In this document: positions 1 through 64,000 of the stretch, piece after piece
Position numbering within the stretch: position 1 is the first letter of the stretch
Layout: every line of letters begins with the position of its first letter
Source: Synergistaceae bacterium
GTDB taxonomy: Bacteria > Synergistota > Synergistia > Synergistales > Aminobacteriaceae
Direction: 5' to 3'
DNA length: 64,000 nt
Assembly (NCBI GenBank): GCA_017540085.1
Contig: JAFYBQ010000037.1
Coordinates: 1 to 64,000, forward strand
Made by a program: the position numbers and the translations under genes
The notes under the pieces: model-generated
What the model saw: only the letters and a program-made list of their open reading frames with translations
Database searches by the model: none
Told to the model about the DNA's origin: nothing

Positions 1-570
1 AGAATGACACATCTGACTGACCTAGAAATTCTTGACACCTACAATGCTCAAGTGCGGGGCATTTGCAATTACTATGCGCTGGCAAGCAATTACTGCAAGC
101 TGTCATATTTTGTCTACCTCATGGAATATAGCTGTCTGAAGACTTTAGCAGCAAAACATAAATCTAGTGTTGCTAAAATATATGCCAAGTACCGACAGGG
201 AAGCACATGGGGTATACCATACGAAAGCAAGAAAGGCAAAAAGATAAAAATGCATGTAAGGCTTAAAGATTGCCACCGCTCAAGTGCATATGACGGTGAA
301 GTGAGCATTGACGTAGACCAAGTACGCACAAAATATCACAACACGAACGTTAATACGCTTGATGCAAGGCTAAAGGCAAATACATGCGAGCTTTGTGGCA
401 GGAGTGGCGGAGATACGCAATACGAAATCCACCACGTGAACAAAGTGAAAAACCTTTCAGGGCGTACGCTATGGGAAAAAGTCATGATTGCCAGAAGACG
501 CAAAACACTTGTTGTGTGCAAAGAATGCCACCAAAAGATACATCAACAAAGCAGTAAAAAAAAGGCGTAA
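1..570 (+). CDS. Group II intron reverse transcriptase/maturase, C-terminal part (5' end outside window)
   Basis: This is the end of an LtrA-type intron-encoded protein; the frame is already open at base 1. The first ~90 residues match the maturase (domain X) region, with the stretch FVYLMEYSCLKTLA followed by a lysine-rich helix that binds intron RNA. Residues ~127-180 form an HNH endonuclease: a CELC pair, the IHH catalytic pair and a distal CKECH. The protein would splice its host intron and nick target DNA during retrohoming. The stop is followed at once by intron domain V, the expected order for an ORF in domain IV. The reverse transcriptase domain lies upstream of the window, so intactness cannot be judged. 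Confidence 0.88.
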   Translation, partial: RMTHLTDLEILDTYNAQVRGICNYYALASNYCKLSYFVYLMEYSCLKTLAAKHKSSVAKIYAKYRQGSTWGIPYESKKGKKIKMHVRLKDCHRSSAYDGEVSIDVDQVRTKYHNTNVNTLDARLKANTCELCGRSGGDTQYEIHHVNKVKNLSGRTLWEKVMIARRRKTLVVCKECHQKIHQQSSKKKA

Positions 571-584
571 TTAGAGTAAATGGC

Positions 585-680
585 GAGCCGTATACATTGA
601 GAAGTGTAAGTACGGTTCTGAGAGAGGTTTGTGCAAACCTACTGTAGAAATACAGCAAGGCGGCACTTACCTACTCTACA
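585..680 (+). ncRNA. Group II intron 3' end (domains V and VI)
   Basis: Bases 585-618 form a 34-nt hairpin starting GAGCCGTA and closing TACGGTTC, the standard domain V core with its catalytic triad region. Two small hairpins follow (AGGTTTG/CAAACCT and CTGTA/TACAG), fitting domain VI and the 3' end. The intron probably ends near 679-681, at CTCTAC or CTCTACAT, because an open coding frame resumes there. The exact splice site cannot be fixed without the 5' exon. Confidence 0.8.
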
Positions 681-802
681 TCGGCAATGAAGGCATTTCC
701 ATCATCGAGAATGCTGACAGACTCGGCATTCCCATTCTCGGCTTTATTCGCGACAGATTCCTCAATATGAAGAAGCTGAATAAAAATAAGGTTTCCGCAT
801 GA
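680..802 (+). pseudogene. 3' exon of an unidentified gene interrupted by the group II intron
   Basis: From ~680 an open frame runs 40 codons to TGA at 800-802, with the readable stretch ENADRLGIPILGFIRDRF. It has no start of its own and begins exactly where the intron ends, so it is read as the downstream exon of the invaded gene. Its stop overlaps the ATG of the methylase fragment at 799 (ATGA), as in a coupled operon, so host gene and methylase probably belonged to one phage- or island-type module. I do not recognise the family. Confidence 0.45.
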
Positions 803-1086
803 AGTGTCAGCTTATACACGACCACTTTCAGAACTTCCGCTCTTACGGTCTCCCGAAAGCACAGTTCATCATCGCCGACATTCTTTACAACTTTTCGGGG
901 GACTTCTACGCCTCACGGCATAGCTGGTGGAAGGACGGCAAAATTGAGAACGGTGCGAGCTGTGTCGCGGGAAAAGCTGCTTTCAATTCGGACGCTGCTT
1001 TTAATCTCACCGAGTATTTTCACTTCCGCTCGTCTTCATCAAAAGCTCTTCTCCTCAGGTTCTCAAAGCTAACATACGGATTGTAG
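799..1086 (+). pseudogene. DNA methyltransferase, N-terminal fragment
   Basis: The first ~74 residues resemble the N-terminus of phage-type site-specific DNA methylases, including the segment before and after the catalytic (D/N)PPY motif. Here that motif reads IADILYN where relatives have IADxPYN, so the key proline is lost. Homology stops near base 1019 after NLTEYFHF; the remaining codons are antisense to another gene tail (1020-1151). The fragment is therefore truncated and fused to unrelated DNA. With the P-to-L change and no target-recognition region it should be inactive. Identification is from motif memory, moderately sure. Confidence 0.5.
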
Positions 1087-1151
1087 GGGTTGTTGAGTAT
1101 ACTCTCGTCCTCTACCGCAACAAGCTGCCTAATTTCATGAACTCCGGCCAT
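1020..1151 (-). pseudogene. Tail of an unidentified gene, opposite strand to methylase fragment
   Basis: An open minus-strand frame of 43 codons from ATG (1151) to TGA (1020-1022) ends in an acidic tail DEDERK and contains VAVEDESILNNPYNPYVSF. It looks like the true C-terminus of some protein rather than noise, because it defines the point where methylase similarity stops. It overlaps, in another frame, the end of the fused ABC fragment at 1112-1636. No family recognised. Confidence 0.3.
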
Positions 1152-1770
1152 GACTCCGGGATTTTCCATCCGTGAGCGTCAAATATATCCTTGTTGTAGT
1201 CTGAGATGTCCGCAAGCAGTTCCGCGTCCTGAAAGTTTGAGTACTTTACCTCTCCTCCGATCCCGATAATGTCCGGGTAATTCTCGCGTATGAATCTCGT
1301 CTTGAGAATCGTAATCGGCTCATTAGGTGAATAGTTGTGAGGTGAATAGCCGAGAAGCTCGAACACGGTTATTTTTGTGTCAAACGGTGCTGTGAGTTTG
1401 CAGAGTAATTCGGCCTTAGCGTTAATGAATTTCATTTGCGGCGAACCTATGAACCCCGCCACGAAAATATTATCCGGCTTGTTGTACAGCACTGTAAGCG
1501 ATGCAGCCTTCTGCACGCTTCCGTCTTTCATGACAACGATACGGATACCGAGCGTCGTTGCTTCCGTCTGGTCGTGCGTAACGTAAATTATTGTCGCGCC
1601 GAGTCTGTCGTGCAGCTTTGCGATTTCGGCTCTCATCCATCAGGAAGACTTGCGGATTACTGACGATTGCGCGTCCCATTGCGACTCTCTGACGCTGACC
1701 CCTGACAGCTGAGACTGTCTGCGGTCTAAAACTTTCTCAAGCTACAAGATTCTCGCGGCTTCCTTCACGG
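1112..1770 (-). pseudogene. Sugar ABC transporter ATPase (MalK/UgpC type), frameshifted and truncated
   Basis: The minus strand carries pieces of a carbohydrate-import ATPase: AARIL...LEKVLDRR, the signature LSGGQRQR, MGRAIVSNPQVFLMDE (Walker B), MRAEIAKLHDRLGATI, the H-loop VTHDQTEA, and YNKP-NIFVAGFIGSPQ. Two lesions separate them. One base is missing in the signature (about 1697-1706). The LMDE-to-MRAEIA join lacks the D-loop stretch, with a GATGAG/ATGAGA overlap suggesting deletion at microhomology. After FIGSPQMKFINA the frame runs into sequence resembling part of a solute-binding protein (ILKTRFIRENYPDI, SWPEFM), so it is a mosaic. It cannot make a working ATPase. Confidence 0.7.
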
Positions 1771-1789
1771 CGTTGTTGACTTGGGACTC

Positions 1790-2299
1790 TAGCAATACGG
1801 CCTCGAAGCGAGCGAACCCGGACATTCTTTCGGCTCGGCAAGAAAGAATCATATTACGTCATAAACGGGCGGGGGACTCTTTATTCCGATGACGTTCGCG
1901 ACCGCACTAGGACATTCAGAATCAATTCGGGCGAAGGATTGACGGACTCAGGGTGAAACAGGCTTTAGAGTCCGCCGGATTCACTCATGAAGAACCCGTA
2001 TACAGGACTCATTTCCCGGACTTGAGAGAGAATTTGCGCGATGAGATGTTATTCATTGTCGACAATAATAACGCTTCACAGTTTGAGCTTCTCGGACAAC
2101 TTTATATGTTCGTGGACATTCCCACACGTTCAGCGGAAAACGCCTGCGAGATTTCTACATGCGCGAGGCAGTCTCATACATTGAGAGCAATTATCAGCGT
2201 TATGTTACTGTTGAGGAAATAGCCGGAGCGTTGAGGCTCAAAAGTAGTTATTACGGAGTCTCCCCGCGTGAATGGAGGAACAATCATAAATTAACCTGA
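1790..2299 (+). pseudogene. AraC-family transcriptional regulator, degraded
   Basis: Fragments in different frames add up to an AraC-type sugar regulator. A cupin-like piece (SYYVINGRGTLYSDDV) lies near 1850-1890, a linker piece (MKQALESAGFTHEEPVY to LLGQLYMFVD) at 1953-2117, and a helix-turn-helix piece (RDFYMREAVSYIESNYQ, VTVEEIAGALRL, VSPREWRNNHKLT) at ~2145-2299. A frameshift follows LYMFVDIP, and about eight residues of the second HTH are missing between SSYYG and VSPREW. It lies beside the broken sugar ABC genes and may have been their regulator. Confidence 0.65.
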
Positions 2300-2341
2300 A
2301 AGGGAGTTTTACGGATGATATTGCGGCCTTTCAGGTTTTTC
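2294..2341 (+). terminator. Intrinsic terminator after the AraC remnant
   Basis: ACCTGAAAGG and CCTTTCAGGT form a perfect 10-bp stem followed by TTTTT. It has outlived the gene it served and also lies just past the 3' end of the minus-strand gene at 2344. Confidence 0.75.
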
Positions 2342-2343
2342 AT

Positions 2344-2742
2344 TCAGTGTATCCTGCGGCTGTCAGCTATAATACTTAATACCCAGAAAGCATCAGCCAG
2401 TAGTATAGCCAACCCGAACCACGGCGCGGCTCTGAGGGCGGAAAAAGTTTCTGCTCTCAGAATATAGGAGCTTGCAAACACAAGAAATATTCCGTAAGCA
2501 AAACGCAGGCTCTTTGCGGGACGGCAGAAGAAAATCAACGCTACCAGCAGAATAATTACAGCTCCGAACGATATATACGGCATAGCCTCCGAGGTAAATA
2601 CATTATTCAGAAGCCAGGCATTTTTGAGGACTAAATAGCGGTGCATACCCATTTTCATCCCAGCGAAATATTCCGCAACACAGCACGCAGGCAAAGCAGC
2701 GAACACTAAGAGAACAGAAACAATTTCAGAAAAACGCCTCAT
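2344..2742 (-). CDS. Hypothetical integral membrane protein
   Basis: A 132-residue protein with four likely membrane segments (about residues 8-27, 55-75, 78-95 and 107-127) and few charges. No conserved family recognised. It starts 8 nt after the stop of the rhodanese gene and is the last gene of the amino-acid ABC operon, so it is probably co-expressed with it. A membrane partner of the exported rhodanese is possible but is only inferred from position. Confidence 0.6.
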   Translation of the reverse strand: MRRFSEIVSVLLVFAALPACCVAEYFAGMKMGMHRYLVLKNAWLLNNVFTSEAMPYISFGAVIILLVALIFFCRPAKSLRFAYGIFLVFASSYILRAETFSALRAAPWFGLAILLADAFWVLSIIADSRRIH

Positions 2743-2750
2743 AGTATTTC

Positions 2751-4082
2751 CTACTTGTACTGCGGTTTCTGATCTCCGAACATAACAGGATTCGAGGGAT
2801 CATTTGACCATTCGCACCAGCCGCCGTCATACAAAGATATATCAGGCCAGCCCAGCACGACAAACTCAAAATTAACTTCAGCGGCTCTCCAGCCCGTTCC
2901 GCAGAATGTCGCTATCTTGTTTTCCGGGTGAATGCCCCATTCATTCCACAGCTGTGTGATTTCGATCCCGTTCCGCATTGTTCCATCGATATTCTCAAAG
3001 TCCGGCAGGGTCTGCGCGTCAGGCCCGCAATGCCCCCAGACATCGCCGGAAATACGCCCTTTGCGCTCAAGCCACGCATAGCCGGAAGTTTCACCGATCT
3101 GTTCAGGCCATGAACGAATACTCACAAGCCGCCCGTTAGAGTCCGCGAGGATTGCTTTTGCTTCTTCTGTGCCGATAACGAGATTTTTGTTGCCGGGCAC
3201 TGAAGCTCCAAAATCTTTCACGGGGCTTTTTGGTGTTGACTCTTTTGTTACGGGAAGCCCTGCCATTTCCCACGCGCTGAACCCTCCGTCAAGAAGCCTC
3301 ACATCCTCAACTCCGCAGTACATCAAAATCCATGCTATTCTCGCGGCGGCCATGTTAGCGGTTGTGCTGTATACGATGACAAGGGTGTCCTTTGTGATTC
3401 CGTTGGCTTCCATTGCTGACTTCAGTCTCTCGTCTGAAAGCTGATTCCAGATTGGCCCCTCTTCAAATTCGTCTGTGTTTATGTGAATTGAGCCGGGTAT
3501 ATGTCCGTTAGCATATGAAGTTTTTTCTTCACCCCAGCTTGCTTCAAACACTTTGAAAGGTCTGCCGTCATAGTTTTCAGGCGTTTTCCCGTCCATTAAT
3601 GCCTTCAGCCACTCAGGATATACAAGAAGCCGATAATTTGGGTAGCTGTACATCGGTATAGTTTCGTCTGATGTCCATTTTGAGGCCGGAAGGGTGAAAA
3701 GAACAGCGCGCTTTACGTTTTTCCTTGCGAGTCCGTCAAGAAGTCTGCTGTCTATTTTGTCAGCACCGTAAAGAATGACAGTTTTCCCCTCTGAAACTCC
3801 CTTCTGCGTGAGAATGTCATCAAGTTTCTCGTCATCCGCGAGCTTCAGCCATGAAACAGGAAAATCCACAGCACCCGCTACATGTCCTCCCCGCACAGCT
3901 CCGTCAAGTCTCCATCCCATGTAGGCGGCTTCAGGTCTCAGATCAAGCATAACACTGTCAGCATTGCCGATGTAACTGCGGAATACTGCAACGGAATCGG
4001 TTACTGTCAGCGAAACTCCTTCAGCAAAGCACGGAGTAATCAGCAACATTGAAACAAAGAGAGCAGAAATTACTTTCCTCAT
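2751..4082 (-). CDS. Exported protein with three rhodanese-like domains
   Basis: The start is placed at 4082 because a strong GGGGAGG lies 9 nt upstream and the protein then opens with a classical signal peptide (MRKVISALFVSMLLITPCFA). Three rhodanese folds follow, roughly residues 25-140, 170-290 and 300-440. Only the last has the active-site cysteine (FCGTGWRA). The equivalent loops of the first two (ILYGADK and IVYSTTANMAA) lack it, so they are structural or binding domains. Family members move sulfane sulfur between thiols. The protein should act outside the cytoplasmic membrane. It lies 13 nt after an amino-acid binding protein gene, hinting that the transporter handles a sulfur compound; that link is inference. 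Confidence 0.85.
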   Translation of the reverse strand: MRKVISALFVSMLLITPCFAEGVSLTVTDSVAVFRSYIGNADSVMLDLRPEAAYMGWRLDGAVRGGHVAGAVDFPVSWLKLADDEKLDDILTQKGVSEGKTVILYGADKIDSRLLDGLARKNVKRAVLFTLPASKWTSDETIPMYSYPNYRLLVYPEWLKALMDGKTPENYDGRPFKVFEASWGEEKTSYANGHIPGSIHINTDEFEEGPIWNQLSDERLKSAMEANGITKDTLVIVYSTTANMAAARIAWILMYCGVEDVRLLDGGFSAWEMAGLPVTKESTPKSPVKDFGASVPGNKNLVIGTEEAKAILADSNGRLVSIRSWPEQIGETSGYAWLERKGRISGDVWGHCGPDAQTLPDFENIDGTMRNGIEITQLWNEWGIHPENKIATFCGTGWRAAEVNFEFVVLGWPDISLYDGGWCEWSNDPSNPVMFGDQKPQYK

Positions 4083-4095
4083 CTCATGGCCTCCC

Positions 4096-4890
4096 CTAGA
4101 ATTTCCAGGGCGATACGTAGCCTTCAGGGGGATTGCTGTAATCCTCGCTGAACCATTTTTCATATATCGCCTTCAATGAGCCGTCAGCTTTCATTTCCTG
4201 TATCGCTTTCGTTACGATTCTGCAAAGCTCCTCTGATTTCGGGTCTCCTTTGCGGAAGGGGAACGCCTTTTCTCCGACAGTGATATTTTCCTCAACCGTT
4301 CGCGCTTTAAGGTAGCCGTTCTTTATCTTGAATGCCGCCTCACTGCCCGCGAAAATCATAACATCAACTTTTCCCTGCCTGAATGACTCGTTAAGCAAAT
4401 CGCTCGAATCATACACAACTAACTCGACTTTGATTCCCTCTTTCTCTGCAATCTGCTTGAAGAGATTCCCGCCGTTTGACCCGGAGGAATAGCCGCATTT
4501 GAGGCCGTCAATGTCTTTCAGGCGTTTGAGGTCTGTGCGGTCTTCATGTACGACTAACTTCTCAGGTATATACGCGTAAGGCTCCGAGAACTGGTACTTG
4601 TCGATTCGTTTCTGATTCACCGTTATCGTGTTGCCGACAGTATCAGCGCGCCCGGAGTCCAAATACCCGAATAGCGTGTTGAACTCGCCCGTAACAAAAT
4701 TCACCTTGAGGCCGGTTTTCTCAGCGATTACCGCCCAAATATCCGGCTCAGTTCCGAGATGTTTTCCGCCCGTGATGTATGTGTTTGGGACGGACGAATT
4801 TCCCGAAGCAACCGTGATTTCTTTCGGAGCGTCAGCAAACGCAATCCCCGAAACTGCAACGACAAGCAAAGCAAACAATAAACGTTTCAT
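4096..4890 (-). CDS. Amino-acid ABC transporter substrate-binding protein (SBP family 3)
   Basis: A signal peptide (MKRLLFALLVVAVSGIAFA) leads into a 245-residue type II binding protein in the normal lobe order. Lobe 1 carries the TEPDIWAVIAEKTG and SGRADTVGNTIT segments and SEPYAY; the crossover is at KDIDGLKCGYSSGS. Lobe 2 carries QGKVDVMIF and KAIQEMKADGSLKAIYEKW. It would deliver a polar amino acid or small amino-acid-like solute to the permease encoded 45 nt upstream. The ligand cannot be read from sequence. It serves as an in-window control for the permuted relative at 50161-50961. Confidence 0.9.
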   Translation of the reverse strand: MKRLLFALLVVAVSGIAFADAPKEITVASGNSSVPNTYITGGKHLGTEPDIWAVIAEKTGLKVNFVTGEFNTLFGYLDSGRADTVGNTITVNQKRIDKYQFSEPYAYIPEKLVVHEDRTDLKRLKDIDGLKCGYSSGSNGGNLFKQIAEKEGIKVELVVYDSSDLLNESFRQGKVDVMIFAGSEAAFKIKNGYLKARTVEENITVGEKAFPFRKGDPKSEELCRIVTKAIQEMKADGSLKAIYEKWFSEDYSNPPEGYVSPWKF

Positions 4891-4934
4891 GATGTAACAC
4901 CTTCCTGTGAAAATTTATGCCAAAGAGCGAGGGA

Positions 4935-5600
4935 CTAATACAATTTCGCAAGCCTCCGCTCGATAAGCCGCAACACAAATTCAACCGCTAAAACTATAAC
5001 GAGATATACAACCGTAACGCACAAATATGCCTCAAAGAATCTCAGGCTCAATGCCGCCTCCATTTTCGCAGTACCCATGACATCAGCAAGCCCGACAGTG
5101 AAGCCCAATGCCGTACCCTTTATGATTCCGATAAAGTGATTCCCGATTGACGGGACAGCGACAACGAAAGCCTGAGGAAGTATCACCCTCATCATCGCCT
5201 GACGCTTGGTCATTCCGATTGAGTAACACGCCTCAATTTGTCCCCTGTCAACAGACTCAAGCGCAGCCCGGAAACTTTCGGCCATGAATGCAGAAGTGTT
5301 GAAGATCAGACTCAGTACGACAGCCTGAAACGGAGTCATGTCCTTCAATGCCGGAAAAATGCAGGGAAGCGCAAAGAATATCATGAACAATTCAACAACA
5401 AGAGGAGTCGCCCTGAACACCGTAATGAACACGTCAAAAAATTATGTCAGCACCGGGATTTTGTAGTAGCGTATTATTGCTATGAAGAGTGATAATATCA
5501 GCGTCCCGATTAATGACAGTATTGCAATTTCAGAAGTGAGTCCGAGTGATGACAGTACTAGCGGAAAAAGCCCCGCGAAATTATTGATGTCGAATAACAT
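4935..5600 (-). pseudogene. Amino-acid ABC transporter permease (HisM/GlnP type) with an in-frame TAA
   Basis: A 222-codon frame begins at ATG 5600 after GGAGGGG and encodes a typical small permease with several membrane helices and the ATPase-contact loop (GQIEACYSIGMTKRQAMMRVILP). Codon 53 (plus 5442-5444) is TAA, between YYKIPVLT and FFDVFITVFRATPLV. Both sides are in the same frame and both match the family, so this is a point change (most simply CAA to TAA), not a frameshift. A GTG at 5432 could restart but has no ribosome site and would omit the first helix. The neighbouring genes are intact. Recent loss, a strain variant or a base-call error are all possible. Confidence 0.8.
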
Positions 5601-5601
5601 A

Positions 5602-6339
5602 TTACCCCTCCATAGCCATGCTGACGAATCGCCGTATACGCTCATTGCCGGAATGCTCGAATATCTCCGAGGGACTTCCCTGCCCTGCAACGACTCCGCC
5701 CTCAAGAAATATCATCGTGTCGGCAATCTCACGTGCGAATTTCATCTCATGCGTAACGATTAGCATTGTGATGTTAGTTTTTGCGAGACGGCGTATTACT
5801 TCGAGTACTTCACCGGTTAATTCGGGGTCAAGTGAGCTTGTCGGCTCGTCAAAAAGTATAACGTCAGCGTCAGAAGCTACAGCCCGTGCAATTCCGACTC
5901 TCTGCTGCTGGCCTCCTGACATTTTGCGGGGGTAAAAATTTTCTTTGTCAGCGAGTCCGACTTTTGCGAGAAGGTCTCTTGCGCGTGACTCTGCTTTCTT
6001 CCTGTCAATTTTCTGTACTGTAATCATAGGCTCCATAACGTTTTCGATGGCTGTCATGTTTCGGAACAGGTTGTAATTCTGAAATACCATTGATGTTTTG
6101 CGCCGTAATCTGTATATGTCGGATGATTTTGCGGCTGAAGCGTCAATTTTCACGCCGTCAATTTCGATTGTGCCGGAGTCGGGGCGTTCGAGAAAATTTA
6201 TGCAGCGGAGAAGGGTTGATTTCCCCGTTCCTGAAGGCCCTATTACGGCCATGACTTTGCCGGACTCAAGCGTGAGATTTACACCTCTGAGAATCTGAAG
6301 GGTGCCGAATGTTTTTGTGAGCTGTGAGATTTTGAGCAA
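5602..6339 (-). CDS. Amino-acid ABC transporter ATP-binding protein (GlnQ/HisP type)
   Basis: This 245-residue ATPase has Walker A GPSGTGKST (~33-41), the Q-loop in MVFQNYNLF, signature MSGGQQQRV, Walker B VILFDEP and H-loop VTHEMKFA. These are the family's usual positions and length, and they are all intact. It energises import by the permease and binding protein downstream. The start is TTG after GGGGGA. Its stop is 1 nt from the permease ATG, and that gene's ribosome site lies inside this one, so the two are translationally coupled. It is the first gene of a five-gene minus-strand operon. Confidence 0.92.
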   Translation of the reverse strand: MLKISQLTKTFGTLQILRGVNLTLESGKVMAVIGPSGTGKSTLLRCINFLERPDSGTIEIDGVKIDASAAKSSDIYRLRRKTSMVFQNYNLFRNMTAIENVMEPMITVQKIDRKKAESRARDLLAKVGLADKENFYPRKMSGGQQQRVGIARAVASDADVILFDEPTSSLDPELTGEVLEVIRRLAKTNITMLIVTHEMKFAREIADTMIFLEGGVVAGQGSPSEIFEHSGNERIRRFVSMAMEG

Positions 6340-6421
6340 TATATATTTCCCCCGTTGTTATAGTTATAGTGAAAGGGTGAGGGAAATTATTGAGAGATTA
6401 CGCCGTAGTATTCACAAGCAA

Positions 6422-6464
6422 ATGACATGAAGAATGCAAACCCTGCACCCTGTTTTCATGTCAT
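6422..6464. promoter_or_regulatory. 10-bp perfect inverted repeat upstream of the ABC operon
   Basis: ATGACATGAA (6422-6431) and TTCATGTCAT (6455-6464) are perfect complements around a 23-nt loop. They lie ~85 nt upstream of the ABC ATPase start, in the 314-nt gap between that gene and the TnpB remnant. The element could be a repressor operator, an RNA hairpin in the leader, or an old transposon-end hairpin. There is no good T-run on either side. The rest of the gap (6465-6635) shows nothing I can name. Confidence 0.45.
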
Positions 6465-6629
6465 GTAAAATTTTTCTGAAATGTGAAATACAGCAACAAA
6501 TGTAAATCCTTTCTGTAGGCTCAATAAATTATACACGTGCTTATATGGCAAGTGAGAATAACGAAAAACGCTATCACACCTCAAATGACTTGGCCGGAAA
6601 TTTCATCCTCACAGAAAATTAAGTTAAGT

Positions 6630-7985
6630 ATACGTGCCTGAGCCTCCCCATGCCTAAAGGCAGGGGGTTCTCAAGAAGTTTGATTTTAAGTTTCCACCTG
6701 CATATACAGGCATCCTTATTCTTAAGGGCGTGGCCAGTCCGCCCCTACTGTATAGCCCTATTAAGGGCACAACATTACTTTTCCTGAGTATGTTCAATGC
6801 TCCATTTACATCGGCATTTAACTCAAAACCTGTGCTTGTTCGGTACAATCCTCTGTGAATGCGACTGCCGGAAAATTCATATTTCTGCGGGTTATCGGCG
6901 TTGTATATGGGCATTTCGTCCTTGTCCCAGAATGATGCCTTTGACGTGTAACTCTCTTCCTGTTCATGATATTCAATCCCATACAATTCGCAAAGATACT
7001 CTAACTTTTGCCGGATTTCTCCGTATGGGATATTCACGAAATTCTGATTGTTCACATTTCCCATATGCGTGTCTCTCTGGAATGTTACGTTATATCCGCA
7101 AACTAATATCCCGATACCGTTCAGAAGGCAGTAATTTATGACTTTCCTGCATGATTTAGAGATATAGTCATTCACGCGCAATTTTCTTTTTCTTGCAAGC
7201 TGTCTCTGTCTGAATGTAGGCTTTTTGCCGTAGTTCTGCTTGTCCTTTATGCTTGCTAGTCTGGCATTCACTTTGTTGTACCATTGATTTATCGCTTTCA
7301 GTCTCCGCCCGTCTATTATGAACGACTGCCCCTCACTTGTCGCGCATGTCATCAAGTTGTTTAGCCCGAAATCTATCGCAAGTGCTTTTTGTTTGTCCAA
7401 TTCCCTTTGAGCTGTTACAGCCTCGTATGTATACTGTATCTCAAAGAACCTAGCGTTATTTATCGGGATTATTCGTATGTACTTAACTTTCTTGCCTTCA
7501 AGTATCGGTGGTACTTTTACCGTAAGTTTTGAATGAATAGCTCCGTATTGCTTTGAATATGGCAGTGTGAATATCTGATTGCGTATCGTGAACTGCTGAA
7601 TGATTAACGGTGCATACCCGTCTTTAGGCAATTAATGCGGAATTTTCACCGCTCTGCTGTGCCATATTCGAGTTCAATATTCGGTAATTCCCGGAAGCCT
7701 TCAATATCGCGTAAGTTTTCTCATAGCCGAGATACTTGCCTTCTCTGAAGAAATACTGTCGGTTGACGTAAATAGCCTCATTCATCAGGTTTTTGGAAGT
7801 CCTGCACAATTCACGCAAAACTCGGTAATCATCTTTAGACAAATGCTTTAACTGTTGCTTGACTGTAAGATACATATTCTTTATCTCACCTCCTTTTACT
7901 AGAAGTAAATATTACCAGTAAAAGAATATCAAGCAAAAATTACGTTGCGCCTTATATCCCCATAGCTAAATCTAGGGGTTTTACG
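6630..7985 (-). mobile_element. IS200/IS605-group TnpB-only element (decayed)
   Basis: The limits are set by hairpins on each side of the tnpB remnant. At the right end CCCC-ATGCCTAAAGGCA-GGGG (6647-6668) overlaps the end of tnpB. At the left end CCCC-ATAGCTAAATCTA-GGGG lies near 7960-7980. Such end hairpins are what TnpA of this group recognises, and the 3' end of tnpB is where the guide (omega) RNA is normally encoded. No tnpA is present. The ends are approximate to ~20 bp. Confidence 0.6.
6654..7875 (-). pseudogene. TnpB RNA-guided nuclease, disrupted
   Basis: The N-terminus (MYLTVKQQLKHLSKDDYRVL to ILNSNMAQQ) starts at 7875 after AGGAGGTGA. The body (LPKDGYAPLI onward) continues from 7631 in a different frame. 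Relatives have ~25-30 extra residues between NMAQQ and the KIPHYLPKDG motif. Here that segment is gone, the frame shifts, and the tyrosine of HYLPKDG is a stop (CAT TAA TTG). The body still shows RuvC-like parts (LAIDFGLNNLMT, GFELNADVNGALNI) but none of the CxxC zinc-finger pairs of typical TnpB. It cannot make a full nuclease, although an omega-type RNA from its 3' end could still be transcribed. Confidence 0.85.
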
Positions 7986-8107
7986 GCGGTTTTTTGATAA
8001 TGTCCGAGCTGGTGAACGGGAAAAATCCGTGAAAATATTTTTTCAATTGCGCTTGTGGTATCATTACGGAAAAAATTTCCCGTTTCAGTGTGGTGTTGTA
8101 TATCATT

Positions 8108-9793
8108 ATGGAAGAAGAAAATTCTTTGCTAAGAAAGCTGCTGATTCTTTGGCACGGGCGGAAATTTATATTATCATTGACAATCATCGCCGCTGTGATT
8201 TCGCTGGCCTATGCATTTTACCTCCCGCTTATCTATAAGGCTGACTGCAATTTTATTCCCCCGAACCAGTACATGAACAAACTCGGAGTATTCGTTAGCC
8301 TCCAAGATCAAAGCGACAGGGTCGGAGGACTCTCAAACCAGTCTGTAGTGGCTGAGTCCGTTACAAGCAGCCAGATGATTATGGGACTCATGAAGCAAAA
8401 TTCAGTGCTTGACGCAATAACAGATCGCTTTTCCCTGATGGAAGTGTACAAACAGAAATCACGAGGAAAAATGCGCGAGTACATCGTGAAAAAACTTCTT
8501 GAGCTTGAGGAAGATGCCAAGAGCGGAATAATCACTGTCGGATTTCTTGACGAGAATCCCAAGAGAGCCGCAGATATAGCCAATGCTTTTGTTGAGATTT
8601 TGCAGGACAAAATAGTTTCGCTGGCACGGCATGACGCGGAGCAGAAGAGAATATTTTTTGAGAAACAGCTATTTAATGCCCGGCTTTATCTCGACAAAGT
8701 GCAGAATGAACTTATCGAGTATCAGGAAAAACTCGGCGGAGTAACTATCCCCCGCGCACAAATGGAAGCAACATTGCGCTCAATCACAGACCTTCGGCAG
8801 AACATCGCGGCAAAGCAGGCGGAAATCTCAGCGATGAGAACCTATGCCCCGTCAACAAACCCTAAACTCCGGGCGGCAATCTCACAGCTTGAGACGATGA
8901 CGAAAGAGCTTGAGCGGCTCGAAGCAGTCCAGCGTGACTCAAACCCTCAATTAGGCGTGGAATATCACCGCTATGAGACGAGGGTCAACACGGCCTCAAG
9001 AAATTATGACTCCATCATGAGAAAACTTGAGGAAGCCCGGATTGATGAGTCTCAGACGTTCTTTCAGCTCCAGATTGTAGAGTATGCCTCCCCGCCGGAT
9101 ATGAAGTACAAGCCCAGCCGCGCAAGGATAGTAATTCTTGGGACATTTATCGGCTTCCTTCTTGGGTGCTTCTGGGTGGTATTCGCAGATTTCCGCAAAG
9201 GACTCAAAAAGGCCGTTAGGGAATATTCAGAGAAGAACCCCGAAATTTTCACGGACTCCGAAATTCCACAAAGCCATGAAGTTATCCCCGGCCATGACGG
9301 AGACAGCCCCGGATTTTTTCGGCGTGTTATGGTCGTTGCGCCTGTCCTGCTGTTTATGGCGGTCATTGCGCTTCTGACGTTCCAGCCCCCGGAGGGAAGC
9401 GATCTTCTTACGGCGAAATTTCAGATGCTTGCGTCTCACTTTCTGGGCGGGAATGTTCCTGCGTGGATTTCCGACAAGCTCATACTGCGGTCAGTGATTC
9501 ATTTCTTCCTGTACCTACCATTAGGTGCGGCGGTGTATTACGTGCTTAGGCGGTTCGGCGTTCGGGGAGTCAGGGCAGTGATTCCGGCTGTGATGATTTC
9601 GGGGGCGTTCGGTCTTGCTGACGAGGCCGTGAAGATGTTTCTTCCCGGGCGTGAGTTCGATTTTGCTGACTGGCTTATGGACATGGCCGGGAGCTTTGTG
9701 GGCGTGATTATTGCGGCGGCTCTGGGCTTCCTGTATTCACTGCTTCACAGTAAGAAGGAAAATGCACTAAATGAAGGGGGCATATCAGCGTGA
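8108..9793 (+). CDS. Wzz-type chain-length determinant fused to a VanZ-like domain
   Basis: An N-terminal Wzz domain starts with a membrane helix (~residues 18-38). A long periplasmic coiled coil follows (~170-290, rich in Glu, Arg, Gln), then a second helix (~330-350) after the proline-containing PPDMKYKPSRAR. These proteins set the chain length of surface polysaccharides. After a short linker, four more hydrophobic helices (~410-555) with DEAVKMFLPGREFDFADW match the VanZ-like family. No kinase domain is present. The start at ATG 8108 is a compromise, since neither it nor the GTG at 8090 has a clear ribosome site. It is the first gene of the polysaccharide operon, and its stop overlaps the next start (GTGA). 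Confidence 0.85.
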   Translation: MEEENSLLRKLLILWHGRKFILSLTIIAAVISLAYAFYLPLIYKADCNFIPPNQYMNKLGVFVSLQDQSDRVGGLSNQSVVAESVTSSQMIMGLMKQNSVLDAITDRFSLMEVYKQKSRGKMREYIVKKLLELEEDAKSGIITVGFLDENPKRAADIANAFVEILQDKIVSLARHDAEQKRIFFEKQLFNARLYLDKVQNELIEYQEKLGGVTIPRAQMEATLRSITDLRQNIAAKQAEISAMRTYAPSTNPKLRAAISQLETMTKELERLEAVQRDSNPQLGVEYHRYETRVNTASRNYDSIMRKLEEARIDESQTFFQLQIVEYASPPDMKYKPSRARIVILGTFIGFLLGCFWVVFADFRKGLKKAVREYSEKNPEIFTDSEIPQSHEVIPGHDGDSPGFFRRVMVVAPVLLFMAVIALLTFQPPEGSDLLTAKFQMLASHFLGGNVPAWISDKLILRSVIHFFLYLPLGAAVYYVLRRFGVRGVRAVIPAVMISGAFGLADEAVKMFLPGREFDFADWLMDMAGSFVGVIIAAALGFLYSLLHSKKENALNEGGISA

Positions 9794-10929
9794 AAATTCT
9801 TCACATAGCACACGCATATTATCCTCATGTCGGAGGGGTTGAGACTTCAGCAAGGCAGATTGCCGAGGGAAGCGCGGCGCGGGGTCATGAAGTAACAATG
9901 CTCTGTTTTGACGATAAGAACGAGAAAGAGGTCGTAAACGGCGTAAATGTCATTAGGGTAAAGCCTCTGTTCAGAGTCGGGAGCGCGTCAATTTCATGGC
10001 GTTATTTCCGAGAATATATGAGACTCTCAAAGGACGCGGACATCATTCACTTCCATGTGCCGAATCCAATGGGCGAGCTTCCTTTCTGCCTTCTGAAACG
10101 CGGAAAAGCCCGGACGCTCTGCACGTATCATCTTGACCCCGTGAGGCCGAAAGCGTTTGTGTTCCTGTACACGCGCCTGCTAAACTTGTTCATGAAGAAG
10201 GTTGATGTGATATGCCCTACATCGCCGTACTATATAGTGTCGTCAAAAATCATCGAGAACTATCTCGAAAAGTGCCGGACTATTCCTCTTGGCGTTGATG
10301 TGAAAAGTTTTCAGAATGTATCAGCCGAAAAAATCGCCGAGGCCGAAAAAGTCGTGTCAACCCTCAAAAGGCCGAGAATATTATTCTGCGGAAGGTTCGC
10401 ATACTTCAAGGGGATTCCGACTCTGCTTGACGCGATGACATTTCTGCCGGAATATTCGCTTGTGATGGTCGGAGACGGCAAGAAGCGTCCTGAGACAGAG
10501 GAACAGATTGACAGACTCGGACTCCGCGACAGGGTGATACTTGCGGGAATGCAGACGGGAGAATTTTACCGGGCATTCTTCCATGTGGCTGACATTTTCG
10601 CGTTCCCGTCAACATGGCCGGAGTCTTTCGGGATTGTCGGAATAGAGGCACTTGCGGCAGGGCTTCCGATTGTTACGACAGAGATTTGGGCGGGGTCATC
10701 GTACTACAATGAAGACGGCAAAACGGGAATCATTGTCCCCCCGCAAGACCCTCACGCCCTAGCCGAGGCAATCAGAACGATACTCAGCAACCCGGAAATG
10801 CACAAAACAATGTCTGAGAACGCAAGAATACGCGCTGACAAATTCGCCATTGAGAGAATGCCGGAGCGTTATGAGGAAGTATATTCATTCCTGATGAGGA
10901 AAAATGAGCATAAAGACTCTAATCAATAA
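9790..10929 (+). CDS. Glycosyltransferase family 4
   Basis: This 379-residue GT-B enzyme carries the N-terminal glycine loop HVGGVET of GT4 and the C-terminal donor-site motif PESFGIVGIEALAAGLPIV with the E-x7-E pair. The mid-region RILFCGRFAYFKGIPTLLDA starts the second Rossmann fold. It should transfer a sugar from a nucleotide donor to a growing cell-surface glycan on the cytoplasmic face. Donor and acceptor cannot be deduced. It begins with GTG overlapping the stop of the Wzz gene, and its end overlaps the next gene by 26 nt. Confidence 0.9.
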   Translation: MKILHIAHAYYPHVGGVETSARQIAEGSAARGHEVTMLCFDDKNEKEVVNGVNVIRVKPLFRVGSASISWRYFREYMRLSKDADIIHFHVPNPMGELPFCLLKRGKARTLCTYHLDPVRPKAFVFLYTRLLNLFMKKVDVICPTSPYYIVSSKIIENYLEKCRTIPLGVDVKSFQNVSAEKIAEAEKVVSTLKRPRILFCGRFAYFKGIPTLLDAMTFLPEYSLVMVGDGKKRPETEEQIDRLGLRDRVILAGMQTGEFYRAFFHVADIFAFPSTWPESFGIVGIEALAAGLPIVTTEIWAGSSYYNEDGKTGIIVPPQDPHALAEAIRTILSNPEMHKTMSENARIRADKFAIERMPERYEEVYSFLMRKNEHKDSNQ

Positions 10930-12076
10930 AGCCCTTATAGCCTCTGACGCATTATTGAGGGCGGCTCTTAGGCGGAAAAGGAAAACAGCTCTCGGCAAAG
11001 TGCTGGTGATATTTCAGCAGGCTTTAGGAGATGCGGTGCTGATTAGTGATTCGCTGAGGGAGTACCCGAAAATTTTCGCGGGCTATGATGTCGTGTTCGT
11101 TGCGCGTCCGTCTATAATCAAATTCCTGAAAGACGTAATGCCCGGTGCTGACGGCCTGAATTTTGAGGCTATCGACTTCAAGCGATTCATTGAGGATTAC
11201 GGGTATTACCGGGAAATCTCCGGGAAATACAGAGGGTCGGCGGAAATTCTGATAGTGCCAGCGTCGACTCCTTCAGCCGAAATATTTTCATGCGCCAATG
11301 ATTCGCCCCGTAAAATTGCCTCAGTTCGTCCCACAGACATAAAAAGCTCCCTGCTAATGTTCCTCCTGTCAAAACTATCATACACCGAAAAAATCAGGCC
11401 CGACAAAAACGAGATGACATTACAGCGGCACCGTCAGTTAATCCATTATCTTGGGAACAGGGATTTTCTTGCCAGACTCCCGCGTCTGAAGCATGAGCCG
11501 AAAATCATCGCGGAGGATCATTACTGCGTCATCTGCGCCGGAGCATCAAAGCCCGAAAGATGGTGGCCCGCCGAGCGTTTCGCGGAAATTGCAGACTTTC
11601 TGAATGATACGTACAACATGAATGTTCACCTTTGCGGAGGACAGAATGAGGCCGAAATCGCAGAAAAAGTACAGTCCCTAGTGAAACATCCTGAGAGAGT
11701 AATAAATCATGTAGGGGCTACGAGTTTCGCGGAATGGTCATCAATCGTACAGCATTCAGATTTAGTTGTGGCAAATGACAGCGCAACAGCACACCTTGCC
11801 GCCGTACACAGGGTGAAAACTGTCTGTATAATAGGCGCGTATGAGTTCGTCATATTCCCGTACAAGGTTGATGTTCTTGAAGACGGAGACCGCCTGCCCC
11901 TTTGCGTGTATCATCACATGCCCTGCGAATATTGCCGGGACAAGGGATATTTTTCCGGATGCCTCAACAGTGAGTGCTTGAAGCGGCTAAATGAGGGGAA
12001 ATGCGCGCTGTGTATTGACGCTGTTACGGCTGATGACGTAAAAAACGCGATAATCAAAATCATGAAAGAAGGATAA
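10904..12076 (+). CDS. Glycosyltransferase family 9 (heptosyltransferase-like)
   Basis: A 390-residue GT9 protein: the N-terminal half has KVLVIFQQALGDAVL, and the C-terminal half has GASKPERWWPAERFAE and the NDSATAHLAA motif of ADP-heptose:LPS heptosyltransferases. A cysteine-rich tail (CEYC, CLNSEC, CALC) resembles a metal-binding end seen in some GT9 proteins. It sits directly upstream of the ADP-heptose synthesis genes, so use of a heptose donor is the natural guess. It overlaps the preceding glycosyltransferase gene. Confidence 0.85.
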   Translation: MSIKTLINKALIASDALLRAALRRKRKTALGKVLVIFQQALGDAVLISDSLREYPKIFAGYDVVFVARPSIIKFLKDVMPGADGLNFEAIDFKRFIEDYGYYREISGKYRGSAEILIVPASTPSAEIFSCANDSPRKIASVRPTDIKSSLLMFLLSKLSYTEKIRPDKNEMTLQRHRQLIHYLGNRDFLARLPRLKHEPKIIAEDHYCVICAGASKPERWWPAERFAEIADFLNDTYNMNVHLCGGQNEAEIAEKVQSLVKHPERVINHVGATSFAEWSSIVQHSDLVVANDSATAHLAAVHRVKTVCIIGAYEFVIFPYKVDVLEDGDRLPLCVYHHMPCEYCRDKGYFSGCLNSECLKRLNEGKCALCIDAVTADDVKNAIIKIMKEG

Positions 12077-12079
12077 ATT

Positions 12080-13525
12080 TTGCCAGCTTCATTGAATGAC
12101 ATAAAGCCCGGAAAAATTCTAGTTGCCGGGGATATTATGCTTGACACATATTACACCGGGGACATCAAAAGAATATCCCCTGAAGCCCCCGTGCCTGTGT
12201 TCAGGAAGGAAAAAGAGCGCAGTGTTCTCGGAGGAGCGGCCAACGTTGCGGCCAACCTCGACGCGGCAGAGCAGAAAGTCTACATGATGTCCGTTGTCGG
12301 GAATGATGACGCGGGCAGTGAGCTTGCCGAAAGATTCGCCAGGATGGGAATTGATACGGAGCTGATATTCAGGCTTGAGGACAGGAAAACGACCGTCAAA
12401 ACGCGCTTCCTTGCGGGAAATAATCAGCAGGTTATACGGATGGACGTTGAAGACTCCCAGCCCATAAGCGAAAATCTCTGCGCTGAAATGCTCGCCCGTC
12501 TCAAAGAAAAAATGTCGGCGGAAAATTTCAGCATCGTTCTTTTGTCGGACTACATGAAAGGACTCCTGACTTACGATTTCACGCAGGGGGTAATAAAACT
12601 CGCGAATGAGGCAAATATCCCCGCATTTGTTGACGTGAAAGATCCCAAAATAGAGAAATACAGCGGGGCGTTCCTTCTCAAACCGAATTTGAACGAGCTG
12701 CGGACTCTCACGGGGATTAACGCGCAGACCGACGACGAAATCATACAGGCCGCCGAATTTCTCCGCGTAAAGGGGAATCATAAGTACGTCCTTGCTACCT
12801 GCGGGCCTCGCGGGATGGTTCTTGCGGGCGAAAATGAGTCGTACTTCATAAAGTCAACAGCTCAGGAAGTTTTTGACGTTACAGGCGCGGGCGACACGAC
12901 AATAGCATATCTCGCCGCGTGCATGGCCAACGGTTTCGACATGCATACATGCGTTGACATCGCCAACACTGCCGCGGGGATTCAGGTCTCAAAAGTCGGA
13001 ACGTCATTAGTCTACTGGCGTGAAGTAAGAAGCGCAATGAGCCGCAAAGCCATCCATGTAGACGAGAAATTATTGACGGGGAAAGCCCTTCAGACCTTCA
13101 GGAAAACACACGAGGAGCAGAGAGTCGTATTCACAAACGGGTGCTTTGACATTCTCCACGCCGGACACGTGAAATATCTCCGCGAGGCCGCAAAGCTCGG
13201 TGAGGTTCTCGTTGTCGGACTCAACAGCGACTCTTCCGTAAAACGCCTCAAAGGTGAATCCCGCCCGATAAACTCACAGAATGACAGAGCCGAAATTTTG
13301 TGCGCCCTCGGATTCGTCGACTATGTTGTGATATTCGAGGAAGATACCCCGCTGAACCTGATTCAGGTCATACAGCCCGATGTACTCGTGAAGGGCGGCG
13401 ACTATACCCCGGACAAAGTTGTGGGCGCGGACTTTGTGAAATCACGCGGAGGGGAATTGTTCCTTATTCCGTTTGTAGAGGGAAAATCAACAACTAACAT
13501 TATCAGAAAGATTGAGGCAATGTAA
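12080..13525 (+). CDS. hldE: Bifunctional heptose 7-phosphate kinase / heptose 1-phosphate adenylyltransferase
   Basis: Residues ~1-325 are a PfkB-family kinase with LGGAANVAANL and the catalytic FDVTGAGDT. Residues ~345-481 are a nucleotidyltransferase with NGCFDILHAGHVKYL (HxGH) and the distal GKSTTNII. Together they phosphorylate D-glycero-D-manno-heptose 7-phosphate at C1, and then, after GmhB acts, attach AMP to give ADP-heptose. The length (481) equals the usual fused HldE. The start is TTG at 12080 after AAGGA. The gene abuts gmhA and gmhB, completing three of the four classical steps; the HldD epimerase is not in the window. Confidence 0.95.
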   Translation: MPASLNDIKPGKILVAGDIMLDTYYTGDIKRISPEAPVPVFRKEKERSVLGGAANVAANLDAAEQKVYMMSVVGNDDAGSELAERFARMGIDTELIFRLEDRKTTVKTRFLAGNNQQVIRMDVEDSQPISENLCAEMLARLKEKMSAENFSIVLLSDYMKGLLTYDFTQGVIKLANEANIPAFVDVKDPKIEKYSGAFLLKPNLNELRTLTGINAQTDDEIIQAAEFLRVKGNHKYVLATCGPRGMVLAGENESYFIKSTAQEVFDVTGAGDTTIAYLAACMANGFDMHTCVDIANTAAGIQVSKVGTSLVYWREVRSAMSRKAIHVDEKLLTGKALQTFRKTHEEQRVVFTNGCFDILHAGHVKYLREAAKLGEVLVVGLNSDSSVKRLKGESRPINSQNDRAEILCALGFVDYVVIFEEDTPLNLIQVIQPDVLVKGGDYTPDKVVGADFVKSRGGELFLIPFVEGKSTTNIIRKIEAM

Positions 13526-13526
13526 C

Positions 13527-14108
13527 ATGCACGAATTAATATGCGAAAGAATCAACGACAGCATAAAGCTGAAGCAGTCCCTCCTGAATGACTCTGCCCT
13601 TCTCGAAAATATTTCCCGCACCGCAGATGAGATTGTTACATGTATCAGGAACGGCGGAAAATTAATCCTCTGCGGGAACGGCGGTTCAGCCTCGGACGCT
13701 CTCCACTTTGCCGGGGAAATTGTCGGCAGATTCCAGAAGGAGCGCACCCCGTGGCCTGCTGTCGTCCTGAATGCTGACGTTGCGACAATGACAGCAATCG
13801 CCAATGATTACTCGTATGATGACATGTTCGCACGCCAGGCGGAAGCACACGCCCAAGCCGGGGACATCCTCATAGGCATAAGCACGAGCGGAAATTCTGA
13901 GAACGTTCTCCGGGCGGTGAGGGCGGCAAAGTCAAAAGGCGCGAAAACTGTAGCCCTTCTCGGCAAAGACGGCGGAAAAATCGCTCATGAGGCAGATTAC
14001 CCGCTCATAGTCCGCCATAATGTTACGGCGCGTGTTCAGGAGTGCCACATCTGTATCATTCACATACTCTGCGAGATTGCCGAAAACATTTTAGCCGATG
14101 GGAAATAG
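13527..14108 (+). CDS. gmhA: Sedoheptulose 7-phosphate isomerase
   Basis: A 193-residue SIS-fold enzyme with CGNGGSASDALHFAGE near the N-terminus, the second SIS motif GISTSGNSENVLRA, and the C-terminal EC-HICIIHILCE helix typical of GmhA. It converts sedoheptulose 7-phosphate to D-glycero-D-manno-heptose 7-phosphate, the first step toward ADP-heptose. ATG 13527 is preferred because GAGG lies 9 nt upstream; an earlier TTG in frame has no site. It begins 1 nt after hldE and overlaps gmhB by 11 nt. Confidence 0.95.
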   Translation: MHELICERINDSIKLKQSLLNDSALLENISRTADEIVTCIRNGGKLILCGNGGSASDALHFAGEIVGRFQKERTPWPAVVLNADVATMTAIANDYSYDDMFARQAEAHAQAGDILIGISTSGNSENVLRAVRAAKSKGAKTVALLGKDGGKIAHEADYPLIVRHNVTARVQECHICIIHILCEIAENILADGK

Positions 14109-14637
14109 GGCGGTATTTCTTGACCGGGACGGGACAATCAACGCCGACAAGAATTATCTGTACAGGGCGGAGGATTTCGAGTTCCTTCCCGGGGCTGTTG
14201 AGGCTCTGAAACTGTTGCAGGACTCCGGCTATCTTCTCATCATCATCACTAACCAGTCGGGAATAGCGCGAGGGTATTACACTGAGGACGACTTCAGGAC
14301 TCTCACCGAATGGATGTTAGGCAGACTCAAAGAAGCGGGCGTGAATATCGCGAGGGTATATTACTGTCCGCACCTGCCTGACGCAAAAATCCAGGAGTAC
14401 CGCAAAATCTGCACATGCCGGAAGCCTGAGACAGGACTTTTTGAGCAGGCAATAAGGGATTACGATATTGACATGGCCAGAAGCTATGCCATAGGGGACA
14501 AGATGAGGGACTGCGCCATATGTGAAAAGACTCCGTGCAGGGGATTTCTTATCGGCGGAAAATCTGACAGCGAAAGAGTCAAAACAGTCTCAAGCCTTCT
14601 TGAAGCGGCGAAAATCATAACAGGCGGTGAATCCTAA
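14098..14637 (+). CDS. gmhB: Heptose 1,7-bisphosphate 7-phosphatase
   Basis: A 179-residue HAD phosphatase. The nucleophile motif is FLDRDGTIN (~residues 7-15), motif II lies in ITNQSGIARGYY, motif III is the lysine in CRKPETG and motif IV is GDKMRD. The zinc loop (CPH ... CTC) matches GmhB. It removes the C7 phosphate from heptose 1,7-bisphosphate between the two HldE activities. It overlaps gmhA and touches the following GT9 gene at TAATG, so the heptose genes are one transcription unit. Confidence 0.94.
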   Translation: MGNRAVFLDRDGTINADKNYLYRAEDFEFLPGAVEALKLLQDSGYLLIIITNQSGIARGYYTEDDFRTLTEWMLGRLKEAGVNIARVYYCPHLPDAKIQEYRKICTCRKPETGLFEQAIRDYDIDMARSYAIGDKMRDCAICEKTPCRGFLIGGKSDSERVKTVSSLLEAAKIITGGES

Positions 14638-15707
14638 TGAACGTATTAATCTGCACAGGGCCGGGGATCGGCGACATGGCGCAGAAATTGCCGATGGCCT
14701 CGGCGATTAAGTCGCAGTACCCGGACGCTAATATAGACTTCATCATGAACAGGCCCCCGCAGAATTGGACAGCCCGAAACCAAGTATCGCAGGACGTGAA
14801 CATTCAGGTTTTGCAGTGCCAGCCCTATGTGAGAAATTTATACTGGTACAACGTGAGGCACCCGTTACACTGCGCGAAATTGCTGTTTCAGCTCAGAATG
14901 AATCATTATGACCTCGGATTTGACCGGGACAGCGGAATAAACAACAGGGGAAAGAGGCCATCATTATGGATGTACCGCATAATGAGATGGGGGGGCGTGA
15001 AGAAAATCGCGGGCTACCTGAAGGATTATGCCGACATTTTTGTTGATGTCCCCGAAAGGACTCACTTTCTCGAACGCGACAGGCTCACCCTTAACGCCGC
15101 AGGAATCACAGCTCCCATGACAATAAAGACGATTGATGAGTCAAAACTTGATTTCAGTTTTCCGGGCTGTGAAAGACTGCGGGAGTCCCAGAAAATTGTC
15201 GGGCTTTCTGTCGGCACTAATTCTTATCCTTGGACGCTAGGCGGAAAAACAATCATGTACGATGTAAAGTCATGGCCCTATGAGAAATGGCGGGAGCTTG
15301 CCGGAATGCTGGCGGAGAAAAATATTGATGTCGTTATTCTCGGAGGCAAAAAGGAAATGAATGAGCTTGCCGAGAAAAATATAACTTTCCCCGAAAATGA
15401 ACATATACATAACCTCATAGGACAAACGACGCTGAAACAGAGTCTTGCGGTTCTGAGTCTCTGCTCTCTTGCTGTCGGTGCTGAGGGCGGAATGATGCAC
15501 TGCGCTTCCGGGCTTGGCGTGAAAACGCTGACGGTATTCGGAGGGTCAGACTATAAGATATGGACTCCTGCCGGAGGGGACATAGTGAGCTTGAATCTTC
15601 CCTGCTCCCCGTGCTTCTCCACACAGCGGGCGGCCGAATGCAAATATCACAGGTGCCTTGAGGAAATCGGCACTGATACAGTTTTCCGCAGGATTATGGA
15701 GCTATGA
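14637..15707 (+). CDS. Glycosyltransferase family 9 protein
   Basis: A second GT9-type protein of 356 residues: N-terminal ICTGPGIGDMAQKLPMASAI, C-terminal EGGMMHCASGLGVKTLTVFGG and a cysteine cluster (CSPCFSTQRAAECKYHRCL). The classic D-x-A-x-x-H-L segment is replaced by EGGMMHCA, so it is more distant from heptosyltransferases than the gene at 10904. It probably adds a heptose or related sugar during core or surface-glycan assembly. Its stop overlaps the next start (ATGA). Confidence 0.8.
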   Translation: MNVLICTGPGIGDMAQKLPMASAIKSQYPDANIDFIMNRPPQNWTARNQVSQDVNIQVLQCQPYVRNLYWYNVRHPLHCAKLLFQLRMNHYDLGFDRDSGINNRGKRPSLWMYRIMRWGGVKKIAGYLKDYADIFVDVPERTHFLERDRLTLNAAGITAPMTIKTIDESKLDFSFPGCERLRESQKIVGLSVGTNSYPWTLGGKTIMYDVKSWPYEKWRELAGMLAEKNIDVVILGGKKEMNELAEKNITFPENEHIHNLIGQTTLKQSLAVLSLCSLAVGAEGGMMHCASGLGVKTLTVFGGSDYKIWTPAGGDIVSLNLPCSPCFSTQRAAECKYHRCLEEIGTDTVFRRIMEL

Positions 15708-17026
15708 CGAATCTATACATACTCATGTGGATTTACCTGGTGTACTTGGGAGTGTCATTCTGGCTTTTCGGGTATAATTTCATGTCTCCGAGCGTTGTTT
15801 TCTTTGTGTCAATGTCAATAATGCTGTGTGTTGCGTATTATGCCGCAAACAATATGCAGATGCTTTTCGCGATAAACATGCAGACGTTCACAATTTTTGC
15901 GTGGGGCGGTTTCTTTTTTCTCGCGGCCGAGTTCATGGTTTACGCGGGGCAGGCCGTAAGGTGTTTTCGGAATGCTCCCCTTGTCCCGCAGGATATGCCC
16001 GCAAAGCCTGAGCCGCTTTTCATACACTGGCAGATACAGGTGTCTGCGATGATATTTCTCGCGGTGTCCTGTGTTTTAGCGTTTGCTGTACTCTACATGA
16101 ACACCGGCGGCATAACACTACACGCAAAGATGAAAGAATTTAGGTCGCTTCTGTTTTATCATCCTGAAAACATAAAATACCTTTTCATCATCGCGCAGCT
16201 GTACAAGGTGAATCTTGTGATCTCCAATCTTTTCGGCTATGTCATGCTCTATAATATGACAGTCTGCAATATCCCGGCAAGAAAATTACTAGTGCTTCTG
16301 GCGTGCGTGATGCTTTACGCAATTTTCAGCGTATTTTACACATGCGCCCGGCAGTCGTTCATGGAAGTGTGGCTTTGCATGGCCATGATGTATATCACAA
16401 TCAACATGAGGCCGGGAGGAAAGGAGAAAATATTTAAGTTTGTGTTAAAGTTAATACCAGTACTGATTCTCACGGCTTCGTTCTTCACTGCTATGGGAGT
16501 TCTTGTCGGACGTAATAAAACTACAACTAAGAGCAGCTCACTGCAGTTTGTTGAATACCTATCCGGGGGGCTTTACTCGTTCAACCTTCATGTAGACAAT
16601 GGGGCATCATCAAAATATTTCGGGCAGTCGACCTTCTCATACGTCTACCTGATTCCCCAACATTTGGGATTAATGCCTAAATTTGAAAACGACAAGTTTA
16701 TAGGCAAGTTTGAATTATACGGGAACATGGTAACGATTTTCGGCAGGTGGCATGAGGATTTCGGAGCTGTCGGAGTTTGTGTGATGGCCTGCATAGTGTC
16801 AACACTGTACTCTCTCGTATTCTACAGAAAATTAATATACTCAGAAAACCAAAGCCGGGAGCATCATTTGACCCGGATATATTACTGCCAGTTCATGACG
16901 GGGCTTATGTGGGCGGGAACGGATGATCGTGTATGCGCGCTTTTTACAGCGCAGAGCGTTGTATTCTTAGCATTGACGGCCATTCTCTACAAGATTCTTG
17001 TCGTAGGCAGATTCAAACTGGCATAA
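15704..17026 (+). CDS. Polytopic membrane protein, likely oligosaccharide repeat-unit polymerase (Wzy-like)
   Basis: A 440-residue protein with about ten to twelve hydrophobic segments and a large loop near residues 270-330. That layout is usual for Wzy polymerases and O-antigen ligases, which share almost no sequence. It lies between a glycosyltransferase and a Wzx-like flippase and follows a Wzz gene, so polymerisation of the polysaccharide made by this operon is the best guess. A ligase role is the alternative. Confidence 0.6.
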   Translation: MTNLYILMWIYLVYLGVSFWLFGYNFMSPSVVFFVSMSIMLCVAYYAANNMQMLFAINMQTFTIFAWGGFFFLAAEFMVYAGQAVRCFRNAPLVPQDMPAKPEPLFIHWQIQVSAMIFLAVSCVLAFAVLYMNTGGITLHAKMKEFRSLLFYHPENIKYLFIIAQLYKVNLVISNLFGYVMLYNMTVCNIPARKLLVLLACVMLYAIFSVFYTCARQSFMEVWLCMAMMYITINMRPGGKEKIFKFVLKLIPVLILTASFFTAMGVLVGRNKTTTKSSSLQFVEYLSGGLYSFNLHVDNGASSKYFGQSTFSYVYLIPQHLGLMPKFENDKFIGKFELYGNMVTIFGRWHEDFGAVGVCVMACIVSTLYSLVFYRKLIYSENQSREHHLTRIYYCQFMTGLMWAGTDDRVCALFTAQSVVFLALTAILYKILVVGRFKLA

Positions 17027-17047
17027 ACCGCAGGAGGCTTTATTCAC

Positions 17048-18406
17048 ATGCAAATACACATAACCCGCGCCGATGCTTTTTGGAGCTACGCGGGGACAAT
17101 AATTTCAATGGGCGCAAACTTCATCATACTTCCGTTTTTGATGTACTTTCTTGACGCTGACATGCTCGGACTCTGGTACGTCTTCACGAGCATAGGAACG
17201 GTAAGCCTGCTGTTTGATTTCGGGTTCGCCGTAACATTCGCTAGGAATATCACATACTGCTGGAGCGGCGCAAAGGAGCTTAGGGAGGAAGATGTTTCTT
17301 TCACTGACGGGGGAGAGCCTAATTTCGCCCTGATGAAGGATGTACTGACGACAACGAGAACTGTTTACGCCATTATAGCCTCAGCCGCATTAGTATTCCT
17401 GCTTACGGCAGGGACTCTCTACATCAGGAGCATAACAAAGCACATACCCGGAAATGTCCCGGTAATCTCATGGCTGATTTACGCCGCGGCGATATTCCTG
17501 AATATATATTACGGGTATTACGCCTCATTCCTGCGCGGGGTCGGGGCGGTTGCGCGGTCTCAGAAAAACACCCTCATAGCTAGGGCGGCGCATATAATCT
17601 TGGCACCTGTGCTTTTGTTTTTCGGGACTGGGATTATCGGGGCAAGTGCGGCATATCTTGCTTACGGAATCGTTTTCAGGTTCTTGGGAAAATATCACTT
17701 CTACAAATATCAGGGCATAGGCGAAAAACTTTCAGCGGTGGAAGCAAAAACATCATTCGTAAAGCTCCGTGAACTGTTCTTCATTGTCTGGCATAACGCA
17801 TGGAGGGAGGGTGTTATTTCCATATGCGATTATCTCTGCTCACAGGCTTCCGTGATTATATGCTCGGCGTATCTTCCTTTGTCTGAGACCGGGGTCTACT
17901 CAATCGGGGTACAGGTCGCCGCGGCCATAACTCAAATCTCAAAGACAATGTACAGCGCAAAGCAGCCTGAGCTTCAGAACGCCTATGTTATTTCAGACTT
18001 TGAGACTCTCCGTCGGACAATGAAATCTATTGTCATTACATTTCTGTGTCTGTTCGTTCTTGGGACAGCGGGATTTGTTTTCGCGGGTCGTCCTCTGCTC
18101 CGTCTCGTGAAACCCTCGGCTGTCGTGTCTGTTCCTGTCTTCCTGGGAATAAGCGCATACAATATAATGCTGGGCTTCAGGGACTGCCACGCCTCATATT
18201 TTTCATGCACAAACAGAATTTTATACCTCAAGAGCTACGTTATCTCATCAGTTGCCGGGGTGATTCTCTCATTCGCGGCAATGGGCATATTCAAAGCCGG
18301 AGTCTGGGGACTCATAGCGGCGCAGATTGTGAGTCAGTGCGCCTATAACGTGTGGCACTGGCCGCTGAAGGCATATCAGGAGCTTTACGCGGCGGAGAGG
18401 AAATGA
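17048..18406 (+). CDS. Polysaccharide flippase (Wzx/PST-like membrane protein)
   Basis: A 452-residue protein with roughly twelve membrane helices. It opens with the helix pair of the polysaccharide transporter family (ADAFWSYAGTIISMGANFII) and the conserved GLWYVFTSIGTVSLLFDFGF. Such proteins flip lipid-linked oligosaccharides across the inner membrane. AGGAGG 11 nt upstream supports ATG 17048. It is the last gene of the polysaccharide operon and ends 7 nt from the convergent nagA stop. Confidence 0.8.
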   Translation: MQIHITRADAFWSYAGTIISMGANFIILPFLMYFLDADMLGLWYVFTSIGTVSLLFDFGFAVTFARNITYCWSGAKELREEDVSFTDGGEPNFALMKDVLTTTRTVYAIIASAALVFLLTAGTLYIRSITKHIPGNVPVISWLIYAAAIFLNIYYGYYASFLRGVGAVARSQKNTLIARAAHIILAPVLLFFGTGIIGASAAYLAYGIVFRFLGKYHFYKYQGIGEKLSAVEAKTSFVKLRELFFIVWHNAWREGVISICDYLCSQASVIICSAYLPLSETGVYSIGVQVAAAITQISKTMYSAKQPELQNAYVISDFETLRRTMKSIVITFLCLFVLGTAGFVFAGRPLLRLVKPSAVVSVPVFLGISAYNIMLGFRDCHASYFSCTNRILYLKSYVISSVAGVILSFAAMGIFKAGVWGLIAAQIVSQCAYNVWHWPLKAYQELYAAERK

Positions 18407-18413
18407 GTCAGTC

Positions 18414-19535
18414 TCAAGCGAGTTTTCCCCGGCGTATCACTCCGGCAACGTTCAAATCACGGTCAAGCATGACGAGATTCGCGGCTCTTCCTGTCTCAAT
18501 TCGCCCGAAAGAATCATCAAGCCCGACAGCTTTCACGGGGTTGACGCAGGCGCACTTCACAGCGTCTTCAAGCGGGACTTCCATCTCCGTAACAGCAAGC
18601 CTCATGCACTCCATGAGATTCGAGACGCTCCCGGCAATCGTAACGCCGTCAGAAAGAGTCGCCGTTCTCCCGCGCTTTATGACCTTCTGCCCGCCTAATG
18701 TATATTCACCGTCAGGCATTCCCGCGCATTCGAGAGAGTCTGAAATGAATATTACCCTGTCAGTGCCGAAAAGTTTCAGCGTCATGCGGACGACAGCCGG
18801 GTGAATGTGTACCCCGTCAGCAATAATCTCAATCATTGCGCCCGACTCTAATGCCGCGGGGATTGGCCCGGGATTCCTGTGGCTGATTCCGTTCATGGCG
18901 TTGTACAGGTGGGTAACATGGGACGCTCCTGCCCTGAATGCGCGTTTTGCCGTGTCATAATCGCAAGCAGTGTGGGCGATTGAGACTCTCGCGATGGATT
19001 TCGCCTCAGTGATGAATGAGATTGCGCCGTCAGTTTCGGGGGCTACAGTCGCGACTCGTATCAGCCCTCCCGATTCTGTCTGAAGCCTGCGTAACATTTC
19101 TATATCCGGCGGGACTATGTACGCGGGATTCTGCGCTCCCTTTTTGGCGTGAGAGATGAACGGCCCTTCAAGATTTATCCCTATGAGCGATGGATTTTCC
19201 CGGCTGAAAGATTTTGCGGCTCTCATTATGCGGGCTAAATCGTTTTCGGGTAATGTCATTGTCGCCGGGCATATTGTCGTGATTCCGTTAGCGGCTTCAT
19301 GCTCTGTTATTGCCGTGAAAGACTCCCGCGTCCCCTCGCAGAAGTCATGACCCATGCACCCGTGAAAATGTATGTCCGTTAGGCCGGGAATGACGTAGAG
19401 TCCCTCGGCGTTAATCCTCATTGCGTCATCGGGAATGCTGTCGGTGATTTGCCCGTCTGAAATTGCTACTGTGCCGATGTGAAATTGATTGTCCGGCCTG
19501 AATATTATTCCGTTGCTGATGATTATATTGTCCAT
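18414..19535 (-). CDS. nagA: N-acetylglucosamine-6-phosphate deacetylase
   Basis: A 373-residue amidohydrolase with HFHG at the metal site (GLTDIHFHGCMGHD), the ligand region NLEGPF, the substrate loop HLYNAMNG, DGVHIHPA, and the catalytic aspartate in FISDSLECAGM. It converts GlcNAc-6-phosphate to glucosamine-6-phosphate and acetate. The start is set at 19535, where GGAGG sits 10 nt upstream; earlier codons read into the 76-bp repeat array. No nagB deaminase is in the window. A PTS transporter able to supply its substrate lies upstream, beyond the array. Confidence 0.93.
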   Translation of the reverse strand: MDNIIISNGIIFRPDNQFHIGTVAISDGQITDSIPDDAMRINAEGLYVIPGLTDIHFHGCMGHDFCEGTRESFTAITEHEAANGITTICPATMTLPENDLARIMRAAKSFSRENPSLIGINLEGPFISHAKKGAQNPAYIVPPDIEMLRRLQTESGGLIRVATVAPETDGAISFITEAKSIARVSIAHTACDYDTAKRAFRAGASHVTHLYNAMNGISHRNPGPIPAALESGAMIEIIADGVHIHPAVVRMTLKLFGTDRVIFISDSLECAGMPDGEYTLGGQKVIKRGRTATLSDGVTIAGSVSNLMECMRLAVTEMEVPLEDAVKCACVNPVKAVGLDDSFGRIETGRAANLVMLDRDLNVAGVIRRGKLA

Positions 19536-20240
19536 GTGAATATGTCCTCCGTGATTCTTGCTGATGTACCCCGTGAAAATTTCTGCCTGCACTGAATGTT
19601 ACTGTACCGATGATGATATGCCCTGCGTGATTATGGCTGATGTACCCTGTGAAAAATTCTGCCTGCTCTAAATGTTACTGTCCCTATGATAATATGCCCT
19701 GCGTGATTATTGCTGAGGTACCCTGCGTGAAAATTTCTGCCTGCCCTGATTGTTGTCCCGATGATACCGCCTCCGTGCTTCTTGCTAATGTATCCCGTGA
19801 AAAATTCTGCCTGCCCTGATTGTTACTGTCTCGATGATAATATGCCCTCCGTGATTATTGCTGATGTACCCCGTGAAAATTTCTGCCTGCCCTAATTGTT
19901 GTCCCGATAATGATACCGCCTGCGTAATTCTCGCTGATGTACCGTGTGAAAAATTCTGCCCGCTCTGAATGTTACTGCCCCTATGATGATATGTCTTGCG
20001 TGCTTCTAGCTGATGTACCCTGCGTGAAAATTTCTGCCTGCCCTGATTGTTACTGTCCCTATGATGATATGCCCTGCGTGCTTCTCGCTGATGTACCGTG
20101 TGAAAAATTCTGCCCGCTCTGAATGTTACTGTTCCGATGATAATATGCCCTGCGTGCTTCTCGCTGATGTACCCCGTGAAAAATTCTGCCTGCCCTGATT
20201 GTTGCTGCCCCGATGATGATATGCCCTCTGTGATTCTTGC
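19535..20240. repeat. Tandem array, about ten copies of a ~76-bp unit
   Basis: The block TGCGTG/TCCGTG followed by TGCTGATGTACC recurs at about 19548, 19624, 19700, 19772, 19849, 19921, 19997, 20075, 20151 and 20227. Spacings are 76, 76, 72, 77, 72, 76, 78, 76 and 76. Each unit also has GTGAAAAATTCTGCCTGCCC and CCGATGATGATATGCC, with scattered substitutions. Shorter units carry GTTGTCCCGATGATACC instead of GTTACTGTCCC. The copy nearest nagA contains that gene's ribosome site. The unit length is not a multiple of three, so overlapping frames here are unlikely to be coding. No unique spacers exist, so it is not CRISPR. Confidence 0.9.
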
Positions 20241-20244
20241 GTAC

Positions 20245-20280
20245 AAAAAAATCCGCCCTCCGTCAAAATTCAGAGAGCGG
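20245..20280 (-). terminator. Intrinsic terminator of the PTS gene
   Basis: On the minus strand, CCGCTCTC and GAGGGCGG (one mismatch) form a stem with the loop TGAATTTTGACG, followed by ATTTTTTT. It lies 17 nt past the PTS stop and separates that gene from the repeat array and nagA. Confidence 0.85.
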
Positions 20281-20296
20281 AAATTTCTGCTGAAGG

Positions 20297-21763
20297 TTAC
20301 TTGCTGGCCTCAACAAGTTTCTTCATTGCGTCATATGCAAACTGCACACGCGTCCCGATTACGACCTGTACATTCGTTGTCGTCAGCCTCGTTACGCCCG
20401 GTATGCCCGCCGATTTGATTTTCTTCTCGTCAATCTGCGAGCCGTCATTCACTTCAACACGTATCCTTGTCGCGCAGTAGTCATAGCTCTTCAGATTCTC
20501 AGCTCCTCCGAGTCCCTCAAGAATCACCGCGGCCATGTGCGTATAGTCTTTCTTTGCGCCCTTCACAGGCTCATCCTGCGCGGGGGGAATCATCGCGTCA
20601 TCGTCATCATCCTCACGCCCCGGCGTTTTCAGGTTGAACGCACGAATCGCCCACGTGAACACGACATAATATATCACCGCGACAACTATCCCAATCGGAA
20701 TAATCATCCACGGATTCACGGCCATTGGAGCGCGGAAGCTCAATATCCAGTCAACCATTCCCGCACTGAAGTTGAACCCGCACCGAACCGGCATATACGC
20801 GCAGACAGTCATGCAGATTCCCGTGAGTATCGCGTGAATCAGATACAGCCCAGGCGCAAGGAACATGAACGAGAACTCAAGCGGCTCCGTTATCCCCGTG
20901 AAGAACGCCGCGAATGACCCCGCAAGCAATAAACTTTTGGCCACGTTCTTGCGCTCCGGCCTCGCCTCACGGTACATAGCGTAAGCACCTGCCACTAGCC
21001 CGAACATCATAACCGGGAAAAATCCGGTCATGTACATTCCTGTAACACCGAGAGTCCCTTTCCCTGACCAGAAATTTCCGAGGTCATTTATGCCGATTGT
21101 GTCGAACCAGAATACAGCATTGAGCGCGTGATGAAGTCCCAGCGGGATTAATGCCCTGTTCAGCATTCCGTATATGCCAGCTCCTACAGGGCCTAATTTT
21201 GAGATTGAGACTCCGAAACTCTCAAGCGCACCGTAAACGACAGGCCAGACATAATAGAGTATTGCCGCAACAATCGCCGACACGAACGCCGTAACAACCG
21301 CCACGCACCTTTTGCCGCTGAAAAATGCGAGCCACTCAGGCGGGGTTGCGTCCTTGAATCTGTTGAAGCATGTTGCCCCGATTAAGCCCGACAGTATTCC
21401 GATAAAGGCATTCTGAATCCTCCCGAAAGCCGCCGGAACCTGAGAAGCCTCGACTCCCGTGTACATCGCTACAGCCCCGGACGAAAGCAGAGTCGTTATC
21501 ATCAGCCACGACACAAGACCCGCAAGAGCCGGAGTCCCGTCCTGTTCATCGGACATACCTATAGCCGTACCAATCGCGAACAATAACGGAATCTGATCGA
21601 TTATCGCGCTGGCTGCCTTTATGCAGAATGCCGCAATAATGCTGTTGCTTCCCCAGCCGGCCGGGTCAATCCAGTAGCCTATACCGTAAAGAATGCCTGC
21701 TGCAGGGAGACATGCTACAGGGAGCATTAACGAGCGGCCTATCTTCTGTAGATATTTCACCAT
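20297..21763 (-). CDS. PTS glucose/N-acetylglucosamine-type transporter, IICB
   Basis: Residues ~1-390 are a IIC membrane domain of the glucose superfamily, including the substrate-site segment ITEPLEFSFMFLAP. A linker rich in Asp follows, then a IIB domain (~405-488) with the phosphocysteine motif SYDYCATRIRVEV. It imports and phosphorylates a hexose or GlcNAc, drawing phosphate from a IIA protein encoded elsewhere, because no IIA domain is fused. NagA just downstream makes GlcNAc the most likely sugar, by context only. AAGGAGG precedes the ATG. Confidence 0.88.
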   Translation of the reverse strand: MVKYLQKIGRSLMLPVACLPAAGILYGIGYWIDPAGWGSNSIIAAFCIKAASAIIDQIPLLFAIGTAIGMSDEQDGTPALAGLVSWLMITTLLSSGAVAMYTGVEASQVPAAFGRIQNAFIGILSGLIGATCFNRFKDATPPEWLAFFSGKRCVAVVTAFVSAIVAAILYYVWPVVYGALESFGVSISKLGPVGAGIYGMLNRALIPLGLHHALNAVFWFDTIGINDLGNFWSGKGTLGVTGMYMTGFFPVMMFGLVAGAYAMYREARPERKNVAKSLLLAGSFAAFFTGITEPLEFSFMFLAPGLYLIHAILTGICMTVCAYMPVRCGFNFSAGMVDWILSFRAPMAVNPWMIIPIGIVVAVIYYVVFTWAIRAFNLKTPGREDDDDDAMIPPAQDEPVKGAKKDYTHMAAVILEGLGGAENLKSYDYCATRIRVEVNDGSQIDEKKIKSAGIPGVTRLTTTNVQVVIGTRVQFAYDAMKKLVEASK

Positions 21764-21906
21764 GATAAGAGATTGCCTCCTTCAATGTGTGTATTTATGA
21801 CGGCTATTATAGAATATTCCGGGTCAGATTGCTTAGGCCACAAAATAATGAAACACTGTATAATTATTTCCATTCACAAAAATTTTGTACAAAGGAGTTT
21901 TCTATC

Positions 21907-23133
21907 TTGGGCGACAAAAAGATAAAGAACATCGGAATAATTACATCCGGCGGCGACTGCGGGGGACTCAACGCCGTAATCAGGGGTGCGGCTCGCACTG
22001 CCCTTATGCGCGGAATGAGAACGTACACAATTCCCAACGGCTACGCGGGACTCTATAACCTCGTGAATTTCGATCACCTTGTGGAGCTTGACGAGGAGAG
22101 AACAGATCACATCACATCACAGTTTGCCGGAAGCGACGCGGGACACAGCAGAGTCAAAATCTCAAAGATTAACGACCCGGACAAGTACGACAGAATCATG
22201 ATGGGACTCCGTAAGCACAACATTGACGGCCTCGTGATTTCCGGCGGAGATGACACGGGGAGCGTTGTTGTTGACCTTGCCGAGCACGGGATACCCTGCG
22301 TACATGCTCCAAAGACAATGGATCTTGACCTTCAGACATATTCTGTCGGCGGAGACTCAGCCATCAACAAAATCGCCAACATTGTCGACGACCTCAAGAC
22401 AACAGGAACGACCCACAACCGTATAATGGTGATTGAAGTTTTCGGACGCTATGCGGGTCATACGGCGTTCAGGGGCGGAATTGCGGCGGATGCTGACTGC
22501 ATATTGATTCCTGAAGTGCCGGTTGACTTCAACGCGGTATACGCTCACCTGAAGCACTACTATATACGGCGCATTCTCAATTCTGACGTTCACGCGGGAA
22601 CATACACGATTGTTGTCGCTGAGGGCGTAAGAGGTCAGGACGGAAATCTCTTCTCAGACGGCGGCGGCGCAAAGACGGACTCATTCGGACATCCCAAACT
22701 TGCGGGCGCGGGGCGTTTCGTGAAAGAGACACTTGAGGACATGATGAGGCAGGACCCGGAGATCAAGCAGTTCATGAAGACATCAGAAATGTACGTGCCG
22801 GGAGTGTTCGAGATTCCCGAAATCCGCGAGGTTATTCCGAGTCATATTGTCCGCAGCGGCTCAACGTCAGCCTATGATGTCAATTTCGGGAAACAGATAG
22901 GCGCGGCGGCGGTGATATTGCTTGAGCAGGGAGTGAGCGGTGTTACTGTCGTGAAGATGTTTGACGGCGAAATACGCTACATGCCCACGGCGGAGGCAAT
23001 CGCGCAGAGGTTCGTAGGGCTTGAGAGCGTCGCATTCTATGAGCAGATGGATGTCTGCTTCGGCCGCTTCAGGCAGGAATATATACCTAAATTGCAGGAA
23101 GTTCACGGAGCTGTCGAGCGTCAGTACAGCTAA
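21907..23133 (+). CDS. 6-phosphofructokinase, pyrophosphate-dependent type by active-site signature
   Basis: Start TTG 21907 is chosen because AAAGGAG lies 8-10 nt upstream and the protein then opens directly with the PFK strand KNIGIITSGGDCGGLNAVIRG; upstream codons are non-homologous. The 408 residues include GGDDTGS and PKTMDLDL. ATP enzymes have GGDGS and PGTIDND at these places. Asp after GGD and Lys before TMD are the residues known to favour pyrophosphate over ATP. The enzyme phosphorylates fructose 6-phosphate in glycolysis, reversibly if PPi-linked. A TATAAT at 21859-21864 may be its -10 box. The cofactor call is inference from two positions. Confidence 0.88.
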   Translation: MGDKKIKNIGIITSGGDCGGLNAVIRGAARTALMRGMRTYTIPNGYAGLYNLVNFDHLVELDEERTDHITSQFAGSDAGHSRVKISKINDPDKYDRIMMGLRKHNIDGLVISGGDDTGSVVVDLAEHGIPCVHAPKTMDLDLQTYSVGGDSAINKIANIVDDLKTTGTTHNRIMVIEVFGRYAGHTAFRGGIAADADCILIPEVPVDFNAVYAHLKHYYIRRILNSDVHAGTYTIVVAEGVRGQDGNLFSDGGGAKTDSFGHPKLAGAGRFVKETLEDMMRQDPEIKQFMKTSEMYVPGVFEIPEIREVIPSHIVRSGSTSAYDVNFGKQIGAAAVILLEQGVSGVTVVKMFDGEIRYMPTAEAIAQRFVGLESVAFYEQMDVCFGRFRQEYIPKLQEVHGAVERQYS

Positions 23134-23145
23134 CGGAAAATTTGT

Positions 23146-23178
23146 CCCCCTTGCCGGAAAAATGGCGGGGGGATTTTT
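23146..23178 (+). terminator. Intrinsic terminator of the phosphofructokinase gene
   Basis: CCCCC..GCC and GGC.GGGGG pair around GGAAAAAT, followed by ATTTTTC. It sits 12 nt after the stop and just before the convergent TOPRIM-like gene. Confidence 0.75.
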
Positions 23179-23183
23179 CTGCG

Positions 23184-23783
23184 TCATGGTATGGCCGGGG
23201 TATTGCAGAGTACTAAGATAGTGTTGATGAAAGATTTTAGTTCGGGACATGCGTTTATGGCTTTCATGAGGTCTGCTTTCTCAAAAATGCTCATTCCGTC
23301 CCGCTGTTTAATGTAGCGTTTTCCGTTTTTCCCTGCCCTGAAAATTTCCTTGATGTAATATGACGGCGGCTTTCCGTGATTTATTGTTTCCGGGAGTCCT
23401 TGTGGGGAATGCATGTTGTGTCCGGCTTTCTGCTGTATAACGTCCCAGTAAGGGAGAAGCCACGCCTCAAAATCATGTTGCGCCGCGTGTGGGTGAAACC
23501 TGCTGTTCTGCCCGACCCAAAGGCTCATTTTCTTTTTCGCGTCCTTCGCGTCCCTGAAATCATCAGTCCCTGTGTAAACGTCAGTCAGTGCGATAACATG
23601 ATCCGCGCCCCTCGCTAAAATATTCTCAACGACACGCTTCAGGTTTCCTTCTTTGGGAATGCGCCCGTTGTAAGGATGAAATTTTATCTTGGGCATTGTT
23701 TTCACACGCTTTTCGAGAAAATCTATGAGTTTTTCCTTAAAGGCTGTTTCCGTTCTTCCTTCTACTATGATTGTAATGTTCAT
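23184..23783 (-). CDS. DUF4276-like (TOPRIM-fold) protein, partner of an ATPase
   Basis: A 199-residue protein starting MNITIIVEGRTETAF, with the TOPRIM-like glutamate in VEGRTE and an acidic strand end ALTDVYTGTDDF. This is the layout of the DUF4276 family. Start 23783 is used because its ATG overlaps the stop of the ATPase gene (ATGA), so the two are translationally coupled. TOPRIM folds cut or bind nucleic acid in OLD nucleases, topoisomerases and primases. Together with the ATPase it resembles an OLD-like nuclease split into two proteins. A defence role is inferred from architecture only. Confidence 0.72.
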   Translation of the reverse strand: MNITIIVEGRTETAFKEKLIDFLEKRVKTMPKIKFHPYNGRIPKEGNLKRVVENILARGADHVIALTDVYTGTDDFRDAKDAKKKMSLWVGQNSRFHPHAAQHDFEAWLLPYWDVIQQKAGHNMHSPQGLPETINHGKPPSYYIKEIFRAGKNGKRYIKQRDGMSIFEKADLMKAINACPELKSFINTILVLCNTPAIP

Positions 23784-24955
23784 GCCCGGCCTCCTATTTC
23801 GCCCATGCGCCAAAGCTCGTCAAGCGAATAATCCTTCAGCCATTCGCCGAGATTCATTGTGTCAGCGCGGGTTATCACTGTTTCTCCGTCTTCATTGAGA
23901 TCTATAACGCAGACTTCTTCAGGCTCAAGAAAGCGCACGAACCTGTCCGAATGAGTCGCGGCGATAATCTGCGTCTCAGATGAAGCCTCCCTCATGAGCT
24001 GGGACAGAAGGTCTAGTAGTTCAGGGTGAAGGCTGACTTCAGGCTCGTCAATCATTGTTACTGTTGAAAGTCCCGGACTCTTGAGCAGAGATGAAAGCCA
24101 AAGGAATCGCAAAATGCCCTCGGAAAGCTCATTTGCGTAAAGGACATCGGGAAAATTTCTGTCCTTCCACGTCATAGCGAGCATACCTGCTGCCACAGGA
24201 GGAAAATTAAGCTCCTCAAAACCCGGAAAAGCGGCTCTCAAAGCGTCAGTAACTGCGGAAAAACGCTCTTTCCTGTCTTCCCTCATGGTCAAAAGAAGCG
24301 GGATGAGATACTCACCGTTTATGCCGGGAAGGCTTGCGGGCTTCAGGAGCTGGGGCATTTTCACAGGGGCATTCCTGCCTACGTCAAGATAATGATACTG
24401 TGTCGCTGAGGCTAAAATTTGCCTGAAAAGCTCAGGCTGGCGGAACACTTTTGACACTTGGGACAGGGCTGTTTCGTCAGGGTCATAATCCCAGTCAGGA
24501 TACTCAAGGTGCTTTGTGTCTGAGTTGAAATATCTTATATTGCCTTCCTTAGCGTCAATATACATGAACGGCCTGCCATAGCGGTTTTCGTCCCTGTGTT
24601 GCAAAAGCTGCTCTTCCGCGATCACATAGCCTGTCCTGCGCGGAACAATACTTAAATGATAATGCAGTGGGGAATTGCCCGGCCCGGCTGTGTCTTCAGG
24701 AAGCTCAATATCCACGTCAATAGAGATTCTGTCGCTTTTTCCGCGTGTCAGAAGGCTTGATATTCCGCCTGCTTCGGATAATTTTTCAGACAGCCTCCCG
24801 GAAGCTGAAGCTGACAGCAAAGAAATAGCGTCCAGAAATGAAGTCTTCCCCGAACCATTCGCGCCTACAAAAACCATGAAAGGCGACATTTCTACATCAA
24901 CGGAACGAAGCCGCCTGAAACCCTCTATCTTTATTCTTTTGATGTACGAAGCCAT
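23780..24955 (-). CDS. AAA (RecF/OLD-like) ATPase
   Basis: A 391-residue ABC-type ATPase with a very early P-loop (VGANGSGKTSF, residues 30-40), a signature-like ELSEGILRFLWL, Walker B TMIDEPEVSLHP and the ATHS switch. It follows the AAA_21/RecF plan without the long coiled coil of SMC proteins. ATG 24955 has AGGAGG 8 nt upstream, so the upstream in-frame codons are excluded. It is the first gene of a two-gene operon with the TOPRIM-like protein. ATPases of this type pair with effector nucleases in several anti-phage systems such as OLD, Septu and PARIS; which, if any, applies here is unknown. Confidence 0.82.
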   Translation of the reverse strand: MASYIKRIKIEGFRRLRSVDVEMSPFMVFVGANGSGKTSFLDAISLLSASASGRLSEKLSEAGGISSLLTRGKSDRISIDVDIELPEDTAGPGNSPLHYHLSIVPRRTGYVIAEEQLLQHRDENRYGRPFMYIDAKEGNIRYFNSDTKHLEYPDWDYDPDETALSQVSKVFRQPELFRQILASATQYHYLDVGRNAPVKMPQLLKPASLPGINGEYLIPLLLTMREDRKERFSAVTDALRAAFPGFEELNFPPVAAGMLAMTWKDRNFPDVLYANELSEGILRFLWLSSLLKSPGLSTVTMIDEPEVSLHPELLDLLSQLMREASSETQIIAATHSDRFVRFLEPEEVCVIDLNEDGETVITRADTMNLGEWLKDYSLDELWRMGEIGGRA

Positions 24956-25045
24956 AATGCTGCCTCCTTTTATGCGGATTTTACATTCTCCGTGCAATAT
25001 TGACAAGAACGCAGGACGGGCATAAAATATCCTCTGTTGCTTTAC

Positions 25046-25116
25046 GGGGCTATATCCTAGCAGGGAGCGTCTTCACATTCGTATTTTGAGGCCGCCCGCA
25101 CGTAATCACCTCAGCA
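25046..25116 (+). pseudogene. Decayed tRNA-Ala copy
   Basis: About 71 nt align base for base with the intact tRNA-Ala 83 nt downstream, sharing GGGGCT, GGGAGCG, CATTCGTATT, GAGGCCG and CCTCAGC. The acceptor, D and T stems no longer pair: the 5' end GGGGCTA faces a 3' end lacking CTCC, and the T-loop TTCGAAT has become CACGTAA. The anticodon position would read CGT instead of CGC. It is a tandem duplicate of the tRNA gene that has lost function. Confidence 0.75.
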
Positions 25117-25128
25117 ATACAAAGATAC

Positions 25129-25201
25129 GGGGCTGTAGCGCAGTTGGGAGCGCGCGACATTCGCATTGTCGAGGCCGGGAGTTCGAATCTCCTCAGCTCC
25201 A
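25129..25201 (+). tRNA. tRNA-Ala (anticodon CGC)
   Basis: A 73-nt cloverleaf: acceptor GGGGCTG with CAGCTCC, including the G3:U70 wobble that identifies alanine tRNA. The D arm is GCGC/GCGC, the anticodon arm CGACA-TTCGCAT-TGTCG and the T arm GGGAG-TTCGAAT-CTCCT, with discriminator A. CCA is not encoded. It reads the GCG codon. Confidence 0.93.
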
Positions 25202-25205
25202 TTCC

Positions 25206-25721
25206 CTAAATCTTTTCACACAGACACGAATCACATTCACCGCATAACCCGTGAGATCTCAGCCATTCGCCCGCAGGATGAAAGCCAAGCCCGATGAATG
25301 AAGCCGCCTGAAGGTGCAGGCATTTGACATTCACGCCGTCCCCGACTCTGATTCCTCCCACGCCCCCGCGCATAACGTCCCGGAAAATTCTCCTCCTGTA
25401 ACGCCGCATAAATCCGTTCACGTGAACCCCGCCGAGTTTCAGCCGTATCACCTGATGAAGCATGTTGTACTTCCGCCACTCATGGACAAGCCCCCGCGAT
25501 GATATGTACTCTTCAAGCTCACGCACTCCGCCGAGACTCTCAATTTCCCCCGCGAGCCTCACAAGGTGCGGGCATTTAAGCCAGAAACTTGTCGGGAAAA
25601 TTTTGCGTCCAAATGGGCGGCAGACCTGGACTCTGACATGGCCGAACGAGCATAATATTTCCCGGTCAACAAAAACGGGAGACACCTGGCGATGTCCCCC
25701 GCGGAAATTTCTTCCCGTCAT
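25206..25721 (-). CDS. DUF501-family protein
   Basis: A 171-residue protein with the DUF501 marks: KIFPTSFWLKCPHLVRLAGEIE, GGIRVGDGVNVKCLHLQAA, and a C-terminal GECDSCLC cysteine cluster that could hold a metal. The function of the family is unknown. It starts 3 nt after the stop of the S1-domain gene, so it closes the run of genes downstream of the aspartokinases. Its 3' end is 5 nt from the convergent tRNA gene. Confidence 0.75.
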   Translation of the reverse strand: MTGRNFRGGHRQVSPVFVDREILCSFGHVRVQVCRPFGRKIFPTSFWLKCPHLVRLAGEIESLGGVRELEEYISSRGLVHEWRKYNMLHQVIRLKLGGVHVNGFMRRYRRRIFRDVMRGGVGGIRVGDGVNVKCLHLQAASFIGLGFHPAGEWLRSHGLCGECDSCLCEKI

Positions 25722-25723
25722 AA

Positions 25724-26296
25724 TCAGTAGTCCCGGCTGTTAGTCCTGCGCCTTGCTGACGCTCTCCCGGATCTAGCCGAGTTTCGGGTGTTAAGGTCGG
25801 TGATTTTTGCCTCGCTAGTTTTCAGGAATGAGGCCATCTTTTTCTCGAAGCTGTCTGCCTCTTCCGGGTTCTGCTCCCTGTACTCGGCCTGCATATCGTG
25901 AAAGTCCCGGGGTGCGCGTGTCTCGCGTGTTACGCTCCTGTATTCTTTCGGCGGGCGGCCGTTTGTGTCCTGCTGCTGGCCGGTAAATGTCCTTTGCGGG
26001 CGCGGAGGTCTTGACGGCCTTTCGGGAGGCTCCTGCATCTGCTTCAGCGACAAATCTATGCGGCCCTTCTCATCTATGCGGATGACTTTGGCCTGTATCC
26101 TGTCCTGCACTTTGAGAACAGTATTTATGTCTTTCACGAACGAATACGACAGCTCCGAAATGTGAATCATTCCTTTTCTGCCCGTTTTCGCTATTCTCAC
26201 AAACGCCCCGTAAGGCATAAGCTGCTCAACGGTGCATTCAACAATTTCTCCGACTTCAACTCCGGCTGATGTTGCGACAATATTAGCCTCGGCCAT
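25724..26296 (-). CDS. S1-domain RNA-binding protein (YabR/GSP13-like)
   Basis: Residues ~12-85 are a single S1 domain (VGEIVECTVEQLMPYGAFVR, GMIHISELS, RIQAKVIRIDEKGRIDLSLK). The remaining ~105 residues are a charged, Pro/Arg/Gln-rich tail with no predicted fold, ending in a run rich in Arg and Ser. Proteins of this shape bind ribosomes or RNA. It follows a basic hypothetical protein and precedes the DUF501 gene with very short gaps. Confidence 0.82.
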   Translation of the reverse strand: MAEANIVATSAGVEVGEIVECTVEQLMPYGAFVRIAKTGRKGMIHISELSYSFVKDINTVLKVQDRIQAKVIRIDEKGRIDLSLKQMQEPPERPSRPPRPQRTFTGQQQDTNGRPPKEYRSVTRETRAPRDFHDMQAEYREQNPEEADSFEKKMASFLKTSEAKITDLNTRNSARSGRASARRRTNSRDY

Positions 26297-26328
26297 GTGA
26301 AACTCTTACTCCCCTGAAATAGATTTTG

Positions 26329-26916
26329 TTACTCCCAGCGCCATTCGGGTTTTCCGCCCAAGCCAAGACGGCGAATCAGATATACATATTTCGCTTTAAG
26401 CTGGCGGCTTCCCGGCTTGTACCAGACTAAGAGAGTCCCGCGCTGTTTGTTTAACGCTAATTTTAACACGGAGCCTTCAACAATTGGCCCGTAACACGCT
26501 AATACTGCCTCATTCCGCAAAGAGTCAGGGCGTTTCTTCATGTACTTCAGGACATTCCGCAGCTCTATCGGGAGTGCCTGAACCTGTTTCAGGAGCGTCC
26601 ATGTCTTGGGCTTTTTCGCGAGCTGGAATCGGTGAGTCTTGATGTCTTCCTTCACGTAGCGTTTTATGCGGTAATTCTGGGAACGCGCTTTTTTCCCGGC
26701 AAGTTTCACGTTCACTGCTGACGGTCTCATCTTCTCCGAAAGTCCGTCAATATCATACGGCTTTGACGCTGTACAGGAAATTTCCGGCTTAACGCTGACT
26801 GTCTCAATACGCTTCTTTATGCTAACAGTTTTCGGAGGCTCTATGCTGAAATCGTCAACCCTGTAAACGTCAACCCGCCTCGAAATTCTCCGCGCAAGGA
26901 AATCACGAATGCCCAT
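26329..26916 (-). CDS. Hypothetical basic protein
   Basis: A 195-residue protein with many Lys and Arg and no signal peptide or membrane helix. The C-terminal ~90 residues (LPIELRNVLKYMKKRPDSLR, LNKQRGTLLVWYKPGSRQL) look folded; the N-terminal half looks extended. It begins 2 nt after the preceding gene. Nucleic acid binding is plausible from its charge and S1-protein neighbour but is not shown. Confidence 0.65.
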   Translation of the reverse strand: MGIRDFLARRISRRVDVYRVDDFSIEPPKTVSIKKRIETVSVKPEISCTASKPYDIDGLSEKMRPSAVNVKLAGKKARSQNYRIKRYVKEDIKTHRFQLAKKPKTWTLLKQVQALPIELRNVLKYMKKRPDSLRNEAVLACYGPIVEGSVLKLALNKQRGTLLVWYKPGSRQLKAKYVYLIRRLGLGGKPEWRWE

Positions 26917-26918
26917 AT

Positions 26919-27467
26919 TTAGCCCCGGCCTGTGGCAAGGAAGCTCAACGCCTTCTCAAGCCTCGTGAACGGCTCTAATATGTCCATAGTCCCGGCCGCC
27001 TCTGTCAGTATCGCGCCTGCCTGCTGTACTTCCTCCGGCCTAATCCCCGCGGGAAATTCTGCCCTGAATGGTGCGCCGTTTGTGTTCGCCTGAATCAGGA
27101 ACACTCCCGGGTCTGCTGTCGTCTCAATATGCCCGGCAGCATCAAGCGGTACATGCGGGGACTCCTCAAGAAGCACGGACTTTATACGGCTGTAATCCCT
27201 CAGCGGGGCGAGTATGTCTGTGTCCTGGCATATCCATAGCTGCGGGTCAGTCTCAACAGAGTCCAAGAGGCTCTCAAGTATGAGCTTTTCTTTCGCGTAT
27301 TTCCCGAACGACTCGCCGTAAAGTATTCTCGACAATTGATCTGGTCTAAGAGGGTCAGTCCTCACAAAGTCAACGGGAAATCCCTTCATGTCCGTAACAA
27401 GAACCGCGCCCCGTATGAGCGAGTCGCCCCCGTCAATGATAATATAGCCCATAGCGTTATTTGCCAT
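26919..27467 (-). CDS. Hypothetical protein downstream of aspartokinase
   Basis: A 182-residue soluble protein beginning MGYIIIDGGDSLIRGAVLV after a short leader. The strand-turn pattern recalls a sugar-kinase/actin phosphate loop but lacks the full motif. AGGGAG precedes the ATG, which lies 15 nt after the second aspartokinase stop. No family recognised. Confidence 0.65.
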   Translation of the reverse strand: MANNAMGYIIIDGGDSLIRGAVLVTDMKGFPVDFVRTDPLRPDQLSRILYGESFGKYAKEKLILESLLDSVETDPQLWICQDTDILAPLRDYSRIKSVLLEESPHVPLDAAGHIETTADPGVFLIQANTNGAPFRAEFPAGIRPEEVQQAGAILTEAAGTMDILEPFTRLEKALSFLATGRG

Positions 27468-27482
27468 ATGAACAGCTCCCTG

Positions 27483-28805
27483 TCATTTCAGTATCACAGC
27501 CCCGTACAGAGCGCGCACGGCGGCTTCATAATCTTCATCGTACACTCCGATTATAATATTGAGGTCATCGCTTCCCTGCTCTATCATACGCACTTTTATT
27601 CCTGCGGCGGCTATTGCGTTGAATATCTTTGCGAATATCCCCTTCACCGTTCCCATTCCTTTGCCTACTACGGTAATCAGGGATAAATTTTTCTCAACGG
27701 TAATATTTTCAGGCTTTATAGCGTCCTTCAGTGCCTGCAAAATTTCCGCCCGTTTCAGGTCAAACAGGGGATTTTTGACGACAATGGAGAAGCGGTATAT
27801 TCCTGACATGTAATGTTCGCAGGATATATTTCTCTCGGTGAATATCCCGAAAACTTTCTGCCCGATTCCCGTGAGCCTGTTTAGGCCGAATTTCTGTATA
27901 TGGATTATTCGGTAATTTCTTTTTCCGGCAATGCAGGCGGCGACTCCTCGCCTTGAGTCCTCCGGGAGGTCTGCTGTTACTGATGTCCCCTCGTCGTCTA
28001 TGTCGTTTATGTTGCGGACTCTCAATGGGATTCCGATGTCCTGCATAAGAAGTATAACGTCCTCGTGGAAGATATTTATTCCCATGTACGTGAGCTGCTT
28101 TAGTTCCTCGTATGTTATCTGACGTATGACTTCAGGATTGTCGACTATTCCGGGATCTGCGCTGTAAATTTTCGTTGTCTCGCTCCATTTTTCGCACAGC
28201 GTAGCGTTCACGGCTCTTGCGACAATGGCGGCGGTTATGTCAGCTCCTCCGCGGGGGAATAATTTTATCGCGTTTGTTCCTGCTGACCCGTAAAAGCCGG
28301 GGATTACCGCGTGTTCAGTCTCAGCGAAAATTTTGGTGGCCGCCTCGAATGTCTTTTCACGGTCTAAAGCTCCGTCCCTGCCGAAAAATATAAAGTCAGC
28401 CGCGTCGATAAACTTCCAGCCGATATACTCAGCGAAAATTTTTGCCATGATATATTCGCCCCGGCTCACTACGTAATCATTTCCGCGCCCGAAAAATAAA
28501 TTCTTCTTCAGGTTCATGATTTCCGCGTCAATATATGCGTTTACGCCGATACCCCTTGCAATATCGCTGAACCTGTCGCGGATTTGCGTCATCATCTCGT
28601 CAAAATTCTCGCGGTTAGTATAGCGGGCATTCATGATAAATAGCATGTCGGTAACTTTCATGTCCTCGCGTGAAACAGCTCCGGGTGCTGAGACAATGAC
28701 ATACTTCCGCTCAGGCTGGGACATCACAATTTGGGCAGTCTTCTTTATCATGTCAGGAGTCGAGAATGCCGCGCTCCCGAATTTTGACACAATTACATCG
28801 CTCAT
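27483..28805 (-). CDS. Aspartokinase paralogue with altered catalytic motifs
   Basis: A 440-residue protein, colinear with the aspartokinase encoded just upstream and including two C-terminal ACT domains (~300-440). Three active-site motifs are changed. KFGGTS is KFGSAA, the phosphate loop SRGGSD is PRGGAD, and SADPR is SADPG. The ACT region is well kept (FTERNISCEHYMSGIYRFSI, IEQGSDDLNIIIGVYDEDYE). This fits a regulatory or repurposed subunit better than an active kinase. A terminator separates it from the first copy. AGGAAG precedes the ATG. Confidence 0.85.
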   Translation of the reverse strand: MSDVIVSKFGSAAFSTPDMIKKTAQIVMSQPERKYVIVSAPGAVSREDMKVTDMLFIMNARYTNRENFDEMMTQIRDRFSDIARGIGVNAYIDAEIMNLKKNLFFGRGNDYVVSRGEYIMAKIFAEYIGWKFIDAADFIFFGRDGALDREKTFEAATKIFAETEHAVIPGFYGSAGTNAIKLFPRGGADITAAIVARAVNATLCEKWSETTKIYSADPGIVDNPEVIRQITYEELKQLTYMGINIFHEDVILLMQDIGIPLRVRNINDIDDEGTSVTADLPEDSRRGVAACIAGKRNYRIIHIQKFGLNRLTGIGQKVFGIFTERNISCEHYMSGIYRFSIVVKNPLFDLKRAEILQALKDAIKPENITVEKNLSLITVVGKGMGTVKGIFAKIFNAIAAAGIKVRMIEQGSDDLNIIIGVYDEDYEAAVRALYGAVILK

Positions 28806-28872
28806 GACACTTCACTTCCTTTGCTGTGTTTCTGTGGGAAAAATCATCATAATTATAATCTCTTGAGGGCAT

Positions 28873-28899
28873 AAAAATACCCCCTATATTTCAGGGGGC
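28873..28899 (-). terminator. Intrinsic terminator between the two aspartokinase genes
   Basis: On the minus strand, CCCCCTGAAATATAGGGGG is followed by TATTTTTA. It lies 11 nt after the first aspartokinase stop, so the second copy needs read-through or its own promoter. Confidence 0.8.
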
Positions 28900-28909
28900 T
28901 TTGTGATTC

Positions 28910-30226
28910 TTACTGTATCATTGTGCTGTATAACGCCCTTATTGACTTTTCATAGTCGGAATCGTCAACGCCTATTATGATATTCAGCTCGTCAGATCCC
29001 TGATCTATCATGCGGATGTTGACTCCCGCGTCAGCAAGTGCCGTGAAAACTTTCGCCGCTGTACCCTTTGCGCTTATCATTCCCTCGCCGACAACAGCAA
29101 TCACCGCTAAATTCTTCTCGATTGTGATAAAGTCCGGGGCTAACTCGTTCTTTATCTCGCGTAGAATCTCCTCCCGTTTCGCGTCAAATGCCGAGGAGCT
29201 TACCACAACCGAAATTGTGTCAATACCTGTCGGGCAATGCTCAAAGGGTACACCGCTGCGGGCGAAAATGTATAACAGCCTCGCGCCGAATCCTGTCTGA
29301 CCGTTCATTTGTGATTTCTCGACTCTAATGCTCGTGAATCCCTTGCGCCCCGCGATTCCTGTTACGGGATTTCGCTTTACGTCATGAGGGACTGAGGCGG
29401 AAATGAGAGTCCCTGCGTCCGAGGGTGAATTTGTGTTGCGAATGTTGACGGGGATACCTGCCTTCCTCACCGGGAAAACGGCATCCTCATGGAGAACGCT
29501 CGCGCCCATGTATGACAGCTCGCGGAGTTCGGTGTACGTGATATGCTCTATCGGCTTGGGACTGTCGACTATTCGCGGGTCTGCCGACAACATGCCGGAT
29601 ACGTCCGTCCAATTCTCGTAGACATCAGCATTAACCGAACGGGCGACTATTGAGCCGGTGATGTCGCTTCCTCCGCGTGAGAATGTCTTGATTGTCCCGT
29701 CAGGAAGTGAGCCGTAAAAGCCGGGGATTACTGCGTGTTCAAGCCCCTTCAATTTTTCGCCGAGAGCGTTATATGTTCTGTCGCCGTCAAAGATTCCGGC
29801 CTCGTCAAAAAACACAGCCTCCGCCGCGTCAACAAACGGCCATCCGAGAAACTCAGCTATGATTTTCGCGTTGAGGTATTCGCCCCGGCTCGCAAGGTAA
29901 TCCGCAGGGGGATATTTCCTGAGTGCGTATTCTATCGTCTCAATTTCCTCTGATATGTCGAACGTTATACCCAAGTCCGAAATTATGTCGGAATAACGCG
30001 CCTTTATTTTCGCCAGTGTGCCGGAATACTCATCGCCCTTCGCGAACTCTGAATAGCAGCTGTAAAGCAAATCTGTAACCTTTATGTCGTCCGGGAATCT
30101 TTTGCCCGGTGCTGAAGCTACGATATATTTCCGTTCGGGATTAGCCCTGATGATGTCAGCGGCCTTGCGAATCTGTGAAGCGTCCGCAAGTGATGTGCCG
30201 CCGAATTTCGCCGTGATTACTCTCAA
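28910..30226 (-). CDS. lysC: Aspartate kinase
   Basis: A 438-residue aspartokinase with the N-terminal KFGGTSLA, the SRGEYLNAKI helix, the phosphate loop FSRGGSDITGSIV and LSADPRIVDS. Two ACT domains (~300-438) suggest feedback control by lysine or threonine. It phosphorylates aspartate, the first step to diaminopimelate, lysine, methionine and threonine. The start is TTG 30226 with AGGAGG 9 nt upstream, overlapping the stop of the deacetylase gene. It is the fifth gene of the dap operon. Confidence 0.93.
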   Translation of the reverse strand: MRVITAKFGGTSLADASQIRKAADIIRANPERKYIVASAPGKRFPDDIKVTDLLYSCYSEFAKGDEYSGTLAKIKARYSDIISDLGITFDISEEIETIEYALRKYPPADYLASRGEYLNAKIIAEFLGWPFVDAAEAVFFDEAGIFDGDRTYNALGEKLKGLEHAVIPGFYGSLPDGTIKTFSRGGSDITGSIVARSVNADVYENWTDVSGMLSADPRIVDSPKPIEHITYTELRELSYMGASVLHEDAVFPVRKAGIPVNIRNTNSPSDAGTLISASVPHDVKRNPVTGIAGRKGFTSIRVEKSQMNGQTGFGARLLYIFARSGVPFEHCPTGIDTISVVVSSSAFDAKREEILREIKNELAPDFITIEKNLAVIAVVGEGMISAKGTAAKVFTALADAGVNIRMIDQGSDELNIIIGVDDSDYEKSIRALYSTMIQ

Positions 30227-31374
30227 TTGTTGCTGCCTCCTGTCTTGTTATAGTTGTATGCTGACATTGAATGCATAGCCGAGGCCGTTATGATTGCGTC
30301 AGGCAAAGGGAGAAATTTATCGGAATGGAGCGGATATTCACACCCCGCGCCGATATGGTAGAAGCACCCTGTACGCGCAAGAATATAGCTCCCGAAATCC
30401 TCGCTGATGAAAAGCGGCTTGCTGATGATGTCGACTCTTTCACCGCCGAAAGTCTCACGCGCTGAACGTTCGCATAGGGCTGTGAGTTTGTCGTTGTCGT
30501 TGACGACTCCCACGCATGAGTCTGTAATGACACATTCAGATTTCGCGCCGAATCTCCCGGCAACGTCAGCGCAGACCGTCTCAAGCTCTCTGCACATGGC
30601 CGAACGTTTATCGAGTCCGTATGTCCGTATAATTCCGGCTAACTCTGCTTTTCCCGCGAGAATGTTATTCGCCGTCCCTGCGTGAAATTTCCCGACACTG
30701 ACGACTCCGCCCGGTATGCGTAAAATTTCCGGGACAATGTGCGAGGCCGCCTCTATGCTGTCTATGCCTTTGTCCCTCTGCGCGCCGTGAGCGGATTTGC
30801 CGATGACCGTCAATTTCCACGTAGCCGAAGCCGCGTAGAAATCCCCGTACTTTATGCCGACATGCCCCGCAGGTAATGCCGGGTCAACATGGCACCCGAA
30901 AACCGCCGACACGCCGTCAAGACATCCCGCGTCAATCATGCGTTTTGCTCCGCCGTCGCCTTCCTCGTTCGGCTGGAATATGAATGTTACAGTGCCGGGA
31001 AGCTCGTCCCTGTGAGACTGTAGAATCATTGCCGCGCCTAATGCCCCCGTGATGTGTACGTCATGGCCGCAGGCGTGCATCATTCCGGGATTCTGAGACG
31101 CGAAATCGCACCCGGTGGCCTCCGTAACGGGCAATGCGTCAATGTCCGACCTTACAGCGCAGTGTTCACCCGGCAATTTCCCGTCAACCCTCGCAATGAT
31201 TCCAGTGTTGATGGCTCGTCTGTGAGGTATTCCGGCCATGTCTAAATAGTGTTCGATTAGGTCAGCGGTGTGAAATTCATTGTCGCCGATTTCGGGAATA
31301 CGGTGAAATTCTTTGCGTATTTCCGTGAGTCTGCCCCGGAGTTTTTCCGCCTCAGAAAGAAAATTTATTCCCAT
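30223..31374 (-). CDS. M20 amidohydrolase, likely N-acetyldiaminopimelate deacetylase
   Basis: A 383-residue M20D peptidase-like hydrolase with the metal-site motifs MMHACGHDVHI, FQPNEEGDGG and GCHVDPALPAGHVG, and the dimerisation-domain segment AHGAQRDKGIDSIEAA. Start 31374 is used since GAGGAAG lies upstream and earlier codons overlap dapH. It lies between dapH and lysC, so removal of the acetyl group from N-acetyl-LL-diaminopimelate is the expected role. This is the acetylated branch used by many Firmicutes. Confidence 0.87.
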   Translation of the reverse strand: MGINFLSEAEKLRGRLTEIRKEFHRIPEIGDNEFHTADLIEHYLDMAGIPHRRAINTGIIARVDGKLPGEHCAVRSDIDALPVTEATGCDFASQNPGMMHACGHDVHITGALGAAMILQSHRDELPGTVTFIFQPNEEGDGGAKRMIDAGCLDGVSAVFGCHVDPALPAGHVGIKYGDFYAASATWKLTVIGKSAHGAQRDKGIDSIEAASHIVPEILRIPGGVVSVGKFHAGTANNILAGKAELAGIIRTYGLDKRSAMCRELETVCADVAGRFGAKSECVITDSCVGVVNDNDKLTALCERSARETFGGERVDIISKPLFISEDFGSYILARTGCFYHIGAGCEYPLHSDKFLPLPDAIITASAMHSMSAYNYNKTGGSNN

Positions 31375-31376
31375 CG

Positions 31377-32075
31377 TCAAATCTTCCTCAATGACTCCTG
31401 AAGGGCTGTTTTCTGTGTCGTACTGCTGTCCTTGTCCTTTATGACTCTCGCAGGACATCCCGCTACGACTTTTCCGGGGGGGACATCCTCAATCACGACA
31501 GCACCCGCAGCGACTACAGAGCCTTCACCGATTCTTACGCCCTCAATGACGACAGCATTAGCCCCGACAAGAACATTATCCTCAACGACTACGGGCTTTG
31601 CGCTTGCAGGCTCAATCACTCCCGCCAAGACTGCCCCCGCGCCTATGTGGCAGTTTTTGCCGACAGTGGCACGGCCTCCGAGTACGGCGTTCATGTCTAT
31701 CATTGTCCCCTCGCCGACAACAGCCCCGATATTTATCACAGCTCCCATCATGATGACGGAATTTCTGCCGATTGTCGCATTTTCGCGGATTATCGCGCCC
31801 GGCTCGATTCGTGCGGGAATGTCTTTGAGGTCAAGAAGGGGGATTGCGCTGTTCCGTGATGAGTTCTCGATGACAATATCAGCGATTGAGTCGCGGTTTG
31901 ACTCTATTACGGGCTGAAGCTCTGACCAGTCGCCGAATATGATTTTGTCGGAAGCACCGAAAATTTTTGCGTTTGTCCCGCTGAAGTCTACCGGGGATTT
32001 TTCCCGGAGATATATTTTCACGGGTGTAACTTTCTTTGCGTCTGCTATGTATCTGATTATCTCTTGAGCGTCCAT
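31377..32075 (-). CDS. dapH: Tetrahydrodipicolinate N-acetyltransferase
   Basis: A 232-residue left-handed beta-helix acyltransferase. The N-terminal ~85 residues form the DapH cap ([27 protein letters not shown]). Hexapeptide repeats then run to ~210 with the signature [20 protein letters not shown]. DapH transfers acetyl from acetyl-CoA to tetrahydrodipicolinate. It lies 4 nt after dapB and 2 nt before the deacetylase, consistent with the acetyl route to diaminopimelate. Confidence 0.94.
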
Positions 32076-32079
32076 GAGA

Positions 32080-32889
32080 TTACCCCGCTATGAAGTCCTG
32101 CATTCCGTAGAGGCCGGGAGCTTTCGTGATGAGCCATTTTGCCGCGGCTAATGCTCCGTTCGCGAACAGTGCGCGGTTCTTTGCGTCATGCCGTATCGTT
32201 ATCGTTTCGAGTCCGTTGGAGAAAATTATCTCGTGAGTCCCGACTTCTGACCCGTAGCGCAGTGAGTGAATGCCGATCTCATTCGGAGACCTTTTGCCGT
32301 TCTCGTGCCGTCCGATATTGAGAGTCATGGCCGGGTTGCCCTCCTGACCCCCCTTTTTGTGGTTACCCCCCTCCGTGAACGGTGTCCCCCCTAATTTAGA
32401 GGGGATTAAGGGGGGTCTTGCTTCCTGTAACCTTTTCGCGAGCATTAACGCCGTGCCGCTGGGAACGTCCAATTTCTGATTGTGGTGAGCCTCTATCATC
32501 TCTATGTCGCAGTCCCCGAAAAGTTTTGCGACTCTCTCGGCAATGTCAGCAACAAGAGCAACGCCCACCGACATATTCGGGGAAATGAACACGGGAATTT
32601 TCGCGGCGGCCTCGCGGATTAATGTCATCTCGTAGGGTGTCTGCCCTGTTGACGCGATGAGGACGGGCAAATTTCTTTTGACGCAGTAAGATGTTACGGC
32701 CTGAGTCGCGGCGTGATTGCTGAAGTCTATAACGCAGTCAGCTTCCCCGGCGAAGTCATCAAGCGCGTGATACTTCCCGTTCCCGGTCTGAAATGCCACG
32801 TCAACAAGTGCTGAAATATTTTCCTGCCCGGCCATGTCAGCGAGGATATGTCCCATTTTCCCCCCTGCGCCGTTAATGATAATCTTCAT
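32080..32889 (-). CDS. dapB: 4-hydroxy-tetrahydrodipicolinate reductase
   Basis: A 269-residue DapB with the nucleotide loop [25 protein letters not shown], the catalytic [18 protein letters not shown], and the C-terminal [18 protein letters not shown]. Between AKRLQEA and [14 protein letters not shown] it carries an extra ~20-25 residues ([14 protein letters not shown]) encoded by an inverted-repeat element at 32365-32416. This region is a variable surface loop in the family, so the enzyme may tolerate it. It reduces the DapA product with NAD(P)H. The stop is 4 nt from dapH. Confidence 0.93.
32365..32416. repeat. Inverted-repeat element inserted in-frame in dapB
   Basis: A 52-bp element bounded by ACCCCCCT (32365-32372) and AGGGGGGT (32409-32416). 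It holds the internal palindrome CCGTGAACGG and a TCCCCCCTAATTTAGAGGGGA hairpin. The same core occurs at 54749-54815 inside cbiG. It is read through as coding sequence ([11 protein letters not shown]). It resembles the palindromic coding-sequence repeats known from Rickettsia and other bacteria. Confidence 0.8.
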
Positions 32890-32892
32890 GGC

Positions 32893-33780
32893 CTAAATCA
32901 ACCCCTGCTCTTTCATGAGGGCAAATAATTTTTCCCGGTGAGCTTTCTCCATCGGTACAAGGGGCAGCCTCAAATAGTCCTCGCAGAATCCCATAGCATT
33001 CATTGCAGCTTTGACGGGAATCGGGTTTGTCTCACAGAAAAGCGCGTTGATTAACGGCAAGTACCTGCACTGCAATTCCGCAGCTCCCTTCACATCGCCG
33101 GCAAAAAATTTCTCGCATATCTCCATTGTCTGACGCGGCGCGGGGTTCGACAGCACGGAAATTACGCCCTGCCCGCCCATAGAAAGAATCGGCACAATCT
33201 GATCATCATTGCCCGAATAAATATCCATTCTGTTGCCGATGAGCTGGGCTGTGTGTACGATTTTGCTGATGTTGGAATTTGCTTCCTTTATGCCGTTGAT
33301 TTTCGGGTGCCACGATAATTTTTCGTAGGTCTCCGGCTCTATGTTGATTCCTGTGCGTGAAGGGACATTGTAGAGGATTACGGGCTTGCTTGAAGCGTCT
33401 GCTATTGTCTCGTACATTTTGACGAGTCCGCCCTGTGTCGTTTTGTTGTAGTAGGGAGTAACGAGAAGGAGAGCGTCCGCCCCGGCATCGCAGCAATATT
33501 TCGAGAGCTGTACGGCGTAACGGGTATCATTTGAGCCAGTCGCGGCAATCATTACGCACCTTCCCGCGATTCTTTTCACGGCGAAATCAACAACAGCTTT
33601 GTGTTCTGCGTCATCGAGGGTTGAGCCTTCTCCCGTTGTCCCGGCTATAACAAGGGCGTTGATCCCCTGTTCGCACTGCCAGTCAATGACTTTGGCGAAT
33701 GAGTCATAATCGACTCCGTTCGCGTTCATAGGGGTGATAAGTGCCGTAGCGACTCCCCTGAAAATCGGCTTGTCAGTCAT
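32893..33780 (-). CDS. dapA: 4-hydroxy-tetrahydrodipicolinate synthase
   Basis: A 295-residue class I aldolase: GVATALITPMNANGVDYDS at the N-terminus, the pyruvate-site GTTGEGSTL, the catalytic tyrosine in YNVPSRTGI, and the Schiff-base lysine in INGIKEANSN. It condenses pyruvate with aspartate semialdehyde. It is the first structural gene of the minus-strand dap operon and is preceded by a ~230-nt leader with a candidate attenuator. AAAGGA lies ~12 nt before the ATG. Confidence 0.95.
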   Translation of the reverse strand: MTDKPIFRGVATALITPMNANGVDYDSFAKVIDWQCEQGINALVIAGTTGEGSTLDDAEHKAVVDFAVKRIAGRCVMIAATGSNDTRYAVQLSKYCCDAGADALLLVTPYYNKTTQGGLVKMYETIADASSKPVILYNVPSRTGINIEPETYEKLSWHPKINGIKEANSNISKIVHTAQLIGNRMDIYSGNDDQIVPILSMGGQGVISVLSNPAPRQTMEICEKFFAGDVKGAAELQCRYLPLINALFCETNPIPVKAAMNAMGFCEDYLRLPLVPMEKAHREKLFALMKEQGLI

Positions 33781-33812
33781 AAAACAATCATCCTTTCACT
33801 AATTAATGCCAC

Positions 33813-33889
33813 AAAAAAACCGCTCACCTTAGAGAAAATGAGCGGCTGATTTTATGCGGGTATGTACAAATCTCCGTCATTCTCTAAGG
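33813..33889 (-). terminator. Leader attenuator of the dap operon (antiterminator and terminator)
   Basis: Two RNA structures compete on the minus strand. The terminator is CCGCTCA/TGAGCGG with TTTTTTT (33813-33845). The antiterminator pairs CCTTAGAGAA (33880-33889) with TTCTCTAAGG (33827-33836), the latter being the terminator loop and arm. A third pairing, CGTCATTC (33920-33927) with GAATGACG (33875-33882), plus CAAGA with TCTTG, would sequester the antiterminator strand. The leader peptide stop codon falls inside CCTTAGAGAA. This is the 1:2 / 2:3 / 3:4 geometry of translation-coupled attenuators. Confidence 0.75.
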
Positions 33890-33973
33890 CAAGACAGCAC
33901 AATTACGTTTTATCTTGAGGAATGACGCGCAGGAAGACACAAATACATTGAGGCGTGAAAAATTCTGCGACAT
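33884..33973 (-). CDS. Putative leader peptide of the dap/lysC operon (29 residues)
   Basis: A 29-codon frame begins at ATG 33973 with AAGGGAG 9 nt upstream and ends at TAG 33884-33886. It starts MSQNFSRLNV and contains FLKIKRN, so two of its codons are lysine (AAG, AAA) just where a stalled ribosome would cover the first attenuator strand. It has no expected function other than being translated. The low lysine count is a caution; stalling on another codon cannot be excluded. Confidence 0.6.
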   Translation of the reverse strand: MSQNFSRLNVFVSSCASFLKIKRNCAVLP

Positions 33974-34016
33974 GGATTTATGCTCCCTTCTGAAATTTTC
34001 GGAATATTTGCTGGAA

Positions 34017-34045
34017 ATTCTAAACGTCAAAATTTATTCTGTCAA
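34017..34045 (-). promoter_or_regulatory. Sigma70-type promoter of the dap operon
   Basis: Minus strand TTGACA (34040-34045), 17-nt spacer, TAGAAT (34017-34022). Transcription would start near 34010, ~37 nt before the leader peptide ATG and ~230 nt before dapA. Confidence 0.75.
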
Positions 34046-34071
34046 CAAAAACAGCCGTCCCCGATAATAAT

Positions 34072-34100
34072 TTGACACCGCAAACTTTGCATGTTTTAAT
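34072..34100 (+). promoter_or_regulatory. Sigma70-type promoter of the Synerg-CTERM protein gene
   Basis: Plus strand TTGACA (34072-34077), 17-nt spacer, TTTAAT (34095-34100), ~41 nt before the ATG at 34141. It diverges from the dap promoter; the two -35 boxes are 26 nt apart, so a shared regulator is possible. Confidence 0.65.
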
Positions 34101-34140
34101 TATCTAACAATCTATATTATCAGCAGGGAGATGTTTTTTC

Positions 34141-36522
34141 ATGAAACGTGCAGGAATTTCACTGTTTTTGCTGGTTCTCATAGTCTCATTGAGTCCGGGA
34201 GTCAGTTACGGCGCGGAAGGCTATGTGTACGCAACTACAAACATGACCTGGGCGGAGTTCTACGCGGGCGAAACGGGCGAAACGTCAGCGGATTTGCTTT
34301 CGGCGGGTCTTGACGCAATCAGCACACCGACAACGCACGGCCTTGCGAGATTTCCGCTTCTCATGGGTGAGTCCGGCGACAATGGCACAACGATTACCGG
34401 GCTTAAAGCTGTTCAGGTGAGAATGACTCAGGACGTTTACGACTCACTTTCGGACAATTCCCGGTACACCGTAAGCACATCAGAGTTTGACGAGTATAAA
34501 GACGTGAACGCGGACGGCTCATTCGGGGCAATGGTCAGCACTTCAGCAGACGCAACAGCACTGGGCGCAAGCGTGAGTCTCACTACAGGCTCAAGCGCAA
34601 GATGGGGGCATTACGTCTTCAGCGTTTCGAGCGCGGATATACCCATAGGGAGCGCAAATAGGTACTGCGATTACTATTTAGGCGCACTGCTTGAGACTTC
34701 TGACGGCAAAATCTACGGCATGAGGCACAACAATAATTTATGGTTCAACGCCAAAGACCTCGCAATATCGACAGCAGAATTTGTTGAGGTTCACGGAGTC
34801 TCACGGAGCTATGAATACACGTCCGACATGGAAGGCAAGACCATCACGAAAATAACATACATGCTAAAGAATCTTCCGGACGAAATAATAAGCTGTGATG
34901 TATTTCTCAAGCTCAAGACTTCCGCGAGCGTTTACCCTGTGTATGAGGACGGCTATTACGCTGTCATGGCCGTGGAGAATGTAGAAATCCCGTTAGCGTT
35001 CAGCAATGTCCCTTCAAGCGCGGATTACAGTCTTTCGGGCGTAACGTTCGGGACAGGCCGAGGACGCAGAGCCGTAACAGGCTGTACAATTTCGGATGAT
35101 GATGTTCTCACGATAGCCGGAACTGTCAGCGAAGGAACGTACACAGCGACTTTCAGCACGGAGACTTACGCGGATATTTCGGCGACAATAAGAGTCTTCA
35201 CGGCAGACGCGACCGCAAAAGTTATCTCAGCCGACAAAAACGACGCGGGGCTTATGTTCCTTCTTACCCCCGCAGGAGTCAGCGATGCAACGGACGCTGT
35301 ATTGACCGCTCAAAATTTCGTGAACGCCACAGATTACACGGCCATTGCGGACAACTCGACAGCAGTTTTCACGGGAGGAGCGAATCAGATTGCGGACTCT
35401 GGATTCTCGCTTGATGTCAGACTTTCGGGCGTTCCTTCAGGCAAACGCGGCATACTGGGATTCAGCAAGGGACTACAGATTACCCCGGCTAAAATCGGAG
35501 CTAATGATTTCTCGGCCATGTCAGCGAAAATTCTCGCGCTCCCTGATGTCGCTTACGGCTGGCGAGTCCCGACAGAATCACAGCTCCGTGATATGGGATT
35601 GATTGTTGTCGGGATTTATCCTGACGGAGTATCACGCGACATTACCGGGTACATCTCAAGCGGGATCAGAGCCGATGACGGAGCAATCACTTTCACATAC
35701 GGCACTGTTCTTATTGACCGGGAATTTTTAGCGGCACCGGGCGAGGAAGGGAAAGTGTACGAGCTTTCGGAAGAGGGAGAAGGCACAATGAGCGACGGAG
35801 CTTTTGACGGCCGACTCTCTGCGACATGGTACGTCAGGACACCGGGCGGGGCTTCCGGCGGAGACGGTACAGACTCACAGGACATCACACCGACTCCCGC
35901 GTCAGACGACACAAGACCGACTCCAGGCACTGACTCAGGCGATAGGACTCCAGGCGCAGGCTCAAGCACAGTAACACCCATAAAGCCCGCAATACCTCTC
36001 ACGGACTCAAAGAAGGCCGATATTACTCAGGCACTTTCGAGGCTGTCAGCGAAAGTTTCAGGCTCAACAGAAGTCAGCGAGCTTCCGTCAACCGCCATAA
36101 AGGGGACTCAGACAGTAACAAGCTCAGACACTGCGGTGTACCTTCCTGTTATCGAGGTCAGCGAGTCAAAAGTCTACGTTTTCGGCGTGTCATTGGACAA
36201 ATTCGCGGCAGGCTCTCCGATTTACTGGCACTCAAACGCACAGGACATAACAACGGGTGAATTTCTTGACGCGGCAGACGAACAAGAAGCCGTGATTTTC
36301 ATGAATGACTCCGGCGCGGAAGTGAATACAGTACCCGTAAACAAACATGTGAATGTAGCGGCGTATTTCGAGACAGGCAGGACATATTACCCGGCAATCA
36401 CAACGGAATCACAGGCCGAAACAGTGATAGGAGTCGGGAGTACTTCAGGCGGGTGCAGTGCGGGAGTCTCAGCAGCAATAATTCTCGGACTCGCATTCAT
36501 TCTCACACACCGAAAACGCTAA
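34141..36522 (+). CDS. Secreted surface protein with Synerg-CTERM tail
   Basis: A 793-residue exported protein: signal peptide ~1-24 (MKRAGISLFLLVLIVSLSPG...), beta-rich domains, a Pro/Thr/Ser/Asp-rich linker around 580-615 (TPTPASDDTRPTPGTDSGD), then a small folded domain. The end is GSTSGGCSAGVSAAIILGLA plus RKR: the Gly-Cys motif, single helix and basic tail of the Synerg-CTERM sorting signal. Such tails are thought to be processed by a dedicated envelope machinery that anchors the protein. No enzyme motif is seen. GGGAGA precedes the ATG. Confidence 0.83.
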   Translation: MKRAGISLFLLVLIVSLSPGVSYGAEGYVYATTNMTWAEFYAGETGETSADLLSAGLDAISTPTTHGLARFPLLMGESGDNGTTITGLKAVQVRMTQDVYDSLSDNSRYTVSTSEFDEYKDVNADGSFGAMVSTSADATALGASVSLTTGSSARWGHYVFSVSSADIPIGSANRYCDYYLGALLETSDGKIYGMRHNNNLWFNAKDLAISTAEFVEVHGVSRSYEYTSDMEGKTITKITYMLKNLPDEIISCDVFLKLKTSASVYPVYEDGYYAVMAVENVEIPLAFSNVPSSADYSLSGVTFGTGRGRRAVTGCTISDDDVLTIAGTVSEGTYTATFSTETYADISATIRVFTADATAKVISADKNDAGLMFLLTPAGVSDATDAVLTAQNFVNATDYTAIADNSTAVFTGGANQIADSGFSLDVRLSGVPSGKRGILGFSKGLQITPAKIGANDFSAMSAKILALPDVAYGWRVPTESQLRDMGLIVVGIYPDGVSRDITGYISSGIRADDGAITFTYGTVLIDREFLAAPGEEGKVYELSEEGEGTMSDGAFDGRLSATWYVRTPGGASGGDGTDSQDITPTPASDDTRPTPGTDSGDRTPGAGSSTVTPIKPAIPLTDSKKADITQALSRLSAKVSGSTEVSELPSTAIKGTQTVTSSDTAVYLPVIEVSESKVYVFGVSLDKFAAGSPIYWHSNAQDITTGEFLDAADEQEAVIFMNDSGAEVNTVPVNKHVNVAAYFETGRTYYPAITTESQAETVIGVGSTSGGCSAGVSAAIILGLAFILTHRKR

Positions 36523-36553
36523 AGGCTCTTCATTTTACACGCAGAATTTCGTG

Positions 36554-36590
36554 AAAAGACTCTCTGTAATATGACGGGGAGTCTTTTTTT
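36554..36590 (+). terminator. Intrinsic terminator after the surface protein gene
   Basis: AAGACTC and GAGTCTT pair around a ~16-nt loop and run into TTTTTTT, 31 nt after the stop. Confidence 0.8.
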
Positions 36591-36648
36591 CTGCTATACT
36601 CACAAATCATCACACACATTTATCATGAAAGGAACGATTCACTAATAC

Positions 36649-38139
36649 ATGCTTCAGGCAATAAATCCCTTCCTCGTTACCGGCCTGCTTTTATTCTTGA
36701 GCCTCGTTGCGGGCGCGCTCTCTGAGAAAATAAAAGTCCCTGCCCTGATATTGTTTCTCGGCATCGGAATGCTTGCAGGTGTTGACGGCCCGGGAGGACT
36801 CAATTTTTCCGACGCAAACGCCGCCAACAGTGTCGGCACATTCGCATTGGCCTTCATACTTTTTGCGGGCGGATTCCAGACGAAATGGAGCGACATTAAG
36901 CCCGTTGTGACTCAGGGCGTAGTTCTGTCGACTCTCGGAGTCCTTCTTACGGCTGTAGTGATGGCGATACCGATAGCATTTCTGCCTATGTTCACGTACA
37001 AGGACGCATTCTTACTCGGCGCGATAGTCTCATCGACAGACGCGGCGGCGGTGTTCTCGATACTGAGGACTCAGAAAGTCGGAGTGCGCGGAGCATTGAA
37101 GCCCCTGCTAGAGTTTGAGTCGGGAAGCAATGACCCTATGGCGGTTTTCCTGACGATTACGGCAATGACGTGGCTGACTTCTCCCGATGTGCCTGTTGAC
37201 GAGCTTGCGATTCAGTTTGTGGTTCAGATGACGGCGGGCGGTGCAATGGGCTACATCATGGGTCGTTTCTCGTGCTGGGCAATCAAACGCCTTCAGGTGT
37301 CGAACGAGGCACTTTACCCGGTGTGGGGGATTTCTGTCGTCATGGCTACATTCGGGATTACAGAGACAGTTTACGGCAACGGATATTTAGCGGTCTACGT
37401 CTGCGGGATAGTCATGGGCGGCGGGGATTTCCTGTACAAGTACAGTCTTCAGAGATTTCATGACGGTTTCGCGTGGCTCATGCAGATTATAATGTTCTTG
37501 GTACTGGGACTGCTTGTTACCCCGTCTGAGGTCGTGAATTTCTCCGTCATGAGCATGGGATTCCTGATTTCATTCTGCCTAATGTTTGTGGCGCGTCCTG
37601 TTGCAGTGTTTGCCGGGACGATATTCAGCCGCTTCAACTGGCGGGAAAAATTGTTCATCTCATGGACGGGACTCCGCGGCGCAGTGCCTATCATCCTAGC
37701 CACGTATCCTTTGACGGCGGGACATCCTCAAGCAAGATACATGTTCAACGTTATATTTTTCGTTGTGCTTACGTCAGTTATGATACAGGGGAAGACTCTT
37801 GCGTGGTTCGCAAAATTCCTCAAGATTGACGAGGCTGTGAGGGAGGCTAAGAATTGGACGCTTAATTTTGACATTACGCCGGCTTCCGGGACTGATGAAA
37901 CATATGAAGTTGACCTTCCTGAAGACGCTGCCGCAATCGGGACGGCGGTGAAAGATCTGCGCTTCCCTGACGGAGTAACAATTCTCCTAATCAACCGCGG
38001 CGACAAGTACATGATACCCAAGGGGGGGACGGTGCTTGAGCATGATGACACGCTATTATTGTTCGGGGACAGGGCGAAACTTCCCGGAGTCGTAAGCAGG
38101 CTCACACAGCGGGCGGAAAACGACGGCCAAGACTCTTGA
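36649..38139 (+). CDS. Potassium/proton antiporter (CvrA/NhaP2-like, CPA1 family)
   Basis: A 496-residue protein with ~12 membrane helices including IVSSTDAAAVFSIL and LLEFESGSNDPMAVFL, the ion-site motifs of CPA1 antiporters. Residues ~405-485 form a cytoplasmic TrkA-C-like domain (TAVKDLRFPDGVTILLINRG, LEHDDTLLLFGD) that usually gates by ligand binding. It exchanges cytoplasmic K+ (or Na+) for protons in pH and volume control. It follows a strong terminator, so it starts a new unit. Confidence 0.9.
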   Translation: MLQAINPFLVTGLLLFLSLVAGALSEKIKVPALILFLGIGMLAGVDGPGGLNFSDANAANSVGTFALAFILFAGGFQTKWSDIKPVVTQGVVLSTLGVLLTAVVMAIPIAFLPMFTYKDAFLLGAIVSSTDAAAVFSILRTQKVGVRGALKPLLEFESGSNDPMAVFLTITAMTWLTSPDVPVDELAIQFVVQMTAGGAMGYIMGRFSCWAIKRLQVSNEALYPVWGISVVMATFGITETVYGNGYLAVYVCGIVMGGGDFLYKYSLQRFHDGFAWLMQIIMFLVLGLLVTPSEVVNFSVMSMGFLISFCLMFVARPVAVFAGTIFSRFNWREKLFISWTGLRGAVPIILATYPLTAGHPQARYMFNVIFFVVLTSVMIQGKTLAWFAKFLKIDEAVREAKNWTLNFDITPASGTDETYEVDLPEDAAAIGTAVKDLRFPDGVTILLINRGDKYMIPKGGTVLEHDDTLLLFGDRAKLPGVVSRLTQRAENDGQDS

Positions 38140-38212
38140 TTTTGCGCGTTAGTGCTGTAATATTCTGCATGGACACGGAAAAATTTTGCACATTCAGGAG
38201 ATAATCTTACCC

Positions 38213-39061
38213 ATGACAAAAGAAGATGCTGTAAAATTTATCATTGATTTGTTCACGTTGCGTACGGTATGGATAGACAGGGGCGGCGGAAAATGGGCGG
38301 TAAAGAAACGCTTTCACCCGTTATTGCGCTCGGCGTTCTGGGTGCTTGCTGTTATAGTCTGCGCGGGGATATATTCAGGTTTCAACAGCCCGAAAAACTC
38401 CGAGGCCGTAGAAGATTCTATGCCTATGACTGTCGCGACTCTCCCTGACCCTGAAGAGGCTTTCACCCCTCCTCCCGTGAGGCGCGAAACAGTGATACCC
38501 CTGAAAGCCTCAAAGCGCGGTGAAATCGTCCTGCCGTCAGAAAAGAACCCCGAAACCGACAGAATCATAGCCCCGTCAGCAAACCTGAAGCCGGAAATCA
38601 CCCCTTCCCCCGAATTACCGTCAGCACCGCTCACGAAAGCCACAGGGCCGGGGAAATATAGTGTTGACGTGAACAAGTCAGCATACACGCTCACGCTATA
38701 CAGGGACGGCGAGCCGGTGAAGGTATACCCTATAGCGGTCGGCAAGAACCCCGGCGACAAGCAGAGGATTGGCGACCACAGGACTCCCACAGGAAATTTC
38801 CGGGTAGTCTCAATCGAAAACGCTTCAGGATGGAGTCATGATTTCCGCGACGGCAAAGGGAAAATCAAAGGTGCTTACGGCCCGTGGTTTATCCGTCTTG
38901 ACGCAAAGGGCTGGAAGGGGATCGGCATTCACGGAACGCATGACCCTGACTCGCGGGGGACTATGGCGACTGAGGGATGTATACGACTCAGCAATGAGGA
39001 CATCGCCGAGCTTAAACAGTACGCCTACAGGAACATGCCCGTAACAATCCGGGAAAACTAG
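38213..39061 (+). CDS. L,D-transpeptidase (YkuD domain), membrane-anchored
   Basis: A 282-residue protein with one membrane helix (~36-55, FWVLAVIVCAGIYSGF), a Pro-rich periplasmic linker to ~145, and a C-terminal YkuD domain. The catalytic site reads HGTHDPDSRGTMATEGCIRLSN, with the histidine and cysteine at the usual spacing. It cross-links peptidoglycan stem peptides or attaches proteins to them. ATG 38213 is favoured by AGGAG upstream. It lies between the antiporter and ychF without a visible terminator. Confidence 0.9.
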   Translation: MTKEDAVKFIIDLFTLRTVWIDRGGGKWAVKKRFHPLLRSAFWVLAVIVCAGIYSGFNSPKNSEAVEDSMPMTVATLPDPEEAFTPPPVRRETVIPLKASKRGEIVLPSEKNPETDRIIAPSANLKPEITPSPELPSAPLTKATGPGKYSVDVNKSAYTLTLYRDGEPVKVYPIAVGKNPGDKQRIGDHRTPTGNFRVVSIENASGWSHDFRDGKGKIKGAYGPWFIRLDAKGWKGIGIHGTHDPDSRGTMATEGCIRLSNEDIAELKQYAYRNMPVTIREN

Positions 39062-39077
39062 AGGGGGAATAATATTC

Positions 39078-40175
39078 ATGCTCAAATGCGGGATAATCGG
39101 CCTTCCTTTGTCGGGAAAATCGACCGTCTTCAACGTAATCACACGCGCCGGGGCTGAGGTCAAGCCGTATGCGTCCGGGAAAACTGAGCCTAACCGGGCA
39201 TTAGTGAATGTGCCGGACGAACGTTTTGACAGGCTCGTGGAAATCTTCAAGCCAAAGAGCGAGAAGCCTGCGGATGTTGAATTTGTTGACCTTGCCGGGC
39301 TGTCGAAAGACGCGGGAAAAGGCGCGGGGCTGGGAAATTCGTTCCTTTCGTTTGTGTCGGAGTCAGACGCATTATTGCATGTTGTGCGCGTATTCAGGAA
39401 TGACTCAGTTCCTCACCCGGAGAATAATATTGACCCTCTCCGGGATTTTCGCATTGTCGAGGCCGAATTGATTTATCGGGATTTAGGTGTAATCAGCAAC
39501 CGAATATCACGGCTTGAGGAGAAGAAAGCCAAGAAGAAATTAACGCCTCAGGAGTCAGCCGAGCTTGAATTAGTGCGCGGTCTTGAAGCACACATGCTTG
39601 AAGAAAAGCCGTTGAGGGAATATCCGCTTGACGATGAGCAGAAGAGAATGTTATCGGGGTATGCGTTCCTGACGCTGAAGCCTGAGCTTGTCGTCCTGAA
39701 TCTTGACGACACGCAGACGGGGAACGTGCCGGAAATTTCGCCGCTGATGGCCGAGCTTGAGTCGAAAAACATGAAGGCCGTGAAGGTTTACGGTGCTACG
39801 GAAATGGAGCTTGAGCAGTTAGACCCGGAGGACAGAGCCGAATTTATGCGTGATTTGTCGGTTGACGAACCCGGCCGGGACAGGCTAATTCACGAGGCGT
39901 ATAAATTGCTGGGATTGATTTCGTTCTTCACGTCGGGGGCTGATGAGGTCAGAGCGTGGACGCTGAAGGCCGGAAGCACTGCCGTTGACGCTGCCGGGAC
40001 GATACATTCAGACCTTGCACGGGGCTTCATTCGGGCGCAGGTTGTGGCCTATGATGATTTCATCGCCAACAATGCCAGCATAGCGCAGTGCCGGGAAAAA
40101 GGGGTACTGCGTCTTGAGGGAAAAGAGTACACCGTGAAGGACGGCGACATGATAGAGATACGGTTCAACGTCTGA
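39078..40175 (+). CDS. ychF: Ribosome-associated ATPase YchF
   Basis: A 365-residue Obg-family protein: P-loop GLPLSGKSTVF (the GLPLSGK form rather than GLPNVGK), DLAGLSKDAGKGAGLGNSFL, and NLDD in place of the GTP-specifying NKxD, which explains ATP preference. A helical hairpin with an Arg/Lys coiled coil (~130-190) and a C-terminal TGS domain (~280-365) follow. It binds ribosomes and responds to redox stress in studied species. It ends at a strong terminator. Confidence 0.93.
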   Translation: MLKCGIIGLPLSGKSTVFNVITRAGAEVKPYASGKTEPNRALVNVPDERFDRLVEIFKPKSEKPADVEFVDLAGLSKDAGKGAGLGNSFLSFVSESDALLHVVRVFRNDSVPHPENNIDPLRDFRIVEAELIYRDLGVISNRISRLEEKKAKKKLTPQESAELELVRGLEAHMLEEKPLREYPLDDEQKRMLSGYAFLTLKPELVVLNLDDTQTGNVPEISPLMAELESKNMKAVKVYGATEMELEQLDPEDRAEFMRDLSVDEPGRDRLIHEAYKLLGLISFFTSGADEVRAWTLKAGSTAVDAAGTIHSDLARGFIRAQVVAYDDFIANNASIAQCREKGVLRLEGKEYTVKDGDMIEIRFNV

Positions 40176-40194
40176 GACTGTGAGAAAAATTTTG

Positions 40195-40223
40195 CCCCCG
40201 GTTGACATGGCCGGGGGTTTTTT
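40195..40223 (+). terminator. Intrinsic terminator of ychF
   Basis: CCCCCGG and CCGGGGG pair around TTGACATGG, followed by TTTTTT; the next gene converges 6 nt later. Confidence 0.88.
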
Positions 40224-40228
40224 GTTGC

Positions 40229-41270
40229 TTACACGATGTATTTGTTGAGGACAGGAATATGATTGAGGAGGGCGGAAATTCCGAACGAGATCACGAACAC
40301 AATCACAGAAATTACAGGGATGGAAATTAACGGGCTGAACGTCAGCGGATTGAGTCCGAATTTCCCGACAAGCCTTATCACAGCGACATGGACAAGATAC
40401 GCCCCGAATGAGTACCGCGACAATGCCCGGATGATTCGCGAAGGCCAGTTGAATTTTACCCGGAAGAATACGAACACCATCACCGCTTCAAGCATTACAT
40501 TTACGGTGTGGGAGGCATAAAATTTCCCGAAAGCCCCGCCCGTGAACCGTGAGGCATAAAGAGACACAAACACTGTCGCCGTAAACCCAGCAGTCCCAGC
40601 AATGTATATCAGGCGTTCAGCCCTGCGCGAAATATTTACCCTGTTCAGGAAATATCCCAGAAGAAAATACCCCGCAAAGCCTCCGACAAAATGAAGCTGA
40701 AAATTTCCGGCGGTGTTGCCCGCAAAATTTCCGAAATGCTCCGAGAACAGCGAGATTATATTGACCGTCTCAGGAACAGCAAACGCGAACAAAAACGAAA
40801 GCGCAAGGAAATATTTTGTCAGCGATTCCGACTCCGCAATCTTCTTCACGAACGGAACAATCATATACAGCCCCGCAATCATGTACAGAAACCATAGATG
40901 ATAATGTCCCTTCAGGAAATGCCCTGCCGCCTTCATGATGTCCCTGTCCTTTATATATCCGTGAACGGCATAAAGTAATGACCAGAACAGAAACGCCGTA
41001 AATATCCTGAATATGTACTTGCTGTAAATTTTCCTGACGGGAATATCTTTGCTGAGGAACAGCGCACCGCTTATCATCGTGAAGACTGGCACAGCCCACC
41101 GCACTATGCTGTCATAGAAATTCATCGCAGCCCATTCAGCCGTGCGAATATCCGTATCGTACCATTCCCGCGCCGCAACATGAAGTACCATCACCGCAAA
41201 CGCCCCGAATACCCGCAAAAAGTCAAAATAGTGGCATCTGCTGTCTGCTGTCTGCTGTCTTAATTATCAT
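40229..41270 (-). CDS. Acyltransferase family 3 membrane protein, apparently phase-variable and OFF
   Basis: The body is an acyltransferase-3 protein with ~10 helices, the catalytic LHVAA near the start and FLYMIAGLYMIVPFVKK. Such enzymes O-acetylate surface glycans. The best start is ATG 41270 with GAGGAGG 9 nt upstream, but it reads only 15 codons to TGA at 41223-41225. The conserved N-terminal segment RCHYFDFLRVFGAFAV lies in another frame, and nothing before it in that frame can start except the mid-motif TTG at 41218. Between ATG and body are three GACAGCA repeats. Removing one unit joins MIIKTADSR directly to CHYFDFLRV. The gene follows the AsmA/TamB-like gene on the same strand. Confidence 0.8.
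41239..41259. repeat. Heptanucleotide tandem repeat (3 units) in the acyltransferase start
   Basis: Plus strand TGCTGTC x3 (minus GACAGCA x3), flanked by partial copies, lies between the ribosome site/ATG and the conserved coding region. Seven is not a multiple of three, so gain or loss of a unit by slippage changes the frame. Two or five units would give the full-length protein; three do not. Confidence 0.85.
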
Positions 41271-41312
41271 TAATATGCGCCTCCTCGAAATTTCAAGCGT
41301 AATACTCCCGAT

Positions 41313-44300
41313 TTACAGCCCGATGTTGAACAGGTTATCTATCAATTGCTGTTTGAACTGTTCGCCGGGACTCTCTTCCTCCGCACTGGGCGCACCTTCC
41401 CCGACAGGCAGCTTGAACCTCATCTTGAACTGTGATGTCTCTTTCTGCTTCTCCTCGTCCCTGTTGAGAATGTCTATCGGCAGGAAGTCCTCTATCGGCT
41501 TGGTAACCTTTATGTCCCTCAAATGAGGCTCACTCCATGAATTTGCGATCGTGAAGGAAACGTTCTGAAAGTCTTTCTGCTTCACGCCCATAACCCTGCT
41601 CGCCGCGTCCCGCAGTACATTGCGCGCAAGACTCCCGGTCATGTACTGAAACACACCCTTCATTGCACCTAGTAGACGGTCAAGCAGTTTCAGGTCAAAA
41701 CGTCCGTCGCAGAGCAGCTTCAATCCCTTTCCTGAAAGCCCCATTGACCCGTTAATCATGAAGTACCTGTACAGAGGCTCATCAAATCCTGCCCGCGCCC
41801 CTGTCCCAGGATTGAGGAACAAATCTTTTCCGTCCCAGAAAAATGACCCGTTAATCTTCTCGAACGTTATTTTTCCTGTCGGCGTTATGTTCTCAAGCAT
41901 TTTCACTTTCTGAATACAGCCCGGCCCCGTCGTAAACTGCCCGTCCGCAAAACTCAGCGCAATATATTTCGTTGATGTTCCCTTCATCACAACCTGCCCG
42001 CTTGCTGTGCCGACTAACTCACCTTCAGGCATGAATGGCTTTGTGAGCTTCCCGAAATCGACATTTGACGCTTTCACTTCCCCGCGCCATTCGGTTTGGC
42101 TGTCTTCCATGTCAACCTCAAACTCTGCACGAATGACTCCTCCGCTGAGAGTCGCACGGCCTGTAGTCATCTGTATCTTGTTCTTGTCCGTGAGGAATTT
42201 CACAGGCAGGTTGATGTTGTTGACCGTGATTTTGTCCATCAGTGTTATCTCGTTTGAACGGGCGTTTATGACAATCGGATCTCCGGGCTTTGTGCTTCCG
42301 TGAACGTGTGCAACAACTGAGCCTTTCACCATCCCGGCCATTTCCGGCATCTGCGTCTCTATTGCGCTGTCAACGTCCAGCGGCTTTGTGTCGACAGTGT
42401 AATATATCCCGTCCGGCTTTATCTGAATGTCAATGTCTGACTCCGGCTTGAAGTTGTTGATACGGGCTTTTCCGTGCATGACAAAATGATTCTCCGCCGG
42501 GGATTTCACGCTTAATGCTATGTCGTGAATCTCTGATTTCTGATACAGCACCGGCTTTGTGAGCGCAAGATGTGCTGTAGGCTGTCCGATTGTCCCGGTA
42601 ACGCCTGCTTTCGCGTCAATAACTCCTTCAACGGGTGCCTTCTGCATAAATTTCTTCAGCAGTGCTTTCAGGTCAAGATTCTTCACGGACGTGTCAATGT
42701 TTATCGCGCTGGCCATTATGTCTTTCATGTTCGGGGAAATGTCGCCGAGACCTTTTATTTCAGCACCGTTTACAGTGGCTTCTATGTTCCTGATGTTTAC
42801 ACGCCGTATATTTCCGTCAGCCTCAACAAGCGCGCTTGGTATGTCGGCAAAATCTGTAGCCTTTACGTTCTTGGCCAGAATTTTCGCGGTGATGTTCGAC
42901 ATCTTCATGTTCGTCCCTGCGCTGAGAGTCACGAACCCCGCAGAAGCAATATCCCCGGCCTTTATGCTGTCGCCTGTAACACTGGCTGTAATGGCCGCAT
43001 TGCTGAGACCGCCGCGGATTCTGGCGGAGCCTTTCACCGTTCCTGACACGGGCATGGAATTGTCCTGCAGCTTTAACGCCGTCATGAGTGTGTCTATGTT
43101 TATGCCTGAAGTTGACGCTGTGAGGTCAAGCAGGGGATTGTTCATGTTCTTGATGTTCACCGTGCCTTTAGCGGTTACGTTCCCGCCCGGAAGTGAGGCA
43201 TTCGCGCCGGAAATGTTCAGGACTCCCCCGCGCAGTGTCATGGGTATGTCAGCATCGCCGAATTTCATTCCCTGATAGCCTGCGTCCCTTGCCGAGACTG
43301 CAGCATTTGCTGTGATTGCGTTTACGTCCGTGAACTTCCCGGAAGCGTCCGCCCTGAATGAATATCTGCCCGCAACATCTTTCAGCCCCGGAAATGATTT
43401 CAGCTCAAGATTCTGAATGTCAGCGTCTGCCCTGAAGGTGGAGTCATTGAGATTGGCAGAGGCATTAAGAGTCGCTGACCCGTTCGGGAGTGCGGCGTGT
43501 GCGCTGTTGACGGTGAGAATGTTGCCGCGGAATGTTACGGGGATTTCTGCGTTGCCGATGTTTACACCGTTGTAGCTCGCGTTACTGGCCGTGAGGAGTC
43601 CGCCTGCTGTTATTGTCCTTGTGTCGTTAAAATTGCCGGAAGCGTCTGCGTTAAGTGAGTACGTCCCCTTCAACTGTTTCAGCTGCGGAATGAATCGCAG
43701 GTCTAAATTTTTCGCGTCAGCATTTGCGGTGAATCGGCCTGTGATGATGTCGGCTTCTGCATTGAGACTCGCGGAGCTTCCCGGAAAGCGTATGCTTGCG
43801 CCGCTGACCTTCACGACTCCATGCGAGAATGTTATAGGGATGTCGGCATTACCGCGCCTAATGTCGGAATACCCTGCATTGCGCGCCGTGAGATTCGCAT
43901 TGGCCGTGATTGTCCGAATGTCGTTGAAGTTCCCGCCCGCGTCAGCCTTCAGTGAATACGCACCCGCAACACCTCTCAGCATGGGAATGTGTCCCGGCTC
44001 TATGTTGTTCGCGTCAGCCCTCGCCGAAAATTTCCCGGTGTTAATGTCAGCGTCAGCCCTCGCGGTGATTCGCCCCCGTCCTAAATTTGCGGTGAAGTCA
44101 TGTATTTTCGCTGTCCCGTTCTGAATGTCGTAGCCTGCCTCAGCGTTAAGCCCCGTGAGAATTACGCCGAATGCCCCGGCTCTGTCTGATGTGATTTTCG
44201 CGTTGACGTTGAGCGACTCGGAGATTTCAGCGCGGGCCGTGATTTTGCCGACAGGATTCTCGATGAGGCCGGAAATCTGCGGGATTGCCTTCACGAGAGA

Positions 44301-45692
44301 GGGAATATCAAGATTCACGATTGACATAACGAGTCCTTCCGGCTTAATGTCGCCGTGTGAGTCTGTTACTGCTCCTCCCCGTGCGAAAACTTTTCCCCCG
44401 AACATTTTTCCCCCTAGTGATATGTGAGGCATTTTTCCGGGCGTTAGCTTTATGTCGGCTGTGAGGTTCTCCGCTGTCTTTATGCCCATTGCCGAGACTG
44501 ACGGGAAACTTGCTTTGAGGCTTGCCCGCGTCCGATTGAATATCATCGTCATAACGTCATCAGTAAATTCTGTGTCTGCGTAAAATTTCACGTTCCCCCC
44601 GTCGCCGATAACGTTAGCTTCAGGCGCGAACATTGTCCCAATTTCGGTTAGTGATATATTTCTGCCCTCGCCCTTTGCGGTGAACTTCATGCGCTCAATG
44701 TCCCCTGAAACGCTCAGGGAGAGTCCTGCGGCCTTTGTGCTGAATGTCGCATTATCGAGCATGAAAATTTTTGTGCCGTCCCACGAAAAAGGAAGGCGGA
44801 AATTCAGCGGAATGTTCATGACCTCAGCGCGGGGCATTGAGATTACTCCTTCTGCCGAAATTGCGCCGTCATTGTCCTTTGCGGAAATTTTTGCGTCAAT
44901 CCTGCCGGTTATGTTCATGTCGGGGGAAATGAGATTCGCGAAATCCTCAAGCTGTATTGCGGAGAGGAATAATTTTGCGTCAACGGGCTGAATTTTCCCG
45001 GTGATTTTGCCCGTACCCTTCTCGCCAATATTGATGAGGGAGGAAAGTATTTCGGCTGACGGGAGATTTATATCGGCCTCCGCTTTGAGGGGAAGAACGC
45101 TGTACTGTGATGATAGCATCGCGTCAAGTATGAATTTCCCGGCCTCGTTGAGCGTGAGAGAGTCCAGCGTCAAATCAGCATAGGGACTCCCGAAAAATAT
45201 ATCCCTCACGGAAATATTTGCGGGGTTCAATTTGAGGGTGAAAGGTTCTGCGATAGGTTCGGGCTTGTCCTCTGATGATGGCGGAAACACTGAGGCAATC
45301 TTCATCACCTTGTCGAGGTCTGTGCTTAGGCCGTGAACGTTCAGCGACTTGATGAAGGGGATACCGTCCATTCCTGAGAGGACTAAATCCCAGTCCGGGC
45401 TGACTGAAGCATGACGCAACACCGCGAGAGTCTCATCGCCGGAAGTGATTCGGAGTCCGTCAAGCGCATAGCCATTCCGCAGAGAGCCGGAGACGTTATC
45501 GAGTCGGACTCTCATAGGGTGAAGGAAGAAAGAGCCGCCGCGCTCAAGTATGGGCTTCACGAGCCATGAGCCTGTATCGAACCAGAAAAGAGCCGCCCCG
45601 GCCGCAACTGTAATCAATGAAATGTATATGAGATATTTTATGAGTGAACCAAAGAAACGCACGGTAAAATTCACATCCCGAAAAAATTTCAT
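41313..45692 (-). CDS. Giant AsmA/TamB-like envelope protein
   Basis: A 1459-residue protein with one N-terminal membrane helix (~18-40, LIKYLIYISLITVAAGAALF) and a huge periplasmic beta-rich region. This is the shape of AsmA-clan proteins (TamB, YhdP) that bridge the envelope and move lipids. Residues ~540-850 hold three ~100-residue repeats, each with a YSL/FxADASGNFNDxRTITA core. The C-terminal ~250 residues (FADGQFTTGPGCIQKVKMLE, GSFFWDGKDLFLNPGTG) look like the AsmA C-terminal domain. No ribosome site is evident at ATG 45692; a GTG at 45675 is an alternative. AGGAGG lies ~27 nt upstream, perhaps displaced by rearrangement. Confidence 0.82.
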   Translation of the reverse strand: MKFFRDVNFTVRFFGSLIKYLIYISLITVAAGAALFWFDTGSWLVKPILERGGSFFLHPMRVRLDNVSGSLRNGYALDGLRITSGDETLAVLRHASVSPDWDLVLSGMDGIPFIKSLNVHGLSTDLDKVMKIASVFPPSSEDKPEPIAEPFTLKLNPANISVRDIFFGSPYADLTLDSLTLNEAGKFILDAMLSSQYSVLPLKAEADINLPSAEILSSLINIGEKGTGKITGKIQPVDAKLFLSAIQLEDFANLISPDMNITGRIDAKISAKDNDGAISAEGVISMPRAEVMNIPLNFRLPFSWDGTKIFMLDNATFSTKAAGLSLSVSGDIERMKFTAKGEGRNISLTEIGTMFAPEANVIGDGGNVKFYADTEFTDDVMTMIFNRTRASLKASFPSVSAMGIKTAENLTADIKLTPGKMPHISLGGKMFGGKVFARGGAVTDSHGDIKPEGLVMSIVNLDIPSLVKAIPQISGLIENPVGKITARAEISESLNVNAKITSDRAGAFGVILTGLNAEAGYDIQNGTAKIHDFTANLGRGRITARADADINTGKFSARADANNIEPGHIPMLRGVAGAYSLKADAGGNFNDIRTITANANLTARNAGYSDIRRGNADIPITFSHGVVKVSGASIRFPGSSASLNAEADIITGRFTANADAKNLDLRFIPQLKQLKGTYSLNADASGNFNDTRTITAGGLLTASNASYNGVNIGNAEIPVTFRGNILTVNSAHAALPNGSATLNASANLNDSTFRADADIQNLELKSFPGLKDVAGRYSFRADASGKFTDVNAITANAAVSARDAGYQGMKFGDADIPMTLRGGVLNISGANASLPGGNVTAKGTVNIKNMNNPLLDLTASTSGINIDTLMTALKLQDNSMPVSGTVKGSARIRGGLSNAAITASVTGDSIKAGDIASAGFVTLSAGTNMKMSNITAKILAKNVKATDFADIPSALVEADGNIRRVNIRNIEATVNGAEIKGLGDISPNMKDIMASAINIDTSVKNLDLKALLKKFMQKAPVEGVIDAKAGVTGTIGQPTAHLALTKPVLYQKSEIHDIALSVKSPAENHFVMHGKARINNFKPESDIDIQIKPDGIYYTVDTKPLDVDSAIETQMPEMAGMVKGSVVAHVHGSTKPGDPIVINARSNEITLMDKITVNNINLPVKFLTDKNKIQMTTGRATLSGGVIRAEFEVDMEDSQTEWRGEVKASNVDFGKLTKPFMPEGELVGTASGQVVMKGTSTKYIALSFADGQFTTGPGCIQKVKMLENITPTGKITFEKINGSFFWDGKDLFLNPGTGARAGFDEPLYRYFMINGSMGLSGKGLKLLCDGRFDLKLLDRLLGAMKGVFQYMTGSLARNVLRDAASRVMGVKQKDFQNVSFTIANSWSEPHLRDIKVTKPIEDFLPIDILNRDEEKQKETSQFKMRFKLPVGEGAPSAEEESPGEQFKQQLIDNLFNIGL

Positions 45693-45750
45693 TAATTATA
45701 TTCTAAAATTTGTGATGTGAACCTCCTGCGACAAAACGCCGCACGATTCT

Positions 45751-45840
45751 CAAGAAGTTTGACATTAAGCCCTTATTCTTGCAGGCATGTACACTTTGCC
45801 CCTACTGCCTAGTCCCAAATGACACAGCACTTACTTTATC
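45751..45840 (-). mobile_element. TnpB 3' remnant (IS200/IS605 group)
   Basis: The minus strand encodes the last residues of a TnpB: LGLGSRGKVYMPARIRA, then a stop. The same strand also holds TTCTCAAGAAGTTTGA, shared with the end of the element at 6654. Upstream the frame is closed, so only the tail survives. It sits between the AsmA/TamB gene promoter region and a second TnpB element, marking repeated insertion at one site. Confidence 0.65.
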
Positions 45841-47195
45841 ATTAACTCGCAAGAAGACTCTCACTTCTTTAAGTGGGAGATGAATTGCGCCGATTAGGAT
45901 ATAATATTTATATGACCGAAGAAGAGAGATTAGCCAAGAATAACCGTATACGTGAACAAGGCAGACTGACCCGTGAAAAACGCAAGCGTCAAATATGCCG
46001 AGTGTACCGTATGAAAATAGACATCTCTCACCTAAATGAAGCCCAGAAAACTCACCTGAAGATGCTTTTTGTTGAAGCTAAATGGCTGTACAATGACGCA
46101 CTGACTTTCACTAATGAACATGATATTAACGACTACGATACAACAACCCATACAGTTCACGGGCTGGATAAAGACAAACAGCCTGTAACCCATGAGCTTG
46201 AATATTTAGGCTCACAGATGAAGCAGTCAGTTATTCAGGGCATAAAGTATAGTCTTAAAGGATTAGCCGAGCTAAAGAAACATAATCATACAGTAGGGAG
46301 TTTGCGCTACAAGTCAGATTATGAGTCAATCAACCTTCAGCAACACAGAGTAACTTACAGGTTCTATGACCAATGGCACATAGGCATTCAAGGTTTCAAA
46401 GAGCCAATTAGAATTAGGGGTGCTAGCCGATTCTGGAATATCCCTGATATAGAGTTTGCTAATGCGAAACTGTTAAATCTTCCTGATGGCTATTATCTAG
46501 CAATAACAACATACCAGAATAAGGGAGGTGAGACAAAGAAATATAAGCCTGAGATAGGAATAGACATGGGAATAAAAACGACAATAACGACATCTGAGGG
46601 CAAGAAAATCAAAGTACTGATTGAAGAAAGTGAACGAATAAAGAAAAGCCAGCGATTAATAGCTCGGCGGAAAAAGGGTTCAAACAATCGGTACAAAGCG
46701 ATAAAACTATTATGCAAGGCATATCAGAAGTTATCAAGCCAAAAGAAGGACGCAGCGAATAAAATCGTACATGACCTATTAGAGCATGAACATGTATACA
46801 TGCAGGATGAAAATATTTCCGGGTGGCATAAAGGCTTGTTCGGAGGGACGGTGCAACACTCAGTATTAGGATTAGTGAAAGCGAAACTGATACACAATGA
46901 GCGAGTAACAGTACTGTCATCAAGAGAGCCAACGATGAAATATTGCCCTGTATGCGGAAAACTCAAGAAGAACATAACACTAGCAGACAGGGTATATGAA
47001 TGCCCCTGCGGATATAGAGAAGACCGAGATGTACATGCGGCGCGAAATATGATATTGCTGAGTAAGAAAAATACCTGTGGGACGCAGGGAAGTTACGCCT
47101 TTGGAGAGGACGTAAGACGGAAACAGAAATGTTGCAACGCAGACCTCGTTGAATTAGGAATCCGCCGAATCCGTGAGGGGCGGTAGTTCACGCTG
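45841..47195 (+). mobile_element. IS200/IS605-group TnpB-only element
   Basis: Left end near the hairpin CTCACTT-CTTT-AAGTGGGAG (45860-45880), right end near GGGGCGGTAGTTCAC after the tnpB stop. No tnpA is present, so movement would need help in trans. Ends are approximate. Its right end lies within ~15 nt of the topA start codon. Confidence 0.65.
45912..47186 (+). CDS. tnpB: TnpB RNA-guided DNA endonuclease, intact
   Basis: A 424-residue TnpB of full length. The RuvC residues are visible: aspartate in IGIDMGIKTTI, glutamate in YMQDENISGW and aspartate in EDRDVHAARN. The zinc finger is CPVCG...CPCG. N-terminal residues include YRMKIDISHLNEAQKTHL, followed by the WLYNDALTF helix. TnpB cuts DNA guided by an RNA made from the element's 3' end, helping the element persist. 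ATG 45912 is preferred to a GTG at 45873 that lies inside the left-end hairpin. The gene looks more A/T-rich than its neighbours. Confidence 0.9.
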   Translation: MTEEERLAKNNRIREQGRLTREKRKRQICRVYRMKIDISHLNEAQKTHLKMLFVEAKWLYNDALTFTNEHDINDYDTTTHTVHGLDKDKQPVTHELEYLGSQMKQSVIQGIKYSLKGLAELKKHNHTVGSLRYKSDYESINLQQHRVTYRFYDQWHIGIQGFKEPIRIRGASRFWNIPDIEFANAKLLNLPDGYYLAITTYQNKGGETKKYKPEIGIDMGIKTTITTSEGKKIKVLIEESERIKKSQRLIARRKKGSNNRYKAIKLLCKAYQKLSSQKKDAANKIVHDLLEHEHVYMQDENISGWHKGLFGGTVQHSVLGLVKAKLIHNERVTVLSSREPTMKYCPVCGKLKKNITLADRVYECPCGYREDRDVHAARNMILLSKKNTCGTQGSYAFGEDVRRKQKCCNADLVELGIRRIREGR

Positions 47196-47203
47196 TTCAA
47201 AAA

Positions 47204-49708
47204 ATGCAAATGGGGGTAATTACAATTTCACCTGTGAGAAAAGCCGCCTCGCCAAAAACTGAGGACGCTAAGAAAAAAGCAATCGCAAAAAGAGTCAAAG
47301 CCGTATTAGAGCCTGAGCCGGAAGAAAATACATCAGACGCAAATTTGTCATCACCGCAAAAGAAAACCCCCGCCCGAAAATCAAAGACCGCAGGAAAATC
47401 ACCGTCAGCAAAAACCTCAAAGCCCGGCACTAAATCACCGTCAGCAAAAACTACAAAGCCCGGCGCAAAATCACCGTCAGCAAAAACCCAAACGCCCGGC
47501 ACTAAATCACCGTCAGCAAAAACCCAAACGCCCGGCGCAAAATCATCATCATCAAAGAAAGCTCCTGCAAAAAAATCCCCGGCAAAATCCCCGGCAAAAT
47601 CCCCGGCTGACAGCAAAATTCTTGTCATCGTTGAGTCCCCGTCAAAAGCCGCTACCCTCTCCAACATGCTCGGAAAAGGCTACATAGTCAGATCCAGCAA
47701 GGGACACATGAAGGACTTGCCCAAAAGCCGCATGGCCATCGACATTGAACACGGCTTCACGCCTGAATATATACTCGTGAAGGGAAAAGCTGATCTCAAG
47801 AATGAGCTTCTCCGCCTTGCGTCAGCCGCAAAAAGTATCCTCCTTGCCTCAGACCCTGACAGAGAGGGCGAGGCTATAGCGTGGCACTTGGCCGACATTC
47901 TCGGAGTGAATCTCGCTGAGAAATGCCGCGTTAGATTCTATGAGATCACAGAGAACGCCGTGAAGCTCGCTGTACAGAACCCGGACTATATTGACCTCAA
48001 CAAAGTTGACGCACAGCAGGCGCGGAGGGTGCTTGACCGTCTTGTAGGGTACACGCTGAGTCCATTGCTGTGGAAGAAAATACGCTACGGACTTTCGGCG
48101 GGGCGTGTTCAGTCTGTCGCGCTGAATCTCATCTGTGAACGCGAGCGGGAAATTCAAGCCTTTATCCCTGACCCCTATTTTGTGATTACGGTGCTTGCGG
48201 AAAACGGCGGGAGAAATTACGAGCTTAAACCCTACAAACTTGACGGGAAATCTTTGCTCAAAGGAACGTTGCCGCTTTTAATCGACACTGAAGAGAAAGC
48301 GAACGAAATAATATCAGTGATAAGAGCGAACAATATCATTATCACCGATTTCAAGTCAAAGAACAGCTCACACTCTGCCCCGGCTCCTTTCAGGACAAGC
48401 ACACTTCAGCAGGAGGCATCGCGGAAACTCAGCTTTGTACCGGCGCACACAATGAGGCTCGCGCAGGCACTGTACGAGGGTCTGAACGTTCCCGGGCGGG
48501 GGCATATCGGACTCATTACGTACATGAGGACGGACAGCCAGAGGATTTCGGACGAGGCTATAGCGATGTGCAGAGAATATATTTCCGCCAATTACAGCAA
48601 AGACTATCTTCCCCCGAAACCGAATACCTACGGAGCTTCAAGCAGGGCAAAAATTCAGGACGCTCACGAGGCAATCCGCCCGACCGATATAACATTAACG
48701 CCCGAAAAACTCGCAGGGACTCTCACGGCGGAACAGCTCAAACTTTACACGCTCATATGGAGACGCTTCACCGCAAGCCAGATGACTCCCGCAGTAACAG
48801 CAAAATCAACCCTCAAAGCCGAGGCAGGCCGCGTAACTCTCAGGCAGGAAGGGGAGACGTTAATTTTTGACGGATGGAGCGCGTTATGGCCGCTTGACCT
48901 GAAGGGCAGTGAGTTGGCGAAAATTGACACGGGCGAAATTCTGACCCTCAGAGACATTCAGAGCGAGAAGAAATACACAAAGCCCCCCGCAAGATATTCC
49001 GAGGCCGGATTAATCAAAACGCTTGAGGACAACGGAGTCGGCCGTCCGTCAACATATGCCACGATTGCAGGGACGTTAGAGTCGCGGGGATATATCGAGA
49101 AGAACGAGGAGCGGAGATTTTTCCCGACAGGGCTGGGAATGACTGTTGACGAATTTTTAGCGCAGTATTTTAACCGCAAAGACCTATCATCAATCGTTGA
49201 CGCGGGATTTACTGCACAGATGGAAAAGGAGCTTGACGAGGTTGAAGAGGCCGCAAGGAAATGGCTTGATGTTGTGGGTGAATTTTGGAATGAGTTTTCC
49301 GCCACACTGCACGAGGCCGAGGACGCTCCGAAAGTCCCGCTGCCTGAGCCTGAGCCAATCGGGGAAGCCTGCCCGGACTGCGGCCATGACTTAGTGAAGA
49401 AGCGCGGAAGGTTCGGTGAATTTATTGCGTGTTCAAATTATCCTGAGTGCAAATATACCCGTCCCATATTGAGCAAAATAGGCGTAACCTGCCCGAAATG
49501 CGGCGAGGGTGAAATAGTCAAACGCAAAAGCAAAAAGGGAAGGACGTTTTACGGCTGTTCGCGCTACCCTGAGTGTGATTATGTAGCGTGGAACAAACCC
49601 GCCGGGGAAAAATGCCCGGAGTGCGGAGAGGATTTATACGTTAGAGGGTCAACAATATTCTGCGCCAAGTGCAAATACAAGGCCGAGGCTGAGTCGTCAG
49701 CAGAGTGA
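47204..49708 (+). CDS. topA: DNA topoisomerase I with a repetitive basic N-terminal tail
   Basis: Residues ~135-710 are a type IA topoisomerase: TOPRIM start KILVIVESPSKAATL, acidic LLASDPDREGEAIAWHLADIL, and the catalytic tyrosine (about residue 440) in GLITYMRTDSQRI. Three C-terminal zinc ribbons follow (CPDCG..CSNYPEC, CPKCG..CSRYPEC, CPECG..CAKC). The first ~130 residues are a disordered Lys/Ser/Pro/Ala tail with four exact 12-residue repeats, like eukaryotic histone H1 tails. ATG 47204 lacks a ribosome site and lies ~10 nt from a TnpB element end, so the native 5' region may have been displaced. Confidence 0.93.
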   Translation: MQMGVITISPVRKAASPKTEDAKKKAIAKRVKAVLEPEPEENTSDANLSSPQKKTPARKSKTAGKSPSAKTSKPGTKSPSAKTTKPGAKSPSAKTQTPGTKSPSAKTQTPGAKSSSSKKAPAKKSPAKSPAKSPADSKILVIVESPSKAATLSNMLGKGYIVRSSKGHMKDLPKSRMAIDIEHGFTPEYILVKGKADLKNELLRLASAAKSILLASDPDREGEAIAWHLADILGVNLAEKCRVRFYEITENAVKLAVQNPDYIDLNKVDAQQARRVLDRLVGYTLSPLLWKKIRYGLSAGRVQSVALNLICEREREIQAFIPDPYFVITVLAENGGRNYELKPYKLDGKSLLKGTLPLLIDTEEKANEIISVIRANNIIITDFKSKNSSHSAPAPFRTSTLQQEASRKLSFVPAHTMRLAQALYEGLNVPGRGHIGLITYMRTDSQRISDEAIAMCREYISANYSKDYLPPKPNTYGASSRAKIQDAHEAIRPTDITLTPEKLAGTLTAEQLKLYTLIWRRFTASQMTPAVTAKSTLKAEAGRVTLRQEGETLIFDGWSALWPLDLKGSELAKIDTGEILTLRDIQSEKKYTKPPARYSEAGLIKTLEDNGVGRPSTYATIAGTLESRGYIEKNEERRFFPTGLGMTVDEFLAQYFNRKDLSSIVDAGFTAQMEKELDEVEEAARKWLDVVGEFWNEFSATLHEAEDAPKVPLPEPEPIGEACPDCGHDLVKKRGRFGEFIACSNYPECKYTRPILSKIGVTCPKCGEGEIVKRKSKKGRTFYGCSRYPECDYVAWNKPAGEKCPECGEDLYVRGSTIFCAKCKYKAEAESSAE
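47396..47539 (+). repeat. Four 36-bp tandem repeats in the topA tail
   Basis: AAATCACCGTCAGCAAAA recurs at 47396, 47432, 47468 and 47504, each unit encoding KSPSAKTxxPGx. Units alternate Thr and Ala at the last position. A shorter 12-bp repeat (AAATCCCCGGCA) follows at ~47570-47605. Exact copies suggest recent expansion by slippage that keeps the frame. Confidence 0.88.
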
Positions 49709-49712
49709 GCGC

Positions 49713-49748
49713 AAAAAAATTCCCCTCCCGATTCTGTGTCAGGAGGGG
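49713..49748 (-). terminator. Intrinsic terminator of rsfS (possibly bidirectional with topA)
   Basis: CCCCTCC and GGAGGGG pair around a 13-nt loop. The minus strand runs into ATTTTTTT; the plus strand has only CAAAATTATT. Confidence 0.85.
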
Positions 49749-49753
49749 CAAAA

Positions 49754-50065
49754 TTATTCTTCCCAGAGTCTTTCGAGCCTGTAGAAATCGCGTCCCTTGT
49801 GGCTGAACACATGAACTACTATGTCCCCGCCGTCAAGAAGCCGCCAGTTGAGACTGTGTTCGCCCTCGATCCGGCACTTTCTCCCGGAGCACGTGAGAAT
49901 CTCCTCGGCTGTCTCAGAAAGAGTCCTCATGTGAGTCTCAGAGTTTCCCGTAACAAGTACAAACGAATCCGCAAGCCCGCCTTTGTCTTTCAGGTCTAAC
50001 GCTATTATGTTTTCCCCGCTCTTTGCGTCAAGCGCGGATGTTATTTCCTGAATGATATTGTCCAT
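49754..50065 (-). CDS. rsfS: Ribosomal silencing factor
   Basis: A 103-residue RsfS/Iojap protein with DLKDKGGLADSFVLVTGNSE, the conserved histidine in ETHMRTLSE, and the family end RLLDGGDIVVHVFSHKGRDF followed by YRLERLW. It binds ribosomal protein L14 and blocks subunit joining when nutrients run low. Size matches the family. It stands alone between two terminators and converges on topA. Confidence 0.94.
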   Translation of the reverse strand: MDNIIQEITSALDAKSGENIIALDLKDKGGLADSFVLVTGNSETHMRTLSETAEEILTCSGRKCRIEGEHSLNWRLLDGGDIVVHVFSHKGRDFYRLERLWEE

Positions 50066-50110
50066 TTCTCTATTTCCTCACCTCACTATAGGATTATTAT
50101 ACACACAGCG

Positions 50111-50144
50111 AAAAAAATTCCCCCCGGCACAAAACCGAGGGGGG
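50111..50144 (-). terminator. Intrinsic terminator of the permuted binding-protein gene
   Basis: On the minus strand, CCCCCCTCGG and CCGGGGGG pair around TTTTGTG, followed by AATTTTTTT, 16 nt after the stop. Confidence 0.88.
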
Positions 50145-50160
50145 TAATATTTTCTGGAGT

Positions 50161-50961
50161 CTATTCGGCCTTGTAGTCTTTCGTGAGAACAACTGCGACC
50201 TGTTTCGCGTCCTCGTAAGGCTCTGAGAAATCCGTGAACATTTTGCGCTCCTCGTTGACGGTGATTCCCGCGCAAATCATATCAACCTTCCCCGAATTAA
50301 CCGCCATGAAAAGCGAGTCGAACGGGTACGCGATAATAACAAGCTCTTTGTCTAGTTTACCGGCAATAAGCGCGCACATCTCGATGTCGATTCCAGTATA
50401 GCCGTCGCCAACTTTGATGTCATAGGGAGGGAATCCCGACTCAGTTCCGACATACAGCTTACCGCCCTTTGCGCCCTTGTGGAGGTCAATATCTTCCGGC
50501 TTTGCGGCTGTAGGGTCTTCCTTGTACTTGAGCATTATTGCCTGAAGTGAGCCGTCTGCTTTGATTTCGGCAAGTGCTTTGTTCACCGCGTCAAGTAATT
50601 CTTTGTTACCCTGCTTGAAGCCGATTGCGTACTGCTCAACGGTCAAAGCCTCCGGGAGAATCGTTAGGGTGTCCGGATCATTCTTCACGAACTGAGTCGC
50701 GGGTGCCTCGTCCATTATTGCGCCCTGAATTTTTCCGACCTTCAGAGCCTGTATTACGTCGGTGGCTTTCTCGTATGTCGTGAGCTGATCTTTTGCCTTG
50801 TCGCCTAACATCTTCTTTGCGATTCCTTCCGCGATTGTCCCGCGCTGAGTGCCGATTTTGATGTTCACGAACTGATCCGGCTTGGAGATGTTGAGGCCGT
50901 CAGCAAAAGCGGCTCCGGCTGTGAGTGCCAACACTGCGAGGACTGCTGCAAGTTTCTTCAT
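50161..50961 (-). CDS. Amino-acid binding protein (SBP family 3) in circularly permuted order
   Basis: Signal peptide 1-20 (MKKLAAVLAVLALTAGAAFA), then two halves in reversed order. Residues ~31-148 match what is normally the second half: VNIKIGTQRGTIAEG, ALKVGKIQGAIMDEAPA, VNKALAEIKADGSLQAIMLK. Residues ~167-266 match what is normally the first half: GKLYVGTESGFPPYDI, GIDIEMCALIAGKLDKE, MAVNSGKVDMICAGIT, FSEPYEDAKQVAVVL. A ~18-residue linker (DPTAAKPEDIDLHKGAKG) joins the old C-terminus to the old N-terminus. The binding residues of both lobes remain, so a working fold is plausible. No permease or ATPase is adjacent. GGAGG precedes the ATG. Confidence 0.88.
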   Translation of the reverse strand: MKKLAAVLAVLALTAGAAFADGLNISKPDQFVNIKIGTQRGTIAEGIAKKMLGDKAKDQLTTYEKATDVIQALKVGKIQGAIMDEAPATQFVKNDPDTLTILPEALTVEQYAIGFKQGNKELLDAVNKALAEIKADGSLQAIMLKYKEDPTAAKPEDIDLHKGAKGGKLYVGTESGFPPYDIKVGDGYTGIDIEMCALIAGKLDKELVIIAYPFDSLFMAVNSGKVDMICAGITVNEERKMFTDFSEPYEDAKQVAVVLTKDYKAE

Positions 50962-50997
50962 GATGGTAGTACCTCCGTCATAAAAATTTGCAGAATA

Positions 50998-52173
50998 TTA
51001 TACAGTATGGCCCGCGCTGAGAATTGTTACGGGATTTGCGGCCTTCATCATAGTTAGGGAGGGTGCAATAACTTTTGATGATGACGCTGACACCTGCACC
51101 GCCCCGAAATTTTCCCTGTCTCTGAGGAACGTATAAGCCTCCGTGAGTGTCTCAAGAGTTACGCAGGCAATTACGACACGTGCAGGGCGATTCATGGCCG
51201 TTATTCGCGGGAGTATCCCGGACAATTCGCCCCCTGCACCGCCGATAAAGACATGAGTCGGAGCCGGAAGTCCGTCAATCACATCAAGAGCGCGTGAATT
51301 ATGCACGGTGATATTATGCAGGTGAAACTTTTCGGCGTTCCGTGAAATTAGTCCTGCTGACTTGGGATTATAGTCAACCGCGTGAATCTCGGAGAACGGG
51401 AAAATATTGCCCGCCGTAACGCTGATACTTCCTGTGCCTGCGCCGATGTCCCACAAGACAGAATCCCCGCTCATCTCAAGACGCGACAATATCACCGAGC
51501 GTACAGACTCATTTGTCATCACTATGTCAGGCTCGCGGAGAAAATCACTGTCCCGCAGGAATAATCTTGCGGGGGTATACGGATTTTTGTTGCGTATGAG
51601 GATTATTGACAGCTCCGGGAAATTCTGAACGCTGAAACTCTCAGGACTTCCCCGGAATATTCGCTCGTTGTTCCCGCCGAGACATGAGCCTATGACGACA
51701 TCAACGCCGGAAATACACGACAGCTTTTCACACGCCCATGAAGGAGAAATATTTTTGTCGCAGAATAATACAGTAACGCGATTCCGTTCGACAGTGTTCA
51801 AGAATTTTCCGGCAGAAAGACTCCGGCCATGCCCCGAAATTATCGCAGCATCGTGCCACGTCTCCCCGGCATGAGCGCATATCGCCTGCAATGAGCTTAT
51901 CCCAGGAAGGACTCTGATATTCTCACCGGGATAACGCCTCTTTATGACAGGAAGAAGGCTGAAGACTCCCGGGTCGCCCGAAACAAGAAGCAGTATTTTC
52001 CCCGTCATGCCGTCAATCTCGTGAAAGCTCCTTATGTCGGCAACATTTTTCCCCGCCGGAATCCTGTCAGCAAACCTTGAGTCAGCAAACACCGTATCAG
52101 CCTCATTAACCGCTCTCATAACCTCCGCTGTAAACTCGCCGAGTCCCGCGCCCGCAATCACAATTTCACGCAT
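50998..52173 (-). CDS. cbiET: Cobalt-precorrin C5,C15-methyltransferase / decarboxylase (CbiE-CbiT fusion)
   Basis: Residues ~1-200 are a tetrapyrrole methylase (VSGDPGVFSLLPVIKRRYP, VLPGISSLQAICA). Residues ~205-391 are a class I SAM methyltransferase (LWDIGAGTGSISVTAGNIFP, FIGGAGGELSGILPRI). The fusion methylates C5 and C15 and removes the C12 acetate carboxylate of the corrin ring. It overlaps cbiD by 8 nt and is the last cobalamin gene of the cluster. Confidence 0.92.
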   Translation of the reverse strand: MREIVIAGAGLGEFTAEVMRAVNEADTVFADSRFADRIPAGKNVADIRSFHEIDGMTGKILLLVSGDPGVFSLLPVIKRRYPGENIRVLPGISSLQAICAHAGETWHDAAIISGHGRSLSAGKFLNTVERNRVTVLFCDKNISPSWACEKLSCISGVDVVIGSCLGGNNERIFRGSPESFSVQNFPELSIILIRNKNPYTPARLFLRDSDFLREPDIVMTNESVRSVILSRLEMSGDSVLWDIGAGTGSISVTAGNIFPFSEIHAVDYNPKSAGLISRNAEKFHLHNITVHNSRALDVIDGLPAPTHVFIGGAGGELSGILPRITAMNRPARVVIACVTLETLTEAYTFLRDRENFGAVQVSASSSKVIAPSLTMMKAANPVTILSAGHTV

Positions 52174-53230
52174 GATTACTCCCTAAAATATTCCCGTCCC
52201 CGTCAATGAACACCGCGCTGATTCTCATTGCCCCGTTAATTCTCTCCTCACATTTTCGCGTTACAGCCTCCGCAATATTATTCCACACGCCCGAAAATCC
52301 GCACTCCGCAATAATATTCACGGCCTCATTTGTCGTATTGCTGTGATAAATCCGGCGTATAATGTCCTGACTTGCTCCCATTAAAGCCAGGTGAGCGCAG
52401 AGAGATTCGAGTCTTCCGTCTGAAACTTTGCTGTGAGTTACGAAATTTCCCGCTGAAACTTTGAGGAGCTTTCCCGGATGACCGCATAAAATCGCGTGAG
52501 TGAATCCCAGTTTGGCGGACTCATCTAAGACATGGCCGGGGTAATTTCCGCACTGTATAACGTTCCTTCCTGTTACGTGAAATATTTTGCGCGTGAAAGT
52601 CTCCCCTGTCCCAGCAAACGCAATGTATATCTCCCTGAATCCCAATGAATATATCATGCTGAGTTCGAGCGACAGAGAGTCTAATAACGCCTGCTCATTC
52701 ATGGGCTTTACGATTCCTGTTGTGCCTAAAATGGAGATTCCGCCGACAATGCCGAGCCGGGGATTGAACGTTTTGCGGGCTAACTCTTCTCCGTTTGGGA
52801 CTGAGACTGTTACGCGGACTGACTTGCGGGGGATAATTTCGCGGACTGCGCGTGAAATCATTTCGCGGGGAACGGGATTTATTGCGGGCTGACCGGGGGG
52901 AATCTTGAGACCGGGCAATGTAACAATCCCGACACCTTTCCCGGCCATGAACTGAATATCATTCTCACCGCCGATAATCTCAACGCGGGCTAAAATTTTC
53001 ACACCGTCTGTAACGTCTGACCTGTCATCGCCTGAGTCTTTCACCGCGCCGGAATAGTCCCCTTCACGAAAGACATTCAGCAGAAATTGACGGCCTTCAA
53101 GATTCCTGACAGTTACGGAGTCTGGGTGCGTTCCTGAAGTGAGGAATATTGCTGAGGCTTTAGCGGCTGCTGCGGCGCATGTGCCTGTAGTTACGCCAGT
53201 CCGTATAATACTGCGTTGATGATCGCGCAA
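52166..53230 (-). CDS. cbiD: Cobalt-precorrin-5B C1-methyltransferase
   Basis: A 354-residue CbiD with the N-terminal RTGVTTGTCAAAAAKAS, KDSGDDRSDVTDG, GVGIVTLPGLKIPPGQPAIN and GGISILGTTGIVKPM. It marks the anaerobic (early cobalt insertion) B12 route. Its start overlaps cbiC by ~40 nt, an unusually long overlap; a shorter start further in would break the conserved RTGVTTG motif, so the overlap is probably real. Confidence 0.93.
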   Translation of the reverse strand: MRDHQRSIIRTGVTTGTCAAAAAKASAIFLTSGTHPDSVTVRNLEGRQFLLNVFREGDYSGAVKDSGDDRSDVTDGVKILARVEIIGGENDIQFMAGKGVGIVTLPGLKIPPGQPAINPVPREMISRAVREIIPRKSVRVTVSVPNGEELARKTFNPRLGIVGGISILGTTGIVKPMNEQALLDSLSLELSMIYSLGFREIYIAFAGTGETFTRKIFHVTGRNVIQCGNYPGHVLDESAKLGFTHAILCGHPGKLLKVSAGNFVTHSKVSDGRLESLCAHLALMGASQDIIRRIYHSNTTNEAVNIIAECGFSGVWNNIAEAVTRKCEERINGAMRISAVFIDGDGNILGSNHA

Positions 53231-53796
53231 GCTACAGTAGTTCCGCCCTTGTTGCCGTGAGCGATTATGCGGGGAATGTCCGTGAGTGAGTCGAGCATTC
53301 TTTTTGCCTCGATGACGTTCACGAAACCTACAGGGACTCCGACAATGAGCGCGGGATTTGCGAGGCCTTCACGGATTAATTCACAGAGCCGTATTAATGC
53401 GGTCGGGGCGTTTCCGACGGCGTAAATTGCTGACGGGTATTCACTCACAGCGCGTTCAATGCTCACGATTGCGCGTGTGATGTTTCGGGAATGGGCTTCT
53501 TCTTTCACGTCTGAGTCTGAGACATGGCAGACGATATTCACGCCGTAACGCTTGCTGATTCCTGCTGACAGCATGAGTGTGTCTGTGATTATGGGAGTGC
53601 CTCTGCGGATTGCTTCACGGGCGAGATTGACAGCACCGGGGGAAAACGTGAGGGAGTGAAGGAAGTCAAAATCCGCCGTTGCGTGAATGACACGCATAAT
53701 GACGGGCAAATTTTCCGGGAGAATGTCAGAGTCATCAATGGCACTCTGTATTATTCTCATGCTCTCACGCTCAATTTCAGCGGGATTCAGTATCAT
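53191..53796 (-). CDS. cbiC: Cobalt-precorrin-8 methylmutase
   Basis: A 201-residue CbiC: PAEIERESMRII near the start, the catalytic histidine in VIHATADFDF, GTPIITDTLMLSAGI, and the C-terminal GNAPTALIRLCELI with GVPVGFVNVIEAK. It moves the C11 methyl group to C12. Start 53796 is supported by GAGGAG 8 nt upstream; it lies 20 nt inside the end of cbiG. Confidence 0.94.
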   Translation of the reverse strand: MILNPAEIERESMRIIQSAIDDSDILPENLPVIMRVIHATADFDFLHSLTFSPGAVNLAREAIRRGTPIITDTLMLSAGISKRYGVNIVCHVSDSDVKEEAHSRNITRAIVSIERAVSEYPSAIYAVGNAPTALIRLCELIREGLANPALIVGVPVGFVNVIEAKRMLDSLTDIPRIIAHGNKGGTTVACAIINAVLYGLA

Positions 53797-54856
53797 GATA
53801 TTCACTCCTCGCAAGCGCAAATGTCATCCCATTATACACAGTCTTGCACCTCATCAGCACACCGCCTTCACCCGCCGAAAGAACGCACGCTCGCTCGCAT
53901 ACATTATCCGTACCCGTGAATCTCCTTACAGTCTCGGAGGCCGTGAAATTCCCCGCAAGCGCATTCAGCTCTGAGGCCGTAAACGTAACCAGCGGGATAT
54001 TATGACGCTGTGCAAAAATCTTCATGGCCGGCTCATCTCTCTTTATGTCAATCGTAGCAAGAGCCTTCAGACTGAGCGGACTCACTCCCGCGCCTTTGAG
54101 GAAATCAATTGCTGACAACTCAAATTCCGCAGGGCTGACTCCCCTGTTGCACCCCGCGCCAAGTATTAACACTCTCGGACGGAGCATTAATGTTACGGGG
54201 AAAGGAACGGGGACATTCTCGCACGTTACAGCGACTCCGACTGACTCGCCCTCAAGAATTTTTGCTGACACTTTCTTGACCGCTCCGGGATTCTCGATGA
54301 CGCAATCATTTTTCACCGCCCACTCATCAACAGCAGGCAGGTTATTCACGTCAGTAGCGGTTGTGATTACGGGGACAGCGTGAAGGAAGGCCGCAATTTT
54401 CCGCGCAAGGTCATTAGCCCCGCCGACATGCCCGGACAATAACGGAATGACGAACTTCCCGCCCTCGTCAGCAACAACGACAGCCGGATCCGTCATCTTG
54501 TCCCTGACACAGGAAGCCACAGCCCGCACAGCAATCCCGCAAGCCCCGATGAATATTATTGCCCGCGACTCACGGAACATTTCCCCGGCCCATTCAGTGA
54601 GAGAAGAGCCGATGACATTCACGCCCTCACGCGAAAATCTTTCAGGCGCGAAAACTTCACCGCCGAGAAATTCCGCGAGCCTCAGCGCGAGATTTACGCC
54701 CCTATGTGTGAAAGCAGTGATAATAGTTCTGTCTTCTGTAATTCCGTTACCCCCCTCCGTGAACGGTGTCCCCACTAATTTAGGGGGGATGTTGAACGCA
54801 GTGAGACAGGGGGGTCTGCAATCAAATGGGTGGTCAGAAAGACCGTCTGTATTCAT
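53777..54856 (-). CDS. cbiG: Cobalt-precorrin-5A hydrolase
   Basis: The CbiG core starts at TIITAFTHRGVNLALRLAEF. It has the central GACGIAVRAVAS, LSGHVGGANDLARKIA and ITTATDVNNLPAVDEWA, and the C-terminal LILGAGCNRGVSPAEFE. It opens the delta-lactone and releases acetaldehyde. The ~38 residues before the core are encoded partly by the inverted-repeat element at 54749-54815 ([14 protein letters not shown]) and overlap the end of cbiF. No ATG exists nearer the core, so the element appears to have been captured as a new N-terminus. The true start is uncertain. Confidence 0.88.
   Translation of the reverse strand: MNTDGLSDHPFDCRPPCLTAFNIPPKLVGTPFTEGGNGITEDRTIITAFTHRGVNLALRLAEFLGGEVFAPERFSREGVNVIGSSLTEWAGEMFRESRAIIFIGACGIAVRAVASCVRDKMTDPAVVVADEGGKFVIPLLSGHVGGANDLARKIAAFLHAVPVITTATDVNNLPAVDEWAVKNDCVIENPGAVKKVSAKILEGESVGVAVTCENVPVPFPVTLMLRPRVLILGAGCNRGVSPAEFELSAIDFLKGAGVSPLSLKALATIDIKRDEPAMKIFAQRHNIPLVTFTASELNALAGNFTASETVRRFTGTDNVCERACVLSAGEGGVLMRCKTVYNGMTFALARSEYHDTESR
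54749..54815. repeat. Inverted-repeat element at the cbiG N-terminus
   Basis: A 67-bp element with the same ends as the dapB copy: ACCCCCCT (54749-54756) and AGGGGGGT (54808-54815). It shares the core TCCGTGAACGGTGTCCCC and CTAATTTAG. It has an extra ~15-20 bp (GTTGAACGCAGTGAGACA) before the right end. Translated in cbiG as [12 protein letters not shown], the same frame as in dapB. Confidence 0.8.
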
Positions 54857-55586
54857 GGGAAAAATTTTTGTCGTAAAGTTTCGACTGTGAGTCCGTGTTG
54901 TCGCCGAGAAAATCCCCTGCGAGGATTATTGCTGACTTTGTGACTCCCTCAGCGAGTCCCGGAAGTGTGGCCAGAGTCCCGCGTATGACTCTCTCGTCCG
55001 GCCATGAGGCACGATACACCACAGCCGCCGGAGTATCACTGCTGTAGCCGCCCGAAATCAATTCCGCGCATACAGCCTCAAGCATTCCCGCCGACAGAAA
55101 CACAGCCATTGACGCACCGTGTACCGCAAGAGATTTCAGCCTCTCGGATTCCGGGACAGGAGTCCGCCCTGCATGACGTGTGATTATGAGCGTCTGAGTC
55201 TGGCCGGGGATCGTGTACTCTGTTTTGACTGCTGACGATGCCGCAAAAAGCGAGCTTACCCCCGGCACAACCTCAAACGGAATCCCCCTAGCCCGCAATA
55301 TGTTCATCTGCTCACGTATTGCCCCGAAAATCGCAGGGTCTCCCGAATGCAGCCTCACCGTAATTTTCCCGCTCTCATGGCCGGATATGAGGCAGTCAGA
55401 AATTTCTTCAAGCGTCATTGATGAGCTGTCGAAAACCTCGCACCCTTCAGGCGAATATTCAGCGATAATTTCAGGGTTGACGAGCGAACCTGCATATACG
55501 ATTCTTCCTGCTGACCTGAGAATTTCCGCGCCCCGTACTGTGATTAAGTCAACAGCTCCCGGCCCTGCCCCGATGAAGTAAATCAT
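54834..55586 (-). CDS. cbiF: Cobalt-precorrin-4 C11-methyltransferase
   Basis: A 250-residue tetrapyrrole methylase: [20 protein letters not shown], the SAM loop RLHSGDPAIFGAIREQM, and VVPGVSSLFAASSAVKTEYT with the later QTLIITRHAGRTPVP that marks CbiF/CobM. It is the first cobalamin gene of this cluster and overlaps the histidinol phosphatase by 4 nt, so B12 and histidine genes are transcribed together. Confidence 0.94.
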   Translation of the reverse strand: MIYFIGAGPGAVDLITVRGAEILRSAGRIVYAGSLVNPEIIAEYSPEGCEVFDSSSMTLEEISDCLISGHESGKITVRLHSGDPAIFGAIREQMNILRARGIPFEVVPGVSSLFAASSAVKTEYTIPGQTQTLIITRHAGRTPVPESERLKSLAVHGASMAVFLSAGMLEAVCAELISGGYSSDTPAAVVYRASWPDERVIRGTLATLPGLAEGVTKSAIILAGDFLGDNTDSQSKLYDKNFSHEYRRSF

Positions 55587-56359
55587 AGTGTAACGACTCG
55601 GAGTCCCAATGACCGCGCAAGCTCTTCACATTCCGGGAACTGGTACATGAGAGTGTCTTTGCTGTGAGAATCGCTTGAGAGTATCACGCTTCCGCCGTGC
55701 GATGATATGTACTCTAAAATTCTTGCTGACGGGTACGGAGTCTTCCGCCATCCACGCGAAATAGCCCCGGTGTTAATCTCAAACGGCTTCCCGGTCTCAA
55801 GCAGAGAGGCAAGAGCGTCATTGCAGGCCGAAATATAGCGTGGGTTATCCTCGTCAAAAAATTTGTTGGTCTCGTTGAATTTCGTGATTAGGTCAAAATG
55901 TCCGATAATGTCAGCATTCGTTTTTCTGACGACATCAGCGGCAAGCGAATAATATTCCTCCGCGAGTTTATACGGGTCATCATTGAGGCGGTGAATCAAG
56001 TCCGCAAAAATTTCCGGCGTGTGATCTACCGAAATATATTCCCCGTCAATTTTCACATAATGCACTGAGCCTATAACGTAGTCATAATTCCCTGTAGGCA
56101 TGTCGGAATAATAATCCTGCTCCGTTCCGCAGAGAATATCAATTTGGCCGCGATATTTTTCCCTGAGCCTGTGAATTTCGCTGACGTAGCTTTGTGTCCC
56201 GTCAAACGTCATGCACGGCTCTGTGTCGAAAGCCGTGAACGAATGCCCCGAAAATCCAAGCCGGGACATTCCGCGCCTGAGTGCCTCCTTCACGATGTCT
56301 TCAGGGGAGTCTTTTCCGTCGCAAAAATTTGTGTGAACGTGGAAATCTTCAAGCCTCAT
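55583..56359 (-). CDS. hisK: Histidinol-phosphatase, PHP family
   Basis: A 258-residue PHP-domain phosphatase: [47 protein letters not shown] and the late metal-site [10 protein letters not shown]. The family converts histidinol phosphate to histidinol. Placement between hisIE and cbiF, overlapping hisIE by 4 nt (ATGA), supports the histidine role over other PHP activities. Confidence 0.88.
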
Positions 56360-57009
56360 GATGTCATTTTTTCCTGCTTTATTTTTTTGTCGATTACGTG
56401 CCGGGAGGCCAGCTCCTTTATGATGTCCTTTATGTCAATATTCATTTCGGCCATGAGAACAAGCAAGTGATAAACAAGGTCGGAAATCTCGTAGATAGCT
56501 TCTTTGCGGTCATTTTTCGCGGCTATTATGACTTCTGAGCTTTCCTCGCCGATTTTCTTTAGTATCTTGTCTAATCCCTTCTCAAATAGATATGACGTGT
56601 AAGACCCTTCAGCCTTTTCCGCTTTCCTTCCTTTTATCAGCTCCATTAATCCGCAGACGGTAAATTTTTCGCGCTCTTCTTTCTCACGGGGCATAACATC
56701 ATCAACAAAGCACGAGTCATTACCCAAGTGGCACGCAGGGCCGTCCGGCTTAACGTACACTAACAGCGTATCCCTGTCGCAGTCGGCTATAATCTCGCGT
56801 ATGTGCATGTAGTTCCCGCTTGTCTCACCTTTCAGCCACAATTCACCCCGCGAACGACTCCAGAAACACGCCAGCTTTTTCTCCAGCGAGATATTCAGGC
56901 TCTCACGGCTCATATATGCCATCATGAGGACATCGCCGGAGTCATCATCGACAAGAATCGCCGGGATTAGTCCCCTGTCATCAAATTTCAGCTCGTCAAC
57001 ATTCACCAT
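56356..57009 (-). CDS. hisI: Bifunctional phosphoribosyl-AMP cyclohydrolase / phosphoribosyl-ATP pyrophosphatase
   Basis: Residues ~1-115 are HisI ([18 protein letters not shown], the zinc-site DCDRD and [10 protein letters not shown]). Residues ~120-205 are HisE ([28 protein letters not shown]). The fusion carries out steps two and three of histidine synthesis. It lies 2 nt after hisF. Confidence 0.94.
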
Positions 57010-57011
57010 AA

Positions 57012-57770
57012 TTACAACCTCACCGCTATATTTTCCTCGTGCAGTCTCCGCTTGAGGTCAGAAATTTTCACTTCTCCGAAATGGAATATCGAGGCCGCGA
57101 GTCCCGCGTCAGCACCAGGCACTTCATGGAACAGAGTCACAAAGTCATCAATTCCGCCCGCACCGCCTGACGCTACAACAGGCACATTCACGACAGCGCA
57201 AACAGCCTTCAGCATGTCAATGTCGAATCCCTGCTTCACGCCGTCAGTGTCGATAGAGTTCAGGACGACTTCACCCGCGCCCGCGTCAACACAGCGGCGA
57301 ATCCATCCTACAGCCTCAATCCCGGTATCATCCCTTCCGCCCCTCGCAAAAACGTGAAACTCTCCGCCGACCCTCTTAACGTCAGCAGAAATCACTACGC
57401 ACTGTGAGCCGTACAATTTCGCCGCCTCCGGGATTAATTCCGGGTTCATGATTGCGCCCGTGTTCACGCTCACTTTGTCCGCACCGCATGAGAGTACCCG
57501 CTCAAAGTCTGAGACCGCCGAAATTCCCCCGCCGACTGTCAGAGGGATAAAGACCTTCCGCGCAGTCTCCCGCAAAATTTCCGTAAATATCTTCCGCCCG
57601 TCCGATGACGCTGTAATGTCGTAAAATACAAGCTCGTCCGCGCCGTTTTTCGAATAGTATTCAGCAAGCTCAACAGGCGAATTTACATCACTAAGCCAGC
57701 GGAAATTTACGCCCTTCACGACTCTGCCGTCCTTTACGTCAAGACATGGGATTATGCGTTTTGTTATCAT
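57012..57770 (-). CDS. hisF: Imidazole glycerol phosphate synthase, cyclase subunit
   Basis: A 252-residue TIM barrel starting [20 protein letters not shown] with the catalytic Asp11, the second catalytic aspartate in [10 protein letters not shown], and phosphate-site GGGI and SGGAGG loops. It uses ammonia from HisH to close the imidazole ring. It overlaps hisA by 4 nt. Confidence 0.95.
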
Positions 57771-58480
57771 TGTTTCACCGCCTCGATTGCCTCCGAAATT
57801 TTCACCGCTCCCGTGTAATATGCCTTCCCGATTATTGCGCCGTAAATGCCGAGTCCCGCCAGCGTCCTCACGTCATCAAGCGTGCTTACTCCGCCGGAAG
57901 CTGTTATGTTGACGCTGAGACTCTGCGACAATCCCGCGTAAAGTTCCGTGTTTATGCCCGACATAGCACCGTCCCGCGAAATGTCCGTGATGATTAGCGT
58001 TGATACTCCGTCATCCTGCATACGTTTGCAGAAAGTCAGCGCGTCAATCCCGGAGTCCTCAAGCCATCCTTTTACGGCGACTTTTCCGGCGCGAATGTCA
58101 ACTCCAACGGCTATTTTGTCCCCGAAATTTTTCACGGCCTCACGCGCAAATCCTTCCTTTGTCGCAGACGTACCCAATATTACGCGGTCAACACCTGAGT
58201 CAATATAGCGTTCGATTGATGACATGTCCCGGACTCCTCCGCCGATTTCGCATTTCAGCCCAGAAGACTCTCGAATCTTCATCACCGTATCAATATTGAC
58301 AGGCTCGCCGGATTTCGCGCCTTCAAGGTCAACGATGTGAATCCATTCCGCGCCGTCATTGCGGAAAATCATAGCGGTGTTCACGGGGTCAGGGTCATAC
58401 ACTGTCATATCGTCATAATTCCCGCGCAGAAGCCTCACCGCCTGCCCGTGAAATATATCGATTGCCGGAATGATAATCAT
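57767..58480 (-). CDS. hisA: ProFAR isomerase
   Basis: A 237-residue TIM barrel homologous to HisF: IIPAIDIFHGQAVRLLRGNY (catalytic Asp8), GGGVRDMSSIERYIDSGVD, GVDIRAGKVAVKGWLE and TDISRDGAMSG with the second catalytic aspartate. It opens the ribose of ProFAR. It overlaps hisH by 4 nt. Confidence 0.95.
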   Translation of the reverse strand: MIIIPAIDIFHGQAVRLLRGNYDDMTVYDPDPVNTAMIFRNDGAEWIHIVDLEGAKSGEPVNIDTVMKIRESSGLKCEIGGGVRDMSSIERYIDSGVDRVILGTSATKEGFAREAVKNFGDKIAVGVDIRAGKVAVKGWLEDSGIDALTFCKRMQDDGVSTLIITDISRDGAMSGINTELYAGLSQSLSVNITASGGVSTLDDVRTLAGLGIYGAIIGKAYYTGAVKISEAIEAVKQ

Positions 58481-59091
58481 GATTTGACCTCGCAGAATGA
58501 CCGCAGGATGTCGAGTCCAACATTGCCGCTCTTTTCGGGGTGATACTGGACTCCGTAAATATTTCCGTTCTGCACTGACGCTGTGAGGGGTGCGCCGTAA
58601 TCTGTCGTGGCGGTGATATATTTCCCGTCGCAGAAAGCCGCGTATGAATGCACGAAATACACGTAGGAATTTTCCGGGGTTCGCGAATATATCGGCGAGG
58701 GGTTCGTGAAGTCGAGCGAGTTCCAGCCCATTTGAGGAATCTTGAGATTTCCGACAACAACCTCGCGGATTGGCTTGACGTTTCCGGGAATTAGGCTGAG
58801 TCCGTCAAATTCTCCGAACTCCCAGCTTTTTGTGAAAAGAAGCTGCATTCCCAGACAGATTCCGAGAAGCGGCTTTCCTTTGTGAGCCTCAGAGATTATC
58901 ACGTCCGCGAGTCCTGAAGCAAATAATTTCCCGGCAGCGTCCCCGAACGCACCGACACCCGGCAGAATTATTCGCTCTGAGTTACGCAGGTCATCAGGGC
59001 TTGAAGTTATTGTTACCTCACGGCCTATAGCGTTAAACGAGCTTTCGAGGGAAAAGAGATTCCCTACGCCGTAATTTACGATTGCTATCAT
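58477..59091 (-). CDS. hisH: Imidazole glycerol phosphate synthase, glutaminase subunit
   Basis: A 204-residue class I amidotransferase: IVNYGVGNLFSLESSF, the nucleophile cysteine in LLGICLGMQLLF, and the His/Glu of VQYHPEKSG. It supplies ammonia to HisF. It is the first his gene here; hisG, hisD, hisB and hisC are not in the window. Confidence 0.95.
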   Translation of the reverse strand: MIAIVNYGVGNLFSLESSFNAIGREVTITSSPDDLRNSERIILPGVGAFGDAAGKLFASGLADVIISEAHKGKPLLGICLGMQLLFTKSWEFGEFDGLSLIPGNVKPIREVVVGNLKIPQMGWNSLDFTNPSPIYSRTPENSYVYFVHSYAAFCDGKYITATTDYGAPLTASVQNGNIYGVQYHPEKSGNVGLDILRSFCEVKS

Positions 59092-59138
59092 GATATTTAT
59101 CCTTTGCGTGAAATTTTACGGGAAAATATACCACAAGC

Positions 59139-59732
59139 CTAAAATTTTTCGTAACTGTATGAGACCGCAAGGCCATCCGAAAATATTTCCCTGTCGCGCA
59201 AATCTTCAGGACTCATCATTGCGCCTCTGAGCAGAGTCTCAAGCTCAAGAGTATTGACCGGGCTTCTCTGAATTGCTGACATGTAGTCTTCCCGCGTAAT
59301 TTTCCGCCAGTCGATTCGGGTGTTCATTTCCCGCTGAAGCATTGCGTCAAGCCATAAGCGCATGGATCTTCCGTTTCCCTCTCTGAACGGGTGCGCTATG
59401 TTCATTTCGGTGTACTTGGTGAGAATGTCAGCAAAATTTTCCTGCGGCATGTCAGAAATCACCGGGAGTATTTTTTCGAGGAATAATACATTTGCAAACC
59501 TAAATCCCCCTTTTGATATGTTGACTGTGCGAATCTTGCCCGCTAATGTGAAAAGCCCCCCGAAAATTTCCGCGTGAATCTTCCGCAGACATTCCCACGT
59601 TCCCGCAATGCTCACGAAATCCGGCCATGACTCCCAGACCTGCCTCACTCTATCAAGCGAAAGCCTGTCAATTTCCGGCATTATTTCCGCGTAATTTCTC
59701 TCTAATTCTTTCTCATTGACTGGGAAAATCAT
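59139..59732 (-). CDS. Fic-domain protein (probable AMP transferase)
   Basis: A 197-residue Fic protein with the catalytic loop HPFREGNGRS (residues ~114-123) and the upstream flap FAGKIRTVN-type segment (TLAGKIRTVNISKGG). The C-terminus ends SYSYEKF, the place where single-domain class III Fic proteins carry an inhibitory S-x-x-x-E-G/N helix. Here Glu is followed by Lys. ATG 59732 has GAGGAG 8 nt upstream; the GTG 9 nt earlier does not. Fic enzymes usually attach AMP to protein hydroxyls. No separate antitoxin gene is adjacent. It lies just downstream of the adhesin terminator, 47 nt before hisH. Confidence 0.88.
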   Translation of the reverse strand: MIFPVNEKELERNYAEIMPEIDRLSLDRVRQVWESWPDFVSIAGTWECLRKIHAEIFGGLFTLAGKIRTVNISKGGFRFANVLFLEKILPVISDMPQENFADILTKYTEMNIAHPFREGNGRSMRLWLDAMLQREMNTRIDWRKITREDYMSAIQRSPVNTLELETLLRGAMMSPEDLRDREIFSDGLAVSYSYEKF

Positions 59733-59755
59733 ATGTATCACTCCTCACAAAACTC

Positions 59756-59792
59756 AAAAAAAATCCCCCGCAGGATTTGAGTCCCGCAGGGG
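59756..59792 (-). terminator. Intrinsic terminator of the giant surface protein
   Basis: On the minus strand, CCCCTGCGGGA and TCCTGCGGGGG pair around CTCAAA, followed by ATTTTTTTT, 17 nt after the stop. It isolates the fic/his operon from the gene above. Confidence 0.88.
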
Positions 59793-59808
59793 AAAAATTA
59801 TTGCTCTG

Positions 59809-62800
59809 TTAATGCTTTCTGCTGATGAAGAACATTGCAACCAGAGCCGACACAAACACGCCGAGTCCCGCCGAACATCCTCCGCTGCTGGGGCCTACTC
59901 CCACAACTGCGTCAGCACTTGACTGTGAGTCGCTGACATTGACGGTTGCAAGCGTTGACTTCCCTATTTCCTGATCCGGCTTTGTAGCGTCAGGAATGAA
60001 CGCCGCGGCTATCTCGCTGTTTCCGGAAGGCATTGCGTTGGTGTTAAATGTTATTGTCGCTTTCGTGCTTGATTCGGCTACAATGTCAACACCTCTGCTT
60101 CCTTCCGCCGTGTAGAACGTAACGAAATCATCCGCACCGCTCGCGCTGACTCCGGGGGAATATGCCCACGCCGCTAACACATCATTGATATACACCTTCC
60201 ATATGTCAACGGGGAAATCAAGCACCAAATCTACCGGGTTGACGGCACTTCCTTTGCTGACCTGGCTTGTTCCTGTGCGTGAAAGGGTCTGAGCTTCCGG
60301 GTTCGTGCTCGTGTACGTTACGGCGTTGTCGGGAATTGTTCCGTCCTGATTGAGCGCACCGCTTGACTTGTAGCTTTCCACGAGGGCTTTTGTCTCTGCT
60401 GTCTGCTCTCCTGCTTCGGGCGGCTGAGGCTGTGAGGAGCTGTTGACCGTGATGTTGATTGCCGCTGTCGCGGTATTTCCGGCTGAGTCAGTCGCTGTAA
60501 CTATTACGGTATATGTCCCTGCTGTGGCTGATGATGACGCTGTTACGGCGTATACCATCACCGTATTATCCTGCGTGGCATATGCTGTAGTTGCGGGTGC
60601 TACTGTTACGCCTGAAGGAAGAGTGCCGAGCGTCCATGTTACCGCGCCTGTGTTGCCGCTGGCCGTGAATGACACTTCCGCAGAAGTTCCCCCGCGTGTT
60701 ACTGTGGCTGAACGTGAAGCGGGCGTTACGGTGAACGCTGACGAATCCGCAGTTACGGTTATGCGTATTTCAGCCGTTGCTGTGCGGTTAGCCGAGTCGG
60801 TTGCCGTAACTGTTACGGTATATGTTCCTGCTTGGGCAGCTGTTGACGCTGTTACGGTGTAGCTTGCTGTTGTCCCTGTCTGGCTTGCTGGCGAGACCGT
60901 TACGCCTGCGGGAAGAGTGCCGAGCGTCCATGTTACCGCCCCGGTGTTGTTGCCTGCGCTGAATGTTACAGTGCTTGAGTCTCCTCCGGGTGTTACTGTC
61001 GCTGAACGTGAAGAGGGAGTTACGGTGAACGCTGGTATTCCTGCGGTGATCGTTAGTGCTATGTCCGCTGAAGTCCCGTAGATGTCAGAAAGCGTTATTG
61101 TCCCCGTGTATGTTCCCGGTGCTGTCGGTTCTGCCGTGAAAGTAAGCGAGCTGTCATCAGATGTCAGACTGAAGCCGAATACCGCAGGGATGTCAGGCGA
61201 GGCAGTGAAGCCGGAAATCTTTGCGCCCGTGTAGCTGACTGTCTCAGAGCCGGAGCCGTTCAGCAAGGCCGGGAGCGTTACAGCGTCAGAGCTTAGAGCC
61301 AGCGCGGGAAGTGTTACGTTCACCGACAACTCCCTGCTGTCTGAATTTCCGTTCCCGTCAATGAATATCAGCCTCGTTGTGTATGACGCTGTTGCGGCTT
61401 TCAGCGGGGTGGCTATGACTCTGATTTTGCCTTCAACTGTCGATGATTCCGCCGGAATGCTGGCAATGTCAAAACTAATGTCAGCAGAAATATCCGGGGA
61501 CATCATCCATTCTGCAAACTCCGAGTAATAATACTGCATTGTTGATTCGCCTGAAGCCGGGTAAACGACATCAATAACCGCGAAATCACCCGAAAGCGTT
61601 ATAGGCGCGGAGTTCACATTAATGTTGAAGCTGTATGTCTCCGCAGTCCTGTCTACCGAGTCTACCGCGTCAATGTTCACGGTGTAAACTCCCCCGGCAA
61701 GCTCAATAGGAAGCCCGAACGTATACACGGCTGTTGTGTCTGTCTCAGAAATCTTTTCCGCCGTTATTCCCTGTGCCTGAAGTGCCGCAAGGTTCGAGAT
61801 TGTCCATGTTACTTTCCCGTAGGAGTTATTCGCGCTGAGGGTTACTGTCGTGTTTTCTCCCGCATAAAGAGTCGGGGAGTCCGCCGAGTCTCCTGAAACT
61901 GTTACGGCTGTAGTCATTGGCTCTGATGTAAGCTCAACGTCAAGAGACATCTTTATGTCCGCCGAGCCGCCGTACTCATCGAACACTCTCACAGTTCCGC
62001 GCCAGCCTGTAGCCCTTTCCGGCCTGTATGTGAAGATAAAGCGTCCGTGCTTGGCCGGGTCAGTCTCTTCTGTCTCATCAATTGACACGCAGCGCACTAC
62101 GAATCCTTCAGGGATCGGGGACAGGTCAATGCTTACGGGCGCGGCGTAGTACCATTCTGTGTGCGAGTCCGGCCAGTCATACTCGAAAGGAGGCTTTGAC
62201 ATATTCACAACTCTGTCGGGGCTGAGGAATATTACAGGGGGTGCGGTGTTGATTGTGATGTCCGTGCTTGCGCTGCTTGTCCAGTTTTCCGCGTAATTGT
62301 ACATCGTGAAAACCGCGTTGTATGTCTCTTTAACGGGCTTTTTGGGCGTGAACGAAACTTTCAGGTGTATTCCGTGAATTTCGTGGACATCTTCCTCAAT
62401 TTTTCCCGAAACATCAATGCTGAACGCCTGCAATACACTGTCAGGGGATATTGTCCATCCGCTGTAGGGTACATATGCATCCTCGCTGAGGGGATCGCCC
62501 ATGTTGCCGACGATAATATCAGTCTCAGCCGATGAGCCGTATACTACATTTACAGGGTCAGGGCTGAAGTCGCCGGAGAAAAATATATCAGCCATCTGTG
62601 ATTTCCACGTCAGATTGTAGACTGTCTTCCTGCCGTAGCCGTCTGTCGCTGTTATCCTCACGGAATAATCGCCCTCAAAGTATGCAGGTACGCTGACCGT
62701 GAATGTAGCCTCGCTTCCTGTCGCTGTCATCGGCACAATGCTGACACCTTCAGGGACGGGATCAACTGACCATGTTACAGTGCCGTAAGCGTTTCCGGCA

Positions 62801-64000
62801 TTGAGCGTTACGGATGATGAGCCGCCCTCAGAACCTGCCTTTATGACAAGCTCCCCGGAATCTGACGGAGTTATTCCGACATCGCCGGACATCCACGAAT
62901 GAAGCGTGAGGGCTATATCCGTCGAGTTTCCGTAAACGTCTGTAACTCTCATCACTCCGCTGTAGTCTGCTGAAACCGCCGGGGACATCGAGAATGTTAT
63001 TGTCCCGCTGTCCGAATCTTTTTCCGCGCTGAAGTTAAATTCCTCATCAGGCACGGTAGAAGGAGTCATCTGCCTGATTTCCGCGTCTCTGTATGAGATA
63101 ACTTTCCGGGCTGTTCCTCCGAAAGGCGCAGAGAGCGACACAGCATAGTCCGACAAAATGACTGACGGGATTTCGACATTGACATATATCGTCATCGAGT
63201 CAACATTTCCGTTCACGTCCGTAACAATCATGTCAGCACTGTAGACTCCCGCCTGAATTTTCGCGGGCGTTGCATGAATTATGATTGTCCCGCCGGGCGT
63301 GTCGCCGCTTGCCGGGATTACGTCAGCCGAGAGGATAACATCAGCAGAAATATCCGGGAGGAACTCTATTCCGCCGTCTATTATATTCTGCCCGCTGTAA
63401 CTCACAGTGAGATCCGCACTTGATTCAACGTCAACGCTAATCCTGTTTCCGTTAGGGGCGAAAAGCTCTATCACTGGCACAGGTTCAACCGTCCACGAAA
63501 TAGCGTAAACTGTCCCCTGCCTTCCCGACCCATCGCGAGCCTGAAGCAACGCCGTGTAGCTCCCTATTTCGCCGTGTGAGGTGTCAATCGTGAATGTTGC
63601 AGTGTTTCCCGTGCCTGACACAGGGCTTATCATCGACACGTTATCGCCGGTGATTTCCCACGTTACATCGCCTGCGGTGTTCCCAATGTTGAGCGTGAAT
63701 GTTCCTGCCTGCCCCTGTATGAACGTTATATCTTGGGCTGTGTCGCCTGAAGCGGCGGGGGTAATTGAGATTTCGCCGGGCTGTGTGCTGACGTTTACGG
63801 TGATTCTAACTTCTGCGATTTTGCCGTTCACGTCTATTACGGTCATGGGAATGTCTAGGGTGCCTTCTTCCGCCTCAACTGAAGCTGTTATGCTGACGGT
63901 GATTTTTCCGCTCCTCTCATCCGCCGGGGTTACTGTGGGCGTAAGAGTAAGCCCTGAGATTCCCGGGGGGAATATCGGATCTCCTGAGACGGCCGCTTTT
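59809..64000 (-). CDS. Giant repeat adhesin-like protein with Synerg-CTERM tail (5' end outside window)
   Basis: The frame is open through base 64000, so at least 1396 residues are present and the start is not seen. It is built of many ~90-100-residue beta-sandwich modules of Ig/cadherin style, with recurring AxNxxGxVTWxI and Gx(Y/T)TxxxxxxDxxGR patterns. Two near the end (around 60440-61020) are almost identical (NTGAVTWTLGTLP-GVTV). A non-repeat domain follows, then SSGGCSAGLGVFVSALVAMF plus SRKH, a Synerg-CTERM sorting tail. A surface adhesin or matrix protein is likely; no catalytic motif is seen. Confidence 0.85.
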   Translation of the reverse strand, partial: KAAVSGDPIFPPGISGLTLTPTVTPADERSGKITVSITASVEAEEGTLDIPMTVIDVNGKIAEVRITVNVSTQPGEISITPAASGDTAQDITFIQGQAGTFTLNIGNTAGDVTWEITGDNVSMISPVSGTGNTATFTIDTSHGEIGSYTALLQARDGSGRQGTVYAISWTVEPVPVIELFAPNGNRISVDVESSADLTVSYSGQNIIDGGIEFLPDISADVILSADVIPASGDTPGGTIIIHATPAKIQAGVYSADMIVTDVNGNVDSMTIYVNVEIPSVILSDYAVSLSAPFGGTARKVISYRDAEIRQMTPSTVPDEEFNFSAEKDSDSGTITFSMSPAVSADYSGVMRVTDVYGNSTDIALTLHSWMSGDVGITPSDSGELVIKAGSEGGSSSVTLNAGNAYGTVTWSVDPVPEGVSIVPMTATGSEATFTVSVPAYFEGDYSVRITATDGYGRKTVYNLTWKSQMADIFFSGDFSPDPVNVVYGSSAETDIIVGNMGDPLSEDAYVPYSGWTISPDSVLQAFSIDVSGKIEEDVHEIHGIHLKVSFTPKKPVKETYNAVFTMYNYAENWTSSASTDITINTAPPVIFLSPDRVVNMSKPPFEYDWPDSHTEWYYAAPVSIDLSPIPEGFVVRCVSIDETEETDPAKHGRFIFTYRPERATGWRGTVRVFDEYGGSADIKMSLDVELTSEPMTTAVTVSGDSADSPTLYAGENTTVTLSANNSYGKVTWTISNLAALQAQGITAEKISETDTTAVYTFGLPIELAGGVYTVNIDAVDSVDRTAETYSFNINVNSAPITLSGDFAVIDVVYPASGESTMQYYYSEFAEWMMSPDISADISFDIASIPAESSTVEGKIRVIATPLKAATASYTTRLIFIDGNGNSDSRELSVNVTLPALALSSDAVTLPALLNGSGSETVSYTGAKISGFTASPDIPAVFGFSLTSDDSSLTFTAEPTAPGTYTGTITLSDIYGTSADIALTITAGIPAFTVTPSSRSATVTPGGDSSTVTFSAGNNTGAVTWTLGTLPAGVTVSPASQTGTTASYTVTASTAAQAGTYTVTVTATDSANRTATAEIRITVTADSSAFTVTPASRSATVTRGGTSAEVSFTASGNTGAVTWTLGTLPSGVTVAPATTAYATQDNTVMVYAVTASSSATAGTYTVIVTATDSAGNTATAAINITVNSSSQPQPPEAGEQTAETKALVESYKSSGALNQDGTIPDNAVTYTSTNPEAQTLSRTGTSQVSKGSAVNPVDLVLDFPVDIWKVYINDVLAAWAYSPGVSASGADDFVTFYTAEGSRGVDIVAESSTKATITFNTNAMPSGNSEIAAAFIPDATKPDQEIGKSTLATVNVSDSQSSADAVVGVGPSSGGCSAGLGVFVSALVAMFFISRKH

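Follow-up and report, generated by a model that had tools for sequence, protein, structure and literature searches.

A putative leader-peptide attenuator with lysine codons upstream of dapA in a genus of Synergistaceae

Lysine operons have been described under the control of the L-box, less often of the T-box. What controls the dap/lysC operon of the window, that is, the whole stretch of 64,000 nucleotides of Synergistaceae DNA analysed here? A sequence-only reading had proposed ribosome-coupled attenuation by lysyl-tRNA and had noted neither an L-box nor a T-box at the site. That absence holds: the dapA leader matches no Rfam model above cut-off, the lysine and T-box models are without a match there even at E<=10, and the site has neither a covariance-model match to the T-box (RF00230) nor a AGGGUGGUACCGCG block. 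Near its start, at 583-679, the window also carries a group II intron match (RF00029, 60.8 bits).

The leader and the operon behind it

The operon and the parts of its leader are located as follows.

32893..33780, minus strand: dapA, the first structural gene (TIGR00674, above cut-off)
27483..32889, minus strand: dapB, a dapD-type N-acetyltransferase, an amidohydrolase-family deacetylase and two aspartate kinases (NCBIfam matches)
33813-34045, minus strand: the whole candidate attenuator element, 5' of dapA
34017..34045, minus strand: sigma-70-type promoter TTGACA-N17-TAGAAT (TTGACA 34045-34040, TAGAAT 34022-34017)
33983..33989, minus strand: Shine-Dalgarno sequence AAGGGAG of the leader frame
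33884..33973, minus strand: leader peptide frame MSQNFSRLNVFVSSCASFLKIKRNCAVLP and stop, 29 codons (ATG at 33973, TAG ends at 33884)
33920..33927, minus strand: strand 1, CGTCATTC, just 5' of the Lys codons, partner of strand 2
33908..33916, minus strand: Lys-Ile-Lys control codons AAG-ATA-AAA (AAG 33916-33914, AAA 33910-33908)
33874..33889, minus strand: strand 2, CCTTAGAGAATGACGG, which contains the TAG stop, partner of strand 1 or strand 3
33884..33886, minus strand: leader stop codon TAG, within strand 2
33853..33857, minus strand: GCATA, conserved, in the linker between strands 2 and 3
33827..33845, minus strand: strand 3, the terminator 5' arm CCGCTCA with the loop TTTTCTCTAAGG, pairing with strand 2 as antiterminator
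33813..33845, minus strand: intrinsic terminator CCGCTCA-loop-TGAGCGG followed by T7, called by a terminator scan

The promoter, the 29-codon frame with its ribosome site and the three pairings described in the sequence-only reading are all present on the minus strand, accurate to the base, as are the AAG and AAA codons and the TAG stop inside strand 2. The promoter scores 11/12 and is the top promoter-like site of the region in a scan; the terminator, whose T7 run ends at 33813, precedes the start of dapA at 33780. The antiterminator is likewise present as it had been described, but in most relatives it is longer (GUGAAUGA-CGG : CCG-UCAUUCAC), so that the whole 5' arm of the terminator is covered. 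Gene junctions within the operon are short or overlapping. The deacetylase is probably an N-acetyl-DAP deacetylase, the second aspartate kinase matches aspartate kinase models but below their cut-offs, and from its gene content the operon is predicted to make DAP and lysine. The two aspartate kinase genes stand in tandem at the operon end (27483-30226), with a terminator-like hairpin between them (28899-28879).

The arrangement is very probably that of a classical ribosome-mediated transcription attenuator that senses charged tRNA-Lys ahead of dapA. RNA polymerase would transcribe the leader and a ribosome would translate it at once. With lysine plentiful, the ribosome would reach the stop in strand 2 and cover that strand; strand 3 would then fold into the terminator and transcription would end before dapA. 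With lysyl-tRNA scarce, the ribosome would wait at either Lys codon, covering strand 1, and strand 2, left free, would take strand 3 to form the antiterminator, allowing the dap/lysC operon to be read. Where no ribosome starts, 1:2 would form, followed by the terminator. We infer that lysine is the signal because the operon genes make DAP and lysine and because the Lys codons are kept.

Conservation of the leader frame and its Lys codons

The host genus is an uncultured genus of Synergistaceae, of which the analysis covered 43 species, mostly MAGs from goat, sheep or deer rumen, reticulum or gut. We found dapA in 38 of them and the same promoter-leader-terminator layout upstream of it in 34 of these 38. 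The promoter is similar to that of the window in 33 of the 34 leaders, and a ribosome site of the GGGAG/GGAGG type precedes the leader ATG in relatives. The basal species G050, G052 and G053 have dapA without the element. Upstream of dapA in G051 (L039), the promoter is retained and the leader frame and terminator are deleted, as if the operon had turned constitutive.

Across the phylum, a covariance model of the element gave convincing scores in 34 of 185 genomes, all of them in this genus and at dapA. The element is in single copy per genome, except for a split match in G026 and a weak terminator-only match in G045. In G026 (L061), an insert of ~100 bases between strand 2 and the terminator splits the attenuator into two partial model matches; this insert appears to resemble the end of an IS200/IS605-type element. 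Weak matches outside the genus (G128, G137 and G166) are hairpins of high GC content with T runs, lacking a Lys leader, which we attribute to chance, and a match in G033 lies inside a protein gene and is a chance similarity as well. No similar leader was seen in the ~600 bases that precede hisG, ilvB and lysA in the genome of the window, a range that stops short of the start of the his operon.

Leader frame and pairings are conserved jointly. Firstly, on the DapA tree of the 34 leaders, the distance from the ATG to the Lys codons changed ~17 times and that from the Lys codons to the stop ~10 times, by whole codons every time. Secondly, Lys is nearly invariant: the first Lys codon is found in 33 and the second in all 34 leaders, AAG and AAA interchange with third-base changes almost only between A and G, and the two codons underwent 1 and 0 amino-acid changes versus 6-17 in most flanking codons. 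The sole leader without the first Lys, L036, has a new Lys after the Arg (GIKRK) and still holds two. Thirdly, the stop is TAG, TGA or TAA among relatives and stays at strand 2. Selection for Lys is therefore seen at the codon level. Against the reading, only these two Lys codons are conserved, and the rest of the leader is no richer in Lys than the proteins of the window (0.045 versus 0.053). Judged by this conservation, the leader with its ribosome site is likely a short translated frame upstream of the operon, whose control codons match the amino acid that the operon genes are predicted to make. An insert of 18 bases behind the Lys motif of G042 (L051) keeps the frame, brings in two further Lys codons and two Arg codons (KIKHDKREKRYTVILP) and is able to fold on its own.

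The codons next to the Lys codons are also conserved, far above codon usage: the codon between them is AUA in 32 of 34 leaders, never AUU or AUC, and AUG (Met) in two, although AUA makes up only 35% of the Ile codons in the genes of the window, and the codon after the second Lys is CGU in 31 of 34, with Arg replaced by His or Leu in two. Base-level conservation of AUA and CGU thus goes beyond what the sensing of lysine would require. The reading of AUA requires lysidine on tRNA-Ile2, which TilS makes from free lysine. This dependence suggests a second sensor, so that the leader would measure lysine twice, charged tRNA-Lys through the Lys codons and lysidine through AUA; the two leaders with AUG and the equally base-level conservation of the neighbouring CGU make this addition unlikely. 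The same codon counts could be taken to mean that the leader senses Arg or Ile, both conserved beside Lys, or general translation. We hold this to be very unlikely, in view of the Ile and Arg replacements, of a second Lys that is invariant and a first Lys replaced only once, with a compensating Lys, and of an operon that makes DAP and lysine.

Control by the peptide itself has to be weighed against control by the codons. An arrest peptide, ...LKIKR...LP, might be held in the ribosome tunnel when a small molecule is present, as are TnaC and SpeFL, the position of the ribosome again setting the RNA fold; K-I-K-R is the stretch of the peptide with the highest conservation, and Leu-Pro-stop closes many leaders, much as TnaC has Pro just before its stop. 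However, the residues before K-I-K, those that would lie inside the tunnel, have changed 6-17 times, the peptide ends vary (LP, GE, CE, HA, PQ) as the RNA strand varies, and the motif of L036 is broken, yet two Lys codons are left. An arrest peptide is accordingly a highly improbable account of the leader.

Mutually exclusive pairings and the predicted switch

The RNA of the window leader folds with z = -3.6 versus shuffled sequences, none of 200 shuffles being as good; conservation is a stronger test of the element. Within species, the 2:3 duplex has a mean of -13.8 kcal/mol versus -10.9 kcal/mol for permuted species (z = -7.8), and the same comparison gives z = -3.1 for 1:2 and z = -3.0 for 3:4, values in which kinship among species is left in. 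Paired changes between strand 2 and strand 3 are explicit (GAGAA:TTCTC, GTGGA:TCCAC, GCGGA:TCCGC, GAGGA:TCCTC). The compensatory changes that the proposed pairings implied in relatives were thus found, and covariation points to mutually exclusive 1:2, 2:3 and 3:4 helices, strongly for 2:3 and moderately for 1:2 and 3:4; several species have only a weak 1:2 pairing or none.

We obtained the switch that had been predicted when a ribosome was placed on the RNA of the window species: unoccupied RNA folds into helix 1:2 together with the terminator; when the ribosome is at Lys, the antiterminator 2:3 forms and the terminator does not; when it is at the stop, the terminator is formed. Applied to the complete alignment, RNAalifold recovers the terminator stem alone, because the other pairings exclude the terminator and shift register; the multi-species ribosome placement, which took in 32 species, was therefore carried out by folding each species separately. 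Before strand 4 is made, 2:3 forms in 29/32 species with the ribosome at the first Lys codon and in 31/32 at the second; a ribosome at the stop yields the terminator in 32/32. At equilibrium with the full terminator present, 2:3 wins in only 13-17 of the 32, so that in about half of the species the order of synthesis must matter, and there the switch would work during transcription.

The linker between strands 2 and 3 contains GCAT, GCAC or GCGT in 30 of 32 cases. A helix between GCATA and the bases after the T-tract was considered and discarded, as it shows no covariation (p = 0.30); GCATA, which stands before strand 3, may serve as a pause site. The leader could also be an uncharacterised riboswitch or a binding site for a protein, its reading frame having arisen by accident, and the nucleotide-level part of the conservation (AAGATAAARCGT, GCATA) would suit such an element. 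This is extremely improbable given a frame that survives ~17 length changes, the lack of a compact conserved aptamer in the RNAalifold result and of any Rfam match above cut-off.

Ribosome-coupled attenuation by lysyl-tRNA, as first proposed, is therefore supported by covariation, frame and folding, whereas the lysine response itself we infer.

Origin of the operon and comparison with known systems

In none of 81 genomes from the family does the lysine riboswitch RF00168 exceed its cut-off. Immediately upstream of dapA, 19 genomes from nine other genera of the family carry a T-box match; most of these matches are below the Rfam cut-off, but the alignments inspected contain the AGGGUGGUACCGCG block in full, and in sister genera AAA or AAG can be read by eye in the specifier region. 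In the genus of the window, T-box matches occur in only 2 of the 43 species, against one to six in most sister genera each, which suggests a wholesale loss of T-boxes. An L-box precedes dapA in 13/13 of the nearest clostridial dapA genes, and DapA of this genus and of genus g11 groups with Clostridia, apart from the T-box-type DapA of other Synergistaceae (branch 100/100). The dap operon of the genus thus probably came from Clostridia. The most economical order of events would be the transfer of a clostridial-type dap operon, the loss of its L-box and then, once the basal lineage had branched off, the gain of the leader-peptide attenuator inside the genus, followed by one loss.

In published surveys, attenuators are given for amino acids other than lysine, which is assigned to the L-box (PMC1262725). 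Our search of the open-access literature, subscription papers being outside its scope, found no description of a lysine leader-peptide attenuator. The 'lysQ' leader of Lactococcus (PMC4833913) precedes a permease whose substrate specificity is said to be altered and was not taken as evidence for lysine sensing, and two papers containing the terms 'Lys codons' and 'leader peptide' (PMC4117421, PMC6386406) are unrelated. The kind of mechanism is known; its lysine specificity and its phylum appear to be new. If the proposal is true, ribosome stalling serves to sense lysine as well as the amino acids already known, and the range of leader-peptide attenuation grows to include Synergistota. One pathway would then offer three RNA switches for comparison, the L-box in the likely donor Clostridia, the T-box in sister genera and the leader peptide here, and since one clade has the element, its basal relatives lack it and a single species has lost it, the way in which an attenuator arises and disappears could be tested.

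Set beside known systems, the element has, as far as its sequence can tell, every testable feature of a leader-peptide attenuator, and expression of the operon is predicted to rise when tRNA-Lys charging drops. Like the trp, his, thr, leu and phe attenuators of Proteobacteria, it has a leader that appears to be translated, control codons at or beside strand 1, a stop near strand 2, a 2:3 antiterminator and a 3:4 terminator; it differs from them in its Lys codons, in its occurrence in Synergistota and in its lack of sequence similarity to them, with no Rfam leader family above cut-off. The L-box (RF00168), the regulator of this operon in Clostridia, recognises lysine itself and needs no translation; it is absent here. 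The T-box (RF00230), found before dapA in other genera of the family, also senses tRNA charging, but it binds the tRNA itself without a leader peptide and has no match in 41 of the 43 species of the genus. For Thermotogales, a Clostridium-like donor is said to have supplied the lysine operon together with its L-box (PMC3766115), in contrast to the Synergistaceae genus, where the L-box is gone. A further parallel is in bacilli, where leader-peptide His systems replace T-boxes at hisS/hisZ (Naville and Gautheret, PMC2965389): there too a leader peptide has taken over from a T-box at one and the same gene, outside Proteobacteria and Actinobacteria, but the bacillar case concerns histidine, Firmicutes and genes of the tRNA synthetase family, and the present one lysine, Synergistota and a biosynthetic operon.

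Follow-up and report, generated by a model that had tools for sequence, protein, structure and literature searches.

A candidate phase-variable acyltransferase locus and its genus-wide counterparts in Synergistales

An acyltransferase gene split by a heptanucleotide array

The window, the whole 64,000-nucleotide stretch analysed here, is positions 1-64000 of contig C37 in the 42-contig, 2.17-Mb draft genome (G000) of a gut-associated Synergistales bacterium. The nearest public relatives of this genome are labelled uncultured Fretibacterium sp. and Synergistales. On the minus strand, a gene for an AsmA/YhdP-like protein, whose product matches the TamB/AsmA NCBIfam models under their cut-off, is followed 42 nt downstream by GAGGAGG-CGCATATTA-ATG, in which CGCATATTA is the 9 nt between Shine-Dalgarno (SD) sequence and start codon. 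A perfect 7-bp array and an acyltransferase body come next (Table 1). The body matches PF01757 at E=2e-35 and 122.9 bits against a curated cut-off of 31, over positions 2-325 of the 326-position profile.

Table 1. Features of the acyltransferase locus in the window
Feature	Position	Strand	Basis
AsmA/YhdP/TamB-like envelope protein gene, 1459 aa	41313..45692	-	ORF list; PF05170 E=1e-13
-35-like TTGAAA of the conserved promoter-like leader element	41291..41296	-	leader comparison
Shine-Dalgarno GAGGAGG (SD AGGAGG, spacing 9)	41280..41286	-	sequence reading and SD scoring
-10-like ATTAAT, overlapping the start codon; TATAAT in most relatives	41269..41274	-	leader comparison
Start codon ATG of leader frame MIIKTADSR...	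41268..41270	-	position conserved in relatives
Putative switch array (AGACAGC)x3 + AGA, 24 bp perfect, 3.4 copies	41237..41260	-	repeat reading
Acyltransferase body, 335 aa, PF01757 Acyl_transf_3; out of frame with ATG as assembled	40229..41236	-	profile search

Start codon and body lie in different frames, and the array lies between them. The frame opened by the ATG at 41270 reads MIIKTADSRQQMPLF and ends in TGA after 15 codons, while coding for the body N-terminus CHYFDFLRVFGAFAV begins at 41236, in frame +1 with respect to this ATG. On its upstream side, TGA TAA closes the frame of the body, and no ATG, GTG or TTG follows these stops before the domain; the earliest in-frame start, a TTG at 41218, already falls within the conserved domain and has no SD sequence. 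Removal of one 7-bp unit joins MIIKTADSR to CHYFDF in frame. The locus has the layout of a translational simple-sequence-repeat (SSR) locus, with a perfect array, of a unit indivisible by three, between start codon and body. As assembled, the gene is OFF. An initial annotation, made from the sequence alone, had described this arrangement: the SD and ATG opening a 15-codon frame, exactly three GACAGCA units (41259-41239), an acyltransferase N-terminus in another frame without a start, its fusion to the leader by deletion of one unit, and the OFF state. All its numerical statements agree with the sequence. None of 100 dinucleotide-shuffled versions of the window contained the GACAGCA x3 21-mer.

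Recurrence across the genome and the genus

Arrays at this position are common in the genus, which largely supports the repeat-switch reading. We sampled 43 genomes, one per species, in which about 115 matches to PF01757 exceed the family cut-off, and read the starts of 112. In 54 of the 112, a perfect array of 5-, 7- or 8-bp units ends at most 60 bp from the domain. The initial annotation, sound for the single locus that it treated, understated the scale, as there are many such loci in genome and genus. Copy number runs from 2.4 to about 14. About 24 distinct units occur, none a multiple of three in length: AGACAGC, AGAGAGC, GAGTCAG, AGAAGGC, GGAAGCA, GTTGCCC, GGCAACA, CAGCCAA, AAACAGG, GGTCTCA, TCAAGGC, GGCTCAC, GAGCAAC, GGCTTCAG, ACCAG, GACAC, AGAAC and others. 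A stop codon appears on the sense strand in 0 of 24 units and on the antisense strand in 8 of 24.

Bodies at array loci occur in all three reading frames. The best SD-preceded start was in frame with the body at 10 scorable loci, in +1 at 17 and in +2 at 14, with one stop, giving 10 ON and 32 OFF; the ON share is compatible with one third (p=0.25). Five of the 54 array loci have no scorable SD start, and seven arrays lie at contig edges. Comparison with all non-array PF01757 genes gave p=0.054 and is indecisive because many of those genes lack a recognisable SD sequence. At 79 homologous loci checked outside the genus, three of them array-less genus members, no comparable array was found beyond a weak GCGCT x2.8 inside one gene, and three homologues elsewhere in the order carry none.

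Two orthologous loci reveal copy number and unit sequence changing in place. The AsmA-like neighbour marks one of them and stands beside nine acyltransferase genes, the window's included. Here AGACAGC is present in 3.4 copies in the window genome (G000:C37), out of frame, and in 2.4 copies in G029:C132, in frame through the array, so that copy number predicts frame; G029:C132 is not a clean ON allele because the gene is frameshifted further down. Other species carry AGAGAGC (G004, G022), AGAAGGC in 4.1 copies (G027) or GAGTCAG in 7.0 (G016) and 12.0 copies (G062), and two have no array and are in frame (G010, G031). The second locus, beside tsaD, has AGACAGC in 14.4 copies in frame (G031:C8) and in 3.4 (G003) and 2.9 copies (G002) out of frame, AGAGAGC in G033, and no array in G006 and G029. 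The relatives thus do not all hold three units, those at the AsmA locus having 2.4 copies in frame, 3.6-12 copies of other units, or none. Nor do repeat-free relatives of the window gene share its frame break: G010:C15, G031:C6, G006:C51, G011:C7 and G013:C47 all start at an ATG ahead of the domain and stay in frame. Mapped onto the body tree, the 10 unit labels require 17 changes and cluster no better than shuffled labels. These comparisons suggest that the array keeps its place and function while its sequence is replaced, as selection for variability predicts; inheritance of a chance repeat is hard to square with this pattern.

The window genome holds several further loci of this kind. Its acyltransferases on C12 (with a TTG start), C25 and C6 are ON as assembled, and the C25 array has 9.4 copies. 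Another acyltransferase, between tsaD and leuD, is split by the assembly inside its array (C8 end and C36:1); its leader has ACG where ATG is expected, and the copy is unscorable because the contigs break in the array. The idea that a single start recombines with the two bodies on C36 and C37 was rejected, since the C8 end bears its own leader after tsaD and the second copy therefore has its own locus; recombination is retained below as an improbable rival. Contigs end inside arrays at C36, C8, C5 and C41, which would fit arrays too long for the assembler, or mixed lengths. A 55-bp pure-repeat lead in G010:C7 fits one k-mer, and array length would then explain the contig breaks. At one contig end (G000:C41:18984-19067), GAGTCAG x12 stands with a switch leader, and the gene downstream is absent from the assembly piece.

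The same module precedes genes of other families. In G034, AGACAGC arrays lie before GT2- and GT4-family glycosyltransferase genes and just before a gene for an FkbH_N-domain protein; GAGTCAG arrays lie before GT2 genes in G061 (two) and G027, and before a gene for an FrhB/FdhB_C-domain protein in G062. With functions read from domain families, this occurrence before acyltransferase and glycosyltransferase-type genes points to a genus-wide surface-glycan phasome.

Frame-shifting arrays stand out against the genomic background. Genome-wide counts rest on a 0.81-Mb sample of the 2.17 Mb, picked partly from contigs with PF01757 genes. It contains 12 perfect arrays of 4-, 5-, 7- or 8-bp units (at least 2.5 copies and at least 15 bp), 11 of which lie either in a switch-type leader or at a contig edge that hides any leader. 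The background rate is about 0.1% per 75-bp window, and arrays precede 2 of 297 SD-preceded ORFs, both of them array acyltransferases. Arrays of at least 3 copies and at least 18 bp comprised units of 5 bp (2), 6 bp (4), 7 bp (5), 8 bp (3) and 12 bp (1) plus one homopolymer; three Markov-simulated copies of the sample held none. The 6-bp arrays (at least 3 copies) all sit inside ORFs and so shift no reading frame. Those of 5, 7 and 8 bp have the common leader, except for one 5-bp run in the window (22106) and the C5 array, unscorable because its contig begins in the array. Behind them lie five acyltransferases, a GT8-like gene, a GT2 gene and an aldo/keto reductase-like ORF at the C5 edge, and two more have no clear gene downstream. 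Across the genus, GACAGCA x3 is found in 6 of 43 genomes and its reversed control pattern in one only, there as an unrelated ACGACAG array; GAGTCAG x3 is found in 10 of 43 and its control in none.

Other repeats were noted along the way. An ACGACAG x9 array (G024:C37:5976-6038) lies near a phosphoglycerate-mutase-like ORF without the usual leader. In the window genome, a G11 tract (C3:3246) parts a 400-aa ORF of unassigned family from an upstream start and is a probable homopolymer switch; a G10 tract (C36:38010) lies inside a thiamine-pyrophosphate (TPP)-enzyme-like ORF that is currently open; a C10 tract ends C36 on the right; and a C11 tract on the minus strand (C25:42509), within a TTGACA-TATAAT spacer of 20, resembles a promoter spacer of variable length. 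An intergenic run of 19 G adjoins murC (C37:88897), and the window has a large imperfect tandem array of 76-bp period and about nine copies at 19539-20240.

A promoter-like element at the array

Most array leaders carry an element resembling a sigma70 promoter. TTGACA-N(14-19)-TATAAT, with at most two mismatches and ending within about 11 bp of the array, is found in 47 of 52 leaders, compared with 3.4% of leaders after shuffling and 11 of 53 PF01757 starts that lack an array. TTGACA occupies the same position in 3 of 298 SD-preceded ORFs, two of which are array genes, so the element is no general feature of gene starts. One leader type has SD and ATG inside the element, the other has SD just upstream and ATG inside. 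In both types, a transcript from the element itself would begin in the array and leave out the start codon. The window copy is weak, with three mismatches. A second promoter further upstream of the SD was considered and not retained, a -10-like hexamer being weakly enriched there (24 of 45 regions against about 13 in shuffles).

The element plays no part in the contingency-locus explanation given below. It may be a second promoter or a relic, or it may serve to open the array for slippage. A more specific version of the last idea, for which we would give long odds, is that the leader is a standard switch module copied before dozens of surface-glycan genes, in which the bubble of a strong sigma70-type promoter opens the array and raises slippage while the coding mRNA is made elsewhere. 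If true, the element would be a transcription-driven hypermutability device at all of these genes.

Interpretation and comparison with known systems

We read the window locus as an SSR contingency locus of the translational type, switched ON and OFF at random and part of a genus-wide phasome, with a probability of about 0.88. Its anatomy and frame relation are directly seen, as are their recurrence over genes and genomes and the copy-number and unit differences at orthologous loci. Translation would initiate at an SD-preceded ATG ahead of a 5'-coding array with a unit length indivisible by three; slipped-strand mispairing would add or drop units and move the body in or out of frame with the ATG. 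Slippage is the probable mutational route, and switching in the population would be reversible. The outcome would be random ON/OFF expression of a membrane acyltransferase, probably decorating a surface glycan, and the same leader-plus-array module would serve many surface-glycan genes of the genus. Acylation of a surface glycan, possibly O-acetylation, is suggested by the PF01757 family; searches for a substrate clue returned no close solved structure by sequence (PDB) and no NCBIfam subfamily. Slippage at the window locus may be slow because three units are few, and more frequent switching is expected of the longer arrays in this genome, with 9.4 and about 12 copies. Random variation of the surface coat seems to be a trait of this lineage.

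Decay of the window copy into a pseudogene, either after a former switch became fixed OFF at three units or through an ordinary mutation at the break, is improbable. The array has just 3.4 copies and damaged kin exist, among them the ACG leader of the second copy in the genome, internal stops and frameshifts in the G029 copies and a stop in a GT8 gene with the switch leader. The 335-aa body, however, is uninterrupted and covers the entire PF01757 profile, and the break lies exactly at the array, as do some 30 other out-of-frame loci with mostly open bodies. Even less probable is that the array is no switch and the gene is expressed despite its frame, with ribosomes starting weakly at TTG 41218, shifting frame on the repeat or translating a leaderless message. 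That TTG is in frame and retains the LRxxxxxxxxxxH segment, and the promoter-like element lies at the array; against this, the codon has no SD sequence, falls within the conserved domain and is replaced by CTG in some relatives, the units contain no start codon apart from TTG in one, and the SD-ATG of the leader is conserved across unrelated units.

Recombination between loci, with leader and array serving as sites that swap acyltransferase bodies instead of or besides slippage, is about as doubtful as decay. It draws on the two copies in the window genome, which are 87% identical over 78 nt of leader and array and only 50% identical in their bodies, on near identical leaders before different genes and on the scatter of unit labels over the body tree. 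Yet arrays are short (15-100 bp), the same orthologous position can hold unrelated units, and array length could account for contig breaks at arrays. That the repeat count is an artefact of assembly or sequencing is the least credible alternative. Several contigs of this 42-contig draft do end inside arrays (C36, C8, C5 and C41), but the array at 41237-41260, being 24 bp long, fits within a read and is bridged by unique flanks, and another species (G003:C127) has the same OFF form with 3.4 copies.

The contingency-locus reading would bring repeat-driven phase variation, known chiefly from pathogens and a few Proteobacteria, to a phylum whose gut and oral anaerobes have been little studied. We found no report of phase variation for Synergistetes, Synergistota or Fretibacterium, a weak negative since most subscription papers were outside the search. 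A lineage that keeps rebuilding the same switch from unrelated repeats would be strong evidence for selection on surface variability itself. The survey also provides a catalogue of candidate switchable glycan genes with a consistent promoter-like element at the array that is easy to probe.

By analogy, the closest known single case is neuO of Escherichia coli K1, and the mechanism would be that of a classical SSR contingency locus. In both, a gene for acyl transfer carries a heptanucleotide array at the 5' end of its coding sequence, and neuO acts on a surface sugar. NeuO is a soluble, prophage-borne enzyme of the hexapeptide-repeat type, whereas the window gene is chromosomal, its body matches the membrane family PF01757 only, and many unit sequences and many genes share one leader. 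The neuO array, in the capsule O-acetyltransferase gene of prophage CUS-3, consists of 3-53 copies of AAGACTC; the gene is ON in one residue class of copy number only, and 34% of loci fall in that class (PMC13001214).

Frame-shifting repeats at the 5' end of LPS- and glycan-modifying genes also make up phasomes in Haemophilus, Neisseria and Campylobacter (PMC6321876, PMC5953494). Those are mostly tetranucleotide or homopolymer tracts, whereas 5-, 7- and 8-bp units predominate in the Synergistales set, with one conserved leader. Units of these three lengths have been reported in H. influenzae, where a 4-unit pentanucleotide in hsdM switched at a high rate (PMC2651432). In hmw1A and hmw2A of the same species, the copy number of promoter heptanucleotide repeats tunes transcription (PMC2651432). 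The Synergistales loci resemble these in having 7-bp arrays adjoining a promoter-like element and differ in that their units, never multiples of three, lie between start codon and body, which points to the reading frame as what the repeats control.
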